Positions 1 through 64,000 of a stretch of DNA of 64,000 nt are shown one piece after another. The notes under the pieces were generated by a model, which ran no database searches, was not told the DNA's origin, and saw only the letters and a list, made by a program, of their open reading frames with translations. Source of the stretch: Desulfovibrio sp. JY. GTDB taxonomy: Bacteria > Desulfobacterota > Desulfovibrionia > Desulfovibrionales > Desulfovibrionaceae. Position 1 is the first letter of the stretch; the number at the start of each line of letters is the position of its first letter. The stretch lies in contig CP082962.1 in NCBI GenBank assembly GCA_021730285.1, forward strand, positions 3,543,501 to 3,607,500, read 5' to 3'. Position numbers and translations under genes: made by a program.

Positions 1-1
1 C

Positions 2-568
2 CACGTGGCCGTCTGCGACGCCTCGGGCCATGCCTGCCGCAGCTTCGAGCAGGGCGAGACCGTCTCCATTTTCTGCCGCTACGCCGTCGCCCATGACCTG
101 GAAGTGGCCGTGGCCGGCGTGGAGATCATAAACGACAAGCGCGTCATCGTGTTCGGCAAGAACACCCTGCAATTTAACTGCGAACACCCGACCGCCACCC
201 CGGCCGGGGCAAGCCTGCGCGTGCGCTTCGATATCAGCCTGGACCTGGCTCCCGGCGAATATACCTTCAACCTTGGCTTTTCGGCCCTGAGCCTCGCGGA
301 CTTCAACCGCCGCTCGAACCTTTCCCATCAGGAACTGGAGAGCCGCACCACCGTCATCTCCATCCTGACCAAGGCCGGGGATCTCATGGTCACCTTCCGC
401 AGCCGCGACACCACGCCCGTGCAGCTCACCCACCACGGCGTGGCCAACCTGCCCGGACAGGCGGCCATGCGGCTGTATGGTGGCGGCGGGGAAGGCCGCC
501 GGGGCGCTGCCCCGGGCCCCGGCAGGGGAGGCTCTGCCTCCCCTGCACCCCTTCGCCGGGGGACTTGA
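2..568 (+). CDS. Wzt-like polysaccharide exporter ATPase, C-terminal fragment (5' truncated)
   Basis: The frame is open from the window edge, so only the last 188 residues are seen. They resemble the C-terminal carbohydrate-binding beta-sandwich that follows the ATPase domain in Wzt-type O-antigen ABC transporters: a GETVSI strand, a conserved V(I)xGKNT segment near visible residue 58 and an APGEYTFNLGF strand. In that family the domain reads the capped end of the glycan before export. The glycosyltransferase genes downstream fit this. The last ~30 residues are Gly/Pro/Arg-rich and lie inside a repeat mosaic, so the original stop was probably near position 480 and the present tail was added by the repeat. 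The family call is from motifs only; the ATPase half is outside the window. Confidence 0.62.
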   Translation, partial: HVAVCDASGHACRSFEQGETVSIFCRYAVAHDLEVAVAGVEIINDKRVIVFGKNTLQFNCEHPTATPAGASLRVRFDISLDLAPGEYTFNLGFSALSLADFNRRSNLSHQELESRTTVISILTKAGDLMVTFRSRDTTPVQLTHHGVANLPGQAAMRLYGGGGEGRRGAAPGPGRGGSASPAPLRRGT

Positions 569-822
569 TGTCCCCCGGACCCCCTTTTACCGGGGTGGGG
601 TAGGGTGCCGAGTTTTTGGGGAACGGCGGGGCCTCGACGTTTGTCGCCGCAATCGGCCCGGCGGCACGAGGGGCTGGGGCCCCTCGACGCCGGACGCGAT
701 TGCGGCGACAAGGTGCGCCAGCGGCGAAGCGCCGCATGGAAGAATTTAAGGAATAGGGCGAACGGAATGGAAGATAGCGCATTCCTCTATCCCCTTTAAG
801 AGTTTTTGGGGAGGGTGGGGGT
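481..822. repeat. Intergenic repeat mosaic, copy 1
   Basis: This GC-rich stretch holds successive hairpins: CTCTGCCTCC-type repeats near 530, a GGGGGACttgatGTCCCCC hairpin near 560-580, the large nested hairpin at 641-711, a small GGCGaaGCGCC-type hairpin near 721-735, and a final CCCTTTAAGAGTTTTTGGGG tag at 792-811 leading into the palindrome at 823-868. The last ~45 bases closely match those before the palindrome at 51832. Apart from the 3' end of the Wzt-like gene, no coding sequence is convincing here. Confidence 0.7.
641..711. repeat. Nested perfect hairpin (cruciform or RNA structure)
   Basis: Three nested perfect arm pairs are visible: outer 641-655 with 697-711 (15 bp, TTGTCGCCGCAATCG and its complement), middle 658-663 with 688-693 (CCGGCG/CGCCGG), and inner 668-674 with 679-685 (GAGGGGC/GCCCCTC). 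There is no T-run after either arm, so it is not a standard intrinsic terminator. The hairpin at 51672-51740 has the same three-tier layout with different sequence. Confidence 0.75.
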
Positions 823-868
823 CCGGGGGAGGGAACCCCTTTTTGCAAAAAGGGGTTCCCTCCCCCGG
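823..868. repeat. Interspersed palindrome 1 (46 bp, perfect)
   Basis: Two 23-bp arms (CCGGGGGAGGGAACCCC then TTTTTG, and the exact complement) meet with no loop. It belongs to the CCGGGGGAGGG subtype, with the AAGAGTTTTTGGGG tag on its left. It is one of only two copies that sit just upstream of a plus-strand start (906) rather than behind the 3' end of a gene in the usual polarity. Confidence 0.85.
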
Positions 869-905
869 TTCCACCTCTTCTTCCTCTCCTCCCCAAGGAG
901 CCACA

Positions 906-3497
906 ATGCGGCAGTGTTGGTGCGGAACGGGCGGGCTGGAGCCTTATAGCGACGGGTACATGTTGTGTCCGGCCTGTGGCACGTTGGTGTCTCGGGAGGA
1001 TCGCGAGGAAGGCTATGGCCGCGACTATTGGTTCGGGCACCAGGAGTCCGATCTGGGCCAGCCGACCATCGAGACCCGGGCGCGGCTGGATTTGCCCGAG
1101 CGGTGCGTCTATTGGCTGCGGCGGTTCTTGAAGGCCTGTCTGCCGCCCGGCGACGTGCTGGAACTGGGCTGTGCCCATGGCGGTTTTACGGCGCTGTTGG
1201 GCAAGGCCGGATTTCGGGCGCGCGGATTGGAGCTGGACGCCTCCGTTGCCGGGATCGCCGGCGGACTTTTTGGCGTGACGGTGCTGTCCGGTCCGCTGGA
1301 GGAGCAGGAGATCGCGCCGGGGAGCCTTTGCGCCGTGGTGCTTATGGACGTGCTGGAGCATCTGCCCGATCCGGTGGAGATGTTGCGCCGCGTGGGCACG
1401 CTTCTGGCTCCGGGCGGCATCGTTTTTGTCCAAACGCCCCGGTTTCCGGCCGGCATGGCCCATGAACGGCTTCTGACCGAGGGCAATCCGTTTTCGCGCA
1501 TGTTGCTGCCGGCGGAGCATCTGTATCTGTACAGCGAAAAGGCCGTGCGCGAACTCTTCAGCTTTGCCGGGCTGGGGCATTTCCGCTTCGAGACGCCGCT
1601 TTTCCCCTACGACATGCTGTTCGTGGCCGGACGGCAGGAAATTGCCGACCATGGCCGGGAGGCTGTGGAGAAGGTCCTTTGCGCCACGCCGGACGGTCGC
1701 ATGATCCAGGCCATGCTGGACCTGACCGGCCGGGCCGAGGCGGCCGAGAAGCAGGCGGCGGAGTTGTGCGGAGCCGAAGCGGCGAGCCTGGGCGGCCTGG
1801 AAGGCGTGATCCGCGAGACGGCCTCGGGCTGGACGGCTCAGGGACGGCTGCCGCGCCTTGTCAACAAGGTGCTTTTGCGCTGGGGCCGGGCGGCCTGGGC
1901 TTTCAATAAAGCCGTCAAGTACGTGCTGGCCGCGCCCGGGTTGCGTCGGGAGCTTGCGGCGCGGGATACGGCCGGGGACATCCTGGTGGCCGTGGACCTG
2001 ACGCCGGTGCTCCCTGGCGGGGACAACGGCGGGGCCAAGCTCATGACCATCCTGCTGCTCCATGCCCTGCGCGACATGCGACCGCACTGGCGATTCGTAT
2101 GCATTGTCTCGGACGCGGCGTATGACGAGTTGTCGCACCTGGACGCGCCCAACATGGAGCGCGTCAAAGTGGGCGCGGTCGGGGCGGGCAAGGCGCTGTC
2201 GCACTGGCAGGGCAAAAAGGTGGACCTGCTCTTTTGTCCCTTCACCATGCCCTATTTCCATCATCCCGACGTGCCGGCCGTTTCGGTCATCTACGACCTG
2301 CAATACGCCTATTATCCACAGTTTTTCAGCCCCGACGAGGAAGCCGGCCGGGAGCGGACGTTCCTGACCGCCGCCCGGTGTTGCGAGCGGCTGGTATGCA
2401 TTTCCGAATTCGCCCGGCGCACCGTGCTGGAACAGGGCAACGTGCCGGACGGCCGCACGGCCACGGTGCACATCTCCCTGCCCAGGCGGCTTACGCGCAC
2501 CGATGCGGCGGCTGTCGCGGCCATACGGGAACGGCTGGGGCTCGAGGGGGACGACTATCTGCTCTATCCGGCCAATTTCTGGCCCCATAAAAACCACCGC
2601 ATGCTCTTGACCGCCTTTGGCATGCTGGCCGCCGGCCGGCCGGAGCCGTTGCGGCTGGTCCTGACCGGCGCGGATACGGGCCTGCGCCAGGAACTGGGAC
2701 AGGCCGTGGCCGCCCTTGGCCTGGAGGGGCGGGCGGTCTTTGCCGGCTACGTTTCCGACGCGGACCTCTCGACGCTTCTGACCGGGGCCCGGGCCCTGGT
2801 CTTTCCCTCGCTCTTCGAGGGCTTCGGCATGCCGCTGGTCGAGGCCATGGCTGTTGGCACGCCCATCGTCTGCTCCGACGTCACCAGCCTGCCCGAGGTC
2901 GGCGGCGACGCGGCGCTGTATTTCGACCCCCGGCGACCCGACGACATCGTGGCGGCGCTGACCCGCCTGTTGGACGAGCCCGGGGTGGCCGAGGAGCTTG
3001 TGCGCAAGGGCCGAGAGCGCCTCGGCTTTTTCGGCGGCCCGGACGATATGGCCCGCAAGTACCTTGCCGTCTTCGAGGACGTGCTGGCCCGACCCGTGTC
3101 CCAGAGCACGGCCGTGCGCGGGCTCTATGGCGACGGCTGGTGCGGCTCGCGGCTGTTCGTGGCCTGCGGCCCTGCGGCCCATCGCCAATGGCTGCGGGCA
3201 CGCTTCGATCTGCCGGCCGGCGCGCCGTCGGGACAGGTGCGCATCGTGACCATGGTCAACGGCAAGCCGTACGGTAAGCCGGTGACCCTGACTCCGGGGA
3301 AATCGGCCGCTATCGACCCGGACGTGCCGCCTCATGGCGGCTACGTGGAATTTCTTTTCGAGGGCGCGCGGCGCGACGACGCCGTCGGTCCTGGGGCGGA
3401 CCGGCGCAAACTCTCCGCGCGCTGCCTGGAGCTGCGCCTGACCGACGGGGCCCGGGACGTGGACCTGCGCTATGGCGATGAGGGCAGGGCATGTTAA
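906..3497 (+). CDS. SAM-dependent methyltransferase fused to family 4 glycosyltransferase
   Basis: 863 residues. Residues 1-30 hold a possible zinc ribbon (C4, C6, C21, C24). A class I methyltransferase domain follows, with SAM motif LELGCAHGGF near residue 84. From about 356 to 730 there is a GT-B glycosyltransferase with YPANFWPHKNH and the donor-binding block LFEGFGMPLVEAM near 635. The last ~130 residues look beta-rich and are unassigned. The product probably builds or caps a surface glycan. The ATG at 906 is chosen because AAGGAG ends 5 bases before it; the frame stays open to 843, but that extension reads through the palindrome. The stop overlaps the next gene (ATGTTAA), so the three glycosyltransferase genes are one operon. 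Confidence 0.85.
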   Translation: MRQCWCGTGGLEPYSDGYMLCPACGTLVSREDREEGYGRDYWFGHQESDLGQPTIETRARLDLPERCVYWLRRFLKACLPPGDVLELGCAHGGFTALLGKAGFRARGLELDASVAGIAGGLFGVTVLSGPLEEQEIAPGSLCAVVLMDVLEHLPDPVEMLRRVGTLLAPGGIVFVQTPRFPAGMAHERLLTEGNPFSRMLLPAEHLYLYSEKAVRELFSFAGLGHFRFETPLFPYDMLFVAGRQEIADHGREAVEKVLCATPDGRMIQAMLDLTGRAEAAEKQAAELCGAEAASLGGLEGVIRETASGWTAQGRLPRLVNKVLLRWGRAAWAFNKAVKYVLAAPGLRRELAARDTAGDILVAVDLTPVLPGGDNGGAKLMTILLLHALRDMRPHWRFVCIVSDAAYDELSHLDAPNMERVKVGAVGAGKALSHWQGKKVDLLFCPFTMPYFHHPDVPAVSVIYDLQYAYYPQFFSPDEEAGRERTFLTAARCCERLVCISEFARRTVLEQGNVPDGRTATVHISLPRRLTRTDAAAVAAIRERLGLEGDDYLLYPANFWPHKNHRMLLTAFGMLAAGRPEPLRLVLTGADTGLRQELGQAVAALGLEGRAVFAGYVSDADLSTLLTGARALVFPSLFEGFGMPLVEAMAVGTPIVCSDVTSLPEVGGDAALYFDPRRPDDIVAALTRLLDEPGVAEELVRKGRERLGFFGGPDDMARKYLAVFEDVLARPVSQSTAVRGLYGDGWCGSRLFVACGPAAHRQWLRARFDLPAGAPSGQVRIVTMVNGKPYGKPVTLTPGKSAAIDPDVPPHGGYVEFLFEGARRDDAVGPGADRRKLSARCLELRLTDGARDVDLRYGDEGRAC

Positions 3498-4378
3498 GCG
3501 TCAGCGCCATCACCCCGTCCTACAACCAGGGGCGCTTCATCGGCCGTACCATCGAAAGCGTGCTGTCCCAGCAAGGCGCGTTCGACCTGGAATACGTGGT
3601 CATGGACGGCGGCAGCACGGACGAGACCGTCTCGATTTTACAAAGCTACGGCGGCCGGCTGCGCTACCGTTCCGAGCGCGACAAGGGGCAGCCCGACGCC
3701 ATCAACAAGGGCATTGCCGCGACCACGGGCGAGGTCCTTGCCTGGCTCAATTCCGACGACGTCTACTCCCCCGGAACCCTTCAAGCGGTGCTTGAGGTTT
3801 TCGAGGCCCGACCGGACGTGGATGTGGTCTACGGCGACGGCGACCATATCGATGTGGACGACGCCGTCATCGAGCCCTATCCGGCCGAACCGTTCAGCCT
3901 GGAGCGGCTCAAGGATCGCTGCATCATCTGCCAGCCGGCCGCTTTTTTCCGGCGGCGGGTGGTGGAGCGGTTCGGGGCCCTCGACCTGCGCTGGCAATAC
4001 ACCCTGGATTACGAGTTCTGGCTGCGGCTGGCCAAGGGCGGGGCGGTTTTCGCCTATCTGCCGCGAAAGCTGGCCGGCTCGCGTTTTTATCCCCAGACCA
4101 AGACCTCGGGCGCGAAGCTTAAAGTGCATGCCGAGATCAACGACATGATGGCCGCCACCTTCGGCCGGGTGCCCGACCGCTGGCTGTGCAACTACGCCCA
4201 TGCCCTGGTCCGGGAGCAGTGGAAGCTTGCCGAAAAGGGCCTGGCCTTCACTCCGGCCGTGGCCCTGGCCTCGCTCGGCGCTTCCGTTCGCTGGAACCGG
4301 GGTGTTTCGGCGGCGCTTGCCCGCACCACGCTGTCGTGGCTCACGCGCGGGCTCGTTCGTCCCGGCGGGACGCTATGA
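3491..4378 (+). CDS. Family 2 glycosyltransferase
   Basis: 295 residues with a GT-A fold: ITPSYNQGRFIGRTIESVLSQ at the N-terminus binds the nucleotide, MDGGSTDET follows near residue 38, and WLNSDDVYSPGTL near 92 supplies the DxD-like metal/nucleotide site (SDD). Such enzymes add a sugar from a nucleotide donor to a growing lipid-linked glycan on the cytoplasmic face. It overlaps the gene before it by 7 bases and the one after it by 4 (ATGA), so translation is probably coupled. The donor and acceptor sugars cannot be read from the sequence. Confidence 0.9.
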   Translation: MLSVSAITPSYNQGRFIGRTIESVLSQQGAFDLEYVVMDGGSTDETVSILQSYGGRLRYRSERDKGQPDAINKGIAATTGEVLAWLNSDDVYSPGTLQAVLEVFEARPDVDVVYGDGDHIDVDDAVIEPYPAEPFSLERLKDRCIICQPAAFFRRRVVERFGALDLRWQYTLDYEFWLRLAKGGAVFAYLPRKLAGSRFYPQTKTSGAKLKVHAEINDMMAATFGRVPDRWLCNYAHALVREQWKLAEKGLAFTPAVALASLGASVRWNRGVSAALARTTLSWLTRGLVRPGGTL

Positions 4379-5529
4379 AAATCGGCTTCGACGTGTCCCA
4401 GACCGGCGCTGGCAAGGCGGGTTGCGGCTATTTCGCCGCCGGCCTGCTTGCCGCCCTGGCTGCCGTCGACCGGGACAACGACTACGTGCTCTATCCGGCC
4501 TTTGGGGATTTCTGGTGGGAATCCCGGCCCAAGGCTTGCCTGCGTCCGGCCGGAAGCCGCTTTCGCCTGGGGCCGACCTTTCGTCGGTTCTGGAATCAGA
4601 AACGCTTTTTCCGCCAGCCGCCGGCCGATTTCGAAGCCAGGCTCGGCAACCCGGATATTGTCCACGCCAACAATTTCTTTTGTCCCACGGGGCTTGCCCG
4701 CGCCCGGCTTGTCTACACGCTCTACGACCTGTCGTTTCTGGACAACCCGGTCTGGACCACTGAGGGCAACCGCACCGGCTGTTTCGACGGCGTGTTCCGG
4801 GCCGCGACCACGGCGGATTACGTGGTGTCCATCTCCGAATATTCCCTCGACCACTTCTTGAGGATTTTTCCGCAGTATCCGCGATCCCGGGCGGTTGTCG
4901 CGCCCCTGGCCAGCCGCTTTTCGACCGCTTCGCCGCAGGCCCGGCCGCGTAACGCCGACGCTCTCGCGCCCGGGGGCTATTGGCTTTGTGTGGGCACCAT
5001 CGAGCCGCGCAAGAACCATGAGCGGCTCTTTGCTGCCTACGCCGCCTGGCGCAAGGAAACGGGTGGGGAGATGCCGCTGGTCCTGGCCGGGGGCAAGGGC
5101 TGGCTCATGGACGATGTGGCCCGCACGGTGGGGGAACTCGGCATTGCCGACCATCTCGTTTTTACGGGCTATGTGTCCGACGCCGAGCTGGCCTGGCTCT
5201 ACGCCAACTGCCACGCCTTTCTCTATCCCTCGCTTTTCGAGGGCTTCGGCCTGCCGGTGCTGGAGGCCATGAACCTTGGCGCGGCGGTCATCTGTTCCGA
5301 CGCCACGTCCCTGCCCGAGGTGGCGGGGGAGGCGGCCATCATGGTCGATCCGCTGGATGTGGCGGGACTGGCCCAGGCCATGGCGAAGCTCGCGGACGTT
5401 GCCGCCTTGCGGGAAGCGCTGCGGCAGAAATCACTGGCCCGGGCCGGGCTTTTTTCCTGGGAGCGCACGGCGCAGGTTGTGCGCGACGCTTACGCCGCCT
5501 GTGCCGCGCTGCCGCGATTGGGTGCCTGA
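4375..5529 (+). CDS. Family 4 (GT1-superfamily) glycosyltransferase
   Basis: 384 residues, GT-B fold. The C-terminal half carries WLCVGTIEPRKNHERL (acceptor-side hinge of the UDP/GDP-sugar domain) and the donor block SLFEGFGLPVLEAM, the EX7E motif of this family. The start MKIGFDVSQTGAGKAG overlaps the upstream stop as ATGA; a longer open frame upstream lies inside the previous gene and is rejected. Its C-terminal half resembles the glycosyltransferase half of the 906-3497 protein (CSDATSLPEV against CSDVTSLPEV), so the two are likely paralogues acting on one polysaccharide. Confidence 0.9.
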   Translation: MKIGFDVSQTGAGKAGCGYFAAGLLAALAAVDRDNDYVLYPAFGDFWWESRPKACLRPAGSRFRLGPTFRRFWNQKRFFRQPPADFEARLGNPDIVHANNFFCPTGLARARLVYTLYDLSFLDNPVWTTEGNRTGCFDGVFRAATTADYVVSISEYSLDHFLRIFPQYPRSRAVVAPLASRFSTASPQARPRNADALAPGGYWLCVGTIEPRKNHERLFAAYAAWRKETGGEMPLVLAGGKGWLMDDVARTVGELGIADHLVFTGYVSDAELAWLYANCHAFLYPSLFEGFGLPVLEAMNLGAAVICSDATSLPEVAGEAAIMVDPLDVAGLAQAMAKLADVAALREALRQKSLARAGLFSWERTAQVVRDAYAACAALPRLGA

Positions 5530-5591
5530 CCGGACACGGCCAGGAAACAGCATTTTCTTCATCCATCAGTCTTTTCAATAGTTTTTAGAAA

Positions 5592-5608
5592 ATGCAACTC
5601 TTTTGCAT
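5592..5608. promoter_or_regulatory. Candidate zinc-regulator box 1
   Basis: ATGCAACTCTTTTGCAT is an inverted repeat with arms ATGCAA/TTGCAT around five bases, 84 bases before znuA. The same core recurs at 5638-5654. Arrangement and context suggest the operator of the Fur-family protein encoded at the end of this operon; that link is inferred. Confidence 0.65.
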
Positions 5609-5637
5609 TTTGAGGACCGGTGAGGCTTGACTTTGCC

Positions 5638-5654
5638 ATGCAACTCTGTTGCAT
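5638..5654. promoter_or_regulatory. Candidate zinc-regulator box 2
   Basis: ATGCAACTCTGTTGCAT differs from box 1 at a single central base and lies 46 bases from it centre to centre. It begins a few bases after a TTGACT (5627-5632) that could be a -35 element, so a bound regulator would cover the -10 region. Repression under zinc sufficiency is the natural reading. Confidence 0.65.
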
Positions 5655-5692
5655 CTGCCTTTACCCTGCCCGCGCAGGGAAAAGGAGCTGCC

Positions 5693-6646
5693 ATGAAACG
5701 CCTCATGTTGTTGCTGGCGGGACTGCTGTTCGCGGCCGCCGTGCCGGCCCAGGCCAAAATGCTGGTCGCCGTCAGCATCGCGCCCCAGGCCTATTTCCTC
5801 AAACAGATCGCCGGCGACCGGGCCGACGCCCTGGTCATGGTCCCGGCCGGAACCGATGCCCACACCTATGAGCCCAAACCCCGGCAACTGGCCGAACTCG
5901 GCAAGGCGGCCGTCTATTTCGGCATCGGCATGGATTTCGAGAACGCCTGGCTGCCCCGGTTCAAGGCCGCCAGCCCGAAGATGGCTATCGTGCCTACCGA
6001 CGCGGGCATCGAAAAAATGCCCATGCTCGCCCATGACCACGAGGCTGAGGAACACGAACACGAGCATGCAGCGGAAGGCCAGGACCACGACAAGGCCGGC
6101 CATGCCGAGGCCCACGGCCATCACCACCACGCGGGAGAACCCGATCCCCATATCTGGCTGTCGCCGGAACTGGCCAAGAAAATCGGGGCCAACATGCGCG
6201 ACGGCCTGATTGCGGCCGATCCCGCCGGCGCGGCCGACTACCGGGCCGGCTACGAGCGCTTCGCTTCCTCGTGCGACGCCCTTGACGCCGCGATAAAAAA
6301 AGAGTTTGCCGGTCTGCCCCCCGGGGAACATGTTTTCATGGTCTTCCACCCTTCCTGGGGGTATTTTGCCCGGGATTACGGTCTGACCCAGGAGCCCATC
6401 GAGCAGCTCGGCCGCGAACCCGGCCCCCGGGCCCTGGCCACGCTGGTCAAGGAAGCCAAAAAGGATAACGTCAAAGTGATTTTCGTGCAGCCCGAAATGA
6501 GCGCCAGGCAGGCCGAGACCATCGCCCAGTCCATCGGCGGGACCGTGGCCACCCTCGATCCCCTGGCCGCCGACTGGGCGGACAACCTCACCAAGGCGGC
6601 AAAGGCCATACGCCAGGGCATGGCCGGTCCGTCGGAGGCCAAGTGA
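5693..6646 (+). CDS. znuA: Zinc ABC transporter, substrate-binding protein
   Basis: 317 residues with a signal peptide (about residues 1-20, ending AQA). DAHTYEPKPRQ near residue 55 and DPHIWLSPE near 152 hold metal-ligand histidines of cluster 9 binding proteins. Between them, residues ~113-149 form a His/Asp/Glu-rich loop typical of zinc-specific ZnuA. The mature protein would capture Zn2+ in the periplasm and pass it to ZnuB. The start at MKRLML is set by AAAGGAG 6 bases upstream; the longer frame would lack a proper signal peptide. It overlaps znuC by 4 bases. Manganese as substrate cannot be excluded, but the histidine loop favours zinc. Confidence 0.93.
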   Translation: MKRLMLLLAGLLFAAAVPAQAKMLVAVSIAPQAYFLKQIAGDRADALVMVPAGTDAHTYEPKPRQLAELGKAAVYFGIGMDFENAWLPRFKAASPKMAIVPTDAGIEKMPMLAHDHEAEEHEHEHAAEGQDHDKAGHAEAHGHHHHAGEPDPHIWLSPELAKKIGANMRDGLIAADPAGAADYRAGYERFASSCDALDAAIKKEFAGLPPGEHVFMVFHPSWGYFARDYGLTQEPIEQLGREPGPRALATLVKEAKKDNVKVIFVQPEMSARQAETIAQSIGGTVATLDPLAADWADNLTKAAKAIRQGMAGPSEAK

Positions 6647-7434
6647 GCGAAGCCGTCGTCGACATCCGCGACTTGACGTTCGCCTACAACGGTCAGGCGG
6701 CCCTCTCGGGGGTCAGCCTGGCCGTTGCCCCTGGTGACCGGCTGGCCGTGCTCGGCCCGAATGGCGGCGGCAAGACCACGCTGTTAAAGCTCATCCTCGG
6801 CATCCTGCAGCCGACGTCCGGCACCATCCGCGTTTTCGGCCGCGAGCCCGGACGCCAAAGCGCCCGTATCGGCTACGTGCCCCAGCGCCTGGAAGGCGTG
6901 GCCGAGCGCAAGGACCTGCCCATACGGGTGCGCGAGGTGGCGCTGATGGGCCTGCTTGCCTCGGGCAGATACGGCTTTCGGTTCAGTCGCGACGAAATGC
7001 GACGGGCTGATGCCGCGCTTACCCGCGTGGAAATGCTGCCCTTGGCCGACAAGCGCTTTTGCGAGCTTTCCGGCGGCCAGAAACAGCGAACGCTCATTGC
7101 CCGGGCCCTGGTTTCCGACCCGGACCTGCTCATCCTCGACGAGCCCACGGCCAATATCGACCCCCAGGGCAAATTCTGTCTTTACGAGGTGCTCTCGCGC
7201 ATCGGCCAGGGCGTGACTTCCCTGGTCGTCAGCCATGATCTCAGCATCCTGGCCGCCGGGGTCACGGCCGTTGCCTGCGTCAACGCCCGGGTGCTCTACG
7301 CCCCGCAGCCGAAGCTCACCCAGGAGATGGTGGACCTGCTCTACGGCGTTCACAGCCACACCTGTCCCCTGGACGCCTATCTGCGCCGCATCACGCCCGA
7401 ACTGGCCGGCCTTACCCCCCTGGAGACGCGATGA
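6643..7434 (+). CDS. znuC: Zinc ABC transporter, ATP-binding protein
   Basis: 263 residues. Walker A is GPNGGGKTT near residue 38, the ABC signature LSGGQKQR near 142, Walker B LLILDEP near 161, and the switch His follows in VVSHDLS. It would energise zinc import through ZnuB. The GTG start overlaps the znuA stop (GTGA) and its stop overlaps znuB (ATGA), so the three transporter genes are translationally coupled. The length suits the family. Confidence 0.93.
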   Translation: MSEAVVDIRDLTFAYNGQAALSGVSLAVAPGDRLAVLGPNGGGKTTLLKLILGILQPTSGTIRVFGREPGRQSARIGYVPQRLEGVAERKDLPIRVREVALMGLLASGRYGFRFSRDEMRRADAALTRVEMLPLADKRFCELSGGQKQRTLIARALVSDPDLLILDEPTANIDPQGKFCLYEVLSRIGQGVTSLVVSHDLSILAAGVTAVACVNARVLYAPQPKLTQEMVDLLYGVHSHTCPLDAYLRRITPELAGLTPLETR

Positions 7435-8249
7435 TCGCGGATATGCTGACGCTGCCCTTTTTGCAGCACGCGCTTATAGCCGCGCTTTTGGCCGCCGTGT
7501 GCTGCGGTGTCATGGGCACGCTCATCGTGGCCAACCGCATGGTCTTTCTGGCCGGCGGCGCGGCCCATGCCGCCTACGGCGGGGTGGGGCTGGCCTACTT
7601 TCTGGCGCTCCCCGTACTGCCCGTCACCGTGGCCTTCACCGTGGCCGCGGCCCTGCTCATGGCCGCCGTGACACTCAAGCGTCTCGAGGACACGGACACG
7701 GTCATCGGCGTGCTCTGGGCGGCCGGCATGGCCTTCGGCATCATCCTGCTCGACCTGACCCCGGGCTACAAACCCGACCTCATGAGCTATCTTTTCGGCA
7801 GCATCATCACCGTGCCGGTCTCCGACCTCTATGCCCTGGCCGCGCTGGCCGTGGTGCTTATCGGGCTGACGCTGCGGCACTACAACGGTTTCGTGGCCAT
7901 GGCTTTCGACCGGGAGTTCGCGGCCGTACGCGGCGCGCCGGTCAGGTTCCTGCACTATCTGCTCACGGGACTCGCCGCCGTGACGGTGGTGCTTCTCATC
8001 CGCGTGGCCGGCCTGATCCTGATCATCGCGCTTTTATCCGTGGCCCCGAGTCTGGCCATGCGCCGCGTCGCTTCCCTGGGCCGGGCCATGGTCGTCGCCT
8101 CCGTGCTCAACATCTTTTTCTGCCTGGCCGGGCTCATGCTTGCCTACCACTTCGACCTGACCTCCGGCGCGGCCATCATCGCCGTGGCCGCGGTCACCTT
8201 TTGCCTGACCCTGGCCGTGGGGTTCCTGCCCCGCCGGAAAAGCGTATAG
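7431..8249 (+). CDS. znuB: Zinc ABC transporter, membrane permease
   Basis: 272 residues, almost entirely hydrophobic with seven or eight membrane helices, in the ABC-3 family pattern: an early GGAAHAAYGGVGLAY segment, LFGSIITV in the middle, and a RVAGLILIIALLSVAPSLA coupling-loop region near the C-terminus. It forms the channel for Zn2+ from ZnuA. It overlaps znuC and is followed 8 bases later by the regulator gene. Confidence 0.92.
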   Translation: MIADMLTLPFLQHALIAALLAAVCCGVMGTLIVANRMVFLAGGAAHAAYGGVGLAYFLALPVLPVTVAFTVAAALLMAAVTLKRLEDTDTVIGVLWAAGMAFGIILLDLTPGYKPDLMSYLFGSIITVPVSDLYALAALAVVLIGLTLRHYNGFVAMAFDREFAAVRGAPVRFLHYLLTGLAAVTVVLLIRVAGLILIIALLSVAPSLAMRRVASLGRAMVVASVLNIFFCLAGLMLAYHFDLTSGAAIIAVAAVTFCLTLAVGFLPRRKSV

Positions 8250-8257
8250 GAAGGGCC

Positions 8258-8752
8258 ATGGCGGGGCAGGGACACCAGACGCCGGCGGCGGCCATGCTGG
8301 CCCGGGCGGGCATCGAACCCACGTCCTTGCGCCTGTGCGTGGCCGAGGTGCTGTCCGGGGAGGGACAGGCCCTGCCGGCGACCGACATTCTGGCCCGGGT
8401 CCGGGAGCGCCACCGGGCCAACAAGGTCACGCTCTACCGCATTCTCGATCTCTTTGTGGAAAAGGGCTTGGCCTTTCGCCACAGCTCCGGCGATAGGGCC
8501 TTTCGCTATTGCCTGGGGCCGCGCTTTTCCAGCCGGGCCCACTGCCATGCCTACTGCCTGCGTTGCGGCCGCATGGAGTGCCTGCCCGCCCCGGAGACGC
8601 TTGTGGACATGACCGCCCTTGGCGAACGCATGGCCATGGACGTGATGGGGGTGGAGGTGCGCATCGACGGCATTTGCGCCGCCTGCCGCAAAGCCGCCGA
8701 AGAGGATGGGGAGACGACCGGGCCGGTTGACGCCGAGCCGGGAAACAACTAG
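8258..8752 (+). CDS. zur: Fur-family metalloregulator, probably Zur
   Basis: 164 residues with the Fur fold: a winged helix spanning residues ~10-85 (TDILARVRERHRANKVTLYRIL) and a metal-binding dimerisation domain with HCHAYCLRCG (HxHxxCxxC-type, near residues 94-103) and a second CxxC at ICAAC near 140, which together build a structural zinc site. As last gene of a znuABC operon, in the position usual for Zur, it likely senses zinc and represses the operon through the boxes at 5592 and 5638. The ATG at 8258 follows AGGAAGGG. Fur and PerR have similar folds, so the Zur call rests on context. Confidence 0.82.
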   Translation: MAGQGHQTPAAAMLARAGIEPTSLRLCVAEVLSGEGQALPATDILARVRERHRANKVTLYRILDLFVEKGLAFRHSSGDRAFRYCLGPRFSSRAHCHAYCLRCGRMECLPAPETLVDMTALGERMAMDVMGVEVRIDGICAACRKAAEEDGETTGPVDAEPGNN

Positions 8753-8815
8753 CTTCACTGTTTCCTTACACTGGCCTTATGATTTCCCATAAAGGCCGTT
8801 TCGGATGCCATCCAC

Positions 8816-9796
8816 ATGAAAAAAGCGCTTATTTTCGGAGTCTCCGGTCAGGACGGAGCCTATCTTGCCCGGTTGCTGCTGGAGAAGGGCTATCAGGTGA
8901 CCGGGACCTCCCGCGACGCCCAGATGACTTCCTTTCGCAATCTGGCCGCGCTCGGCCTGCGCGACCGGGTGGCGCTTTTTTCCGTGACGCTGACCGATTT
9001 CCGCAGCGTGCTGACCGTGCTGACCAAGGTCGTGCCGGACGAGATCTACCACCTGGCCGGGCAGTCCTCGGTCGGGCTCTCCTTCGAGCAGCCGGTGGAA
9101 ACCTTCCACTCCATCAGCCTCGGCACCCTCAATCTGCTCGAGGCCGTGCGTTTCCTGAATGCGCCGGTCAGGCTCTACAACGCCTCGTCGAGCGACTGCT
9201 TCGGTGACACCGGCGGGGAACCCGCGACGGAAACGACTCCCTTTGCCCCGCGAAGTCCCTATGCCGTGGCCAAGGCGGCCGCCCATTTCGAGGTGGCCAA
9301 TTACCGCGAGGCCTATAATCTTTTCGCCTGCAACGGCATCCTTTTCAACCACGAATCGCCGCTTCGCCCGACGCGCTTCGTCACCCGCAAGATCGTTGCC
9401 GCCGCCTGCCGCATTGCCAAAGGCTCCGGCGAACGCCTGCGCCTGGGCAACATCGACGTGGCCCGGGACTGGGGCTACGCCCCCCAGTACGTGGAGGCCA
9501 TGTGGCGCATGCTCCAGCAGGACGCGCCTGAGGATTACGTCATCGCCACCGGCCAAACCATCACCTTGCGTGATTTTACCGCCCACGCCTTCGACGCTGT
9601 CGGCCTTGACTGGCGTGACCACGTCGACGTGGACCCCTCCCTTTTTCGTCCCTCGGACATTGCCGTAAGCCGGGCCAACCCGTCCAAGGCGGCGCAGCGC
9701 CTGGGCTGGCGGGCGACGCTCGGTCCCGCCGACGTGGCCCGGGCCATGGTCGCCCACGAAATGGGTCAACCGCAACCGGAGAAAACCGCTCCATGA
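8816..9796 (+). CDS. GDP-mannose 4,6-dehydratase-like SDR protein (paralogue)
   Basis: 326 residues, extended short-chain dehydrogenase. The NAD(P) loop is [11 protein letters not shown] near residue 8 and the YxxxK pair lies in [11 protein letters not shown] near 147. It is clearly related to the Gmd encoded next, including [10 protein letters not shown] and FVTRKI. The active-site segment that reads STSELFG in Gmd is SSSDCFG here, so the catalytic Glu position carries Asp. It may be a dehydratase variant, a 4-reductase (Rmd-like), or act with Gmd on the same GDP-sugar. The stop overlaps gmd by ATGA. Deoxysugar synthesis for the surface glycan is the likely role. Confidence 0.78.
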
Positions 9797-10884
9797 AGAA
9801 CAAAGTCGCGCTGATCACCGGTATCACCGGGCAGGACGGTGCCTATCTGGCCGAATTGCTGCTGCAAAAGGGCTACGAGGTGCATGGCATCAAGCGCCGG
9901 TCCTCGCTTTTCAACACCCAGCGCATTGACCATCTCTACAGCGACCCACACGACACCGGCCGCAGACTGATGTTGCACTACGGCGACCTGTCCGATTCCA
10001 CCAACCTCATCCGCATCATGCAGGAGGTCCGGCCGGACGAGGTCTACAACCTGGCCGCCCAGAGCCACGTCAAGGTCTCCTTCGAGTCGCCGGAATATAC
10101 CGCCGATGTGGACGCCCTGGGAACCTTGCGCCTGCTCGAGGCCATCCGCATCCTGGGGCTCGAGAAACACACCCGTTTTTACCAGGCCTCGACCTCGGAG
10201 CTGTTCGGCAAGGTGGTGGAGACGCCCCAGACCGAGAAAACGCCGTTTTATCCGCGAAGCCCCTATGCCGTGGCCAAGCTCTATGCCTACTGGATCACGG
10301 TCAACTACCGCGAGGCCTACGGCATGTATGCCTGCAACGGCATCCTTTTCAATCACGAGTCCCCGGTTCGCGGTGAAACGTTTGTGACCCGCAAGATCAC
10401 CCGGGCCATGGCCCGTATCAAGCTGGGGCTCCAGGATTGCCTGTATCTCGGCAACATGAGCGCGCTTCGCGATTGGGGCCATGCCAAGGATTACGTGGAG
10501 ATGCAGTGGCTCATGCTCCAGCAGGACGCGCCGGACGATTTCGTCATCGCCACCGGCCGGCAATCCTCGGTGCGCGACTTCGTGTCGATGACCGCGGCTG
10601 AGCTCGGCATCCCCCTGCGTTTCGAGGGCGAAGGCGCAAACGAGAAGGGGTATGACGCCGAAACGGGCAAATGCCTCGTGGCCGTCGATCCCCGCTATTT
10701 CCGGCCGACAGAGGTGGAAACCCTGCTCGGCGATCCCACCAAGGCCCGGGAGCGTCTGGGCTGGCAGCCGAGGATCACCATCGAGCAGATGGTGTCCGAG
10801 ATGGTGCGAAATGATCTGCGCGAGGCCGAGCGGGATGCGCTCTGCAAAAGCCAGGGATTTGCCGTTTTCGACTACAACGAATAG
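9793..10884 (+). CDS. gmd: GDP-mannose 4,6-dehydratase
   Basis: 363 residues, normal length. The cofactor loop is [15 protein letters not shown], followed by the family-specific [16 protein letters not shown]. The catalytic STSELFG (Thr/Glu) lies near residue 134 and [12 protein letters not shown] supplies Tyr and Lys near 157-161. It converts GDP-D-mannose to GDP-4-dehydro-6-deoxy-D-mannose, the precursor of GDP-fucose, GDP-rhamnose and related sugars. No fucose synthase (fcl) is visible here, so the second step may be done by the paralogue upstream or elsewhere. Confidence 0.95.
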
Positions 10885-10895
10885 ATTGTCGGGCC

Positions 10896-10950
10896 TTGAC
10901 AGGGCTTCCCCCGTGTCTAGCTCATACAGGCGGCGCGTTTTCGCGCCGCC
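10896..10950 (+). promoter_or_regulatory. Possible promoter and leader hairpin
   Basis: TTGACA at 10896-10901 is a consensus -35; the -10 is weak (TAGCTC 16 bases on). A perfect 9-bp hairpin (GGCGGCGCG at 10929-10937, TTTT loop, CGCGCCGCC to 10950) is followed by AATTTT. It could end the gmd transcript or lie in the leader of the next gene; its closeness to the AAGGAG site leaves both open. Confidence 0.45.
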
Positions 10951-10974
10951 AATTTTGCCCAAGGAGAATACCAC

Positions 10975-11322
10975 ATGGCTTATGACATCCGCCTGGTGAA
11001 GCTGATAAACGGCGAGACGGTGCTCGGCAAATGGGACGAGGCCGCCGGCAAGCTGACCGACGTGGCCCTGCTCCAGACCATTCCTTCCCAGCAGGGCGTG
11101 CAGATGCTGCTTCTGCCCTTCGGCTATCCCTTCGAGACCGAGGTCGGCGGCGAGATCGAGCTGTCCCACGTGCTCTATCAGTTCAAGAAGTTTCCCGACG
11201 AGCTCAAGACCCGCTACCTGGAAGCCACGAGCAACCTCACCCTGTCCACCCCCGGCGACCTCAAGACCCTGTCCAACCTGGGCGGCGGCAAGGGTAATCT
11301 CTCCAGCATCCTGAAGAAATAG
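10975..11322 (+). CDS. Small conserved protein, possibly Sm-like
   Basis: 115 residues preceded by AAGGAG. The N-terminal pattern (LVKLINGETVLGKWDE, then a second strand set LTDVALLQTIPS and LLLPFGYPF) recalls the Sm1/Sm2 beta-barrel of small LSm-like proteins found in bacteria and phages. No signal peptide or membrane segment is seen, and the C-terminus is Gly/Ser/Lys-rich. It has its own promoter-like upstream region and stands alone. RNA binding would be a guess from fold resemblance only; the true function is unknown. Confidence 0.65.
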   Translation: MAYDIRLVKLINGETVLGKWDEAAGKLTDVALLQTIPSQQGVQMLLLPFGYPFETEVGGEIELSHVLYQFKKFPDELKTRYLEATSNLTLSTPGDLKTLSNLGGGKGNLSSILKK

Positions 11323-11394
11323 GGTTTGTTTCCGCAATTCATCCGCGCTTGGCGCGCCCGCAACACGCAAAAAAAAGTTTAGGAAAGGGAGAGC

Positions 11395-11436
11395 GCGAGA
11401 GGGGAGAACCCTTTGCAAAAGGGTTTCCCCTCTCGC
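11395..11436. repeat. Interspersed palindrome 2
   Basis: GCGAGAGGGG-type palindrome with a GC centre and one asymmetry inside the arms (AGAA against TTT). The tag AAAAAAGTTTAGGAAAGGG is on the left. Like copy 1 it stands just before a plus-strand gene (start 11454), against the usual polarity of the family. Confidence 0.82.
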
Positions 11437-11453
11437 ATTTTCTTCTCACAACT

Positions 11454-14027
11454 ATGCGCGAATTCGCTCCCTGGCTGCAAAAGCCCACCCAGTATCTTGG
11501 TGCCGAATGGGGCCGTACGGCCAAGGACGCCGCTTCGGTGCGCGCCCGGGTCGCCCTGGCCTTTCCGGATATGTATGAAGTCGGCATGTCCTATGTGGGC
11601 GGGCGTATCCTTTACGAGACCGTCAACCGTGTTGCGGGCCTTGCCGCCGAGCGCGTCTTCACGCCGACCGACGAGGCCGCGGGGCTTCTGCGCGAGAAGG
11701 GCGCGCCGCTTTGCACCCTGGAGTCCGACACGCCGCTGGCCGCCTGCGACGTGGTGGCGTTCCACCTCACCCACGAGCTGTGCTACACCAACGTGCTGTA
11801 CATGCTGGATTTGGCCGGCATCCCTTTTCGCGCTGCCGACCGGAGCGAGGACGGGCCGCTGGTCATCGCCGGCGGCGGTTGCGCCTTCAATGCCGAGCCC
11901 GTGGCCCCGTTTTTCGACCTCATGGTCATCGGCGACGGCGAAGAGGCCCTGCCCGCCATTTTGCAGGCCGTGGCCACGGCCAGGGAGGAGGGCGGCCTTT
12001 CGAAGCGCGACGTGCTCCTGCGCCTGACCGCCATCCCCGGCGTCTATGTGCCGTCCTTTTTCGACGTCGGCCCGGATGGCGCGCCGGTCCCCCTGGTGCC
12101 GGGCTACGCGCGTGTGACCAAGGCGATTGTGGCCGATCTGGACACGGCTCCCTTTCCCACCTGTCAGGTGGTGCCCTTTGCCCAGGCCGTGCACGACCGC
12201 TTGGCCGTGGAGATCGCCCGGGGCTGCACGCGCGGCTGTCGTTTCTGCCATGCCGGCATGATCTACCGGCCGGTCAGGGAGCGCAGCCTGCCCGAGCTGG
12301 AAAAACTCGTGGCCGAGGGACTTTCGCGCACCGGCTACGAGGAACTGTCCTTTCTTTCCCTGTCCACCGGCGATTTTTCCGCTCTGGAAAGCCTGTTCGC
12401 CCACACCATCGACCGCTGCCGCCGGGATCAGGTGGCCGTGTCGTTGCCGTCACTGCGGGCCGGCACGCTCTCCGACTCCATCCTCGACATGATGGCCGGC
12501 ATTCGCCGCACCGGCGCGACCGTGGCCCCGGAAGCCGCCACCCAGCGCCTGCGCGACGTCATCAACAAGGGCATCACCGAAGAGGACATCCTGGCCCACG
12601 TGGCCAAGCTCTTTGGCCACGGCTGGCAGCAGGTCAAGCTCTACTTCATGATCGGCCTGCCGACCGAGACCGAGGAGGACGTGCGGGGCATTTACGAACT
12701 GGCCAAAAAGGTGCTCGCCCAGGCTCCTCCCGGGACCAAAAGGCTCCAGGTCACGGCCGCCATCTCGCCCTACGTGCCCAAGACCCATACGCCGTTTCAG
12801 TGGGAAGCGCAGATCAGTCTGGAACAGATCAAGGAACGGGTGGGGTATCTGCGCGATCTTTTCGCCACGGACCGGCGGCTGACGCTGCGCTGGCACGAGC
12901 CGGAGATGAGCTTTCTCGAAGGCGTCTTTTCCCGGGCCGGCCGGGAGCTTGCGCCCCTGGTCGAGGCCGCCTACCGCCAGGGCGCGCTTTTTTGCTCCTG
13001 GATCGACCGGTTCGACCTGGCTCCCTGGCTGCGGGTGTTCGACGAAGCCGGGCTGGACCCGGCCAAGTGGCTGGCCGCGCGCGACCCGGATGCGCCGCTG
13101 CCCTGGGACCATCTTTCCTGCGGCGTCACCCCGGGCTTTTTGCGCCGGGAGCGCCAGAAAGCCCTGGCCGGGCGCATCACGGCCGACTGCCGCTACGGCG
13201 AGTGCTCGGGCTGCGGCGTGTGCGACTTCGAGGGGCGCAAGAGCGAACTGCGCGCCGCCGGGGACGCGGAAATCCGCCCGCGCTGCAACCGTCCCGAACG
13301 CGAACACGAGGCCGTGGCCGCGCCGCCGCCCCCAGCCAAGGAAGATTTGACCCGCAAGGCCGTGCATGTGCGCCTGTGGTTTACCAAGACCGGCAGCGCC
13401 GTGTACCTGAGCCAGCTCGAACTCACGCGTCTTTTCGAGCGCGCTTTGCGCCGGGCCGGGCTTCGGCCGAGCTTTTCCGCAGGCTACCATCCGCTGCCCC
13501 AGATGTCCTTCGGACGGGCCCTGTCGGTGGGCGTTGCGAGCGAGGCCGAGTGGATGGGGCTTTTTCTGCGTGAGCCGGTGGCTCCCGGCGACATCCCGGC
13601 AAGGCTCAATCCCAACCTGCCCGAGGGGCTGGTCATGGTGGCCGTGGAGGAGTTGCCTCCGGGCCGCAAGGTGCCGCATCCCATCGAGGAAACTTTCGAA
13701 CTTGTCATACCCGCCGCCTGCGCCAAGGACTGCCTGGAACGCTGGGCCGCGTTTACGGCGGCGGACAGCTTTGCCGTGACCTGGGAATCGAAAAAAGGTC
13801 CGCGCTCCATCGACGCCCGGCCCCTTGTCACCAGTATTGCCGCCGGCGAATCCGATCATACGGTGCGCTTCACCTGCCTTTTCGCCGAAGCCTACGTGAG
13901 CCCCTTGCGGCTGGTCGAAGCGGTCTGCCCGGGACTGGCGCGCGGTCGCTACGCCCTGACCAAGGTTGCCGTGGCCTTCGAAGCGGGTGGGGCGGCGTTC
14001 CCTTCCGGTTTGATGAACCAGAATTAA
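11454..14027 (+). CDS. B12-binding-type radical SAM protein with C-terminal DUF2344
   Basis: 857 residues. The N-terminal ~200 residues resemble a cobalamin-binding Rossmann domain. The radical SAM core has CxxxCxxC at C258, C262 and C265 (RGCTRGCRFCHAG) and binds a [4Fe-4S] cluster that cleaves SAM. A Cys-rich CRYGECSGCGVCDFEG near residues 577-592 could hold another metal site. From ~637 on it matches the radical-SAM-linked DUF2344 domain, a separate gene in many bacteria, so this is a fusion. The substrate is unknown; rRNA or tRNA modification has been guessed for the family. No clear ribosome site precedes the ATG, which lies 17 bases after palindrome 2. Confidence 0.85.
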   Translation: MREFAPWLQKPTQYLGAEWGRTAKDAASVRARVALAFPDMYEVGMSYVGGRILYETVNRVAGLAAERVFTPTDEAAGLLREKGAPLCTLESDTPLAACDVVAFHLTHELCYTNVLYMLDLAGIPFRAADRSEDGPLVIAGGGCAFNAEPVAPFFDLMVIGDGEEALPAILQAVATAREEGGLSKRDVLLRLTAIPGVYVPSFFDVGPDGAPVPLVPGYARVTKAIVADLDTAPFPTCQVVPFAQAVHDRLAVEIARGCTRGCRFCHAGMIYRPVRERSLPELEKLVAEGLSRTGYEELSFLSLSTGDFSALESLFAHTIDRCRRDQVAVSLPSLRAGTLSDSILDMMAGIRRTGATVAPEAATQRLRDVINKGITEEDILAHVAKLFGHGWQQVKLYFMIGLPTETEEDVRGIYELAKKVLAQAPPGTKRLQVTAAISPYVPKTHTPFQWEAQISLEQIKERVGYLRDLFATDRRLTLRWHEPEMSFLEGVFSRAGRELAPLVEAAYRQGALFCSWIDRFDLAPWLRVFDEAGLDPAKWLAARDPDAPLPWDHLSCGVTPGFLRRERQKALAGRITADCRYGECSGCGVCDFEGRKSELRAAGDAEIRPRCNRPEREHEAVAAPPPPAKEDLTRKAVHVRLWFTKTGSAVYLSQLELTRLFERALRRAGLRPSFSAGYHPLPQMSFGRALSVGVASEAEWMGLFLREPVAPGDIPARLNPNLPEGLVMVAVEELPPGRKVPHPIEETFELVIPAACAKDCLERWAAFTAADSFAVTWESKKGPRSIDARPLVTSIAAGESDHTVRFTCLFAEAYVSPLRLVEAVCPGLARGRYALTKVAVAFEAGGAAFPSGLMNQN

Positions 14028-14119
14028 GTTCCCTTGCCGCGCAAAATACCTATGCTTTATGTGCCGCCCGCACCACCGCGTGCGGCCGGCCCCCTATTTG
14101 AAGCAAAGGAGTTCCCCTG

Positions 14120-16753
14120 ATGCGTTGGCGTTTTTCCCTTTTCCTTCTCACGTCGCTGCTCGCCCTGGCCGCTGTCGCGGCCGCAGCCGAGCCGCCGCAT
14201 GTCGTGCGCCTGCCCAACGGCCTGACCGTCATGGTCATCGAGGACAACCGCTTCCCGCTGGTGTCCGAACGGCTTTTCGTCCATGCCGGCTCGGGCTACG
14301 AAACGCCCAAACAGGCGGGTCTGAGCCACCTGCTCGAACACATGGTCTTCAAATCCACGGCCAAACGTCCGGCCGGCCAGGTGGCTTCGGACGTCGAGGG
14401 CGCCGGCGGGGAGCTCAATGCCTCCACCAGCTTCGACAGCACCACCTTCCGGGTGGACATGCCGGCGGACCGCTGGAAGCTCGGCCTCGACGTCATCAAG
14501 GACATGATTTTCGGGGCCAAGTTCGTGCCTGAGGAGCTTGATTCCGAACGCAAGGTGGTGTTGTCGGAACTGGCCCGGGGGCGGGACAATCCCGACAACC
14601 GGCTGTTCCAGATGACCCAGGCCATGGCCTGGCCCGGACAGTCCTACGGCTGGCCCGTCATCGGTTTTCCCGAGACGGTCTCGAAGTTCACCGCCGACGA
14701 CCTGCGCGCCTACGTCAAGGAACGCTACCAGCCCCAGTCCATGCTGCTGGTGGTCGCCGGCAAGGTGCGGGCCGAGGATGTCGAGCAGGAGGCCGGGGAA
14801 CTTTTCGGCTCCCTGGTCAACGACCGGCCCCAGACCCCGATCGTCCCCTACGTCCAACCCGGCATGGCGGTGGGTCAGCCCATGGTCAAGGTGGAATACG
14901 GGCAGTGGAACAAGGTGCGCCTGCAGCTTTCCTTTCCCACGCCCGGCATCCGCACCGCCGACGAGGCTTCCCTCGACGTGTTGGCCCAGCTTTTGGCCGG
15001 GGACGAAACCAGCCGGCTGTACCGCACGTTCAAGTACGACAAGAAGCTGGTCGACGACATTTCCTGCACGTCGATGACGTTGGAGCGGGGCGGGCTTTTT
15101 ATTATCGACGTTTCCCTGGACGCCAAGAACGTGGCCGCCTTCTGGCAGGGCCTGCTTACGGAACTGGCCCATCTGCGGGGTTCGTCGTTTACCGACCATG
15201 AACTGGCCCGGGTCAAGCTCAATATCGAGGACGGCCTGTACCGGGCCAAGGAAACCCTGGCCGGAATGGCCATGAAGGCGGGCTATTTCCGTTTCTACGG
15301 CTACGATCCCAACGGCGAGGCCAACTATCTGCGCGCCGTGCGTCTGGTGGACCAGAAGTCCCTGCAAGCCGTCATCGAGGCCACGCTTCGCCCCGAGCGC
15401 CGGCTGGTCGCCGCCTTGGTGCCCAAGGCCGACGAAAAGGTGGTCACGGCCGACGCGCTGACCGCCCTGGCCAACAAGGCCTGGCCCGCGCCCAAGGCCG
15501 CCTCCGCCACGACAACGCAGGCCGCCGGCGGCGTGGCCGCGCCCGAGGTGGCGGATCTCGGCGGCGGGCACACGCTGGTGCTGTTGCCCGACAAGACGCT
15601 GCCCTACGTGTCCGTGTCCCTGGTCTACAACGGCGGGGACGCGCTTTTGGCGCAAAATAGGCAGGGACTGGCGGAACTCGTGGCCAACAGCCTGACCACG
15701 GGCACGAAAAAGCTTTCGGCCAACGCCCTGGAGGATTTCCTGGCCGACCGGGCCGCCGACCTTTCCGCGACGGCCGGGCGCGACGCCTTTTCCGTATCGG
15801 CCAAGTTTCCCAGCCGGTTCCAGAAAGACATGTTCGGCCTTGTGTCCGATGTGCTGCTGACCCCGGCCCTTTTGCCCGCCGAGGTCTCGCGCGAGGTGTC
15901 GGACCAGCTCGCGGCCATCAAATCCCAGGAGGACAAGCCGCTCGGGCTCGCCTTCCGCAAGCTCTTCCCGTTCCTGTATACCGACACCGCCTATGCCTAT
16001 ACGCGCCTGGGCCAGCCGGACACGGTGCGGACCTTCACGGCCGCGGACGTCGCCGGTTTCTGGACGGCCCAGAGGCAGCGGCCCTGGGTAATGGCCGTGT
16101 GCGGTGATTTCGATCCCGCCGCCGTGCGCGCCCTGGCCGATAAGCTGGCCAAGGCCGACGGGCCGGCCAAGCCGTTTAGCTTCGCCACGCCCAAGTGGGG
16201 CGAGAAGCGCGAGGATACCGTGCATCTCCCCGGTCGCAACCAGACCCATCTGCTCATGGTCTTTCCGGTGCCGGGCCTGCGCTCGCCGGACACCCCGGGT
16301 CTCGAGCTCTTAAACAACGTCCTGGCCGGGCAAAGCGGGTTGCTTTTTTCCCGCCTGCGCGACGGCGAGAGCCTTGGGTATTCCGTGACCTCGTTTCTCT
16401 GGCAGTCGGATACGACCGGTTTTTTGGCCTTCTACATCGGCACCTCGCCCGACAAGGCCAGTGCGGCCCTGGACGGCTTTGCGCGGGTGGCGGCCCAGTT
16501 GCGCCAGACCCCGCTTCCCGACGAAATGATGCTGCGGGCCAAAAACGTCCTGTCCGGGGATTATTACCGGGACCGGCAGGCGCTTTCCTCGCGTAGCGCC
16601 GAGGCGGCCCGGTCGCTGTCCCAGGGCCTGCCGCTGGACAACGATCGCCGGGTGGTCGAGGCGGCCCAGTCGCTTACCCCGGAGAACCTCAAGGCGCTGG
16701 CCGAGAAATATCTGAAGCCGGAGGCGGCCTACGTCTTCAAGGTGCAGCCCTGA
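14120..16753 (+). CDS. M16-family zinc metallopeptidase (pitrilysin/insulinase type)
   Basis: 877 residues with a signal peptide (about 1-23, ending AAA-AEPP), so periplasmic or envelope-attached. The inverted zinc motif HLLEH is at residues 70-74, and the third ligand Glu lies about 76 residues later, in VVLSELARGRDNP. The second half (from ~470) repeats the M16 fold without the zinc motif, the usual inactive half that closes the degradation chamber. AAAGGAG precedes the ATG. The strong hairpin at 16781 ends the transcript. It likely degrades peptides in the envelope. Confidence 0.9.
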   Translation: MRWRFSLFLLTSLLALAAVAAAAEPPHVVRLPNGLTVMVIEDNRFPLVSERLFVHAGSGYETPKQAGLSHLLEHMVFKSTAKRPAGQVASDVEGAGGELNASTSFDSTTFRVDMPADRWKLGLDVIKDMIFGAKFVPEELDSERKVVLSELARGRDNPDNRLFQMTQAMAWPGQSYGWPVIGFPETVSKFTADDLRAYVKERYQPQSMLLVVAGKVRAEDVEQEAGELFGSLVNDRPQTPIVPYVQPGMAVGQPMVKVEYGQWNKVRLQLSFPTPGIRTADEASLDVLAQLLAGDETSRLYRTFKYDKKLVDDISCTSMTLERGGLFIIDVSLDAKNVAAFWQGLLTELAHLRGSSFTDHELARVKLNIEDGLYRAKETLAGMAMKAGYFRFYGYDPNGEANYLRAVRLVDQKSLQAVIEATLRPERRLVAALVPKADEKVVTADALTALANKAWPAPKAASATTTQAAGGVAAPEVADLGGGHTLVLLPDKTLPYVSVSLVYNGGDALLAQNRQGLAELVANSLTTGTKKLSANALEDFLADRAADLSATAGRDAFSVSAKFPSRFQKDMFGLVSDVLLTPALLPAEVSREVSDQLAAIKSQEDKPLGLAFRKLFPFLYTDTAYAYTRLGQPDTVRTFTAADVAGFWTAQRQRPWVMAVCGDFDPAAVRALADKLAKADGPAKPFSFATPKWGEKREDTVHLPGRNQTHLLMVFPVPGLRSPDTPGLELLNNVLAGQSGLLFSRLRDGESLGYSVTSFLWQSDTTGFLAFYIGTSPDKASAALDGFARVAAQLRQTPLPDEMMLRAKNVLSGDYYRDRQALSSRSAEAARSLSQGLPLDNDRRVVEAAQSLTPENLKALAEKYLKPEAAYVFKVQP

Positions 16754-16780
16754 CCCGGCGCTAAAACCCGATCGAGCCTT

Positions 16781-16809
16781 GGCCCCGGTTTTTCGACCGG
16801 GGCCTTTTT
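16781..16809 (+). terminator. Intrinsic terminator of the M16 protease gene
   Basis: GGCCCCGGT (16781-16789) pairs with ACCGGGGCC (16795-16803) around a short loop and is followed directly by TTTTT. It lies 28 bases after the stop. Confidence 0.85.
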
Positions 16810-16815
16810 CTTGAA

Positions 16816-16827
16816 ATCGTAAACGAT
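16816..16827. promoter_or_regulatory. Short palindrome upstream of osmC
   Basis: ATCGTAAACGAT (5-bp arms around AA) sits 45 bases before the OsmC start, next to a TTGAAA that could serve as a -35 element. It may be an operator for a redox regulator; nothing identifies which one. Confidence 0.3.
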
Positions 16828-16872
16828 CTGTGCCAGTTCCAAGAAAACAGACACAACGGGGAGGGACTTGTC

Positions 16873-17253
16873 ATGATACGATGCCGCACCCTCGAGACAC
16901 CGTTTCAGGTGGAGTTTTCAAGCGGCGGCCATACCGGCGTGTGCGACGCGCCCGCGGACAAGGGCGGGCAAGGCCAGGGCTTTCGGCCCCACGAACTGCT
17001 GGAAGCGGCCCTGGGCTCGTGCACGTCCATGATCATCACCATGTACGCCAAAAATCACGGCATCGCCCTTACGGGCGTCAGCGTCGACGTGTCGCTCGAT
17101 CGCAGCGAACCCGGGACTACGGCCTTTCACTGCGCGATCACGCTCTCCGGCGACCTGACCGACGAGGAGCGCCAACGCCTCTTGCGCGCGGCCAGGGCCT
17201 GCCCGGTGCGCAAGACGCTTTCCGCCAAGCTGGTCTTTCGTGAACAGGGGTAA
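16873..17253 (+). CDS. OsmC/Ohr-family protein
   Basis: 126 residues in the OsmC pattern: a beta-rich N-terminus, then GFRPHELLEAALGSCTSMIITMYA with the first redox cysteine near residue 50, and ARACPVRKTL with the second near 114. In this family the two cysteines form a thiol peroxidase that reduces organic hydroperoxides using dihydrolipoyl or similar thiols. It is preceded by GGGGAGGGA and stands alone between a terminator and a repeat block. Peroxide defence fits an anaerobe exposed to air. Several subfamilies exist, so the exact one is not assigned. Confidence 0.85.
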   Translation: MIRCRTLETPFQVEFSSGGHTGVCDAPADKGGQGQGFRPHELLEAALGSCTSMIITMYAKNHGIALTGVSVDVSLDRSEPGTTAFHCAITLSGDLTDEERQRLLRAARACPVRKTLSAKLVFREQG

Positions 17254-17256
17254 TGG

Positions 17257-17388
17257 AGGATTGGATGCCTCCGGCGGCCAAAGGGCTCACGCCCTTTGGA
17301 ATCCCTTAAGGATTTCGCAGCATTGCTTTGCCGCGAATTCGAATCGTGAACATCCCCTGTCACCGTGAAAGTTTTTTGCGGAGGGGGT
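17257..17388. repeat. Intergenic repeat mosaic, copy 2
   Basis: GCCTCCGGCGGCC is followed by a perfect hairpin (CCAAAGGGC 17278-17286, TCAC, GCCCTTTGG 17291-17299), then an AT-richer spacer, then the GTGAAAGTTTTTTGCGGAGGGGG tag that leads into palindrome 3. The mosaic at 51510-51831 has the related CCGCCGGGAGGC in the opposite orientation. Confidence 0.6.
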
Positions 17389-17428
17389 CCGGGGGAGGGG
17401 CTTTTTTTCAAAAAAGCCCCTCCCCCGG
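17389..17428. repeat. Interspersed palindrome 3
   Basis: Arms of 19 bp (CCGGGGGAGGGGCTTTTTT and its complement) with a TC loop. The tag AAAGTTTT is on the left and the gene whose 3' end it abuts (17444-17923, minus) is on the right, which is the standard polarity of the family. Confidence 0.85.
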
Positions 17429-17443
17429 CGGCTTTCCACCTTC

Positions 17444-17923
17444 CTAGCGCAGGTTGTTGGCGGTGATGAGCCGCACCAGGATGACGATGAGGCAGGCGGA
17501 AAAAACGCCGAGGGTCAGGTAGCCGAAGAAGGCTTCCGAGGCGGCGAGCAGGCGCAGGCTTGGCGTGGGAATGCAGTCGGTGCAGCCGGTATTGGTGAAA
17601 AGCGATACGCTCAGGTAGAGGCAATCCCGGAAGGATTCCGTGAGCCGGTTGTTGCAGACGATCTGGAAGGCCATGAACGTCCTGGCGTAGCCGGCCACGA
17701 TGCAGGCGGCGTAGACCGGCAGGGAAACGGCCAGGACGACGAGGCTGCGAAAGAGCACAAGCGACAGCAGGATCAGTGTCGGGAAGGTGATGGAAAAGGC
17801 GAAGGCCAGAAAGATGACCTGGTCGGGCGTCGTGGTCTTGGCCTGGCTCAAATAGACCAGATAGATGAGAAACGGCAATGATACGGCCAGGCCGACCAGT
17901 CCGAGAATGGAGCGAAGGCTCAT
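17444..17923 (-). CDS. Small membrane protein, ion-channel-like (degenerate filter)
   Basis: 159 residues with four hydrophobic segments. The last ~60 residues have the layout of a two-helix potassium channel pore: a helix, a short pore helix YLSVSLFTNTGCTDCIPT, then an inner helix FFGYLTLGVFSACLIVILVRL. The filter, usually TVGYGD, reads NTGCTDC here, so K+ selectivity is doubtful. Two cysteines three apart sit where the filter would be. It runs toward pck 5' to 3' in the same direction and ends at palindrome 3. It could be a channel relative with a new role or simply an unrelated membrane protein. Confidence 0.6.
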   Translation of the reverse strand: MSLRSILGLVGLAVSLPFLIYLVYLSQAKTTTPDQVIFLAFAFSITFPTLILLSLVLFRSLVVLAVSLPVYAACIVAGYARTFMAFQIVCNNRLTESFRDCLYLSVSLFTNTGCTDCIPTPSLRLLAASEAFFGYLTLGVFSACLIVILVRLITANNLR

Positions 17924-17986
17924 GACGCGGCACGCCTTTTTGCGCTAACTCCCCCGCTTCGGGGCGGCCGGGAGGTTGTGGACAAC

Positions 17987-18027
17987 GAAAAGCCGGCAGC
18001 CGTGCGCATACGTGGGTTCTTGCCGGC
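17987..18027 (-). terminator. Probable terminator of the PEP carboxykinase gene
   Basis: On the minus strand GCCGGCA pairs with TGCCGGC over a 22-base loop and is followed by TTTTCG. It begins 3 bases after the pck stop. Confidence 0.55.
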
Positions 18028-18029
18028 GA

Positions 18030-19763
18030 TTATGCCCGGGCCATAAGCGCGTTGACAAGCTTCATGAGGAGTTCCGGCCTGTTGTGCAAGTCGGAATTCT
18101 GCAAGAACACCCGGCGCTGGTGAAACCGGTCTTTGAGGGTTTCCAGATAACGGTCGCGGTTTTCCACGTTCTCGGGATCGTAGGTCGCGGCATAGCCCGG
18201 CAGGAGCCGTTCCACGCTTTCCCTTTCCGGAATCTGGGCGCCGGGGAGCAGGTCCCAGTCGCGCCAGGCAAGCTGGTCGAGGAGCAGGGCGGTTTGCAGG
18301 GTCAGCGAGGTGGCCAGCGGAATCTTGCGCAGGTCCCTGTCCGACGACTTCCAAAAGCCCACGGAATTGAAGGCGTAGCCCACGGCGCCGGCCACGAACA
18401 CGTTCAGGAACGCCTCCACGTCCTTCCACAGCTCATAGACCCGGAAGGGGTTGGCGAAGGGCTCGAAAACGAGCTTTTTGAGTTCGTCCTCGCTGACGTT
18501 CTCGGCCAGGTTGCGCCGGGTCATCAGCGATGCGCCCATGGCCACGGCCAGCCCCCGGTCGGCGAAACGCACCACCGGCGGCAGGCAGGTGTCCTTCATG
18601 AGCCAGACCATGATGTCGGGAAAGGCGCAACGGTTGACGTAGGCCCCGAGCAGGTCGCGGTCGATGAGCGCCCGGCCGTTGGGGTTGCGCACGTCCTGCC
18701 CGAGCGGCAGCACCTTGCCGTCGGATTCGGTGAGGGCCAGGTTCATGGCCGAAATCGTGTAGCGCCAGTCCGGATGCCCCAGCGGCCGGGAGTCGGTCTT
18801 GTCGAACAGCGTGGGCTCCCAGACCCGGCAGACCTTGCCGGCGCAGTCGATCTGGAAGGCGTCGTCGTGGAGCACCACCTTGGAAAAGCCCGCCGGCAGC
18901 GTGCCGCCGTTGTCGTGGGAATTGGTGTGGGACGACTTGCCCGTGCCGGAAAGGCCGAAAAAGGCGATGGAACGCTTGCCCTTGGCCTTGACGTCCGGGT
19001 CCTTGCAGCCGGAAAAGTCCATCTCCTTGATGCCGCCGTGGCAGGCGGCCATGCCGAGCCGCATGCCCGAGGTCCAGGCCAGGGTCAGGGTGCCCTTCTT
19101 GCGTTCGCCGAAATAGCGCATGCCGAGGTTGAAGATGACGTTGGCTTCCTCGTCGACCAGGGCCAGTTGGGCGCCGCCCTCGTTGTGATAGTACGGGTCA
19201 GTCGTGGTCCACTGGTTGAAGCCCACGACCAGGATGTCGGGGATCGGCAGCGCCGGGCTTTTGGCGTAGACCGCGGCCAGCTCTTCGTACGGGGTGAAGT
19301 TGGCCAGCCAGTTGAAGACGTTGACCGCGTCGTCCTCGGTAGTCACGAGGGTGGCCTTGAGCATGAGGTCGGCGTCGAGGCCGAGAATGGCCTCGGCCTT
19401 GATCAGCGGATAGCGCTGCATATCGTAGACGGCCTCGCGCAGGTCCGCCTCCACCTTGCGCCGCTCGGTCGGCTCCATGCGGTTGTAAAAGCGCCTGGCC
19501 TTGGCCGTGCGGCCGACGATGCGGCCGTGGCAGTTGTCGATGACCGTCGCGCCTTCGGGCAGGCCCAGACGCCGGGCCGCCGGGGGATAGATCGGCAGGT
19601 CCGTGTCCATGACGTCATGCTGCTCTCTGGCCAAGGCATAGGCCTCGGCTGCCGTGACCTTGCGCACGCGGCGATCCAGGCAAAGCGTTTGGGCGATGGA
19701 GCGCAGCGGCGGCATCCTGGTCATGTCGTCGCGGTAGTAATCATGACTGGCGCGGCTGGCCAT
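18030..19763 (-). CDS. pckA: Phosphoenolpyruvate carboxykinase (ATP-type family)
   Basis: 577 residues. The kinase-like P-loop GLSGTGKSS lies near residue 270, followed by LHDDAFQID (metal site) and FDKTDSRPLGHPDWRY. These are hallmarks of the ATP-dependent PEPCK family, which interconverts oxaloacetate plus ATP with PEP, CO2 and ADP. It is somewhat longer than the common ~540 residues and has SS rather than TT after the P-loop lysine, so it belongs to a divergent branch. GGAGG precedes the ATG by 5 bases. A GCGTA-N6-TACGC inverted repeat (19788-19803) lies 25 bases upstream. A long open frame on the opposite strand is a shadow. Confidence 0.87.
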   Translation of the reverse strand: MASRASHDYYRDDMTRMPPLRSIAQTLCLDRRVRKVTAAEAYALAREQHDVMDTDLPIYPPAARRLGLPEGATVIDNCHGRIVGRTAKARRFYNRMEPTERRKVEADLREAVYDMQRYPLIKAEAILGLDADLMLKATLVTTEDDAVNVFNWLANFTPYEELAAVYAKSPALPIPDILVVGFNQWTTTDPYYHNEGGAQLALVDEEANVIFNLGMRYFGERKKGTLTLAWTSGMRLGMAACHGGIKEMDFSGCKDPDVKAKGKRSIAFFGLSGTGKSSHTNSHDNGGTLPAGFSKVVLHDDAFQIDCAGKVCRVWEPTLFDKTDSRPLGHPDWRYTISAMNLALTESDGKVLPLGQDVRNPNGRALIDRDLLGAYVNRCAFPDIMVWLMKDTCLPPVVRFADRGLAVAMGASLMTRRNLAENVSEDELKKLVFEPFANPFRVYELWKDVEAFLNVFVAGAVGYAFNSVGFWKSSDRDLRKIPLATSLTLQTALLLDQLAWRDWDLLPGAQIPERESVERLLPGYAATYDPENVENRDRYLETLKDRFHQRRVFLQNSDLHNRPELLMKLVNALMARA

Positions 19764-19839
19764 GAAACCTCCGATGGGAGATGGATTGGCGTATGATCGT
19801 ACGCGGTTGGCTGGGTAGGGTAAACCGTTTTCTGGACAA

Positions 19840-21447
19840 TTAGCTGTGGCGACCGGGGGTGAAACGCTTGGGGTCGATACCGTACTTCTTGACCTTGTAG
19901 TTGACCACCCGGTAGCTCTCGCGCAGGTTGCGCGCGGCCTGGTACATGTTGCCCTTGGCCTTTTTCAGGGCTTCCACCAGCAGCTCGGTCTCGAAATCGG
20001 CCACGGCCTCGCCAAAGGACAGGGACGGTTCCGTGTCCGAGGATTCCCCGGTCTGCAGCGTCGGAGGCAGGTGGTAGGTGCGCAGCACGGCCTCGTCGCA
20101 CAAGGTGGCGGCCCGCTCCATGCAATGGGCCAGCTCGCGGACGTTTCCCGGCCAATGGTACTGGTTGAGCAGATCGATGGCCGGGGTGGAGATGCGGCGC
20201 ACGTTGTTGCCCGTGCGGCGGGAGAATTCCTCCAGAAAGCGCTCGGCCAGGGGCAGGATGTCGCCGGTGCGTTCCCGAAGCGGCGGCACGAAGATCGAGA
20301 AAACGCCCAGGGCGTAATAGAGGTCCTCCAGGAATTCGTTCCTGGCCAGGGCGTCTTCCAGGGAGGTGCGGGTCGCGGCCACCATGCGGGCATCCACGGG
20401 CACCGGCGCGTCGCCGCCGAGCCGTTCCACGAATCCCTCCTGGATGATGCGCAGCACCTGTTTCTGGGCGCTTATGGGCAGTTCATCGATGTCGTCGAGA
20501 AAGACGATGCCGCCGGCCGCCAGCTCGAAAATACCCCGGCGGGAGCGGGTGGCCTTGGAGCGCTCGCCCTTTTGCACGCCGAAAAGCGCCTCCAGCACGG
20601 CTTCCGACGGCTTGTCGCCGCAGGCCAGACGCACGAAGGGACGATGGCGACGGTCGCCCTGGGCGTGCAGGAAGCGAGCCAGGGTTTCCTTGCCCGTACC
20701 TTCCTCGCCGCGCAGGAGCACCGGGTCGCCGGCGTCCGCCGCCTGGGCGATCTGGCGCAACACCAGACGCATGCTTTTGGAGGCGGCCACGGGCGCGATG
20801 CTTTCGCTTTCGACCGACGGCGCCACCGGTTCCGGCTTGGCCTCGGACGCCTGGGGGACGGCCGACGTACGCCGACGGGATCGGGCCAGCTCATCGCTCA
20901 GGCGCAAGGCGCTGTTGCCGATGACCGCGCCGACCACGCTCAGAAATTCCCGCTGGGCTTCCAGAAAGACCATGGGCGCCTTGGGCAGATCGACGCTGAG
21001 CGCCCCGACCACGCCGGTGCGGCTGACCGGCTCGAAGCCCTCGACCTGGCCATCCGGCTCGGGCACGGTCACCGGCACGCAGATGTAGGACAGGCTGGTC
21101 AGCTCCTCGGGAGGGCGGCCCAGGAAGTCCGGGTGGTCCTTGATGTCCTGGAGCACCAGGGCTCGCCTGGAACCGATGACCTGGCCGGTGGACAGCGGGG
21201 CCGGGCCATAGAGATGGTCCAGCCCCTGGTCTTTGCCGTGGGACAGGATGATGCGCGCACCTTCCTGGGGCAGGTCGTGCAGTTCCAGGCAGGCGCGCCG
21301 GTAGCCCAGGGTCTCGACCAGAATGGCCAGGGCGTTTTCGAGTCCCCTGCGCACGGCCCGACCGGGGCCCGTTACGGCCGCGATGCGCGAAAGCGCCCGG
21401 TAGAAGGCCGGACCGGCGCTGTCGAAGGAAGTGAGCGGATCGATCAC
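19840..21447 (-). CDS. NifA/NtrC-type AAA+ transcription regulator lacking the GAFTGA motif
   Basis: 535 residues: a GAF-like sensor (about 15-175), a linker, an AAA+ domain with Walker A GEEGTGKE near 235 and Walker B IVFLDDIDEL near 300, then a Fis-type helix-turn-helix (NMYQAARNLRESYRVVNYKVKKYG). The GAFTGA loop that contacts sigma54 should follow LFG in LFGVQKG; here the next residues are ERSKAT, so the motif is missing. It may bind DNA and ATP without opening sigma54 promoters. The GTG start overlaps the iorB stop (GTGA), so it is the third gene of the ior operon and probably controls aryl- or branched-keto-acid metabolism. Confidence 0.8.
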   Translation of the reverse strand: MIDPLTSFDSAGPAFYRALSRIAAVTGPGRAVRRGLENALAILVETLGYRRACLELHDLPQEGARIILSHGKDQGLDHLYGPAPLSTGQVIGSRRALVLQDIKDHPDFLGRPPEELTSLSYICVPVTVPEPDGQVEGFEPVSRTGVVGALSVDLPKAPMVFLEAQREFLSVVGAVIGNSALRLSDELARSRRRTSAVPQASEAKPEPVAPSVESESIAPVAASKSMRLVLRQIAQAADAGDPVLLRGEEGTGKETLARFLHAQGDRRHRPFVRLACGDKPSEAVLEALFGVQKGERSKATRSRRGIFELAAGGIVFLDDIDELPISAQKQVLRIIQEGFVERLGGDAPVPVDARMVAATRTSLEDALARNEFLEDLYYALGVFSIFVPPLRERTGDILPLAERFLEEFSRRTGNNVRRISTPAIDLLNQYHWPGNVRELAHCMERAATLCDEAVLRTYHLPPTLQTGESSDTEPSLSFGEAVADFETELLVEALKKAKGNMYQAARNLRESYRVVNYKVKKYGIDPKRFTPGRHS

Positions 21448-22046
21448 GCGGCTTGACCTGTGGCGGCGGCCGCAGCCCCAAGCTCGAGAGCCTTGAGGTT
21501 GAGCGGGACGATCTTGGGTTTCAAATATTTCTCCACGGACCGGATCAGGGCGTCGACGCCAAAAGGCAGCGCGCCGCAGGCCGCCGCCGCCGCGATCAGC
21601 ACCATGTTGGCGGCCTTGGCCGTGCCGGCCTGCTCGGCCAGGCTGATGCAGGGCACCATGACCACCCGGGCGGCGAAGCCACGGGCGGTCTCGAGCACGG
21701 CGTCGAGAGGCGGGTAGCATTCCCGGCCCAGGCACACGCCGACCGGCTGGACGGATTCGCTGTTGCCGACCACGACCCCGCCGCGCTTAAGCATCGGCAG
21801 GGCGCGCAGGGTTTCGAGCAGTTCGAAGCCGAGCAGCACGTCGGCCTCGCCCTTGGAAATGACCGGGCTTTTGTAGCCGCCGATCAGGATGGTCGACTCC
21901 ACCACGCCGCCGCGTTGGGCCATGCCGTGGATTTCGCCGGCCGTGACGGGAAGTCCCGCGGCCAGGGCGGTGCGGGCGAGCAGGGTGGTGGCGGTGAGGG
22001 TTCCCTGGCCGCCGACGCCGGTGAGGAAAATGCGCGCGCGGTTCAT
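21444..22046 (-). CDS. iorB: Indolepyruvate:ferredoxin oxidoreductase, beta subunit
   Basis: 200 residues with the gamma-type oxidoreductase domain: ARIFLTGVGGQGTLTATTLLA at the N-terminus, GEIHGMAQRGGVVESTI near residue 40 and a repeated GCALPFG-like helix near the C-terminus. With IorA it oxidatively decarboxylates aryl pyruvates to acyl-CoA, reducing ferredoxin, in degradation of aromatic amino acids or the reverse. Start and stop both overlap the neighbours by 4 bases, so the order iorA-iorB-regulator is one coupled operon. Confidence 0.92.
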   Translation of the reverse strand: MNRARIFLTGVGGQGTLTATTLLARTALAAGLPVTAGEIHGMAQRGGVVESTILIGGYKSPVISKGEADVLLGFELLETLRALPMLKRGGVVVGNSESVQPVGVCLGRECYPPLDAVLETARGFAARVVMVPCISLAEQAGTAKAANMVLIAAAAACGALPFGVDALIRSVEKYLKPKIVPLNLKALELGAAAAATGQAA

Positions 22047-23884
22047 CGGGCCTCCTTCTTGCCGGGCTTGATATCGGCAGAGAGCTGCACGCAGTACATG
22101 CAGCCGTCGCATTGTTCGGCGTTGATGGTGAAAACGCCCTCTACCATGGCAAAGGCCGGGCAGGCCAGAGTGTCGCGCACGGTGAGGCAGGCGGCCGGAT
22201 CGCCGGTCACCCGGGCGGGCGGGGTCTTTTTGGCCTGGCCCACGCGGCGGGCGTGGATGGGGCAGGGATATTCGGCGATGAGCACGCGGGGGCCGGACTG
22301 GCCGGCGAATTCCGTAAGCGCCGCGATGGTCGCCTTGTGGTTGAGCGGGTTGACCTTGACCGGGGTGATGCCGCAGGCCCTGATCAGCGCCGAAAGGTCC
22401 ACCGGATTGGGGTTTTCCCCGAAGATGGTGGTGTCGACGCCTGGGTTTGGCTGGTGGCCGGTCATGGCCGTGGTGCGGTTGTCCAGGATCACGATCAGGA
22501 TGTCGTGGTTGTAGGCCACGGCGTCGATAAGGCCCGTGATGCCGGAATGAAAGAAGGTGGAGTCGCCGATAAAGGCCACCACCGGCTTGCCCGAGGCCCG
22601 GGCGAAACCCGCGCCGGCGGAGATCGACGAGCCCATGCAGAGCAGAAAGTCGGCGGCCCGGAAAGGCGGCAAAAACCCGAGCGTGTAGCAGCCGATGTCC
22701 GAGGAATAGACGGCCTCGTCGCCGAAGACTTCGCGCACGGCGTAGTAGGCGGCCCGGTGGGGGCAGCCGGCGCACAGGTTCGGCGGGCGCTTCGGCAGGT
22801 CGACCGGCACGGACAGGGTTTCGACGGCGGCGGTCTCGCGGCCGAGGGTGGCATTGACCGCGGCGCGCACGTTGACCGTGGCGTATTCGCCAAGGCGCGG
22901 CAGGTGCGGCCCCTTGCCGATAATTTCCACACTGATGCCGCGTTTCTGGGCCAGGGCGCGGATCTCGTTTTCCAGCACCGGCTCCAGTTCCTCGACGATG
23001 ACCACCTTGCGGCATTTGCCCAGGAACTCGGCGATGCGGTTTTCCGGCAGCGGATAGCTCATGCCCAGATCGAGCACGCGCACCGTGCCTTCCAGCCCGT
23101 CTTCCTCCAGCACGTCGGCGAGGTAATTGCGGGCCGCGCCCGAGGCGATGAAGCCGACCTCGCCCGTGCCGCGCTCGGTGTTGTAGGGCGAGGTTTCGGC
23201 CGCCTCGCGCGCCTTTTCCAGGCGTTCGAGCAGGCGCACATGCATGGGCCGGGCCGAGGCGGGCAACGGCACGTACTTGGCCGGATTCTTCGCAAAGAGC
23301 TTTGCGGCCGGCGTGTCCGGCAAGGCGCCGAAGGTCACGGGGCCGCGTACGTGGTTGACGCGGGTGGTGGTGCGCAAAAGCACCGGCGCTTCGAGGCTTC
23401 GGGAAAGGAGCAGGGCGTCGCGGGCCATGTCCTTGCATTCCTGGGCCGTGGCCGGCTCGAAGCAGGGCAGCCCGCCGAGGCGCGCGTAGATGCGGTTGTC
23501 CTGCTCGTTTTGCGAGGAATGGCAGCCCGGGTCGTCGGCCGAAAGCAGGATCAGCCCGCCCGGAGCCGTGACGTAAGCCAGGGTCATGAGCGGGTCGGCC
23601 GCCACGTTGACGCCGACGTGCTTCATGGTCACCAGGGCGGGCAGCCCGGCCAGGGTCGCGCCGCCGGCCACTTCGAGGGCCACTTTCTCGTTGACCGAAT
23701 ACTCGAAGTAGTAGGGGCCGTCCTTGGACAAGCGGAAAAACGTGTCCGGCACCTCGGACGAGGGCGTGCCCGGATAGCAGGTCACGAACCGGACCCCCCC
23801 CTCGAGGGCGCCGCGCGCGATGGCCTCGTTGCCAAGCAGAAGCAGCGTCTCTCCGGCTGCCGCGGTCAATAATTCCTTACCCAC
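22043..23884 (-). CDS. iorA: Indolepyruvate:ferredoxin oxidoreductase, alpha subunit
   Basis: 613 residues. The order is a pyrimidine-binding domain (GNEAIARGALEGGVRFVTCYPGTPSSEV), a transketolase-like middle, and the thiamine-diphosphate domain with GDSTFFHSGITGLIDAVAYN. IorA usually ends in two ferredoxin-like [4Fe-4S] motifs. Here the first keeps only a lone Cys and a CP, while the second has CDGCMYC but no closing CP; in ferredoxin folds these remaining residues pair up, so one cluster is probably present and the other lost. The GTG start is picked because GGAGG lies 7 bases before it. TPP and CoA chemistry as for iorB. Confidence 0.92.
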   Translation of the reverse strand: MGKELLTAAAGETLLLLGNEAIARGALEGGVRFVTCYPGTPSSEVPDTFFRLSKDGPYYFEYSVNEKVALEVAGGATLAGLPALVTMKHVGVNVAADPLMTLAYVTAPGGLILLSADDPGCHSSQNEQDNRIYARLGGLPCFEPATAQECKDMARDALLLSRSLEAPVLLRTTTRVNHVRGPVTFGALPDTPAAKLFAKNPAKYVPLPASARPMHVRLLERLEKAREAAETSPYNTERGTGEVGFIASGAARNYLADVLEEDGLEGTVRVLDLGMSYPLPENRIAEFLGKCRKVVIVEELEPVLENEIRALAQKRGISVEIIGKGPHLPRLGEYATVNVRAAVNATLGRETAAVETLSVPVDLPKRPPNLCAGCPHRAAYYAVREVFGDEAVYSSDIGCYTLGFLPPFRAADFLLCMGSSISAGAGFARASGKPVVAFIGDSTFFHSGITGLIDAVAYNHDILIVILDNRTTAMTGHQPNPGVDTTIFGENPNPVDLSALIRACGITPVKVNPLNHKATIAALTEFAGQSGPRVLIAEYPCPIHARRVGQAKKTPPARVTGDPAACLTVRDTLACPAFAMVEGVFTINAEQCDGCMYCVQLSADIKPGKKEAR

Positions 23885-24004
23885 GTACAAACCTCCGACG
23901 GAAAATGGACGCCGCGTCGGCGTCCTGCCATTCCCGGCGCGCCGGGAAGCGGGTTGCCGCCAAAAGCGGCTTATGTTGCGTCCTCTGAAAACGACGGTCG
24001 TATT

Positions 24005-24046
24005 GAAAAAACGACACCCCAACGCGTTGTCTTAAAACGCGTTGGG
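24005..24046 (-). terminator. Terminator of the TPR protein gene
   Basis: On the minus strand CCCAACGCGTT pairs with AACGCGTTGGG (24018-24046) over a 7-base loop; a T6 run follows 7 bases later (A-run 24006-24011 on plus). Confidence 0.75.
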
Positions 24047-24067
24047 AGTTGTTTCGAGAACGAGGCG

Positions 24068-24730
24068 TCAGCTCTTTTTCTTGGCCGTGCTTTCGGCCTT
24101 GGCCTTGAGTTCGCTGATCTTGGTGTCGATGAAGGCGGCGTTGGTAATGTGACCGCCGGCCTTGAGCCGCTCGAAGGCGGACAGGGCTTTTTGCCACTGC
24201 CCGGCGGCTTCGGCCGTGACGGCCAGCTGCTGGTCAACGGTCATGGTGAAGGCCTTGGGCGCGGTGACGCTCAGGTTTTCGAGCACTTCCACGGCCTTGG
24301 CATCCTGGCCGGACTTGGACAGGGCCGTGGCGTAGCCCAGGGTGGCGACGGTCTTCATGCCGGCCGGGGCGGACTTGGACACGACCTGCCAGGCGGTGGC
24401 CGCCTTGGCGTAGTCGCCCTGATCCTGGGCGGCCTTGGCGATCTCCAGGTTGATGCCGTCGCGGGCGCCGGCCGGGGCGGACTTGGCCAGGGCTTCCAGG
24501 GCCTTTAAGCGCTCGGCGCCGCTTTTGGAGGTGACGATGGCGCCCAGTTCGCTCTCGGCTTTTGCGACCTGGCTTTTCTGATACGTACCGTACAGGGCGT
24601 AGCCGCCGGCGGCGGCGACGATGACGATCACGGCGGTCAGGCATTGCTTCCAGTAGCGGATGGGCATCTCCAGCAAGGAGTTGATGTCGTTGACGGTTTT
24701 ACCGTCTTGCGGCGCAGAAGAATCAGTCAT
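24068..24730 (-). CDS. Membrane-anchored TPR-like protein (YfgM type)
   Basis: 220 residues: about 35 cytoplasmic residues, one membrane helix (QCLTAVIVIVAAAGGYALYG near 35-54), then alpha-helical repeats with Ala/Lys-rich pairs (AKSAPAGARDGINLEIAKAA, ATAWQVVSKSAPAG, EAAGQWQKALSAFERL) like the TPR_21 domain of YfgM, a partner of the Sec translocon and outer-membrane assembly in enterobacteria. The C-terminus is lysine-rich. GGAGG lies 8 bases before the chosen ATG; a longer frame runs to 24841 without a ribosome site. The precise partner here is unknown. Confidence 0.75.
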   Translation of the reverse strand: MTDSSAPQDGKTVNDINSLLEMPIRYWKQCLTAVIVIVAAAGGYALYGTYQKSQVAKAESELGAIVTSKSGAERLKALEALAKSAPAGARDGINLEIAKAAQDQGDYAKAATAWQVVSKSAPAGMKTVATLGYATALSKSGQDAKAVEVLENLSVTAPKAFTMTVDQQLAVTAEAAGQWQKALSAFERLKAGGHITNAAFIDTKISELKAKAESTAKKKS

Positions 24731-24864
24731 GGGAAACGCCTCCGAAGCGCATGGGTTTTCTGAAAAAAGGCGCATCAGATAAGCATAAAGGCGGGCATGT
24801 GTCAAAAGGGGATAGCCGGCGGCGGGGCGCGCGGGGCGCACGCCGGACGGGTGCGAAAAGAGGG

Positions 24865-26382
24865 TCAGGACCGTCCCAGGGCGGCATGGGCCACCCCGAC
24901 CAGCCCGGCGAAGGAGGAGGCATCCTCGATGAGCGTCAGGGACAGGCCGGACACGGACAGATCATGGCCGGCGGCGAATGCGGCGAATCCCTCGGCCATG
25001 GCCGCGAAAACGGGCCGGTCGACCCGGTTGGCCCGCGAGCCCAGAAGGCGCAATGCGGCCAGGGGTGTTTGCCGGGAGACCTCCTCGGCCAGCATGGCCA
25101 GATGCGCGCCGAGGACGCCGTACACCCGGGCTGCGTCGAGGCGGGGGCGGGGATCTTCCCCGAGAAGGGCGTCATGGAAAAAGGGAATCGCCGTCCCGAC
25201 GTCCAGGCCGTATTGCGTCAAGAGCCCCAGATCATGGGCCGCCACGGCCACGCCGTAATGGGAAAGGTAAAACCGTATGGTGGAAAAAAGGCTGCCCTGG
25301 GCCGGGTTGGGGGCATAACGCGTGATGCACCAGCCGTATTCGTGAAATCCCGGTGCGGCGCGGCCCGAGGCGTCGAGGACGTGGACGGCCGGGCAGGCGC
25401 CCAGACGCACCGACAGCACGCCCCCGGCCCGCCTGTCGTCGGTCCCGGACTCCGGCCGGCCATAATGGAAGACGAAAAGGGCTTGCGCCTCTCCGTCGTT
25501 GACCACCGCCACCGGGCGGTCCGGGAGGATGGTCGTGAAGGCCTGGCGCAACGCCGCGTCGGCGTCGCTGATCGCCGCCATGTCGCACCCGGCGAAAAGG
25601 CCGAATTCCGGCACCGGGTACACCGTTCCGGAAATGACCGTGGCCGAGAGGCTTACCCCCACGGCGTCGACGGGCCGCCCTGCCTGTTGCGTCAGGGCCA
25701 GGGCCCCGGAGCAAAGGGATGGAAGCGCCGCGTTCAGGCACAAGTGCTCGCCGGTTTCCCAGGTGGCGCGGCGGGAAAGTCCCTCCACGGCGTAGCCGCC
25801 GGCCCCGTCGCACGTGACCAGGGCCTGGCTCGTCAGGTGTTGGCCGATATTGACGGCCAGGACCGTGCCGGGCCGGATGCCCGGGGGGGCCGGCCGTGGC
25901 CCTTCGGAGACGGCGTCGGCGCGGGCCGGATGCCGACACAGGGCCAGGGCATGCTCCCGGTCGGCGTCTATGCGGAATTCGGCGGCAAAGACCTGCCTGA
26001 CCAGACCGTGCAGGAAAAGCGAGGACATGTCGGAAAAGCAGTCCGCCCCCAGAATGAGCAGGCGTCGCACGGCTTCGGCCAGAGCACTGGCCAGGGCGGC
26101 GTCCTCGGCCAGCAGGCTTACGCGGCAGGCTCCCCGCAGGCACAGGACATTGTTGACCAGGGCGGCGCAGAAGAGCTCGACCAGGGGCTTGTCGGCGTCG
26201 TCGATGGGGTTGGGCAGACGGATGGTCTCGACTACGGGCGGCAGCTTCCCCCTGTCGAAACAGAAGGAGACGTCGGTCGCCTGGGCGGTGTCGAGGCCGG
26301 CGAAGGTCTGGCGCCAGTCGGCCAGATAGGGGGAGATGCCCCGGTCTGGTGGGAAAAGGCGTATGGGCGGCGTGCGGTCCAT
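24865..26382 (-). CDS. Divergent ROK/ASKHA-like protein of unknown function
   Basis: 505 residues, no signal peptide or membrane segment. After ~170 N-terminal residues without a recognisable motif, TVLAVNIGQHLTSQALV aligns with the phosphate-1 loop of ROK sugar kinases (usually DIGGTK), VGVSLSATVISGTVYPVPEF with the VGVSxPGxVD region, and VAVVNDGEAQAL with the catalytic VENDANAAAL. The Asp of the first loop is Asn here and the zinc motif of ROK proteins is absent, so kinase activity is uncertain. AAGGA stands 7 bases before the ATG. A perfect CATGACA/TGTCATG operator-like repeat lies 45 bases upstream. I know no named family that fits. Confidence 0.6.
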   Translation of the reverse strand: MDRTPPIRLFPPDRGISPYLADWRQTFAGLDTAQATDVSFCFDRGKLPPVVETIRLPNPIDDADKPLVELFCAALVNNVLCLRGACRVSLLAEDAALASALAEAVRRLLILGADCFSDMSSLFLHGLVRQVFAAEFRIDADREHALALCRHPARADAVSEGPRPAPPGIRPGTVLAVNIGQHLTSQALVTCDGAGGYAVEGLSRRATWETGEHLCLNAALPSLCSGALALTQQAGRPVDAVGVSLSATVISGTVYPVPEFGLFAGCDMAAISDADAALRQAFTTILPDRPVAVVNDGEAQALFVFHYGRPESGTDDRRAGGVLSVRLGACPAVHVLDASGRAAPGFHEYGWCITRYAPNPAQGSLFSTIRFYLSHYGVAVAAHDLGLLTQYGLDVGTAIPFFHDALLGEDPRPRLDAARVYGVLGAHLAMLAEEVSRQTPLAALRLLGSRANRVDRPVFAAMAEGFAAFAAGHDLSVSGLSLTLIEDASSFAGLVGVAHAALGRS

Positions 26383-26605
26383 GCGGGGTCCTTGCCGGCC
26401 GCGCGGGACAATCCTTACACGCCGGTCATGACAGGAGTGTCATGTCATGTGGGTCTGCGGTTACCGGACAGGCGAAAAAAATAAAGATAGGCCGGCCGGC
26501 GGCGCAGCACGACAGATGCGGCGCTGTCCGCGGCAGGCGGTCCGCTCTCCGGCGCAAAGACCTCGCCGGGAAGACGAAGAGGTCCCCCTCGGGAGGGGAA
26601 GGGGG
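26383..26605. other. Intergenic region between cheV and the ROK-like gene
   Basis: This 223-base gap contains the palindrome at 26427, a weak GACCTC/GAGGTC hairpin at 26559-26584 that might end cheV transcription, and a T-rich tract on the minus strand (26475-26495) that could hold a promoter for the ROK-like gene. No coding frame is convincing. Confidence 0.4.
26427..26444. promoter_or_regulatory. Candidate operator, 7-4-7 perfect inverted repeat
   Basis: CATGACAGGAGTGTCATG is symmetric except for the central GGAG. It lies 45-62 bases before the ROK-like gene, where a repressor or activator site would be expected. It is found once in the window. Confidence 0.5.
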
Positions 26606-27595
26606 TCAGGCGGCGGTTTGCGCCCCGATTTTCTGCTCGATCAGCGCCTTGGCCCGCATGGCCAGTTGGCTGACGTCCGGCTTGGAAATCTGGTCGTCCG
26701 CGCCCACGGCCTCGCCCTTGTGACGCAGCTTGTCCGTAATGAGCGAAGAGAAAAGGATCACGGGCAACTGCTTGAGGGAAGGGTCTTCCTTGATGCGTTT
26801 GGTCAGGTTGTGGCCGTCCATGGCCGGCATCTCGATATCGGCCACCATGACGTGGATGTAGTCGCTCAGCGGCCGGCTCTCGGCCTCGGATTTCCCCTTG
26901 ATCTGCAACAGTAGTTCCCAGGCTTCGCGGCCGTTCTGCACGGCCGTGACGTCGAAGCCCGCCTTTTGCAGCAGGTCCTTTAACATCTCGCGCACCAGCA
27001 CCGAATCGTCGGCCACCAGCGCCCGGTAGCGGCTGGAGGAGTCCCATTGAATGCTCATGTCCAGGCGCAGGCCGAGGTTCGGGTTGAGGTCGGCCACGAT
27101 TTTTTCCAGGTCGAGCAGAAAGACGATGCGGTCCTCGAGCTTGACCACGCCGGTGATGCAGTCGCCGCTCATCTTGGACACGTAGCGATTGGGCGGCTCC
27201 ACGGCCTCCCAGCTCATGCGGTGGATGCGGGTGACGCCGGAAACGAGAAAGGAGGTGGTGACGTTGTTGAACTCCGTGACGATGACCTTGGGCGAGTCCG
27301 TCTCCTGGCGCGTCTTGTCGAGCCACACGCTCAGATCGACCAGCGGGATGATGTGGTTGCGCAGGTTGAACGCGCCAAGCACGCTCGGATGGGAAACCTC
27401 GGGCATGGCCGTGATCTTGGGCAGCCGGATGATCTCCAGTACCTTGGCCACATTGACCCCGTAATAGCCGCGATACTTGCCGGAAGCATCCGGCGTATCG
27501 CCGGTGAACGAGGAGGGAGCTGGTTCGTCGATGAAAAACTCCACGATTTCCAGCTCATTGGTGCCGGCTTCGAGCAGAATATTGGTCTGGGACAT
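26606..27595 (-). CDS. cheV: Chemotaxis coupling protein CheV
   Basis: 329 residues: a CheW-like beta-barrel domain (residues ~12-175, NRYVSKMSGDCITGVVKLEDRIV) followed by a receiver domain (~190-320) with VADDS acidic pocket, the phosphorylated Asp in VADIEMPAMDG, and FSSL/ISKP at the conserved Thr/Ser and Lys positions. CheV couples chemoreceptors to the CheA kinase and adapts through receiver phosphorylation. No cheA or cheR is nearby; the chemoreceptor at 57840-59660 is a possible partner. It reads as a single-gene unit. Confidence 0.93.
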   Translation of the reverse strand: MSQTNILLEAGTNELEIVEFFIDEPAPSSFTGDTPDASGKYRGYYGVNVAKVLEIIRLPKITAMPEVSHPSVLGAFNLRNHIIPLVDLSVWLDKTRQETDSPKVIVTEFNNVTTSFLVSGVTRIHRMSWEAVEPPNRYVSKMSGDCITGVVKLEDRIVFLLDLEKIVADLNPNLGLRLDMSIQWDSSSRYRALVADDSVLVREMLKDLLQKAGFDVTAVQNGREAWELLLQIKGKSEAESRPLSDYIHVMVADIEMPAMDGHNLTKRIKEDPSLKQLPVILFSSLITDKLRHKGEAVGADDQISKPDVSQLAMRAKALIEQKIGAQTAA

Positions 27596-27623
27596 GCTTG
27601 TCTCCGGGCGTAGGCCGTTTCAA

Positions 27624-28493
27624 TTAAAACGCTTCCAGCACCTGTTGCACGCTGTCAATGATTTTTTTGGGTGTTGAAGCGCCGGCTGTCAAGCCGATTA
27701 TGCGTTTGCCGGCGACCATGTCCGGGGAAAGCTCCTCGGCCGTCTCGACATGGACGCAGGGGGTGCCGGCGGTCCGGGCCACCTGGGCCAGCCGTCTGGT
27801 ATTGCCTGACTCCCGGCCGCCGACCACGACCATGAAGTCGACGCTGGCGGCCAGATCCATGGCCTCCTGCTGGCGGTTCATGGTGGCGTTGCAGATCGTG
27901 GACAGCACGGTGAGCCCCGGGCCGAACCGGTCCTTCAGGAAATCGCGGATGCGCAGGAACTCCATTTCGTCCTGGGTGGTCTGGGCGGCCAGGAAATAGG
28001 TCGGCCCCTCGGCCAGATCCAGGCTTTCGAGTTCCTCCAGGGAGCCGAAGACGCGGGCACCGGCCGTGGCGTAGCTTAAAAGTCCCTTGACCTCGGGATG
28101 GTCCGCCTCGCCGAAAAGGAGCAACTCCTTGCCCAGATTCGCCTGGGCGGAGATGAGCGTCTGGGCCTTTTTCACCTTGGGGCAGGTGGCGTCCACGAGC
28201 CTGGCTCCCCGGGCCATGATTTTTTGGCGCACCGGTTCGGGAATGCCGTGGGCGCGGATGACGACCGTGGCCCCGGCCGGGATGTCGGCCGGATCGTTGA
28301 CCACGCGCACGCCCTTGGCCGCGTACTCCGCCAGCACCTGCGGGTTGTGGATGATGGGACCGAAGGTGAGGAGCACGGTGCCCGGGCCGGTTTCTTGCGA
28401 ATCTCCCGGCGGGACGATGAGGGCGGCCAGCTTTTTAAGCGCCAGGTCCACACCCATGCAGAAGCCGGCGGTTTCGGCGCGCAACAGTTTCAT
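27624..28493 (-). CDS. ispH: 4-hydroxy-3-methylbut-2-enyl diphosphate reductase
   Basis: 289 residues. The three iron-sulfur cysteines sit in AGFCMGVDLA (C12), DATCPKVKKA (near 103) and STICNATMNRQ (near 198). HNPQV, RAHG and DHPEVKG supply the substrate-binding histidines and the catalytic Glu. IspH makes isopentenyl and dimethylallyl diphosphate from HMBPP, the last step of the MEP pathway. The start overlaps the stop of the dihydrouridine synthase gene by 4 bases, so the two are co-translated. Confidence 0.95.
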   Translation of the reverse strand: MKLLRAETAGFCMGVDLALKKLAALIVPPGDSQETGPGTVLLTFGPIIHNPQVLAEYAAKGVRVVNDPADIPAGATVVIRAHGIPEPVRQKIMARGARLVDATCPKVKKAQTLISAQANLGKELLLFGEADHPEVKGLLSYATAGARVFGSLEELESLDLAEGPTYFLAAQTTQDEMEFLRIRDFLKDRFGPGLTVLSTICNATMNRQQEAMDLAASVDFMVVVGGRESGNTRRLAQVARTAGTPCVHVETAEELSPDMVAGKRIIGLTAGASTPKKIIDSVQQVLEAF

Positions 28494-29485
28494 ACGGCGT
28501 CTCCGGTTGTCGCGGCGGATTCGTGGCTTAGGCGTTCGGCCGCGTCGATGATGGCGTCAAGTTCTTTCCAGGATGTACAGTGACACAGCCTGTCCCGCAA
28601 GGCGCGGCAGCCAGGAAGTTCGCGCAGATAGCGGGGCACGGCCGTGCGCATGCGCAGGAGCGCCCGCCGGTCGTCGGCATACGCGCGGCACAGGGCGGCG
28701 TGGCGGCGGATGACGTCGCATAGTGGCGGGAGCGCACGTTCGGGCAGGCCCTGACCGGCCCGCAACAGATTGGCGTGACGGGTGAAAACGCGCGGGTCGG
28801 CCAAGGCTCCCCGGGCATACATGACTCCCGTCGCGCCGGTGCGCGCCAGGCAATCCGCTGCGTCGTCGGCCGTCATGAGGTCGCCGCTGGCCAGGACCGG
28901 CACCGTGGCCTCGGCTGCGAAATCGGCCAGCCGGTCCCAACCGGCCTGGCCCGAAAAACCCTGGCTGGCATGGCGGGGGTGCAGGGTAAGCCAGGCCACG
29001 CCCGCCGCAGTCAGCCGGTCGCGCAGGGACAGGGCGGGAAAGTCGGGCGGCTTGGGGCCAAGGCGCAGCTTGACGCCCACCCGGCCATCTCCGGCGGCGT
29101 CGACCATGGCCCGGGCGCAGGCCACGAGCCGGTCCGGATCGCCGAGCAGGGCGGCCCCGGCCCCGGTTTTCACCACCTTGCGCACCGAACAGCCGCAGTT
29201 GAGGTCGAAAAAGGCGTATCCTTCCCCGGACAGCGCGGTCACGGCCCGGGACAGGTAGTCCGGGTCGGCCCCGAACAGCTGGACCACCAGCGGCGCGTCC
29301 GGGGGCGTGGTGGCCAGCAGCCGCTTGGTGTTGCGGGAATCGTAGAAAAGCCCCTTGGCGCTGACCATTTCGGTCACGGCCACGGAAGCGCCCAACTCCC
29401 GGCACAACAGCCGGAAGGGCAGATCGGAAAACCCGGCCAGCGGGGCCAGCCACGGGTCGTTTGGGGCAATGGGAAGCGGCGGCAT
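28490..29485 (-). CDS. dus: tRNA-dihydrouridine synthase
   Basis: 331 residues, FMN-binding TIM barrel: PWLAPLAGFSDLPFRLLCRELGA at the N-terminus, LNCGCSVRKVVKTGAGAALL with the catalytic cysteine near residue 95, then VKLRLG, THP(R)H and VLASGDLMTADDAA phosphate-binding segments. It reduces uridines in tRNA D-loops with NADPH. The DusA, B or C subtype cannot be settled by eye; the catalytic motif has GCS instead of the common GCP. It overlaps ispH by ATGA. Confidence 0.88.
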   Translation of the reverse strand: MPPLPIAPNDPWLAPLAGFSDLPFRLLCRELGASVAVTEMVSAKGLFYDSRNTKRLLATTPPDAPLVVQLFGADPDYLSRAVTALSGEGYAFFDLNCGCSVRKVVKTGAGAALLGDPDRLVACARAMVDAAGDGRVGVKLRLGPKPPDFPALSLRDRLTAAGVAWLTLHPRHASQGFSGQAGWDRLADFAAEATVPVLASGDLMTADDAADCLARTGATGVMYARGALADPRVFTRHANLLRAGQGLPERALPPLCDVIRRHAALCRAYADDRRALLRMRTAVPRYLRELPGCRALRDRLCHCTSWKELDAIIDAAERLSHESAATTGDAV

Positions 29486-29542
29486 GAAAAAATCCTTGGC
29501 CGGCTGTATCCCAAGGCCGGGACGGGGGCAACCGGGGCCGGA

Positions 29543-29686
29543 TCAGAATCGGCCGTGGGTCAGGCCCAAAATGCCTACGATGATGAGGTAGATGGCCACG
29601 ATATAGTTGAGCAGGCGCGGCATGATCAGGATCAATATGCCGGCGATGAGCGCCATGACGGGCTGCAACGAAACGAACATCTGCAT
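29543..29686 (-). CDS. Small hydrophobic membrane protein (DUF3096-like, 47 aa)
   Basis: 47 residues, shorter than common ORF cut-offs. GGAGG lies 4 bases before the ATG. The product is two membrane helices joined at a PRLLNY turn (VMALIAGILILIM and IVAIYLIIVGILGL), a pattern I associate with the DUF3096 family of tiny bacterial membrane proteins. Codon use is GC-rich like the neighbours. Function is unknown. It lies 57 bases from dus on the same strand with its own ribosome site. Confidence 0.8.
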   Translation of the reverse strand: MQMFVSLQPVMALIAGILILIMPRLLNYIVAIYLIIVGILGLTHGRF

Positions 29687-29884
29687 AATGCCTCCGGGGC
29701 TGCGGTTGGCCGCGAATGCGGCAACGGGCGGTTGTCCACGTTACGGCCTATAGCGCGATGGACACCCGACAACAAGCGCAAACAGTGTAGCATAACCGCG
29801 CGCAATGCGGCGGGCGGTTGCGCGGAACATGCGTTTTCCGTTACCCTGACGGCATCAATGGCAAATCATGCCGCAAGGAGATCC

Positions 29885-31288
29885 ATGAATACATCCGACG
29901 CCCCGGAACACGAGGCGATACCGCTGATTGAGCAGGCCCTGGCCCCCTTCGTGCGCTTCAGCCGGGTGGAAGCCTCGGGGGGGCTGGTGCTCATCGCCTG
30001 CACGATCCTCGCCCTTGTCTGGGCCAATTCCCGTTTCGCCCCGTCCTATTTCGCCCTGTGGGAGACCCCCGTCACGGTCGGCTTCGGGGATATGGTCCTG
30101 TCCAAGACGCTGCTCCATTGGATCAACGACGGGCTCATGGCCGTTTTTTTCTTTACCGTTGGCCTGGAAATCAAGCGCGAGGCCCTGGTTGGCGAACTCA
30201 ATTCCCCGGCCCAGGCGGCCCTGCCCGTGGCGGCGGCCGTGGGCGGCATGGCCGTGCCCGCGGCGCTGTACGCCTTTTTCAACGCCGGCACGCCATCCGT
30301 GGCCGGCTGGGGCATTCCCATGGCCACGGACATCGCCTTCGCCCTGGGCATCCTGTCCCTGCTCGGACGCAGGGTGCCGTCCGGACTCAAGGTGTTTCTG
30401 GCCGCCGTGGCCATCGTGGACGACATTGGGGCGGTGCTGGTCATCGCCGTTTTCTACAGCGGCGACATCTCGCTTATTTCCCTGGCCGTGGGCGGGGCCA
30501 TGTTCGTGTGCATGCTGGCCGCCAACCTGGCCGGCGTGCGCCATCCCGTGGTCTATCTGCTCCTCGGCAGCGTGCTGTGGCTGGCCTTTCTCAAATCCGG
30601 CGTGCACGCCACCATCGCCGGGGTGCTGGCGGCCATGGCCATCCCGGCCCGGACCCGCATCCCGGGCGAGGCTTTCGTGGCCAGAGTCCGGCGGTTGCTC
30701 GGCTGTTTCGAACACGCCAACGGCTCCGGCCTGCCGCTTCTGGCCGACAAGGCGAGGCTCTCCGCCATCGGGGCTGTGGAGGACGCCTGCCACAAGGCCA
30801 GCCCGCCTCTGCCGCGCATCGAGCACGGGCTGCATCCCTTTGTGGCCTATGCCGTTATGCCGCTTTTCGCCCTGGCCAACGCCGGGGTGCCGCTTGCCTC
30901 CGGGGCCGGCAGCGGCCTGGCCGAACCCGTTTCGCTCGGCATCCTGGCCGGCTTGGTCATCGGCAAGCAGGCCGGCGTGTTTCTCGCCTGCTGGACCATG
31001 TTCAAGCTACGCCTAGCCGCCATTCCGGAAGGGCTGCGCGCCGGACATTACTACGGTGCGGCCTGTCTGGCCGGCATCGGTTTCACCATGTCCATCTTCA
31101 TCGCCGGGCTGGCCTTTGGCGACCAGAGCGCCCTGGACGCCAAGGCCAAGCTGGCCATTCTGGCCGCGTCGACGATTTCGGGTGTGCTCGGGTACCTGAT
31201 CCTGCGCGCCGTGGGCCCGGGAGACGCCCCGGCATCGAGCAACGACGGCATCTCCGGCGGCGACGGCACGTGTCCGTCGAAGTACTGA
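29885..31288 (+). CDS. nhaA: Na+/H+ antiporter NhaA
   Basis: 467 residues, about twelve membrane helices. ATDIAFALG and AIVDDIGAVLVIA contain the aspartates that carry ions (D133, D163 and D164 in E. coli numbering), and HPFVAYAVMPLFALANAG matches the helix 10 region with its conserved turn. It exchanges cytoplasmic Na+ for external protons in pH and salt homeostasis. AAGGAG precedes the ATG at 29885. The hydrophilic tail of ~20 residues is not conserved. Palindrome 4 lies between this gene and the convergent DUF364 gene. Confidence 0.95.
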   Translation: MNTSDAPEHEAIPLIEQALAPFVRFSRVEASGGLVLIACTILALVWANSRFAPSYFALWETPVTVGFGDMVLSKTLLHWINDGLMAVFFFTVGLEIKREALVGELNSPAQAALPVAAAVGGMAVPAALYAFFNAGTPSVAGWGIPMATDIAFALGILSLLGRRVPSGLKVFLAAVAIVDDIGAVLVIAVFYSGDISLISLAVGGAMFVCMLAANLAGVRHPVVYLLLGSVLWLAFLKSGVHATIAGVLAAMAIPARTRIPGEAFVARVRRLLGCFEHANGSGLPLLADKARLSAIGAVEDACHKASPPLPRIEHGLHPFVAYAVMPLFALANAGVPLASGAGSGLAEPVSLGILAGLVIGKQAGVFLACWTMFKLRLAAIPEGLRAGHYYGAACLAGIGFTMSIFIAGLAFGDQSALDAKAKLAILAASTISGVLGYLILRAVGPGDAPASSNDGISGGDGTCPSKY

Positions 31289-31308
31289 GGAAGGAAAGAG
31301 GGAAGATG

Positions 31309-31352
31309 ATGCGAGAGGGGAAACCCTTTAAAAAGGGTTTCCCCTCTCGCAT
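31309..31352. repeat. Interspersed palindrome 4
   Basis: Arms of 21 bp (ATGCGAGAGGGGAAACCCTTT and complement) around AA, midway between the convergent nhaA and DUF364 genes. Unlike the others it has no clear AAAGTTT tag on either side. Confidence 0.85.
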
Positions 31353-31393
31353 TTCTTTTCAGCCCGCGTTCGCGAGTTGGAAGGGGCGGCCCC

Positions 31394-32152
31394 TTACGCC
31401 CCCGGGCGCGTCCAGGCCGTCTGGCGCACGCCGGACAGGCCCTTGAAGCATTTGCCGGATCGGATGCCGGCGAGCGCCGCCTGGGGATCGGGTACGGCGC
31501 AACCGGCCAGCACGTCGATGCCGCAATCGAAGAGCGAGGCGGCGAACGGCGTGGTGGGGCCGAGCATGACCACATAGGCGTCCTTGCGGCAGCTGGCCAG
31601 AAGTCCGGCCAGCGTGCCGTTTAACAGCGTGGTCCCGGTGACGGCCACGACATCGGCCTGGGGCAGCACCTCGCCGGACTTGGACGCGGGCACATCCCCG
31701 GGCCGGGGCCGTTTTTCCAGCACCCAAAGCTCCTGGCACACGCCGCGCAGGGCGTCGACAAAGGGAAAATGACCGACCACGGCCACTGTCCTGCCCTTGC
31801 CCCTGGCCAACATCAGTTCCTGGCCGTGGTGCTCCGTGACGTTTTCCGGGGCCGGCAGCAGGGCGTTGACCGCAGCCATGGCCAGGGAGGCGTTGTCGGA
31901 GTTGGAAACCTCGGGATCGGCCAGGGTGAGGGCCAGTTCCTTGGCGCTTTGGGGCAGGTTTTCCCGGGCGGGGTTGACGGCGTCAAGGCCGGCGGCGATG
32001 TGGGAGACGAGGGAGGCCAGGCCGCAATGACGGGCGGAGACGGCGGCCAGGCAGTTGCCAATGGTCACGTCGGTGATGGGGGCGTCGTCCACCGTGCGGA
32101 CGTCCTCCACGATAGCCTGCAAAATGTCGTGCTGGGAGAGGGGCTGGGACAT
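31394..32152 (-). CDS. DUF364 / DUF4213 putative heavy-metal-chelation protein
   Basis: 252 residues. An N-terminal DUF4213-like domain (residues ~10-100) precedes a Rossmann-like DUF364 domain: TVAVVGHFPFVDAL near 120, LPQADVVAVTGTTLLNGTLAGLLASCR near 165, and VMLGPTTPFAASLFDCGIDVLAGC near 195. Families of this type often sit beside metal-transport or metal-enzyme genes. AAAGGAG is 6 bases before the ATG. A Fur-like inverted repeat lies 20 bases upstream, which suggests iron control, but the biochemical role is unknown. Confidence 0.82.
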   Translation of the reverse strand: MSQPLSQHDILQAIVEDVRTVDDAPITDVTIGNCLAAVSARHCGLASLVSHIAAGLDAVNPARENLPQSAKELALTLADPEVSNSDNASLAMAAVNALLPAPENVTEHHGQELMLARGKGRTVAVVGHFPFVDALRGVCQELWVLEKRPRPGDVPASKSGEVLPQADVVAVTGTTLLNGTLAGLLASCRKDAYVVMLGPTTPFAASLFDCGIDVLAGCAVPDPQAALAGIRSGKCFKGLSGVRQTAWTRPGA

Positions 32153-32171
32153 GCCATACTCCTTTGAGAGA

Positions 32172-32184
32172 GAATATCATTTTC
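32172..32184 (-). promoter_or_regulatory. Candidate Fur box
   Basis: On the minus strand GAAAATGATATTC is two 6-mers in inverted order around G (GAAAAT and ATATTC, five of six positions pairing), close to the Fur 6-1-6 pattern. It lies 20-32 bases before the DUF364 start, just upstream of the ribosome site. A T-rich run precedes it. Confidence 0.5.
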
Positions 32185-32369
32185 AGTAAAAAAAAGAAAA
32201 AAAACAGCCGCAACGGCCAGTTCCCAATAAACGCCGCGCCAGCGAGTGTAAAGCCGCAGGTACGCACAGGGTTAATTGATTGCTAGGATATTTTTTAAAG
32301 GAAGTTCTTCCCTAAGGGAATAAGGTCTCTAACCAGTGGTAACGCCAAAAGTTTTGGGGAGGGGAGAGC

Positions 32370-32411
32370 GCGAGAGGGGAACCCTTTTTTCAAAAAGGGT
32401 TCCCCTCTCGC
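32370..32411. repeat. Interspersed palindrome 5
   Basis: Arms of 20 bp (GCGAGAGGGGAACCCTTTTT and complement) with a TC loop. The tag AAAAGTTTTGGGGAGGGG is on its left, and the 3' end of the LOG gene (minus) begins 24 bases to the right. The stretch from 32185 to 32369 holds no gene; a TTCCCTAAGGGAA palindrome stands at 32308-32320. Confidence 0.88.
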
Positions 32412-32435
32412 ACCTCTTTCCCCTTCGCTCACCAA

Positions 32436-33020
32436 CTACGCCCGGGCGCGGGTGTCCACCCATTTTTCCACCCGGATGGGCTCGAAGGCGCGCATGGCCG
32501 CCAGCATTTCCTCAGGGGTTTCAGCGGACAGCACGAGGCCTTTCTGCTTTTCCTTGATGAAGCCTTCCGTGGTCATGCGGTCGACGAAATGCAGCAAGGG
32601 TTCGTAGTAGTTCTGCACGTTGAGCAGGCCGCAGGGCTTGGTGTGCAGGCCGAGCTGGGCCCAGGTGATGATCTCGCAGAACTCCTCCAGGGTGCCCATG
32701 CCGCCGGGCAGGGCGATAAACCCCTCGGCCAACTCGGCCATGCGGGCCTTGCGCTCATGCATGGAGTTCACCACATGGATTTCCGTCAGACGCGGATGGG
32801 CCAGCTCCTTGCGGCGCAGAAAATCCGGCAGCACGCCGATGGCCTTGCCGCCGGCGGCGAGGGTCGCGTCGGCCACCGCCCCCATGAGCCCGACACAGGC
32901 CCCGCCGTAGACGAGGGTGATATGCTCCTCGGCCAGCAACCGGCCCAGCCGGTTGGCCGCATCCACATAGGCCGGGTCGAGCCCGGACGAGGAACCGCAA
33001 AAAACACAGACGCTCTGCAT
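32436..33020 (-). CDS. LOG-family nucleotide phosphoribohydrolase (TIGR00730)
   Basis: 194 residues, single Rossmann-like domain. VFCGSSSG opens the nucleotide site, YGGACVGLMGAVADA follows near residue 40, and the family signature PGGMGTLEE is at about 104-112 with the catalytic Glu. In plants and several bacteria such proteins remove ribose 5-phosphate from nucleoside monophosphates (cytokinin-activating type); the bacterial substrate is often AMP. The start is 70 bases from the neighbouring gene with no clear operon link. Confidence 0.88.
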   Translation of the reverse strand: MQSVCVFCGSSSGLDPAYVDAANRLGRLLAEEHITLVYGGACVGLMGAVADATLAAGGKAIGVLPDFLRRKELAHPRLTEIHVVNSMHERKARMAELAEGFIALPGGMGTLEEFCEIITWAQLGLHTKPCGLLNVQNYYEPLLHFVDRMTTEGFIKEKQKGLVLSAETPEEMLAAMRAFEPIRVEKWVDTRARA

Positions 33021-33093
33021 GGGGCGCTCCGGAGGGGCCGCTTTCGCACGGCCCCGGTCTGGCGGATGGTGGGTAAGAACAGGGATTGTGCCG

Positions 33094-33579
33094 CTAATCC
33101 AATCCTTCGATGATGGGCTTGTGCTGGCTTAAGTCGAAATAGCCGCGCACGGGGAAGGACAGGGTGTAGTTGGGGATCTTGTCGAAGCGGATAAAGCCCA
33201 CGGACTTGCCTTCGGTCAGTTCGGACAGGGCGGTCAACCCCAGCGGGATGGGCAGGTTCAGGGCGCAGGCGTGGATCTCGGACAGCTTGTCCTTGTACCG
33301 GGTCTTGAGGTAGGTGACGAGCGCGTCGCGTTCCTCCTCGGTGAAGGATTCGAGCAGGATGCGCCGGCAGCTTTCGATGCTCACCGGCAGGTCGGGGTCC
33401 ACCGGGTCCCCGATCAGGGCGTCCCAGTCGTAGATTTTTTCCTCGGCCGGGTCCCACTCCGGGCGAAACAGGTGGACGGTAACGTCCTTGCGGCCCTTGA
33501 AGCTTTTGATGACCATGGACACAGTCCAGGCCCGGTGTACGGGAAGGTTGAAATCAGCCGGAACGACGTCGATTTCCAT
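33094..33579 (-). CDS. Conserved hypothetical protein (161 aa)
   Basis: 161 residues, starting MEIDVVPADFNLPVH with AAGGAG 8 bases upstream. No signal peptide, membrane segment, zinc motif or known catalytic motif is visible. The composition is mixed, with an acidic central helix (SFTEEERDALVTYLKTRYKDK near 85-105) and aromatic beta-like ends. A longer open frame reaching 33891 crosses the uvrB start on the other strand and is rejected. It lies divergent to uvrB. I do not recognise its family. Confidence 0.7.
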   Translation of the reverse strand: MEIDVVPADFNLPVHRAWTVSMVIKSFKGRKDVTVHLFRPEWDPAEEKIYDWDALIGDPVDPDLPVSIESCRRILLESFTEEERDALVTYLKTRYKDKLSEIHACALNLPIPLGLTALSELTEGKSVGFIRFDKIPNYTLSFPVRGYFDLSQHKPIIEGLD

Positions 33580-33697
33580 GGGAGCGTCTCCTTGACACGG
33601 CAGGCTGACCCCGGCTGCGGCGCGGCGCAAGTGCCGGTCGAAACGCCACGGGGTTTTCGCTTTCGTTACGTTGACCGGGGATGTACAAAAAAACACC

Positions 33698-35728
<2,031 letters not shown>

Positions 35729-35729
35729 G

Positions 35730-36785
35730 ATGTCGGACGGCCGCAATTTTATGCGCATGCATAGCCGGGCCGTGCGGCTGCACCACAGGCTGGGGGCCTG
35801 GGGGCCGCTGCTTGGCGGCTTCCTCGCCCTGGCGCTGGTCTTCTGCCTGGGCGTGACGGGCTACATGTATGTGGAGGGCTGGAGCTTTTTCGACAGCCTC
35901 TACCAGGTCGTCATCACCCTTTCCACGGTAGGGTTCCAGGAAGTCTACCCCCTGTCCCATGACGGTCGCATCGTCACCATGCTGCTCATCGTTTCGGGTG
36001 TGGGGGCGTTCGCCTATCTCGTGGGGTCCTTTACCCAGGTGCTGGTGGAAGGCCGGCTGCAACAGTATCTCGGGAGGCGGCGCATGCAGAAGATCATCGA
36101 CGGCCTGAGCGAGCATGTCATCATCTGCGGCTACGGCCGCATCGGGTCCATCGTGGCCCGGGAGATTCTGGCCGAGAACATGCCTGCCGTGGTCGTGGAG
36201 AACAGCGAGGAAGTCATACGGCTCCTCGACGAGCAGGGCATTCCCCACGTCTTCGGCGACGCCACGGCCGACGAGACATTGCTGGCGGCCGGTCTGGCCC
36301 GGGCGAAGACCCTGGTCGCGGCCCTGACCCAGGAGGCGGCCAACGTCTACGTGACCCTGACCGCGCGCCAGCTCAACCCGGCCATCCGCATCGTGGCCCG
36401 GGCCGACGCCCTGGGCCATACCCAGCGCCTGCAACGGGCCGGGGCGGACCAGGTGCTCGTGCCCCATCTCTACGGCGGCGTGCGCATGGCCCAGTCGGTG
36501 CTGCGCCCCACAGTCACGACCTTTCTGGAGCTGGCCGGCCGGGGGGGCAGCGAAGTCGACCTGCAAATGGAAGAGTTGCAGGTGACGGAGACGTCCGATT
36601 TCGTCAATCAAAACCTCATCGAGGCCCGCATCCGTCCCCGTTTCAACCTCATCATCATCGCCATCAAGAAGGCGTCCGGGGAGATGATTTTCAATCCGTT
36701 GCCCCAGGCCATTCTCGAAGCCGGGGACACCATGATCCTGGTCGGCCGCACGGAAGGGCTCGACGGTCTCAAGGAGGTCCTTTGA
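35730..36785 (+). CDS. Potassium channel with RCK (TrkA-N/TrkA-C) domains
   Basis: 351 residues: two membrane helices (about 27-48 and 82-103) flanking a pore loop VVITLSTVGFQEVYPL, in which the filter is TVGFQE rather than TVGYGD. Then a TrkA-N Rossmann domain (HVIICGYGRIGSIVA near 130) binding NAD(H), nucleotide or ions, and a TrkA-C domain at ~270-350. Such channels are gated by cytosolic ligands. It starts one base after the uvrB stop with GGAG upstream. The variant filter occurs in bacterial relatives, so conductance is likely. Confidence 0.9.
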   Translation: MSDGRNFMRMHSRAVRLHHRLGAWGPLLGGFLALALVFCLGVTGYMYVEGWSFFDSLYQVVITLSTVGFQEVYPLSHDGRIVTMLLIVSGVGAFAYLVGSFTQVLVEGRLQQYLGRRRMQKIIDGLSEHVIICGYGRIGSIVAREILAENMPAVVVENSEEVIRLLDEQGIPHVFGDATADETLLAAGLARAKTLVAALTQEAANVYVTLTARQLNPAIRIVARADALGHTQRLQRAGADQVLVPHLYGGVRMAQSVLRPTVTTFLELAGRGGSEVDLQMEELQVTETSDFVNQNLIEARIRPRFNLIIIAIKKASGEMIFNPLPQAILEAGDTMILVGRTEGLDGLKEVL

Positions 36786-37531
36786 CCCCGGCGGACGCCA
36801 TCCGGCCGCTGATCGTCATCCTGCACTACGGCAATCCGACCGTGACCAGGCGGCTGGCGGACCAGCTGGCCCAAAGCGATCCCGATCCGCAACTTGCCGC
36901 GCAGGTGCTGGATAACGCCGCGCCCGATCCCTTTCCGGACGCCTGGAAACGGCTGCCCGAGAATTGCTATTGGGCCGGCGCGCTGGCCCAGGTCGCCGTC
37001 CTGGCCAGGAACATGGGTAAGACCCATTTGTGGTTTTTCAATAACGACATCCTCTTTACGAGCAGGCCGCCGCATCTGGCCCGGGCGCTTATGCGTCTGG
37101 CCCGGCTGGAGGCGACCGTGGGCCGCGTGGGGATGTATTCCCCGGCCTTTGCCGCGAGCCCCTACCATCCGCAGATGGTGGCCAAACCGGGCAGCCAGTA
37201 CCGCTTGGTGCGCGTCATGGACGGCGTGGCCCCGCTGGTTTCCCTGGACTGCCTGGACGCTGTCGGCGGTCTGGATGTGGACGACAATCCCTACGGCTAC
37301 GGCGTGGACGTCTGGCTGTCGGCGCGGGCGCACGAAGCCGGCTGGAAGCTGGTGGTGGACCAGACCGTGATCGTGCGGCATCGCCACCACACCGCCGCCA
37401 AGACGGTGGACGGTTTTCTGGAGACCGCCGCCCGGGCCGAGGAGGCCTATCTGCGCAAGCGGCTGGGGCCGGACTGGCGGGAGCGGGTCAAAAGCTGGCA
37501 GGCGGACTGTGAGGACGTGGACAGGCTGTAG
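36782..37531 (+). CDS. Family 2-like glycosyltransferase, TTG start
   Basis: 249 residues. It begins at TTG, which overlaps the channel stop (TTGA); AAGGAGG lies 5 bases upstream and no ATG in the right place exists. The N-terminal PLIVILHYGNPTVTRRLADQL and middle WFFNNDILFTSRP (NND as the DxD-like site, near 79) match GT-A rhamnosyl- or galactosyltransferase-like proteins. VDDNPYGYGVDVWLSARA near 165-182 is a conserved aromatic region of this group. The sugar and acceptor are unknown. It is coupled with the channel and followed 11 bases later by another glycosyltransferase. Confidence 0.78.
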   Translation: MTPADAIRPLIVILHYGNPTVTRRLADQLAQSDPDPQLAAQVLDNAAPDPFPDAWKRLPENCYWAGALAQVAVLARNMGKTHLWFFNNDILFTSRPPHLARALMRLARLEATVGRVGMYSPAFAASPYHPQMVAKPGSQYRLVRVMDGVAPLVSLDCLDAVGGLDVDDNPYGYGVDVWLSARAHEAGWKLVVDQTVIVRHRHHTAAKTVDGFLETAARAEEAYLRKRLGPDWRERVKSWQADCEDVDRL

Positions 37532-37542
37532 GAGGGAGGGGG

Positions 37543-41209
<3,667 letters not shown>

Positions 41210-41293
41210 GCTCTCCCCTTCCTAAAGTTTCTAACGAGCTGGATGATAGTTGGATAACATCCTGTGACCGTTAAAAGTCTTGGGAAGGGGGGC

Positions 41294-41331
41294 CTGGGGG
41301 GAAACCTTTCTTCAGAAAGGTTTCCCCCCAG
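41294..41331. repeat. Interspersed palindrome 7 (overlaps dehydrogenase 3' end)
   Basis: Arms of 18 bp (CTGGGGGGAAACCTTTCT and complement) around TC, with the tag CGTTAAAAGTCTTGGGAAGG on the left. The minus-strand dehydrogenase gene ends inside it: TCA at 41312-41314 is its TGA stop, and its last five residues GGKPF are read from the right arm. With palindrome 6 it forms a back-to-back pair spanning 41169-41331. Confidence 0.9.
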
Positions 41332-42301
41332 TTAACACCTTCAACGCGCCGGGGCGGGCGGCGGCGGCCATGGCCTGGGGAAAATCCGCAAAGGGGTAGA
41401 CGGCTTCGATAAGGGGCGCGACGTCTACCAGCTTGTCGCGCAGATAGGCCGTGGCCAGATGAAAATTACCGCACCGCGAGCCGACGAGGCTGATTTCGTC
41501 CACCACCACCCGGGCCATGTTGACCGGGGTCGCGGCAAAGGTGGTGGTCTTGAGCACGATGGTCCCTTCCGGGCGCGTCAGGTCCAGGGCATGGGCCAGG
41601 CCCTCGGGGCGGCCCGTGGCCTCGACGACCAGGTCGAAGCGACCGAATTCCTTGAGCAGGGCGGCGACGAGGCCGTCATGGCTGTCATCGCGGCGCGTGG
41701 TGACCCCCTGGTCGGCGGCAATGGCCAGCTTGCGGGCGTGGCGGCCGGCCAGGACGATGTCCGGGCATTGGTGGCGCAGGGAGCAGGCGGACAGGATGCC
41801 GAGCTTGCCGTCGCCAAGGACCAGCACGGCCATGTCGGCGGTGAGATGGAGCTGTTGCCCGGGTTCCAGGGCGGCGGCCAGGGGTTCGATGAACACCGCT
41901 TCGCGGTCCGAGACAGTGTCCGGGATTTCGTGGAGCAGTGGGACCGGCATGGTGACGTAGCCGGCGAACGCGCCGTCCTTGCCGGCGATGCCAAGCGTGG
42001 TGCGGTTGGGGCAGTGGCGCGGCCCGGTGGTCAGGCAGGTCGGGCAATGGCCGCAGCCCAGGTTGATTTCCGCCGTCACCCGCCGGCCGACCAGTTCCGG
42101 ATTCCCCGGCGCCTCGGCCACGACGGCCACGAACTCGTGGCCCGGGATGCCGGCAAACCCCATGTACCCCTTGAGCAACTCCAGGTCGGTGTTGCAGATG
42201 CCGGCCATGCGGACCTGAAGCAGCGCTTCGCCGGCAAGCGGCCGGGGATCGGGCCTTTCGACCACATGGACACTCCCGTTGTCAAAGACGACGGCCTGCA
42301 T
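41312..42301 (-). CDS. Zinc-dependent alcohol dehydrogenase (MDR family)
   Basis: 329 residues. Catalytic zinc ligands lie in GICNTDLELLKG (Cys near 36) and GHEF (His near 57); the four structural-zinc cysteines are in GCGHCPTCLTTGPRHC near 84-99. The cofactor loop VLVLGDGKLGIL is near 161. It oxidises an alcohol or polyol with NAD(P). GGAG 8 bases upstream sets MQAVVF as the start, not the ATG at 42328. Its C-terminal tail TGGKPF is contributed by palindrome 7. The substrate cannot be inferred from the position, since the neighbours are unrelated. Confidence 0.85.
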   Translation of the reverse strand: MQAVVFDNGSVHVVERPDPRPLAGEALLQVRMAGICNTDLELLKGYMGFAGIPGHEFVAVVAEAPGNPELVGRRVTAEINLGCGHCPTCLTTGPRHCPNRTTLGIAGKDGAFAGYVTMPVPLLHEIPDTVSDREAVFIEPLAAALEPGQQLHLTADMAVLVLGDGKLGILSACSLRHQCPDIVLAGRHARKLAIAADQGVTTRRDDSHDGLVAALLKEFGRFDLVVEATGRPEGLAHALDLTRPEGTIVLKTTTFAATPVNMARVVVDEISLVGSRCGNFHLATAYLRDKLVDVAPLIEAVYPFADFPQAMAAAARPGALKVLTGGKPF

Positions 42302-42430
42302 GGGCGGCTCCTTTTTTGTCTGGCGCAATCAGGGAAAACAACCTAACCAAATCATAAGCTTTGTTCAATTGATGCCCGGAAACGCCACCGGCGTGCAACG
42401 GATATCTTTTCAAGGCGATAAGAAGGCGTG

Positions 42431-44083
42431 ATGCAACAAGACATGGTGTGCGAGGCGGTTTTCGATCCGGCAGACGACGGCGGGCGTGGCACGCGGCTGG
42501 ATGTCTTCTGGAGTGTCCGGCTGGCCGGGGAGGACGTCACCCGGGCACGGGTGCGCGCGGCCATCGAGGACGGGCAGGCGAGCGTGGACGGCGCGCCCTG
42601 CCGCAAGCCCGGAACCAAGCTTCGCGGCGGTGAGGCGCTGACCCTGCGCCTGCCGAAGCTCTCCAGCGAGACCGGGGCCGAGGCCGGGGCGCTGACGCTG
42701 CTTCATGCCGACGCGGACGTGATCGTGCTGGACAAACCGGCCGGGCTCACCGTGCATCCGGCTCCGGGGCTGCCCGAGGGGACGCTGGTCAACCGGCTCT
42801 TGTACCGTTTCCCGCAGCTTCACGACATGGCCGGTGAGCGGCCGGGCATCGTCCACCGTCTGGACAAGGACACGAGCGGCCTGTTGCTGGTCGCCCTGAC
42901 CGAAGCCGCCAGGCAGGCCCTGGCCGCCGATTTCGCGGCGAGAAGGGTGCGCAAGACCTATCTGGCCCTGGTGCACGGCCGGCCCGACCGTGACGGCGGG
43001 GACATCCGCCTGCCGATCGGCCGCGACCCCAGGAATCGGACCAAAATGGCGGTGGCGGCCAAAGGCGGGCGCGAGGCCGCAACCCGCTGGCGGCTGGTCT
43101 GGAGTGCGCCGGACGATGCGGCCAGCCTTTTGGAAGTGGACATTTTCACCGGCCGCACCCACCAGATCCGGGTGCATCTGGCGGCCATCGGCCATCCCAT
43201 CGTCGGGGATGCGGTCTACGGCGCACTGCAACATACCGCCTGGAAACGCCGGCCAGGTGTCCTGGCCCGGCTGGCCACGCGCCAGATGCTTCACGCCTGG
43301 AAGCTGTCCTTTGTCCATCCGGGTACTGGGGAGACGTGCTCCTACCGTTGCCCGCCGCCCCCGGATTTCTGGCGGCTGGTGCTGCTCCTTGGCCGTCGCT
43401 GCCAACGGGTGGGGCTGGTCGGCATGCCGGGCTGCGGCAAGTCGGCCTTGCTCAAGGTCTTTGAGGCGGCCGGCTCTCCGGTCTTTTCCGCCGATGCGGC
43501 CGTGGGCAGGCTCTATGCCCCGGGAGGCGGCGGGGCGCACATGCTGGCCGGGCGCTTCGGAGAGAAGGCGCTCGGACCGGACGGCTCCGTCGACAAGGCC
43601 TGGTTGCTTACGCGGATGCTCGAAAACGAATCCTTCCGGCGGGAGGTCATGGAACTGGTGCATCCGCTGGTTCGGGCGGAACTGGATGCTTTCCTGCAAG
43701 CGAACGTCACGGCCCGGGTAGCCTTTGCCGAGGTGCCGCTGCTTTTCGAATCGGGTTGGCCTTGGCAGGACGTTGCGGATATGGTTGTCGGAGTTCGTTG
43801 TTCCTTGGAGACGCGCCGGGAGCGCCTCACCGGCGGGCGTGGCTGGGACGGGGATCTGGCCGACCGCATGGACGGCTGGCAGTGGCCCGAGGCGGCCAAG
43901 CTGGCCAAATGCCGGTTCGTGGTGGACAATGACGGCGACCTGGACAGTTTGACGCGCCAGGGACGGGACGTCCTGGACGGACTGGCCGCGTTGCGCCGCC
44001 GGGAGGCGTTTGACCGCCTGCAATGGTTGCGGGATCGGGGTTATGCGCCGGGGCCGCTGCCCGCCACCGGAGGCGGGCAATGA
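42431..44083 (+). CDS. RluD-type pseudouridine synthase fused to dephospho-CoA kinase
   Basis: 550 residues, two enzymes in one chain. Residues 1-~320: S4 RNA-binding domain, then the synthase with LDKPAGLTVHP and the catalytic Asp in VHRLDKDTSGL near 145, ending in HPFTG-like FTGRTHQIRVHL; it would modify 23S rRNA. Residues ~330-550: CoaE with P-loop GMPGCGKS near 333-340, the SADAAVGRLY acceptor motif, and lid region TGGRGWDGDLADRM, which phosphorylates dephospho-CoA to CoA. No separate coaE is seen in the window. ATG 42431 is preferred over the GTG three bases earlier, with GAAGG upstream. Linked function is not obvious. Confidence 0.88.
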   Translation: MQQDMVCEAVFDPADDGGRGTRLDVFWSVRLAGEDVTRARVRAAIEDGQASVDGAPCRKPGTKLRGGEALTLRLPKLSSETGAEAGALTLLHADADVIVLDKPAGLTVHPAPGLPEGTLVNRLLYRFPQLHDMAGERPGIVHRLDKDTSGLLLVALTEAARQALAADFAARRVRKTYLALVHGRPDRDGGDIRLPIGRDPRNRTKMAVAAKGGREAATRWRLVWSAPDDAASLLEVDIFTGRTHQIRVHLAAIGHPIVGDAVYGALQHTAWKRRPGVLARLATRQMLHAWKLSFVHPGTGETCSYRCPPPPDFWRLVLLLGRRCQRVGLVGMPGCGKSALLKVFEAAGSPVFSADAAVGRLYAPGGGGAHMLAGRFGEKALGPDGSVDKAWLLTRMLENESFRREVMELVHPLVRAELDAFLQANVTARVAFAEVPLLFESGWPWQDVADMVVGVRCSLETRRERLTGGRGWDGDLADRMDGWQWPEAAKLAKCRFVVDNDGDLDSLTRQGRDVLDGLAALRRREAFDRLQWLRDRGYAPGPLPATGGGQ

Positions 44084-44084
44084 A

Positions 44085-44810
44085 ATGATACCGCTTCGCG
44101 ACAATGTGCCAAGTTCCCGCCGGCCACTCGTGACCTGGACGATCATTGCCCTGTGCGCGCTGCTTTTTTTCTTCGAGCAACTGCTGCCGAATCGTGCCCT
44201 GTTCGAATTTTTGTATATCTATGGCGTGGTCCCGGCCCGCTACACCGATCCGGCCTATGCCGCCATCATGGGCTATCCCAGGGGCGGCTACGAATCCATG
44301 GTCACCTACATGTTTCTGCACGGCGGCTGGCTGCATTTTCTGCTCAACATGTGGGTGCTGTGGATATTCGCCGACAATGTGGAGGAGGCGCTCGGGCCGT
44401 TGCGGTTTGCCCTGTTCTACCTGGCCTGCGGCGTGATCGCCGTCTGCACCCACATTCTTTTCAACTGGAACGCCACCATGCCGGTGATCGGGGCCTCCGG
44501 GGCCATCGCCGGGGTGATGGGGGCCTATTTCCGCCTGTTTCCCCGGGCCAGGGTGGTGACGCTCATTCCGATTTTCATCTTTCCCTGGATCATCGAACTC
44601 CCGGCCGTGGTCTTTCTGGGCATCTGGTTTTTCCTGCAACTGCTTTCCGGCGTCAGTGGCTCGGTCAGCGGCAGCGGGGCCAGCAGCGTCGCCTTCTGGG
44701 CCCATGCCGGCGGTTTCGTCGCCGGGCTCGGGCTTGTGCGCCTCATTTTGCCGCACGGCTGCGAGTTCTGCTTCGATCCCCGCAACCGGCGCTACGATCG
44801 GGAAGGATAG
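44085..44810 (+). CDS. Rhomboid family intramembrane serine protease
   Basis: 241 residues with six or seven membrane helices. HGGWLHFLLNMWVLWIF is the conserved helix after L1, GASGAIAGVMGAYF holds the catalytic serine near 140 and FWAHAGGFVAG the catalytic histidine near 206. Such proteases cut membrane proteins within the bilayer. GGAGG lies 10 bases before the ATG, and the gene starts one base after the previous stop, so it is co-transcribed with the fusion gene. The C-terminus ends in Cys/Arg-rich cytoplasmic residues. Confidence 0.93.
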   Translation: MIPLRDNVPSSRRPLVTWTIIALCALLFFFEQLLPNRALFEFLYIYGVVPARYTDPAYAAIMGYPRGGYESMVTYMFLHGGWLHFLLNMWVLWIFADNVEEALGPLRFALFYLACGVIAVCTHILFNWNATMPVIGASGAIAGVMGAYFRLFPRARVVTLIPIFIFPWIIELPAVVFLGIWFFLQLLSGVSGSVSGSGASSVAFWAHAGGFVAGLGLVRLILPHGCEFCFDPRNRRYDREG

Positions 44811-44838
44811 GACGCGTTCGAGGCCCCGTCCTCTCCTC

Positions 44839-45492
44839 TCACAAGGCCTGGGCCACCCAGACGACGCGCCCTACGATGCGGGCATGCCCGGTATCTCCGA
44901 TCACCGCTTCCGCAAGCGCGATCCCTCTGTCCTCGTCCGTCGTTTCCCTGTCGTCGTCTCCTCCGCAGGGCAGCATGCGTACCACCAACCCCTTGCCCAG
45001 GATATCCAGGGCGAACGGGGCGGTTTTTTCCCGCGTCTGCCGGGCGGCGGCGTTTGGCCCATCCCTCGCGTCCCGGCAGGTGTCCACCACCAGATAGGCC
45101 CCTTTGTGGATGCGCGGTTCCAGGGCCGGACTGTCCATGCGGACCACGAACCGGCTCGGACCGACGATACGGGGAGCCAGGGCGATGCGTTCGATCTCGC
45201 GTAACTGCCAGTGGCCCGTACGGGGATGGGTGACGGCCATGGCGAAAACCGGGGTCATGGCCACCGGACAATCGGGCGGGGCGTCCCGGCCCTTGCCCTG
45301 GAAGACCCAGTCCGGATCGAGATCGTATTCGCGGCAATGGCGCATGATCCATGAACTGAAGGCGGCCGCATCCATTTCGGTCGTCAAGGCGCTCGTGATA
45401 AGGCCCAGGCGGTTGGCACCGTCGTTGGCCCCCCTGGCGCAAAGGGCTGTCTTCAATCGGGCAAGAATGGCGTCACGTGCTTGTTGTCCCAT
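44839..45492 (-). CDS. LexA/CI-like repressor 1 (divergent HTH, no catalytic dyad)
   Basis: 217 residues, first of three paralogues in the 5' to 3' shared direction. The N-terminal ~75 residues align with the CI-type helix-turn-helix of the other two only weakly (MRHCREYDLDPDWVFQGK matches their end of domain). The C-terminal S24-like fold reads VVRMDSPALEPRIHKGAYLVVD, so Ala stands where LexA has the nucleophile Ser, and the later Lys is replaced (LVVRML). It cannot cleave itself and may not bind the same DNA. The start at 45492 follows a G-rich site; an AT-rich promoter region lies upstream. The closest plausible function is a ligand- or partner-controlled repressor. Confidence 0.75.
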   Translation of the reverse strand: MGQQARDAILARLKTALCARGANDGANRLGLITSALTTEMDAAAFSSWIMRHCREYDLDPDWVFQGKGRDAPPDCPVAMTPVFAMAVTHPRTGHWQLREIERIALAPRIVGPSRFVVRMDSPALEPRIHKGAYLVVDTCRDARDGPNAAARQTREKTAPFALDILGKGLVVRMLPCGGDDDRETTDEDRGIALAEAVIGDTGHARIVGRVVWVAQAL

Positions 45493-45613
45493 GTGAACCC
45501 CCGGTTTCCCACACAATAAGCACGAATGATTTATATGTAAATATATTTAATGCTATACTTTAATAAACATTCCTTTTGGATGCTCTGTAACGGGCCGCCC
45601 AGGCGTGCAACAC
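45493..45613. other. AT-rich promoter region of repressor 1
   Basis: From 45515 to 45580 the sequence is far more AT-rich than its surroundings, with an ATTTATATGTAAAT inverted repeat at 45529-45542 and several TATA-like hexamers on the minus strand (TATAAA, TATAGC). A promoter and operator for repressor 1 probably lie here, but no single -35/-10 pair is convincing. Confidence 0.4.
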
Positions 45614-45644
45614 AAAAAAAAGCCGTCTCCACCCAGGATACGGC
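45614..45644 (-). terminator. Terminator behind repressor 2
   Basis: On the minus strand GCCGT...ACGGC (5-bp stem, 13-base loop) is followed by at least eight T. It begins about 40 bases after the repressor 2 stop. Confidence 0.6.
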
Positions 45645-45686
45645 AATGCGATGATGGGTGCGACAGAAACGGAATGGAAAGAGGGA

Positions 45687-46367
45687 TCAGATTTCCTGGA
45701 TGACCCAGATCGCCTTGCCGACGGGGGTGATTCCCGGAGTTTCCAGGGGAAGATGCTGCGCCGGATGGGAGGGATTGTCAGCGAGCAGGGAGAGTCGCTT
45801 GGCTTCGAGATCGCGCACGACGCGTTTGATGACCAGTCCTTCGCCGGGAAAGTCGAGGGCATAAATTTCGCCGGTGCGCATACGCACGACGTCGCAATCG
45901 ATGCCTACATAGGCGCCGTGGCGGATGACCGGCTCCATGCCGGCGTTGTCCATTTTGACCACGAGCAAGTTCGGCCGCGACAGCGACTCGATAAGCGGGA
46001 TGCTTTCCAGGCGTTCCCGCTGCCAAACCCCGGTTTCGGGATCGGTGCGGGCCATGGCATACACGGTCGTGCGTGCGGGTGTGGCCGCGTATTCGTGGGC
46101 GGTTTCGCGCACGCCAGACACGCCTTCGGACATGGCAAAGCCCTCTCGCCTCGAAGCGGGTTCCTGCCCGTATAAAATCCAGTCCGGCTCCAGGCCGCAG
46201 GCCCGGTACAGCGTGATGAGCCAGCCATCGGGGATGGTATTTTTCTTTTTGGCGTCGGAAATGCTGGATTGCTTGATGCCGAGCAGAGCTGCGATCTCCG
46301 TCTGGGTCCGGGTCTTCGTGGCCGCCTGGATCCTGGCATAAGCGTCTTCGAAGGTGTCGGGCTTCAC
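45687..46367 (-). CDS. LexA/CI-like repressor 2 (Ser to Gly)
   Basis: 226 residues. A CI-type helix-turn-helix at ~20-50 (RTQTEIAALLGIKQSSISDAKK) is followed by a linker and an S24-like domain. The nucleophile position of LexA (GMSM) is AGM in MDNAGMEPVIRHGAYVGID, so Ser is Gly, while Lys remains in LVIKRVVRD. Self-cleavage is therefore excluded, and release from DNA must work otherwise. The GTG start is chosen because AGGAGG is 6 bases upstream. Its promoter and a 23-bp operator-like palindrome are at 46433-46484, suggesting autoregulation. No phage genes are near, so it is not part of an evident prophage. Confidence 0.82.
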   Translation of the reverse strand: MKPDTFEDAYARIQAATKTRTQTEIAALLGIKQSSISDAKKKNTIPDGWLITLYRACGLEPDWILYGQEPASRREGFAMSEGVSGVRETAHEYAATPARTTVYAMARTDPETGVWQRERLESIPLIESLSRPNLLVVKMDNAGMEPVIRHGAYVGIDCDVVRMRTGEIYALDFPGEGLVIKRVVRDLEAKRLSLLADNPSHPAQHLPLETPGITPVGKAIWVIQEI

Positions 46368-46432
46368 GCAGCCTCCTGCATGGCGGTGTTTTGCATGGCA
46401 GGTTTCATAAAGCAACTTACTGCAAAAAATAA

Positions 46433-46484
46433 TTATGAATCTATAATAGTCATAACTAATACACGATTTCATGGAACGCGTCAA
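46433..46484 (-). promoter_or_regulatory. Promoter and operator-like palindrome of repressor 2
   Basis: On the minus strand TTGACG (46479-46484), 17 bases, TATTAG (46456-46461) form a good sigma70 promoter. Immediately downstream, 46433-46455 is a 23-bp inverted repeat (arms TTATGA/TCATAA, eight of eleven positions paired) that covers the expected start of transcription near 46449. Its position suits a repressor binding site. Confidence 0.6.
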
Positions 46485-46520
46485 CGCGTCGGCGAAATAG
46501 AGAAAATCGCACTCTGGTAG

Positions 46521-46578
46521 GAAAAAAACGACCCGGCGGGCGAGCCGGGAACAGGCGTAACGCTGTGCTGTTCCCGGC
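46521..46578 (-). terminator. Terminator behind repressor 3
   Basis: On the minus strand GCCGGGAACAG pairs perfectly with CTGTTCCCGGC (46544-46578) over 13 bases; a second small CCCG/CGGG hairpin and a T7 run follow (A-run 46522-46528 on plus). Confidence 0.75.
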
Positions 46579-46612
46579 GCTGCCGCGGGACGGGCGGCGT
46601 CTTTCGGCGGGG

Positions 46613-47311
46613 CTAGAGTTCCTGGAAAACCCAGGTGACACGGCCGACAACACGCTCGGCTGCGCCGTCGGCGGGAATGCACTGATCGGCATAGGTCTGA
46701 TTTTCCGAGCGCAGAATGAGCCGGCCGTTTTCGGCATCGTGCACAATACGTTTGATGATGAGCCCTTCCATGGGCATATCCAGAGCGTACAGGCCGCCAG
46801 AACGAATGGTCTTGCGGTCCTTGTCGATGCCCACATAGGCTCCACGATGGATGACCGGTTCCATGTCGCTTTCGTCCATGCGCACGATGACCAGGGATGC
46901 TTTATGGAATTGTTCCGGAACGGCCAATGTTTCCGCGCTGGCGACGGTTGCTTCTTCCTGTTCCGGTTCCGGCGTGGACATGGAGGCCACGGGCATCTGG
47001 TAATACTTGGGCTTGCGGCCGTAGCTGTCGCCGGATTCCCGCACATGCAGGGCGCCGCCGCGCTTATCACCCAGAAATTGCGGCTGTTCTCCGTCGATGA
47101 TCCAGTTGGGATTGAGGTTGTATATCTGGTACAGCTTGATCAGCCAGCTATCCGGAATGGATTGACGGCGCTTGGCGTCGGAAATGCTGGACTGACGGAT
47201 ATCGAGCATCTTGGCGATCTCCACCTGGGTGCGCATGCCCGTCGCCTGCTTGATCCGGTCGAATGCGTCGTCAAAGCGGTTGATGGTTTCCTGAGGGGTC
47301 CCTTCGTTCAT
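46613..47311 (-). CDS. LexA/CI-like repressor 3 (Ser to Asp)
   Basis: 232 residues. CI-type helix-turn-helix at ~23-52 (RTQVEIAKMLDIRQSSISDAKR), a Glu-rich linker, then an S24-like domain with VRMDESDMEPVIHRGAYVGID. Asp occupies the nucleophile position, with a Ser one residue earlier; Lys remains in LIIKRIVHD. It is the closest relative of repressor 2. GGAGG lies 4 bases before the ATG; a longer frame upstream has no site. A promoter lies ~250 bases upstream, giving a long leader with a hairpin at 47342-47396. Own terminator follows. Confidence 0.82.
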   Translation of the reverse strand: MNEGTPQETINRFDDAFDRIKQATGMRTQVEIAKMLDIRQSSISDAKRRQSIPDSWLIKLYQIYNLNPNWIIDGEQPQFLGDKRGGALHVRESGDSYGRKPKYYQMPVASMSTPEPEQEEATVASAETLAVPEQFHKASLVIVRMDESDMEPVIHRGAYVGIDKDRKTIRSGGLYALDMPMEGLIIKRIVHDAENGRLILRSENQTYADQCIPADGAAERVVGRVTWVFQEL

Positions 47312-47341
47312 AATGCCTCCGAGTACATCGGTTATCGTCAA

Positions 47342-47396
47342 ATATTCGTGGCGGGACGCCCGCAGGGGGAGGCGGTTTCTTTTTCGCCACGAATAT
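47342..47396. promoter_or_regulatory. Inverted repeat in the leader of repressor 3
   Basis: ATATTCGTGGCG (47342-47353) and its exact complement (47385-47396) are 31 bases apart, with a nested GCGGGACGCCCGC hairpin at 47351-47363. It may be an RNA hairpin controlling repressor 3 or a pair of half operators. It ends 31 bases before the start codon. Confidence 0.6.
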
Positions 47397-47567
47397 CGCG
47401 TTTTCGTCGGTTATTCCGCATTGCCTCTGCCACACATCCGACGGCCGACGACATTGACCGGCAACGGCTGCTGGAAAATACGATCTTCAATAATCGGTGG
47501 GAGATTTTCAGGTCGTTCTGGAAACGGCATATAAGTCTGTACCTGCCAAGCCGATCGCAAGTGCAAT

Positions 47568-47596
47568 ATTATGAATGCTGCGAAAGTATAAGTCAA
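47568..47596 (-). promoter_or_regulatory. Promoter directed toward repressor 3
   Basis: On the minus strand TTGACT (47591-47596), a 17-base spacer, and CATAAT (47568-47573) give the best sigma70 match in the window. Transcription would start near 47561, leaving a ~250-base leader before repressor 3. A 39-codon frame in that leader (47411-47530) has no ribosome site and is not annotated. Confidence 0.65.
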
Positions 47597-48162
47597 GAAT
47601 ACAAGTGGCAGCAGGGTTAATCCTCCGGTTCTGGGGCGCGTTGCACTGCTACGATCCGGCGAAGCGTTGGCATGTTAACGGCAGGATACGAAAAGCACTA
47701 CGCCCAGGCCCTCAGCGCCCTTTGGGATACGCCTGAAAACGAGCGCTGTCCTTTGTCGCTACACATGTATGGTCGAATGTCCCTTGGGGGCGCGCAGTTG
47801 TTCGTGGCCGCAACGATCGCTTCGAAGGGGCGAGCGGGGTGTGACAGGCAACTCGCCCGGTCGCGCGTCGTCGGTTCGATGCGACGAGGATCACGTCCGC
47901 CGGACAGGCGAGGGATGCCGACCGTATGGCAACACGCCTCGTGTGGCCTCGTGTTGCCCCCCTGGAAGGAGTCCGTACGGATTTTGCTGACAAAACAGTT
48001 GAACAATTATTTTTTTGAAAAATATGCGCTGCTGCCGTATCGGCAAGCTCGCAGGATATCGAACCGGCGAATGCGTACGTTGCCTCGATGAAACTGTCAA
48101 TAATTTTCTACTAATCAAATAGATAATATTGAGCTATAGCTTGGTTGAAAATGGGCAAAAAG
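47597..48162. other. Non-coding region, structured, between hypF and the repressors
   Basis: This stretch of more than 560 bases lacks a convincing gene. It has a perfect 9-bp hairpin (GGCAACACG 47928-47936, CGTGTTGCC 47950-47958), several smaller stems between 47840 and 47925, and an AT-rich end (47995-48160). Short open frames on both strands have no ribosome site and unusual composition. A small RNA, degraded gene or insertion scar are all possible. Confidence 0.4.
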
Positions 48163-50505
48163 TCACCGTTTTGTCACGAAAACTCCGTAGAAAGCCTGCC
48201 CCAGGCTGATGCCGCCGTCGTTGGACGGGACCCTTCTCTGGCTGAGCGGGGTCAGGCCGCGTTCCCGCAGGGCTGGCGGCAGGAGTGTCGCAATCGTCCG
48301 ATTTTGCAGCACACCACCTGAAAGCGCCACCCGGGCGATGCCTGTGCGTGTGGCCATTTCTCCGGCCAGGGCGGCCAGACCCGCAACAAGACCAAGATGG
48401 AACCGACGGGCGATGCGGCCTGCCGATTCCCCTCGCGCCGCGTCCGTTGCCGCCTGCCGGAACAGCTCCAGCGTTTCCAACCGCGCCGGGCTTTCGGACA
48501 GGCCGACGGGACAGGCATACGGCCGCGCTTCCGACATGTCCTGGGCACGCTCCAGGAGGATGGCCGCTTGTCCCTCGTAGTCGATGGCCTGGCACACGCC
48601 TATGGCCGCCGCCACCGCGTCGAAGAGCCTGCCGCAGCTTGTGGTCACCGGACAGTTGAGTCCCTTTTCCAGCATGGTCCCGACAAGGCGCGTGGCGCTT
48701 TCCCGGCCCGTGATCCAGGGCCACGGCAGGCCGTCACCCGGCTCCTTGTCGCCCAAAAGAAAATGGCAGGCCTGGGCGATGCGCCAGGGTTCACGCACGG
48801 CCGCATCCCCGCCGGGCAGGCGCATGGGCGCGAAATGTCCCAACCGCTTATAGGTTCCCGCGCCCGGATCGACGAGCAGGCATTCCCCGCCCCAAAGCGT
48901 GCCGTCCTCGCCAAGGCCCGTGCCGTCCAGGGCCAGCCCCAAGACCGGCTCCATGAGGCCATGCTCGGCCAACACGGCGTAGATGTGGGCGACATGGTGC
49001 TGCAGGCGCAGCACCGGCACGGCGTTTTGTTCCAGGGCGAAGCGGGTGGAGGGGTAATCCGGGTGCAGATCGGCCACCAGCGCCTCGGGCCGCACCTTGA
49101 GCACGCCTTGCAGATGGTCCAGGATCTCCTGGTAGAATCCGAAGGCTTCCAGGGATTCCAGGTCGCCGATGTGCTGGCTGACAAAGGCCTGGTTGCCCTT
49201 GGTCAGGCACAGCGTGGCCTTGAGCATGGGCCCCAGCCCGGCGACCGGCGGCCCGGACACGGGCAGGATCACCGGCGTTGGCACGTAGCCCCTGGCCCGA
49301 CGCAGAAACATGTGCCGTGGCGTATGCCCGCCGTCCGGGGCGACATCGGCTTCCAGGGGGCGGACCACGGAATCGTCGGTGCGGATCAGGATGTCCCGGT
49401 TATGTAGGAGAAAAATGTCGGCGATGGCGGCAAGCCGGGCGAGCGCCTCGCGGTTGCCCAGGCTGATGGGCTCGCCGCCGGCATTGCCCGAAGTCGCAAC
49501 CAGCGCCGCCGGCCGGTCCCCGCCGATGGCCGCGGCATAGTCGCCAAGCAGGATGTGGTGCAGGGGCGTGTAGGGGAGCATGATGCCGATTTCGGTGGTA
49601 TCCGGCGCGATGGCCGGCGACAGGCCGCTCTCCGGGCGCACGGGTACGAGGGTGATGGGCCGCGCCGTGCCGGTCAGCAGTTCTTCGGCGCGCGGCCCTA
49701 CCGCGCCGATACGCTTGGCCGCGTCGAGGTGCGGCACCATGACCGCCAGGGCCTTGGACGGCCGGTGTTTGCGACGGCGCAGCTCCCGCACGGCCGCGTC
49801 GTTGGTCGCGTCGCATAGCAGATGGAAGCCGCCGAGTCCCTTGACCGCCGCGATGGCCCCGTCCGCCAGGGCCCGGGCAAGACGCCTGATAGCCGCATCG
49901 CCCTCGGCCAGGCGCGTTCCCGAGGCGTCCGTCAGCCAGACCTTCGGCCCGCATACCGGGCAGGCGTTGGGCTGGGCATGGAACCGGCGGTCGGCCGGAT
50001 CGGCGTATTCGGCGGCGCAGTCCGGGCACAGCGGGAAACAGGCCATGGAGGTGGTTTCCCGGTCGTAGGGCACGCTGCGGGTGATGGTGTAGCGTGGCCC
50101 GCAGTTGGTGCAGTTGGTGAAGGGATAGCGGAAACGCCTATTGGCCGGATCGGTCATGTCGGCCAGGCAGTCGGGGCAGGTGGCCACGTCCGGGCTGATA
50201 AGCACCTCATGGCCGCTGCCGGGAGCGCTTTTGTCGATGCGAAACGCCGTCTCGCCGCTTGGTTCGGCCGGGGTTTGGTCATGATGAAGGATGCGGGCCA
50301 GGGGCGGAATCTCAGCCGGCAGGCGGCGGCCGAAAGCGGCGACCGCGTCCGTCGTGCCCTCGACCTCGATAACCACGCCCTCGGGCGTGTTCTGGACGAA
50401 TCCCCCGAGTTCAAGCTCCCGGGCCAGCCTGTAGACGAATGGGCGAAATCCCACACCCTGGACCTGGCCGGCCACAAGGTGGCGGCAGCGTGCGCGTATT
50501 GGCAT
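48163..50505 (-). CDS. hypF: Carbamoyltransferase HypF (NiFe hydrogenase maturation)
   Basis: 780 residues, standard architecture: acylphosphatase domain (AGQVQGVGFRPFVYRLA near 10), two zinc fingers (CPDCLAD...CTNCGPRY near 110-140 and CPLC...CPVCG near 160-190), a YrdC-like ATP/carbamoyl domain (~205-390), and a Kae1-like domain with LQHHVAHIYAVL near 487. It makes carbamoyl-AMP and passes the carbamoyl to HypE, starting the cyanide ligand of the NiFe centre. No other hyp gene is in the window, so it is an orphan here. The start is set by homology (MPIRARCRHLVAG); no strong ribosome site is seen. Confidence 0.95.
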   Translation of the reverse strand: MPIRARCRHLVAGQVQGVGFRPFVYRLARELELGGFVQNTPEGVVIEVEGTTDAVAAFGRRLPAEIPPLARILHHDQTPAEPSGETAFRIDKSAPGSGHEVLISPDVATCPDCLADMTDPANRRFRYPFTNCTNCGPRYTITRSVPYDRETTSMACFPLCPDCAAEYADPADRRFHAQPNACPVCGPKVWLTDASGTRLAEGDAAIRRLARALADGAIAAVKGLGGFHLLCDATNDAAVRELRRRKHRPSKALAVMVPHLDAAKRIGAVGPRAEELLTGTARPITLVPVRPESGLSPAIAPDTTEIGIMLPYTPLHHILLGDYAAAIGGDRPAALVATSGNAGGEPISLGNREALARLAAIADIFLLHNRDILIRTDDSVVRPLEADVAPDGGHTPRHMFLRRARGYVPTPVILPVSGPPVAGLGPMLKATLCLTKGNQAFVSQHIGDLESLEAFGFYQEILDHLQGVLKVRPEALVADLHPDYPSTRFALEQNAVPVLRLQHHVAHIYAVLAEHGLMEPVLGLALDGTGLGEDGTLWGGECLLVDPGAGTYKRLGHFAPMRLPGGDAAVREPWRIAQACHFLLGDKEPGDGLPWPWITGRESATRLVGTMLEKGLNCPVTTSCGRLFDAVAAAIGVCQAIDYEGQAAILLERAQDMSEARPYACPVGLSESPARLETLELFRQAATDAARGESAGRIARRFHLGLVAGLAALAGEMATRTGIARVALSGGVLQNRTIATLLPPALRERGLTPLSQRRVPSNDGGISLGQAFYGVFVTKR

Positions 50506-50537
50506 GGGGGGAGAAGGTAGCCGTCTTTGACCGCGTG

Positions 50538-51476
50538 TCAACGGGACCTGGGGGTACGGCCAAATGTGAGCATAAGGCTGCGCAGCCGGCCTGTGACGAA
50601 ACGTTTGGGCTCGAAGCAAAGCGGCGAAAGCGCGGCGGGGAGCTCGAATCCGGCGATATCGAAGGCGTCCGGCCGCTCCATGGGGAAAACGAGGTCCTCG
50701 GCCTTTGCTCCCGGAAGTCCCAGGGCGTTGGCCTGTCCCCAGAGCGGAATGTCCCCTGGCGCAAGCCCGAACCGGGTGTAGATCGTCGTATCCAGGGCCA
50801 CCGGATTGGCCGCCGCCGCCAGCATCCCCAAAGGAAACGCCTCGCCGTAGGCCGGGCCGTGCTTGTGCATGGCCGTGATGCCGTCCAAAAGCGAGGTCGT
50901 TGGCGGCAAGGCGGCCAGGACGTCCAGGATCATCCGGGCAAACCGGCCCCTATCCCTGCCCAGGCGCTGGTGGGCCAGCGATTTGCGAAAACCGCAGACG
51001 CAGCCGAAGAAATTTTTGACCGCCAGCGTCAACCCCATCTGATCGTGGCATTTGAACCGGGCCACGCTCACGATGTGGTCCGTCTCCAGGGCCAGCCGGG
51101 AAATGCCGATGCTTCCCCCATGCCTCAGCCGCACCTGACGCGGTTCGTCCAGGCTGGCCACCGTCACGGGCAGACCGGCAAGCGCCTCGGTCAGCCCCGA
51201 CAGCCTAGCCATGATGCGCCCGGTGCCGAAGGCCGGGGAATCGGCCACGGTCACGATCGCCCCCAGCTCCAGCAGATGCCGGCAGACCGCCCGCACCACG
51301 CGCGGCTCGGAACAGGACAAGGCCATATTGCGGGGAGCCACGAGGTTGGGCTTGACCAGCACCGTGGCGCCGCGTCCGACCGGGCACCCGGTGGACGTCA
51401 GCAGTTCGGCCACGACAGCATCCAGCTCTGGCGCGTCGTAGCCGGCGAAGCGGCGTAGGAAAACGGCATGCGGCAT
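50538..51476 (-). CDS. DUF362 domain protein
   Basis: 312 residues. TVLVKPNLVAP near residue 38 opens the DUF362 domain, TVADSPAFGTGRIM follows near 80, and FKCHDQMGLTLAVKNFFGCVCGFRK near 155-179 is the conserved central block of the family, often linked to iron-sulfur proteins; no ferredoxin motif is fused here. Function is unknown. ATG 51476 is chosen since GGAGG lies 11 bases upstream; an in-frame ATG at 51494 is an alternative. Frames further upstream run through the repeat mosaic and are rejected. Confidence 0.8.
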   Translation of the reverse strand: MPHAVFLRRFAGYDAPELDAVVAELLTSTGCPVGRGATVLVKPNLVAPRNMALSCSEPRVVRAVCRHLLELGAIVTVADSPAFGTGRIMARLSGLTEALAGLPVTVASLDEPRQVRLRHGGSIGISRLALETDHIVSVARFKCHDQMGLTLAVKNFFGCVCGFRKSLAHQRLGRDRGRFARMILDVLAALPPTTSLLDGITAMHKHGPAYGEAFPLGMLAAAANPVALDTTIYTRFGLAPGDIPLWGQANALGLPGAKAEDLVFPMERPDAFDIAGFELPAALSPLCFEPKRFVTGRLRSLMLTFGRTPRSR

Positions 51477-51509
51477 CGCGCGGCGTACCTCCATGGTTAT
51501 GTCAGGCTT

Positions 51510-51831
51510 GTCGGGGCGCTGCTCTGGGCCCCGGCAGGGGCTCCGCCCCCGCACTCCGGCCAGGGCGCTGCCCTGGACCCGCCGGGAGGCCACGGGCCCC
51601 CCGGACCCCCCAATTCGGCTTTGGCTGGGCGGAGGTTTCGCGGGTTGCCGGGAGGGCGGAGAGTGGAAGATGGCGGCGGAATTTGTCGGGACGGTGCATG
51701 TCGCTTCGCGACAAGCTCGTCCCAGGCAAATTCCGCCGCCACCACGCCGTCGCCCCTTCGGGGCGAAAAAGATCCAAAGGGTTCGGTTGATTGCCGCCCC
51801 CTTTAAAAGTTTTGGGGGAGGGTGGGGGGTA
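51510..51831. repeat. Intergenic repeat mosaic, copy 3
   Basis: It begins with GGGCCCCGGCAGGGGCTCCGCCCC-type hairpins, a CAGGGCGCTGCCCTG palindrome near 51562, CCGCCGGGAGGC, then the nested hairpin 51672-51740, a GCCCCttcGGGGC hairpin near 51753-51765, and the CCTTTAAAAGTTTTGGGGGA tag leading into palindrome 8. The order parallels mosaic copy 1 (481-822). No gene is supported. Confidence 0.7.
51672..51740. repeat. Nested perfect hairpin, second instance
   Basis: Outer arms 51672-51685 and 51727-51740 (GGCGGCGGAATTTG and complement, 14 bp), middle GGGACG 51688-51693 with CGTCCC 51718-51723, inner TGTCGC 51699-51704 with GCGACA 51708-51713. The layout matches the hairpin at 641-711 although the sequences differ. 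Confidence 0.75.
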
Positions 51832-51877
51832 CGGGGGGAGGGGACCCCTTTTTTCAAAAAGGGGTCCCCTCCCCCCG
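51832..51877. repeat. Interspersed palindrome 8
   Basis: Arms of 22 bp (CGGGGGGAGGGGACCCC then TTTTT, and complement) with a TC loop. The tag is on the left and the 3' end of the PfpI gene (minus, 51900) on the right: standard polarity. Confidence 0.88.
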
Positions 51878-51899
51878 ATGCCTCTTCCCCTCTCCCCTC

Positions 51900-52418
51900 C
51901 TATCCAACCTTGCGCATGACTTCGCGCATGAAGTCGGGCAGGTCGCCGGGTTCGCGGGAGGTGACGAGGGGGCCGTCGACCACCACGGACTTGTCTTCAT
52001 AGAGCGCGCCGGCTTCCTTGAGTTCATCGGCGACGGTCTTGTAGCAGGTGGCGTGGCGGCCGCGCAACAGCCGGGCGGTGACCAGGATTTGCGGGCCGTG
52101 GCAGATGGCGGCGATGGGGATGCCGGAGGAGGCGAAGTCGGTGGCGATATCGATGACCTTGGGGATCTTGCGCAGGGCGGCCGGGGCTTTGCCGCCGGGC
52201 AGCACGAGCAGGCTGTAGCCGCACGAACCGGCCGATTCCACGGCGTCGACGCCGAGGTTGGCTTTGACCGTGTAGCCGTGCTTGCCGGTGATTTCACCGG
52301 CCTCAGGCGCGGCCAGATCGACGTGGAAGCCGGCTTCCTGGAGACGGTAGAGCGGGTAGAGCAGTTCGGTGTCTTCGAAATTGTCGGCCGATATGATGAG
52401 GGCTTTTTTGGCGTTCAT
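51900..52418 (-). CDS. DJ-1/PfpI superfamily protein
   Basis: 172 residues, one domain. The nucleophile elbow AAICHGPQ places the reactive Cys near 105, with ADNFEDTELLYP supplying the conserved Glu near 15 and SLLVLPGGKAP the next strand near 70. Members act as deglycases, chaperones or proteases of damaged proteins; YhbO- and PfpI-like forms are the nearest. It lies alone between the mosaic and the beta-helix operon. Stress-related protein or metabolite repair is the likely role. Confidence 0.87.
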   Translation of the reverse strand: MNAKKALIISADNFEDTELLYPLYRLQEAGFHVDLAAPEAGEITGKHGYTVKANLGVDAVESAGSCGYSLLVLPGGKAPAALRKIPKVIDIATDFASSGIPIAAICHGPQILVTARLLRGRHATCYKTVADELKEAGALYEDKSVVVDGPLVTSREPGDLPDFMREVMRKVG

Positions 52419-52517
52419 GGCGTCGCTCCCGTTGTTTCGGGGTTGACGGAACTGTCAACTCCAACCTCCAGTATATGCGACAGACGCGGCCGCTTGGCAA
52501 CAGGGGGGATGGGCCAT

Positions 52518-52558
52518 GAAAAACGCCCCGGGCCGGAGGGAAATCCGGGGCCGGGGCG
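52518..52558 (-). terminator. Terminator of the receiver/beta-helix operon
   Basis: On the minus strand CGCCCCG pairs with CGGGGCG (52524-52558) with an inner CCGGA/TCCGG stem, followed by TTTTT. It begins 21 bases after the beta-helix gene. Confidence 0.8.
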
Positions 52559-52579
52559 TCGGGTGCGGGTGATGCGGGG

Positions 52580-54025
52580 CTACATGCAGAGGTCGTCCGG
52601 ACACAGGGGGAAGATGCGTATGTTCGGGTAGACACCCTTGAAGCCGCCTTCCACGTAGGGCTGGATGAGGTTGTAGGTAATGTTTTTGGTTTTCTGGGCG
52701 TGGCCGAGGTTGTCCGTGCCGTCGTAGTAGGCCCCGTTATCGTGGAGGATGTGGTGGATGCGGTGCTGGAAGGCACGGATGAAGCGTTCGCCGTTGCCGC
52801 TGAAGGTCATGGGGCCGATGGCGACCTCGCCGTCGATTTTGGCGAAATCCTCGATGGACACGGCCTGGGTGGCTAGGTCGGATTGTTTGGTCACATAGCC
52901 CCAGACAACGTATCCGGGCGGGATGGTGACGGGTTCGACCAAATCGATGATGGTATGGGGCACGATGACCGCGCCTTCGCCCACGGTGAGCGGCGCTTCG
53001 GGCGTGCCGCGCAGGAAGGAGTTGAAGCCGACGAAGACGTTGGTGCCAAGCCGGCTGCCGATGATCTTGGCACCGTGGGCCGTGACGTCGTAGCCTTCGA
53101 GGACCGAATCGACCACGTAGCTGTTTTCCTGGGCATTGGCCCCTTTGCCGAGATAGGCGTTTTCCAGGTAGGCGCGTTGGGCCACCAGGACGTTTTCGCC
53201 TATGCTGGTTTCGCCCTTGACCACGGCATAGCGGGAGACGAAGGAGCCACGGGCGTAGGATTCGGGCCGCGAGGCGTAGAGGAAGCCGAAGACCCGTTCG
53301 AAATCGCGCTTGTGGCTGTCCACAAAATCCATGAACAGTCCCTTGGCGCGTTCGTTCGGCGCGACGGATATATAGCGGGACACGATTTCCGGCGCGTAAT
53401 TGTAGATGAACTCGTCGCCGGATTTGTTGCGAATCCAGATACGCCCGGGTTCGATCACCGAGGGCTGCAAGTCGGCCACCTGGACGTAGGCGTAGGCCCC
53501 GATGCAGCTGTTTTGCACGGTGCACAGGTCGATGGTGCAAAAAGGCCCCAGGAAGGAACCCATGACCGGGGAGCCATGGATGTTGGCATAGGACAGGGCC
53601 ACGGTATTCTTGATGAGGAATTCCTCGGGAAACTCGGGATCGTGGCTGAAGCTGTGGATGAGCGTCTTGTTGAGGAAGCTGTCGACGATCTTGATGACCT
53701 CGTCGCTGTGCAGCCGGACGTTGGTGCCGTCCACGCTGAAGCCCTTGGACAGGGATTTGAGTTCGTCGCCGCGGACGTCGCATTTGTACATCACGGAATG
53801 CTGCACGTCGCACTTGCCGAAGAAGTAGGAACCGGCCAGGGAGGAGCACTGGAAGTTGAAGAACAGGGGGTGCTCGGTGGAGACGGCGTAAAACGCGTAG
53901 AACTGCGCGTACTTCTCCTGGGGAACCGCGCCGCTGACATAGGGGCCGACGTCGATGGAACTGCGCCGCAGGTTGATGTTGGTGCGGTTGATGACGTTAT
54001 TGAGAATTCGTTGCAGCTGCTTCAT
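52580..54025 (-). CDS. Left-handed beta-helix (LpxA-like) protein of unknown role
   Basis: 481 residues, no signal peptide. Hexapeptide repeats ([LIV]-G-x4) are visible around residues 150-180 (GSFLGPFCTIDLCTVQNSCIGAYAYV) and again ~265-370 (VKGETSIGENVLVAQRAYLENAYLGKGANA, GSRLGTNVFVGFN, LTVGEGAVIVPHTII), the fold of trimeric acyl- and nucleotidyltransferases. The flanking segments are not recognised. It overlaps a response-regulator gene by ATGA and is the last gene of a three-gene unit with two receiver proteins, which suggests regulated activity. A sugar O-acyl transferase is possible but not shown. Confidence 0.75.
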   Translation of the reverse strand: MKQLQRILNNVINRTNINLRRSSIDVGPYVSGAVPQEKYAQFYAFYAVSTEHPLFFNFQCSSLAGSYFFGKCDVQHSVMYKCDVRGDELKSLSKGFSVDGTNVRLHSDEVIKIVDSFLNKTLIHSFSHDPEFPEEFLIKNTVALSYANIHGSPVMGSFLGPFCTIDLCTVQNSCIGAYAYVQVADLQPSVIEPGRIWIRNKSGDEFIYNYAPEIVSRYISVAPNERAKGLFMDFVDSHKRDFERVFGFLYASRPESYARGSFVSRYAVVKGETSIGENVLVAQRAYLENAYLGKGANAQENSYVVDSVLEGYDVTAHGAKIIGSRLGTNVFVGFNSFLRGTPEAPLTVGEGAVIVPHTIIDLVEPVTIPPGYVVWGYVTKQSDLATQAVSIEDFAKIDGEVAIGPMTFSGNGERFIRAFQHRIHHILHDNGAYYDGTDNLGHAQKTKNITYNLIQPYVEGGFKGVYPNIRIFPLCPDDLCM

Positions 54026-54450
54026 CCCCTGGTCTCCGCCGGATCGGCCGCGTTGGAGCCGTCGCTGGCAAAACGCGGGTTGTTGGCCGCCCGGGACAGC
54101 GCCTTTTGCACCACCTCGAAGAGGTGGTGGATATCGCAGGGCTTGCTTAAGTACTCCACGGCTCCCAGGCGCATGCCTTCCAGGGCGTATTCCACGGTGG
54201 GGTAGCCGGTGACGATGATCGATTCGAGTTCGGGGCGCATGGATTTGAGCGCCGTGAGCGTTTCGATGCCGTTTAAGCCCGGCATGTTGACGTCGAGCAC
54301 GGCCACGGCCACGGCCGGGTCGCGGCGCACGATGTCGATGGCTTCCTCGCCGGAGGCGGCGGTCAGCACCGAGAGCCCCTGCTTGGTCAGCCAGCTCGAG
54401 AGCGCGAATCGGAGGTTTTCCTCGTCATCGACCAGCAAAACGGTTTTCAT
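54022..54450 (-). CDS. Single-domain response regulator B
   Basis: 142 residues, receiver domain only, with a short disordered tail. DDE near 10-12, phospho-acceptor Asp in VLDVNMPGLNG near 53, Thr in IVTGYP near 82 and Lys in LSKPCD near 104 are all present, so it should be phosphorylated. It is about 60% identical by eye to the receiver encoded just upstream, including SKPCD. The ATG at 54450 has GAAGG 8 bases upstream; 54456 is an alternative. No histidine kinase is nearby. Coupled to the beta-helix gene. Confidence 0.87.
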   Translation of the reverse strand: MKTVLLVDDEENLRFALSSWLTKQGLSVLTAASGEEAIDIVRRDPAVAVAVLDVNMPGLNGIETLTALKSMRPELESIIVTGYPTVEYALEGMRLGAVEYLSKPCDIHHLFEVVQKALSRAANNPRFASDGSNAADPAETRG

Positions 54451-54468
54451 GGTCATGGCCTTCCCCTT

Positions 54469-54849
54469 TTACCGGGCGTCGGCGCGCGCCAGCGCCTCCA
54501 TCACCCGTGCGTACAACTCTTCCATGTCGCAGGGTTTGGACAGAAATTCGTAGGCCCCCAGGCGCATGCCTTCCAGGGCGCTTTCCACTGAAGGATAGCC
54601 GGTGAGGATGAGCGCCTCCACTTCGGGGCGCATGGACTTGATGGCCTTGAGGGTTTCCAGGCCGTCGAGGCCCGGCATGTTGATGTCGAGCACGGCCAGG
54701 GCGATATCCTTGTCGTCACTAAGGACGGACAGGCCTTCCTCGCCCGATCCGGCCGTTTTCACGGTCAGTCCCCGGGCCGTCAGGCGCTTGGCCAGAACAG
54801 CCGTCAATCCCGCCTCGTCGTCGACCAGAAGCACCGTTTTTCCCGCCAT
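54469..54849 (-). CDS. Single-domain response regulator A
   Basis: 126 residues, receiver domain only: DDE near 10, Asp in VLDINMPGLDG near 54, Thr in ILTGYP near 83 and Lys in LSKPCD near 105. It is the first gene of the unit and a tandem duplicate of regulator B. The start MAGKTVLLV is set by alignment with B. Without an output domain, it must act through protein contact, such as CheY or Spo0F-like phosphotransfer. Confidence 0.87.
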   Translation of the reverse strand: MAGKTVLLVDDEAGLTAVLAKRLTARGLTVKTAGSGEEGLSVLSDDKDIALAVLDINMPGLDGLETLKAIKSMRPEVEALILTGYPSVESALEGMRLGAYEFLSKPCDMEELYARVMEALARADAR

Positions 54850-55003
54850 GGATCGCTTGCTCCCGATTTCACAATAAGATCGGATTCCATACCGTGGAAT
54901 AGGAAAAGCTTCAAGGAGAAACGGCGTCCGATACGGGCGGTCGGCTCCGGCGCGACGGTTGCAAAAGACTCTTTCCCTGTTACAAAGCCCCAGGGAGGAC
55001 GCC

Positions 55004-57115
55004 ATGTCGCGCAAAGCCAACCGCTTGATCAACGAAAAGAGCCCTTATTTGCAGCAGCATGCCTACAACCCCGTGGACTGGTATCCCTGGGGCGAGGAGG
55101 CTTTCGCCTTGGCCAAGGCCGAGGACAAGCCCATATTCCTGTCCATCGGCTATTCCACCTGCCACTGGTGCCATGTCATGGAGCGCGAGAGCTTCGAGGA
55201 CGAGGACATCGCGGCTCTGATGCGGGTCATCGTGGTGGCAATCAAGGTCGACCGGGAGGAGCGCCCGGACCTGGACACGCTTTTCATGACGTTTTGCCAG
55301 GCGCTCACCGGCCAGGGCGGCTGGCCGCTGAATGTGTTCCTGACCCCGGACGGCCAGCCTTTTTTCGCCGGCACCTATTTCCCCAAGGAATCGGGGATGG
55401 GGCGCACCGGCATGCGCGAACTGCTCCAACGCGTCCACATGGCCTGGCAGAGCAACCGGCAGGCGGTCATCGGCAACGCGGCCCAGCTTCTCGGCGCGGT
55501 GCGTGACCAGATCACGAGCCGCGACGCAGCGGCCCCGGCCGAGCCCGGCTTGGCCGAACTGGAGGCCGCGGGCAAGGATCTGGCCGCCGCCTTTGATGCC
55601 GAAAACGGCGGCTTCGGCGGGGCGCCCAAGTTTCCCGCGCCGCACAATCTGCTGCTCTTGCTGCGCGAGTACCGCCGCACCGGCAACAAGGACCAACTGG
55701 CCATGGTCACGGCAACGCTTTCCGCCATGCGGCGCGGCGGCGTCTACGACCAGATCGGTTTCGGCTTTCACCGCTACAGCACCGATGCGGGTTGGCTGGT
55801 GCCCCATTTCGAAAAGATGCTTTACGACCAAGCCCTTTGCGTCATGGCCTGCGTCGAGGCCTGGCAGGCCACGGGCGAAGCCTGGCTCAAGGAAACGGCC
55901 CTCGAGGTCCTGGAGTACGTCCGGCGCGATTTGACGGCCAGTCCCGACGGCGTGTTCTACAGCGCCGAGGATGCGGACAGCGAAGGGGTCGAGGGCAAGT
56001 TCTACGTCTGGACCGAGGCGGAAATCCGTGCGGCGCTGCCGCCGGAGGATGCCCGGCTTGTCATCGACGTCTACGGCATCGAGGCGGCCGGCAATTTCCA
56101 TGACGAGGCCACGGGCGTGGCCACCGGAGCCAACATTCTCCATCTGCCCAGGTCGCTGGCGGATGCGGCGGCGGGGATGGGCACGACCGTTGCCGCGCTG
56201 GCCGCGCGCCTGGAAACGTGCCGCGCCGCGCTGCTGGCCGTTCGGGAAAAGCGGGTACGCCCCCTTTGCGACGACAAGGTGCTGACGGACAACAACGGGC
56301 TGATGCTGGCCGCGTTAGCCAAGGCGGCCCGGGCGTTCAATGACGAGACGCTGGCCGCGCGGGCGGTTACGGCGGCGGATTTCCTCCTGGAAAAGATGGC
56401 TCTGCCCGGAGACCGGCTGTTGCACCGGCTGCGCCAGGGCGAGGCGGCCGTGGCGGGCATGCTCGACGACTACGCATTCTTGGCCTGGGGCCTTGTCGAA
56501 CTCTACCAGACGGTGTTCGCGCCGCGGTACCTCAAGCGAGCCGTGGCCCTCACCAAGGCCATGATCGCCCATTTCGGCGACGCGGACGGCGGATTTTTCC
56601 TGTCTCCGGATGACGGCGAGACGCTCCTTTTGCGCCAGAAGACCTTCTACGATGCGGCCGTACCCTCGGGCAACAGCGTGGCTTTTTTCGTCCTGACCAC
56701 GCTGTTTCGCCTGACCGGCGAGAAGTCGTTTCGGGAAGAGGCGGCAAAACTTGCCAAGGCGGCGGGGGGACGCGTGGCCGAGCACCCCTCGGGCTTTGCC
56801 TTTTTCCTTTGCGGCCTGTCCCAGATGCTGGCCCCGGCGGCCGAAGTGACCCTGGCCGGCAATCCCGACGCGGCCGACACCCATGCCCTGGCCCGGGCCA
56901 TTTTCGACCGCTATCTGCCCGAAGTGGCGGTGGTGCTGCGCCCGGCCGGAGAGGATGACCCGGAAATCGCGGCCATTGCGCCTTATACTCGGTTCCAACT
57001 GCCCCTTGGCGAGGCGGCGGCGGCCCATGTCTGCCGGGCCGGCTCGTGCCAGCCGCCCACGGCCAACGCGGCGACTCTGCTTGAACTCCTTGGCGCGGAC
57101 GGAGGTGGCCGGTGA
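55004..57115 (+). CDS. DUF255 thioredoxin-fold protein (YyaL / SSP411 type)
   Basis: 703 residues. The N-terminal thioredoxin-like domain (about 1-165) has [13 protein letters not shown] and the active-site [14 protein letters not shown] (C52-x-x-C55). The rest is an (alpha/alpha)6 barrel similar to N-acylglucosamine 2-epimerases ([30 protein letters not shown] near 245-275). The family is widespread with no proven activity. AGGGAGG lies 6 bases before the ATG. It is divergent to the response-regulator unit and 30 bases before a small membrane protein gene. Confidence 0.88.
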
Positions 57116-57145
57116 GGCGGTCAAAGAACGTTGATGGAGGGTGGT

Positions 57146-57652
57146 ATGCGGCTTGAGGCGCGTTACGTGATCGCTTTTCTATTGGTTCTGTCCATGGCGC
57201 TTCTGGCGGTCATGGTCCCGGGAGGCCCGGTGGAGACGCGTGGCTTTTCCATGCTGTCCCCTGTGGCGGTGCTCACATTCAACACGTTTCTCACCACCCT
57301 TGGCATAGGCAGCCTGGTCGTGGCGTATTGGGCGTTTCGCGGGCGACGGGCGGCTTTCGTGGAGGCGGCGCTTTGCGGCCTTCTTTACGCGCTTGTGTAT
57401 CTGCTCGATCTGGCCGGGATTTTCCCGGTCTCAGCCGATCCCATGCCGCCCCTCTTGACGGTGCTGGAAATCTGCGGCCTGCTCGTCGCGATCCCGCTGG
57501 TCATCCTGTCCCTCAGGCGCGCCAAGGCCATGGTCCAAGACACTTCCGCCTGGCGTTTCGGACTCAGCCGGCAAGTCGTCTTTGTCCTGGCGCTGGTCCT
57601 TCTCGGCGCGGGCGGCATCATTTATTTCGCCACAAAGGCCGCCCTGCGCTGA
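57146..57652 (+). CDS. Four-helix membrane protein of unknown function
   Basis: 168 residues with four membrane helices (VIAFLLVLSMALLAVMV, FNTFLTTLGIGSLVVAYWAF, ALCGLLYALVYLLDL with VLEICGLLVAIPLVIL, and VFVLALVLLGAGGIIYF). Charged residues at the loops favour cytoplasmic ends. GGAGGG lies 5 bases before the ATG at 57146, whereas ATG 57134 and TTG 57131 lack a site. It is probably co-transcribed with the DUF255 gene. No family is recognised. Confidence 0.75.
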   Translation: MRLEARYVIAFLLVLSMALLAVMVPGGPVETRGFSMLSPVAVLTFNTFLTTLGIGSLVVAYWAFRGRRAAFVEAALCGLLYALVYLLDLAGIFPVSADPMPPLLTVLEICGLLVAIPLVILSLRRAKAMVQDTSAWRFGLSRQVVFVLALVLLGAGGIIYFATKAALR

Positions 57653-57675
57653 CCTTGGCTCGCCCCATCGCAAGC

Positions 57676-57713
57676 AAAAGCCCCCGGTCGCAATCACGGC
57701 CGGGGGCTTTATT
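57676..57713 (+). terminator. Terminator behind the membrane-protein gene
   Basis: AGCCCCCGG pairs with CCGGGGGCT over a short loop and is followed by TTATTGTT; it starts about 25 bases after the stop. The A-run on the other side gives possible two-way function. Confidence 0.75.
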
Positions 57714-57775
57714 GTTCACTCACTGGGGGAAGCAAGGCTTCGAAGCCTTATTAAAAGGTTTAGGAAGGGGAGAGC

Positions 57776-57816
57776 GCGAGAGGGGACAACCCTTTTTAAA
57801 GGGTTTCCCCTCTCGC
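57776..57816. repeat. Interspersed palindrome 9
   Basis: GCGAGAGGGG-type palindrome with a small asymmetry (ACAACCC against GGGTTT). The tag TTAAAAGGTTTAGGAAGGGG is on the left, the chemoreceptor 3' end (minus, 57840) on the right: standard polarity. Confidence 0.85.
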
Positions 57817-57839
57817 ATTCTCTTCCCTCTTCTCACTCC

Positions 57840-59660
57840 TTATGTCAGAGCGCGGCGGCGGCCGGCGTGGGGCAGGGACTTGGGGCCTGTGCCCGCGCCG
57901 CCCGATCCTTGCATCTCCTGGACCATGGTGTTGAGTTCCTGGGCTTGCTGGGCCAACTCACCCACGGCCTGGGAGGACTGGCGCAGGGCATCCATGGTTT
58001 CCGAGGCGATGCGGTTGACCTCCTCGACCGAGCGGTTGATTTCCTCGCTGGCCGAGGACTGTTGTTCCGAGGCCGTGGCGATGGAGCGGACCTGATCGGC
58101 GCTGGCGTCGACCAGGCTGACGATCTCGTGCAGCATCTCCCCGGACTTGCCGGCCAGGGTGGTGGCCTCGCCGATGGCATCGACCGACTGGGCCACGTTG
58201 TCGTAGTTTTTGCGGGTGCCGGATTGGATGCCGCCGATGGCCTCGCCGACTTCCTTGGTGGCGGTCATGGTCTTTTCGGCGAGCTTTCTCACCTCGTCGG
58301 CGACCACGGCGAAGCCGCGTCCGGCCTCGCCGGCCCGAGCCGCCTCAATGGCGGCATTGAGGGCCAGCAGGTTGGTCTGGTCGGCGATGTCGGAAATGAC
58401 GTTTAAAATCTGGCCGATGTTTTCCGCCTGCTTGCCCAAAATGCCCATGTCTTCCAGGGATTGGCGGGAATTGGTGTTGATCTGTTCCATGAAGGCGACC
58501 ATTTGGCTTACGGCGTTCGAGCCGTCCTCGGCCTTGCCCCGGGCCTGAGCCGAGGTTTCTGCGGCCTGGGAAGCGTTTTTGGCCACTTCCAGCACCGTGG
58601 CATTCATTTCCTCCATGGCCGTGGCCGTCTCGCCCAGCCGTCGCGACTGGTCTTCCGCGCCCTGGCTGGATTGCTCGACCTGGGCCGAAAGCTGCTGCGA
58701 GGCCGAGGAGAGAATATCGACCACCGAGGACAGGCGCTGGGCCGCCTGCAACATGCCTTCGGCCTTGGCGTTTTCGGCCTCGAGACGGGCTTTGTCGGCG
58801 GCTTCGGTGGCTTGATGGGCCTTTTGGGCTTCCTCGGCCGCTTCGGCCGTCTTTCCGTCCGCTTCCGCGATCTTCAGCTTCAGGTTCTCCACCATCTGCT
58901 TGAGCACGGCGAAGACCCCGCCGTCGCCCGTGTGGTCGTTGAAGCGAATATCCATCTCGCCGGCCGCGATGCGGCTGGCCACTTCGTACAGATAGGCCGG
59001 GTCCTCGCCGAGCTGGCGCGAAACGCCGCGTATGATCACGGCGCATACGGCCAGGCCGATCAGCGTGGAGGCGATCGCAAGTATGATGAGCATGGTGCGG
59101 CCCTGGATGTAAGCCGTGTTGCCGGCGATGGCCGAAGCCTTGGCGCCTTCCTTATTGATCTTGACGAGCTTGCCCATCTCCTCGGTCACTTTGGCAAAAA
59201 GCTCTTGAGATTCTCCTTCGGCCAGTGTTTTCGCTTTTTCATTTTCATTTTGGCGCGAGAGGTCCAGGAGACGTGTGGCTACTGTTTTATACTGGGAAAA
59301 ATCCTTTTCAAATTGGTTGAAGATGCTGCGCTCATTGTCTGAACTGATGAGTTTTTCGTACGTTGCAATGTAACCACTCATTTCTTTATCAATGGAAACT
59401 ATCATTGCATCGTATTTTTCTATACTGGCCTTGTCGGTGGAAAGAATGTGCATCAATTCCGTCCGGTATAAAGTATCAATTGAATTTTGGATATTTGAGA
59501 TGGCATCCACACTTGGAAGCCAATTTTCTGAGAGGTCTATGATCTTGGAATTGGTGTTTGATAGGAGATATATGGCCGTGACATTGCTAAAAATGAGCAA
59601 TATTATCAGTAAACCGAAAGAAAGGACGAGCTTCGTCGAGAGGCGTATTTTTGAGCGCAT
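57840..59660 (-). CDS. Methyl-accepting chemotaxis protein
   Basis: 606 residues: membrane helix 1 (about 10-33), a periplasmic four-helix-bundle sensor (~34-185), helix 2 ([21 protein letters not shown] near 195), a HAMP domain, then a long cytoplasmic coiled coil with the hairpin tip [24 protein letters not shown] near 445. It signals to CheA through CheW or CheV. AGGAGG lies 4 bases before MRSKIRL. The sensor and first helix (59200-59650) are visibly AT-richer than the rest, as if the sensor was exchanged. Palindrome 9 is at its 3' end. Confidence 0.95.
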
Positions 59661-59964
59661 GGTTCCTCCTGGCATTGTCAAGTGGCATTGCGCGGGTGCG
59701 CCAAACAACCTGCGACTTCCGTAGGCTTGGCAGGCCTGTTCACGGTGGAACTCCTGCGGGAACGAAGCCGCCCTGGCAAAACAACATCCAGGCGGAAGAG
59801 ATAATTCCACGTCACATGTTAGAACAAAATAACTGTGAAAGCAAGAGGGATACCTTGCCGAAGATGGTTGCACTGACGCTACGCGGCTGGCCTTTGCCCG
59901 ATCAGGTCTTGAGGTTGCGGCCTTACTGGGCTACATCCGGGCGAATTCGATAGGGGAGGAGAGT
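59661..59964. other. Divergent intergenic region
   Basis: About 300 bases separate the chemoreceptor and the 59965 gene. It is mixed in composition with an AT-rich stretch (59800-59850). A sigma28- or sigma54-type promoter was looked for and not found clearly; no gene is seen. Confidence 0.35.
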
Positions 59965-60507
59965 TTGGGCAAGATCAACATGGAAAAGCTCGATCCCAAT
60001 CCGGAGTTCGATCTTTTCTTGTTTCTCAAGGTTTCCGGGGCGGCCAAGGTGGAGCAAGCGCAGTGCGACCTGTGCCTTGAGCATTGGGACGCTTTCAAGG
60101 AGCACCTGAAAGGCTACCGGTTCTCGGCTCCCGGCGCGCGTCGGGGAGTGGTGCTTTTTTTTCTGGAACCCGTGGCCGAAGGCATGGTCGAGGAAGCCTG
60201 GACGCGTTCGCCGTCGGAAGGCTTCGCCCTGCACAATCTGGCCGTGTCCATGGTCATGGGCGCGGCGGCGCAATGCGTGCCGGAAATCGAGGCCGGTTTC
60301 TGCGCGCCGTTGCCCACGCCCGACCGCGATCTCAAACGCCGCCTGGAGCGGCTGGGGCTGGTCTGGAACGACGCCGGCAGCGTCAGCGTTCAATACGCCG
60401 TCATGACCCACGATCCCTACGCCGGGGGCTGCGCCATGTGCCATCTGCGCGCTTCCTGCCCCAAAAGCGAGGCCGTGGCTAAAGATACCGGGGGAAAACC
60501 TTTCTGA
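59965..60507 (+). CDS. Hypothetical protein with C-terminal Cys motif, TTG start
   Basis: 180 residues. TTG at 59965 is preferred because GGAGG lies just before it, while the ATG at 59980 would be over 20 bases away. QCDLCLEHW near 33 and GCAMCHLRASCPKSE near 152-166 give CxxC and CxxC-x5-C pairs that could bind a metal or iron-sulfur cluster. No signal peptide is seen. The last residues TGGKPF and the stop are contributed by palindrome 10, exactly as in the dehydrogenase at 41312. Family unknown. Confidence 0.65.
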   Translation: MGKINMEKLDPNPEFDLFLFLKVSGAAKVEQAQCDLCLEHWDAFKEHLKGYRFSAPGARRGVVLFFLEPVAEGMVEEAWTRSPSEGFALHNLAVSMVMGAAAQCVPEIEAGFCAPLPTPDRDLKRRLERLGLVWNDAGSVSVQYAVMTHDPYAGGCAMCHLRASCPKSEAVAKDTGGKPF

Positions 60508-60525
60508 AGAAAGGTTTTCCCCCGG
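60488..60525. repeat. Interspersed palindrome 10 (overlaps 3' end of the 59965 gene)
   Basis: Arms of 18 bp (CCGGGGGAAAACCTTTCT and complement) around GA. The TGA stop of the plus-strand gene uses the loop. The tag in reverse (CCCCTTTCCCAAGACTTTT) is on the right, matching palindrome 7 in the opposite orientation. Confidence 0.9.
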
Positions 60526-60586
60526 CCCCCCTTTCCCAAGACTTTTAATAATTGGATAGTAACTATATTCTATCGTTAAAAGTTTT

Positions 60587-61619
60587 CCTGCTTACACACA
60601 ATCATCAGCTAATTGTCAGCGGTCATTGTTTTGTGTATTTTCTGGGGGTTGGAGGCGCTGGATATGGCAAGAAACATTGTGCAATTCCAGAAGGGTATGA
60701 GCGAAGATGCGTTTGAGGCGCAATTCGGCACCGAGGAGAAATGCTGGGCACACCTCGTGCAATGGCGTTGGCCCGAAGGATTCGTTTGTCCAATTTGCGG
60801 CAGGGATAAGTACTCGCTGCTTATTGTTGGCAGGCGACGGCTCTTTCAGTGCTCACATTGCCGTACGCAGACTTCGGTGACCGCTGGCACAATCTTCGCT
60901 TCCACCAAAGTTCCCCTCAAGAAGTGGTTCCGCGCCATTTATCACCTCACTCAAAGCAAGGGCGGCATCTCCAGTGTCGAATTAGCCCGCAGACTTGGTG
61001 TCACGCAAACGACGGCCTGGAAAATGTCTCACAAGCTGATGCAGGTCATGCTCGAACGTGAACACCAGCAACGTCTCACCGGCCGCGTAGAGATGGACGA
61101 TGCTTACCTTGGCGGTAAACGACGTGGTGGGAAACGTGGACGTGGTGCCCCAGGAAAAATTCCGTTTATTGCGGCAGTTGAAACGACAAAAAGTGGACAA
61201 CCACACAAGATGAAGCTGTGCCGAGTCAAAGGTTTTCGGCGTAATGAGGTGCAGCGGGCATCTCAGAAAATCTTGCGTTCCGGGACATTGGTGGTGACGG
61301 ACCGGTTGCCATGTTTTTCCGAGGTCCAGGCTGCGGGCTGTCGGCACGAACCCGTTCAAGACAGTGGCCGCAAGGCTGTGCAGGACTCAGTATTTAAGTG
61401 GGTCAACACCATGCTTGGCAATGTGAAGTCAGCATTATTGGGAACATATCGTGCCGTGAGAGGCAAACATGTGTCGCGCTATCTGGCCTCGTTCGGATAT
61501 CGATTCAATCGCCGTTATGACTTGGCGACAATGCTCACGCGGTTGGCCTGGGTCTCCTTGCGGACGCCGCCCATGCCTTACAGACTGCTCAAACTGGCTG
61601 AGGATTGTGCGTAACCAGG
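60587..61619 (+). mobile_element. IS1595-type insertion sequence, 1033 bp, complete
   Basis: The ends CCTGCTTACACACAATCATC (60587 onward) and, in reverse complement, CCTGGTTACGCACAATCCTC (61619 backward) are imperfect terminal inverted repeats, matching at 23 of 28 positions. It is flanked on both sides by an exact 8-bp AAAGTTTT (60579-60586 and 61620-61627), a target duplication of the size known for the IS1595 family. It carries one transposase gene whose stop is 5 bases from the right end. It sits in the tag of palindrome 11, so the host repeat predates the insertion. GC content is lower than the neighbours. Confidence 0.88.
60664..61614 (+). CDS. IS1595-family transposase
   Basis: 316 residues. 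A zinc ribbon (CPICG near 42 and CSHC near 63) is followed by an ISXO2-like DDE-type domain: VEMDDAYLGGKRRGGKRGRG near 150 supplies the first Asp, VVTDRLPCFSEV near 210 the second, and VNTMLGNVKSALLGTY near 250 the Asn/Glu position. It would cut and join the IS ends. The frame is intact, and with perfect flanking duplications the element may be active. An upstream frame start at 60613 lies in the terminal region and is less likely. Confidence 0.92.
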   Translation: MARNIVQFQKGMSEDAFEAQFGTEEKCWAHLVQWRWPEGFVCPICGRDKYSLLIVGRRRLFQCSHCRTQTSVTAGTIFASTKVPLKKWFRAIYHLTQSKGGISSVELARRLGVTQTTAWKMSHKLMQVMLEREHQQRLTGRVEMDDAYLGGKRRGGKRGRGAPGKIPFIAAVETTKSGQPHKMKLCRVKGFRRNEVQRASQKILRSGTLVVTDRLPCFSEVQAAGCRHEPVQDSGRKAVQDSVFKWVNTMLGNVKSALLGTYRAVRGKHVSRYLASFGYRFNRRYDLATMLTRLAWVSLRTPPMPYRLLKLAEDCA

Positions 61620-61641
61620 AAAGTTTTTGGGAGGGGAGAGC

Positions 61642-61683
61642 GCGAGAGGGGAACCTTTTTTTCAAAAAAGGTTCCCCTCTCGC
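61642..61683. repeat. Interspersed palindrome 11
   Basis: Arms of 20 bp (GCGAGAGGGGAACCTTTTTT and complement) around TC. Its tag was split by the IS: AAAGTTTT is now on both sides of the element. With palindrome 10 it made a back-to-back pair like 6 and 7. The lipoprotein gene (minus) ends 38 bases to the right. Confidence 0.9.
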
Positions 61684-61720
61684 ATTCTTTTTCTCCTTCC
61701 CCTTGCTCTTCACCACCGCG

Positions 61721-62632
61721 CTAACGCGTGGCGGTGAATTCGCCTTGTCCCACCAGGGTTTCCAGGGCGGCCAGATCGGACAGGGCCTTGGCCGTCAGTA
61801 GGCGTTTGCGGCCCACGGTCAGCGACTGCGCCTGGATGTTGGTATTGAGCCGCGAGAGCCGGATCACTTCCTGGGTGGCGTGCCAGAAATCGGCATAGGC
61901 GGCCTGGGCCTGGGGCAGGGTTTCCTGCTGGGCGTCCGGCGGCAGCAGGCCGGAGAGGTGGTCGAAGCCGGCCCGGGCCTTGGCGTCCTGGCGGTTCATG
62001 GCCGCTTCCAGGGTATCCATGCCGGCGGTGGTCGGTTCGTCGATGTGCTGGGCGTGCAGCGACAGGATGGACAGGGCGGCGGTGACGATGCGCAGGGCTT
62101 CCCGGCTGGCCGGGCAGAAGGCCGCGTCGATCACCGGGGTCAGGGCATGTTGCAGGCGGCTGACGGCCAGAGCCGCCTCGGTGCGCGAGACCACGGCCGC
62201 CCGGAGATTGGTGTTGCGCCCGACAAGGCCGCGCAACGTCTCGTCGATGCGGGCCATTTCCGTAAAATCGGCGTCAATGGCGGCCAGTGCGGTTTTTTCC
62301 TTGGCACTGCCGTCCTTGCCGATCAATGCCGTCAAGGCTTCCATTCCCTTGGCCAGGCTTTCCATGGCTTGGCGGGCTGCGGCCAGATTGTCTTTGGCGT
62401 CGGCCTGGGTCGGGGAAATCAGGGCGCTTTTTTCGGCGCTGACGGCCAGGAGCAGATCGGTGCGGACCGCTTCGATCCGCTGCTGTTTTTCGTGTAGGAT
62501 GCGCAGCCTGTCGTGCAGGTCGTCCCCGGAGCAGCCGGAAAGGGCTACGGCCGCAAGCAGCGCGGCAATGAGAGCCAGACAGGATGCGATGGGCAGGCGG
62601 CGGCGGCGCGGCAGACAATGGGTGGTCGGCAT
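61721..62632 (-). CDS. Helical lipoprotein, chemoreceptor-sensor-like
   Basis: 303 residues. An Arg-rich N-terminus, a hydrophobic core (IASCLALIAALLAAVAL) and lipobox LSGC make a signal peptidase II site near residue 33. The rest is long amphipathic helices with Ala, Leu and Glu, recalling the four-helix bundles of chemoreceptor sensors but without a cytoplasmic signalling part. AAGGAGG lies 4 bases before the ATG; an open frame extends upstream with no start. It may be a ligand-binding or structural outer-membrane or periplasmic lipoprotein. Confidence 0.75.
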   Translation of the reverse strand: MPTTHCLPRRRRLPIASCLALIAALLAAVALSGCSGDDLHDRLRILHEKQQRIEAVRTDLLLAVSAEKSALISPTQADAKDNLAAARQAMESLAKGMEALTALIGKDGSAKEKTALAAIDADFTEMARIDETLRGLVGRNTNLRAAVVSRTEAALAVSRLQHALTPVIDAAFCPASREALRIVTAALSILSLHAQHIDEPTTAGMDTLEAAMNRQDAKARAGFDHLSGLLPPDAQQETLPQAQAAYADFWHATQEVIRLSRLNTNIQAQSLTVGRKRLLTAKALSDLAALETLVGQGEFTATR

Positions 62633-62713
62633 GAGCCCTCCTTGGCGATGGCTTTTGCGGCGTTGTACCGCCGCCCCGACGGGGCGACAAGCGCAGGCTC
62701 CCCGCCGGACATG

Positions 62714-62752
62714 AAAAAAAGGAAAGGCCGCGACACACGCCGCGGCCTTTCC
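62714..62752 (-). terminator. Terminator of the LutA/LutB-like gene
   Basis: On the minus strand GGAAAGGCCGCG pairs perfectly with CGCGGCCTTTCC (12 bp, 8-base loop) and is followed by T7. It starts about 24 bases after the stop. Confidence 0.9.
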
Positions 62753-62775
62753 GTGATGTCTTCGCGGGCGGGACC

Positions 62776-64000
62776 TTATTTGCGCTTCAGGCGCTCGGCC
62801 AGATATTCGGCCACGTGGCGCACCTCGAAGGTCGTGCCGTCGTGCTCGAAGCCGCCGCGAATCTGCATGATGCAGCCCGGGCAGTCGGTGGCCATGGCCG
62901 TGGCGCCGGTGGCCTTGAGGTTGTCGATTTTCTTGCGCAGAAGTTCCTTGGACAGCTCCGGGAACTTGACCGAGAAGCTGCCGCCAAACCCACAGCACAC
63001 ATCCTCCTCGGCCGCCGGCAGGTAGTTGAGCCCGGCGTCCCGCAACAGCGCGCGCGGGGCCTCGGTCACGCCCAGTCCCCGGCACAGGTGGCAGGGCGCA
63101 TGGTAGGTGACGTCCTTGGCCGGGCCGGCGAAGGACTCGTCCGCCATGCCGAGCACATCGTGGACGAAGGAACTGAAGTCGATGACCCGGTCCGTGAACT
63201 GGGCGGCCTTGAAGGCCATGGCCGGATCGTCCTTGAACAGCCGCTTGTAGCCGTGCTTGAGGTAGGAGGCGCACGAGGCGCAAAGGGTCACGATGTAGTC
63301 GAAGCCCTGGGCGTCGATGGCGTTCATGTTGTGGGCGGCTAGCTCCTTGGCCGCCTTTTTTTCGCCGAGCATCATGAGCGGCAGCCCGCAGCAGGACTGG
63401 CCCATGGGATAGTCCATGGCCACGCCGGGACGGCTGGCGATGACGGCCACGGCCGCCTCCATCTGCTCGGGATAGACGAAGTCCTGCACGCAGCCCGAGA
63501 AGAGCGCCACCTTGACGTCGGCCTTGTCCACCCGGGGCCGGATTTTTTCCCAGCGTTCCCGAAAGGCCGTGTCGGCGATGGCCGGAAGGGCCCGGAAGTC
63601 GTGGTCCTTAAAGAGGAACATGGGCAGATGGCGCAGAAACGGCGTGCCGCCGGTCACTGGCTTCTGGGCCAGACGGGCCGATTTGAGCATGGTGTGGAAG
63701 AGCGTGCGGTTTTTAAGCACCTGCCCCACGGCCTTGGAATAGAGCGGATGTCCTTCCTCGTCCTGGATGCGGGCGTGGATCTCCTTGATAAGCGTCGGCA
63801 GATCGATGCCCGCCGCGCACACGGCCTTGCACGCGCCGCAGTTGAGGCAGTTTTGCACCAGATTCCTGGCCTTCTCCCGGCCGTGGAAGAAGTAGGTGGC
63901 CACGAGCCCGATGGCCCCGATGTAGACGTGGCCGTACTTGTGGCCGCCGACGAGGCGGTAGATGGGGCAGACGTTGGCGCAGGCCCCGCAGCGGATGCAG
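62776..64000 (-). CDS. LutB-LutA-like iron-sulfur protein (5' truncated)
   Basis: 407 residues are visible; the frame is open to the window edge, so the start is missing. Visible residues begin with CIRCGACANVCP and later CLNCGACKAVCAAGIDLP, a pair of [4Fe-4S] motifs as in LutB. Two cysteine-rich CCG domains follow (SGCVQDF...CCGLPLMM and HAPCHLC...VCCGFGGSF), as in LutA/GlpC-type proteins. Hence a LutB-type ferredoxin region and LutA-type CCG domains are joined in one chain. Such proteins oxidise lactate together with a LutC-like partner. It ends at a strong terminator. Confidence 0.85.
   Translation of the reverse strand, partial: CIRCGACANVCPIYRLVGGHKYGHVYIGAIGLVATYFFHGREKARNLVQNCLNCGACKAVCAAGIDLPTLIKEIHARIQDEEGHPLYSKAVGQVLKNRTLFHTMLKSARLAQKPVTGGTPFLRHLPMFLFKDHDFRALPAIADTAFRERWEKIRPRVDKADVKVALFSGCVQDFVYPEQMEAAVAVIASRPGVAMDYPMGQSCCGLPLMMLGEKKAAKELAAHNMNAIDAQGFDYIVTLCASCASYLKHGYKRLFKDDPAMAFKAAQFTDRVIDFSSFVHDVLGMADESFAGPAKDVTYHAPCHLCRGLGVTEAPRALLRDAGLNYLPAAEEDVCCGFGGSFSVKFPELSKELLRKKIDNLKATGATAMATDCPGCIMQIRGGFEHDGTTFEVRHVAEYLAERLKRK

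Follow-up and report, generated by a model that had tools for sequence, protein, structure and literature searches.

Active-site loss in three neighboring CI/LexA-like proteins of Desulfovibrio sp. JY and its apparent recurrence in Desulfovibrionaceae

The window analyzed here (64,000 nucleotides of Desulfovibrio sp. JY, contig CP082962.1, positions 3,543,501 to 3,607,500) encodes three neighboring paralogues, P1, P2, and P3, to which, judging from their alignment, self-cleavage by the known Ser-Lys route is closed. As far as aligned sequences tell, nucleophile loss is spread over the family and not peculiar to the trio, and self-cleavage seems to have been lost repeatedly in related bacteria. 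We favor, as a reasonably probable joint reading, that P2 and P3 act as non-cleavable repressors tuned by P1-like proteins as dimer partners.

Table 1. Features of the three genes, in positions of the window. The nearest relative is genome G058.
Feature	Position (strand)	Description
P3 promoter-like site	47568..47596 (-)	TTGACT-17-CATAAT; both hexamers unchanged in nearest relative
Inverted repeat before P3	47342..47396 (-)	12-nt perfect repeat, 31 nt apart; -24.7 kcal/mol, z -3.31
P3	46613..47311 (-)	ATG behind GGAGG; 232 aa; Phage_CI_repr HTH and S24 fold; CI/LexA-like
P3 recognition helix QSSISDAKRR	47165..47194 (-)	Model helix 40-49
P3 nucleophile-position codon	46865..46867 (-)	Asp149; Lys187 kept
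Terminator-like hairpin and U-run after P3	46522..46592 (-)	-38.2 kcal/mol, z -4.65; 0/200 shuffles as good
P2 promoter-like site	46456..46484 (-)	TTGACG-17-TATTAG; placed from the sequence, not in promoter scan list
P2	45687..46367 (-)	GTG behind GGAGG; 226 aa; Phage_CI_repr HTH and S24 fold; paralogue
P2 nucleophile-position codon	45939..45941 (-)	Gly143; Lys181 kept
Terminator-like hairpin and U8 after P2	45608..45650 (-)	-13.2 kcal/mol, z -2.04; 12/200 shuffles as good; not in terminator scan list
P1 promoter-like site	45513..45541 (-)	TTTACA-17-TATTGT; block well kept in nearest relative, second hexamer differs
P1	44839..45492 (-)	ATG; 217 aa; diverged paralogue without detected HTH
P1 nucleophile-position codon	45124..45126 (-)	Ala123; Lys replaced by Arg172

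Domains and active sites of the three proteins

P2 and P3 share 43% identity, and both match the helix-turn-helix (HTH) model Phage_CI_repr (PF07022; 31.8 and 27.6 bits, respectively, against a cut-off of 22) and exceed the Peptidase_S24 cut-off in Pfam. P1 gives no match to PF07022 at E 1 and a sub-threshold match to Pfam S24 (E 0.0079). LexA models are absent from all three proteins (TIGR00498 of NCBIfam at E 0.1 and PF01726 of Pfam at E 1). The model of P3 (pLDDT 88) comprises an HTH and an S24 fold, and its best Foldseek match is phage 186 CI (E 6.9e-10), which is also the sole match of the family profile among PDB sequences at E 0.01 (E 2e-4). P3 aligns with LexA (3k2z) at a Z of 15.4 over 122 residues (2.8 Å), and P1 reaches a Z of 9.9 over 110 residues (3.5 Å) in structure comparison. 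The S24 (LexA-CI-UmuD) β-fold is found in P3 and P1 by structure and in P2 and P3 by Pfam, bearing out the earlier note on this point.

The nucleophile position, which lies in an alignment column with no gaps nearby, is occupied by Ala in P1 (MDSP[A]LEP), Gly in P2 (MDNA[G]MEP), and Asp in P3 (MDES[D]MEP). The Lys column reads LVV[R], LVI[K], and LII[K] in P1, P2, and P3, respectively. The substitutions are those that the earlier note had named, including the lost Lys of P1. The Ala-Gly scissile site is gone as well, the corresponding residues being M-AV in P1, M-AR in P2, and M-ST in P3 in a linker alignment looser than that of the active site; neither this bond nor Cys-Gly, one of which S24 self-cleaving repressors require, is present in P1-P3. 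The claim that the usual self-cleavage switch is impossible is supported for the Ser-Lys route. As a control, Pfam S24 exceeds its cut-off at 10 places in the genome, P2 and P3 among them, and the remaining proteins keep G[DEN]SM and the Lys in 8 of 8 cases. Another active-site Ser as a stand-in nucleophile, which together with a Lys would have contradicted the earlier note, was rejected, since no other Ser is conserved in the P1 and P3 alignments: 5 of 13 Solidesulfovibrio P3 rows have Asn instead of the Ser that immediately precedes the P3 nucleophile position, and 1 of 4 aligned orthologues shares the Ser lying two residues ahead of the P1 position.

P1 differs from its paralogues at the N terminus. 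Pfam detected no HTH in P1 or in the two P1 orthologues scanned, and the model shows a single long helix (residues 23-39) where P3 has its helix-turn-helix. The P1 model, built on 13 sequences, is of moderate confidence (pLDDT 76). Comparison of the N-terminal part with structures gave nothing above Z 4.5 in VIA-align, a result that does not imply absence of a fold. From the domain search and the model, P1 has probably lost the HTH and is probably not a repressor, so that two repressors and a companion are likelier than the three repressors proposed earlier, the proposal standing for P2 and P3. P1 may nevertheless carry a diverged yet working DNA-binding domain, given the moderate model and the selection on its N-terminal part (dN/dS 0.16 for the first 75 residues against the nearest relative).

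In 4 of the 9 genomes of the genus, the stretches examined contain no P1. Within such stretches, separate S24-only genes occur in 6 of the 9 Solidesulfovibrio genomes and in all 3 genomes of a second genus; Pfam found S24 but no HTH in the three that were scanned. In LexA and UmuD the C-terminal strand forms the dimer edge; here it is conserved as GRVVWV.Q. The last 15 residues show no higher conservation than the active-site loop in the P4-P2 and P4-P3 comparisons, and in P2-P3 their conservation falls below that of the remaining domain (0.38 versus 0.45), so the strand speaks only weakly for a partner role.

Distribution and active-site change in Desulfovibrionaceae

P3-type matches were found in 118 of 149 Desulfovibrionaceae genomes at E 1e-25 and in 142 at E 1e-6, a threshold that also admits ordinary CI proteins, making the former the stricter count. 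Seven genomes have no match, and the matches in 24 more, including all 8 genomes of genus g42, are weak and may be other CI proteins. In a profile search at 1e-25, 21 of 22 Desulfovibrionaceae genomes matched versus 2 of 59 from other families of the order. An hflC gene lies upstream on the same strand in 42 of 78 named loci, with a gap of about 8-90 nt in 15 of the 42. In Solidesulfovibrio, P3 instead sits behind hypF and is kept in 9 of 9 genomes examined; hflC of the window's genome is 1 Mb from P3. Synteny in relatives was a check that the earlier note had proposed. In our reading, P3 is an old, mostly vertically inherited Desulfovibrionaceae gene and P2 a further copy in Solidesulfovibrio.

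The five neighbors scanned with Pfam are hypF and genes for a DUF362 protein, a rhomboid protease, RluD-CoaE, and an alcohol-dehydrogenase-like protein, and for these the statement that phage genes are lacking is true. The window gave no Rfam match at gathering scores and no tRNA in a tRNA scan. The P3-type query matched 3 of 50,697 phage records (22-32% identity) and 3 of 72,556 plasmid records (24-25% identity), and P1 matched no phage record. A prophage remnant in relatives, which would have counted against the earlier note, was not seen; P3 and P2 are unlikely to be one, since most genomes of the family have a P3-type gene, beside cellular genes, and the phage matches are few and weak.

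All 9 genomes of the genus have Asp at the nucleophile position of P3. The P2 orthologues have Ser in six genomes, Gly in two, and Ala in one, and Ser and Lys occur together in 6 of the 9, so that self-cutting, at an unusual site, may persist in some copies. Among the 119 HTH-bearing rows collected, 38 have the Ser, 56 the Lys, and 20 both; two have Ser, Lys, and an x-Gly site, a strict Ala-Gly in one of these. A FastTree tree inferred for 142 rows without the Ser and Lys columns shows at least 19 changes between Ser and non-Ser and at least 12 between Lys and non-Lys. The recognition helix is nearly constant in the sequences collected, partly through search bias; all 40 rows of alignment A3 share QSSISDAK.

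The trio is under purifying selection. Against the nearest relative, dN/dS of the window genes is 0.075 for P3, 0.127 for P2, and 0.187 for P1. Pairwise values range over 0.036-0.269 for P3 (pairs where computable) and 0.187-0.234 for P1 in three close pairs; P1 and the S24-only genes evolve faster, up to about 0.5.

Upstream regions and possible switches

Promoter-like sites are in excess in the region (6 versus 1.3 expected), and all 8 aligned Solidesulfovibrio leaders retain the TTGACG of the P2 site. Hairpins follow P3 and P2 (Table 1), whereas the terminator scan gave 3 sites versus 3.3 in shuffles, no excess. The earlier statement that the genes are separated by their own promoters and terminators is therefore partly supported. 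The inverted repeat before P3, whose ATATTCG/CGAATAT core is present in the nearest relative too, may be an operator pair or a leader hairpin. No clear operator of the family emerged when exact palindromes were counted in 134 upstream stretches, and word counts in 84 such stretches turned up mostly promoter-like strings, among them TTGACG and TATAGA. The window contains ATTCGTG 8 times versus 6.15 expected and TATTCGTGGCG with up to two mismatches 19 times versus 16.8 expected, and ATATTCGTG occurs 17 times in the genome versus 7 for a reversed control; from these counts no regulon can be drawn. The upstream palindrome, word, and motif counts identified no operator, target, or partner of the trio and no operator shared by its members, which leaves the regulatory network suggested earlier unproven.

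We infer that P3 and P2 would act as chromosomal CI-type repressors binding DNA through the conserved helix-turn-helix, the S24 domain serving solely for dimers or larger assemblies with no self-cutting. P1 would be a third copy in which the S24 fold persists but the HTH motif is gone, and for this reason it most likely works in trans, forming mixed dimers with P3 or P2 as a built-in damper or adaptor. RecA-driven autolysis would be replaced as the switch by the level of the partner, by a bound antirepressor or ligand, or by regulated proteolysis. A wider proposal can be offered only tentatively: a family mostly without LexA would have captured a CI-type phage repressor and made of it a chromosomal regulator that is now widespread, repeatedly dropped its self-cleavage, and evolved HTH-less, dimer-stealing S24 partners in at least two genera, regulated heterodimerization replacing proteolysis.

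Other switches have to be weighed against this pairing. An outside protease could replace self-cleavage, the membrane protease FtsH with HflK-HflC removing the repressor. HflKC works with FtsH, and the same-strand linkage of hflC to P3-type genes, close in some loci, would suit such a route. Degradation of 186 CII by FtsH and RseP, reported in PMC7708051, points the same way. The linkage, however, may mean mere co-transcription, or control of hflKC by P3, and it is broken both in the window's genome and in Solidesulfovibrio, where P3 adjoins hypF and is yet kept in all 9 genomes examined. We regard this route as unlikely. Somewhat less doubtful, though still improbable in our view, is an antirepressor switch in which a small unrelated protein encoded elsewhere binds the repressor. 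The closest structure, 186 CI, favors it, and passages of PMC3121763 describe Gifsy repressors as uncleaved and inactivated by small antirepressors, Tum acting similarly by binding the 186 repressor, but no small antirepressor gene is among the five scanned neighbors.

Drift alone would make the trio decaying domesticated phage repressors without a switch, as the freely varying active-site residues and the faster evolution of P1 and the S24-only genes might suggest. The wide distribution of P3-type genes, the low P3 ratios, the nearly constant recognition helix, and the purifying selection on P1 render it very unlikely. It is also very unlikely that autoproteolysis persists through another nucleophile or bond: P2 and P3 keep the Lys and most P2 orthologues of the genus keep the dyad, but the neighboring Ser is not conserved, Asp is fixed in P3 of the genus, and none of the three proteins has the scissile Gly.

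If pairing is the true account, the proteins form a natural series within one family, in which a self-cutting repressor has lost its means of cleavage many times over with hardly any change in the helix that reads DNA, and the series lets one ask what takes over from autolysis as the switch. They would also represent a widespread, seemingly unstudied regulator of sulfate reducers, in a group where LexA is mostly undetected. Among the open-access papers found for Desulfovibrio, none concerns such a regulator by its title or the beginning of its abstract.

Comparison with known repressors

Non-cleavable CI/LexA proteins are already known, among them phage 186 CI, Synechocystis LexA, and Caulobacter RogA. 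186 CI (PDB 2fjr) has, like P3, an HTH and an S24-fold C-terminal domain, but it is a phage immunity repressor, whereas the P3-type genes belong to the chromosomes of a single bacterial family and lie beside cellular genes. The protein of Synechocystis PCC 6803, according to passages of PMC7567884, is chromosomal and without the Ala-Gly site and the dyad Ser, as is the trio. It is a LexA, however, whereas P2 and P3 carry a CI-type HTH and P1-P3 match no LexA model. RogA, according to PMC9632790, is a chromosomal HTH and S24-like repressor without key catalytic residues, which represses activators of a gene transfer agent. IrvR of Streptococcus mutans is a LexA-like regulator departing from the RecA rule, but its autocleavage is reported (PMC7101444), whereas P1-P3 should lack autocleavage. 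Against these systems, what looks new is the repeated decay of the active site across one family together with HTH-less companions.

Active sites of the three paralogues

The three neighbouring CI/LexA-like paralogues P1, P2 and P3 are a local amplification within a widespread family of CI-like regulators, mostly without the self-cleavage parts. In the alignment, the nucleophile position is Ala in P1, Gly in P2 and Asp in P3, the residues read in the earlier note. The Lys column holds Lys in P2 and P3 and Arg in P1, in agreement with the loss of Lys claimed for P1, and the Ala-Gly bond is missing from all three. With these columns checked, the observation of three active-site-deficient genes is real. 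In the window's genome, a single contig of 4,686,982 bases, Pfam S24 is found at 10 places above the cut-off, below which P1 falls; the eight besides P2 and P3 (two UmuD-like, six longer) all have G[DEN]SM and Lys intact. The S24-like fold is borne out for P3 by its model (pLDDT 88.2, pTM 0.56), in which the S24 domain aligns with Thermotoga LexA (Z 15.4, 122 residues, 2.8 Å).

Positions of the trio and its flanking frames in the window
Feature	Position	Strand	Remark
P3	46613-47311	minus	first in gene order P3, P2, P1
P2	45687-46367	minus	second in gene order
P1	44839-45492	minus	third in gene order
hypF frame	48163-50619	minus	flanks trio on one side
rhomboid frame	44010-44810	plus	flanks trio on other side

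Spread, neighbourhood and active-site decay in the family

The P3-type gene is chromosomal and widespread within a single family, the Desulfovibrionaceae. At E 1e-6, which admits ordinary CI proteins too (eight matches in the window's genome alone, canonical CI proteins included), P3 has matches in 142 of 149 family genomes and 43 of 44 genera, and none in the other seven genomes. Counted by hand at E 1e-25, matches occur in 118/149 genomes and 41/44 genera; another 24 genomes, including all eight of genus g42, have weaker matches only. Searched with a profile at E 1e-25, 81 genomes of the order give 23 positives, 21 of the 22 family genomes and 2 of the 59 others, a few matches close to the threshold possibly being other CI proteins. 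A contig scan of named genomes, covering the best 80 of 126 relatives, yields 78 loci, titled as Desulfovibrio and related genera, Desulfovibrionaceae or Desulfovibrionales, or just delta-/proteobacteria. With such a spread, the prophage remnant in relatives that the earlier note set as a refuting finding is unlikely for the P3-type gene.

In 42 of the 78 loci from these best 80 relatives, hflC precedes the P3-type gene on the same strand (-400 to +700 nt from the approximate start), with a gap of 8-90 nt in 15. Same-strand hypF is found instead in nine, and neither in 27; of these 27, some have hflKC farther away or little upstream sequence, and L082 is a P2 locus. The identification of HflK/HflC rests on Pfam Band_7 for one locus and on BLAST for the others. 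The window's genome has its best hflC match at 2.59 Mb, against 3.59 Mb for P3, and none of the family members listed by searches of this genome adjoins hflC. A single open frame at window 42428-44080 (plus strand) joins an RluD-type pseudouridine synthase domain to dephospho-CoA kinase (CoaE), and BLAST also places this frame close to the cluster at other loci of Solidesulfovibrio, the genus to which the window probably belongs. In six loci (L022, L024, L028, L030, L045, L046), the P3-type gene is adjoined by a second paralogue whose linker is short and which retains Ser but has Arg for Lys; a further duplication, in Fundidesulfovibrio or close to it, is the probable origin.

The 156 collected sequences were reduced to 138 by removing one too short and merging those with identical last 150 residues; the tree set of 142 rows omits four partial rows and adds eight P1 or S24-only rows (S24 domain in a separate gene without helix-turn-helix, HTH). 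Five rows are the outgroup: three canonical CI rows of the window's genome plus two look-alike sequences taken from other loci. Each row stands for a sequence and not for a species, and paralogues and near-duplicates of one species are included. The nucleophile position holds Ser 44, Gly 42, Asn 18, Ala 17, Asp 15, His 4, Cys 1 and Thr 1, and the Lys column Arg 73, Lys 67 and Ile 2. Among the 119 HTH-bearing rows, 38 have Ser, 56 Lys, 20 both, and two Ser, Lys and the xGly scissile site together. On a FastTree tree built without the two catalytic columns, at least 19 changes are needed for Ser and 12 for Lys. These counts are rough and do not separate gain from loss, as 41 of the 139 inner branches remain open and long branches drew a warning from the tool. 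Lineage-fixed residues are Asp in P3 of 9/9 Solidesulfovibrio genomes, His in all three rows of a sister genus, and Asn in a Desulfovibrio clade (12 rows); P2 of the nine Solidesulfovibrio genomes has Ser in six, Gly in two and Ala in one.

The constancy of the P3 recognition helix is partly built in, since QSSISDAK was one of two search words of the named-contig scan and the 119 rows were chosen by a pattern for this helix. The 30 loci found without the word, which are the nearest ones, have P3-type genes with the same helix. The nucleophile counts are unaffected by this bias, with distant members under-sampled.

P1, its HTH-less companions and regulatory DNA

Of the three repressors proposed earlier, P2 and P3 carry an HTH, but P1 has probably lost it: Pfam finds none in P1 or in two scanned orthologues. 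The P1 model (pLDDT 76; helices 3-19, 23-39, 42-55, 60-65) has a long single helix at the site of the P3 helix-turn-helix (P3 N-terminal helices 12-24, 29-36, 40-49, 54-64, 68-73). P1, the most unusual member of the trio, is probably a partner without DNA binding. In stretches of 5.5-7 kb from eight genomes plus the window, P3 and P2 occur in 9/9 Solidesulfovibrio genomes, P1 in 5/9 and a separate S24-only gene in 6/9. In G097, of the same genus, P3 stands alone by hypF, and P2, the S24-only gene and P1 lie together on a different contig. In three genomes of a second genus, stretches of 10-11 kb contain P3 and an S24-only gene 4-5.3 kb apart and no P2. In the tree, the S24-only proteins of one genus are placed apart from those of the other, which suggests separate origins, although their branches are long. 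A reverse counterpart is a P3-like 179-aa frame of the window's own genome (G000:C1 735960-736495; L003, L144), which bears the HTH (QSSISDAKRR) but no S24 motif that is visible downstream of it.

Pairwise NG86 dN/dS between the window and its nearest relative, G058, is 0.075 for P3, 0.127 for P2 and 0.187 for P1. For P1, two further close pairs give 0.195 and 0.234; wider pairs reach 0.47, but values from wider pairs are rough because synonymous sites are close to saturation there. The S24-only genes give 0.25-0.49.

A promoter-like site upstream of each gene and hairpins with U-runs downstream of P3 and P2 make separate transcripts probable for the three genes. The own promoters and terminators claimed for the trio are partly supported, but the terminator scan of the region is no better than shuffles. 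Upstream palindrome and word searches reveal no common operator. Upstream of P3 lies a perfect 12-nt inverted repeat spaced by 31 nt (47342-47396); 199 of 200 shuffled sequences fold less well than it does as RNA. In ten Humidesulfovibrio-type loci (e.g. L060-L073), a TTGAC...TAT promoter-like pair at the P3-type gene is conserved, as is a GATA element directly upstream of that gene's ribosome site.

LexA and known CI proteins

The lexA model TIGR00498 is above the cut-off in 0/26 genomes (own, genus, family and order) and in 6/14 control genomes. The LexA winged helix PF01726 is present in 17 of 119 family genomes, with E < 1e-11 in eight, three of these in 88-aa frames; the same scan gives no match in the window's genome, five more of its genus and 82 further family genomes. 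Classic LexA therefore seems to be missing from most of the family, though other kinds of LexA would escape the search. UmuD-like proteins are still present in the window's genome, where classic LexA was not detected.

Non-cleavable LexA/CI proteins as such are already known. The repeated loss of self-cleavage parts across one family appears new to us, as do the HTH-less S24 companions. Foldseek ranks phage 186 CI first for the P3 model, followed by LexA and lambda CI, and a profile from 40 family sequences matches 186 CI alone in the PDB at E 0.01, via the HTH half.
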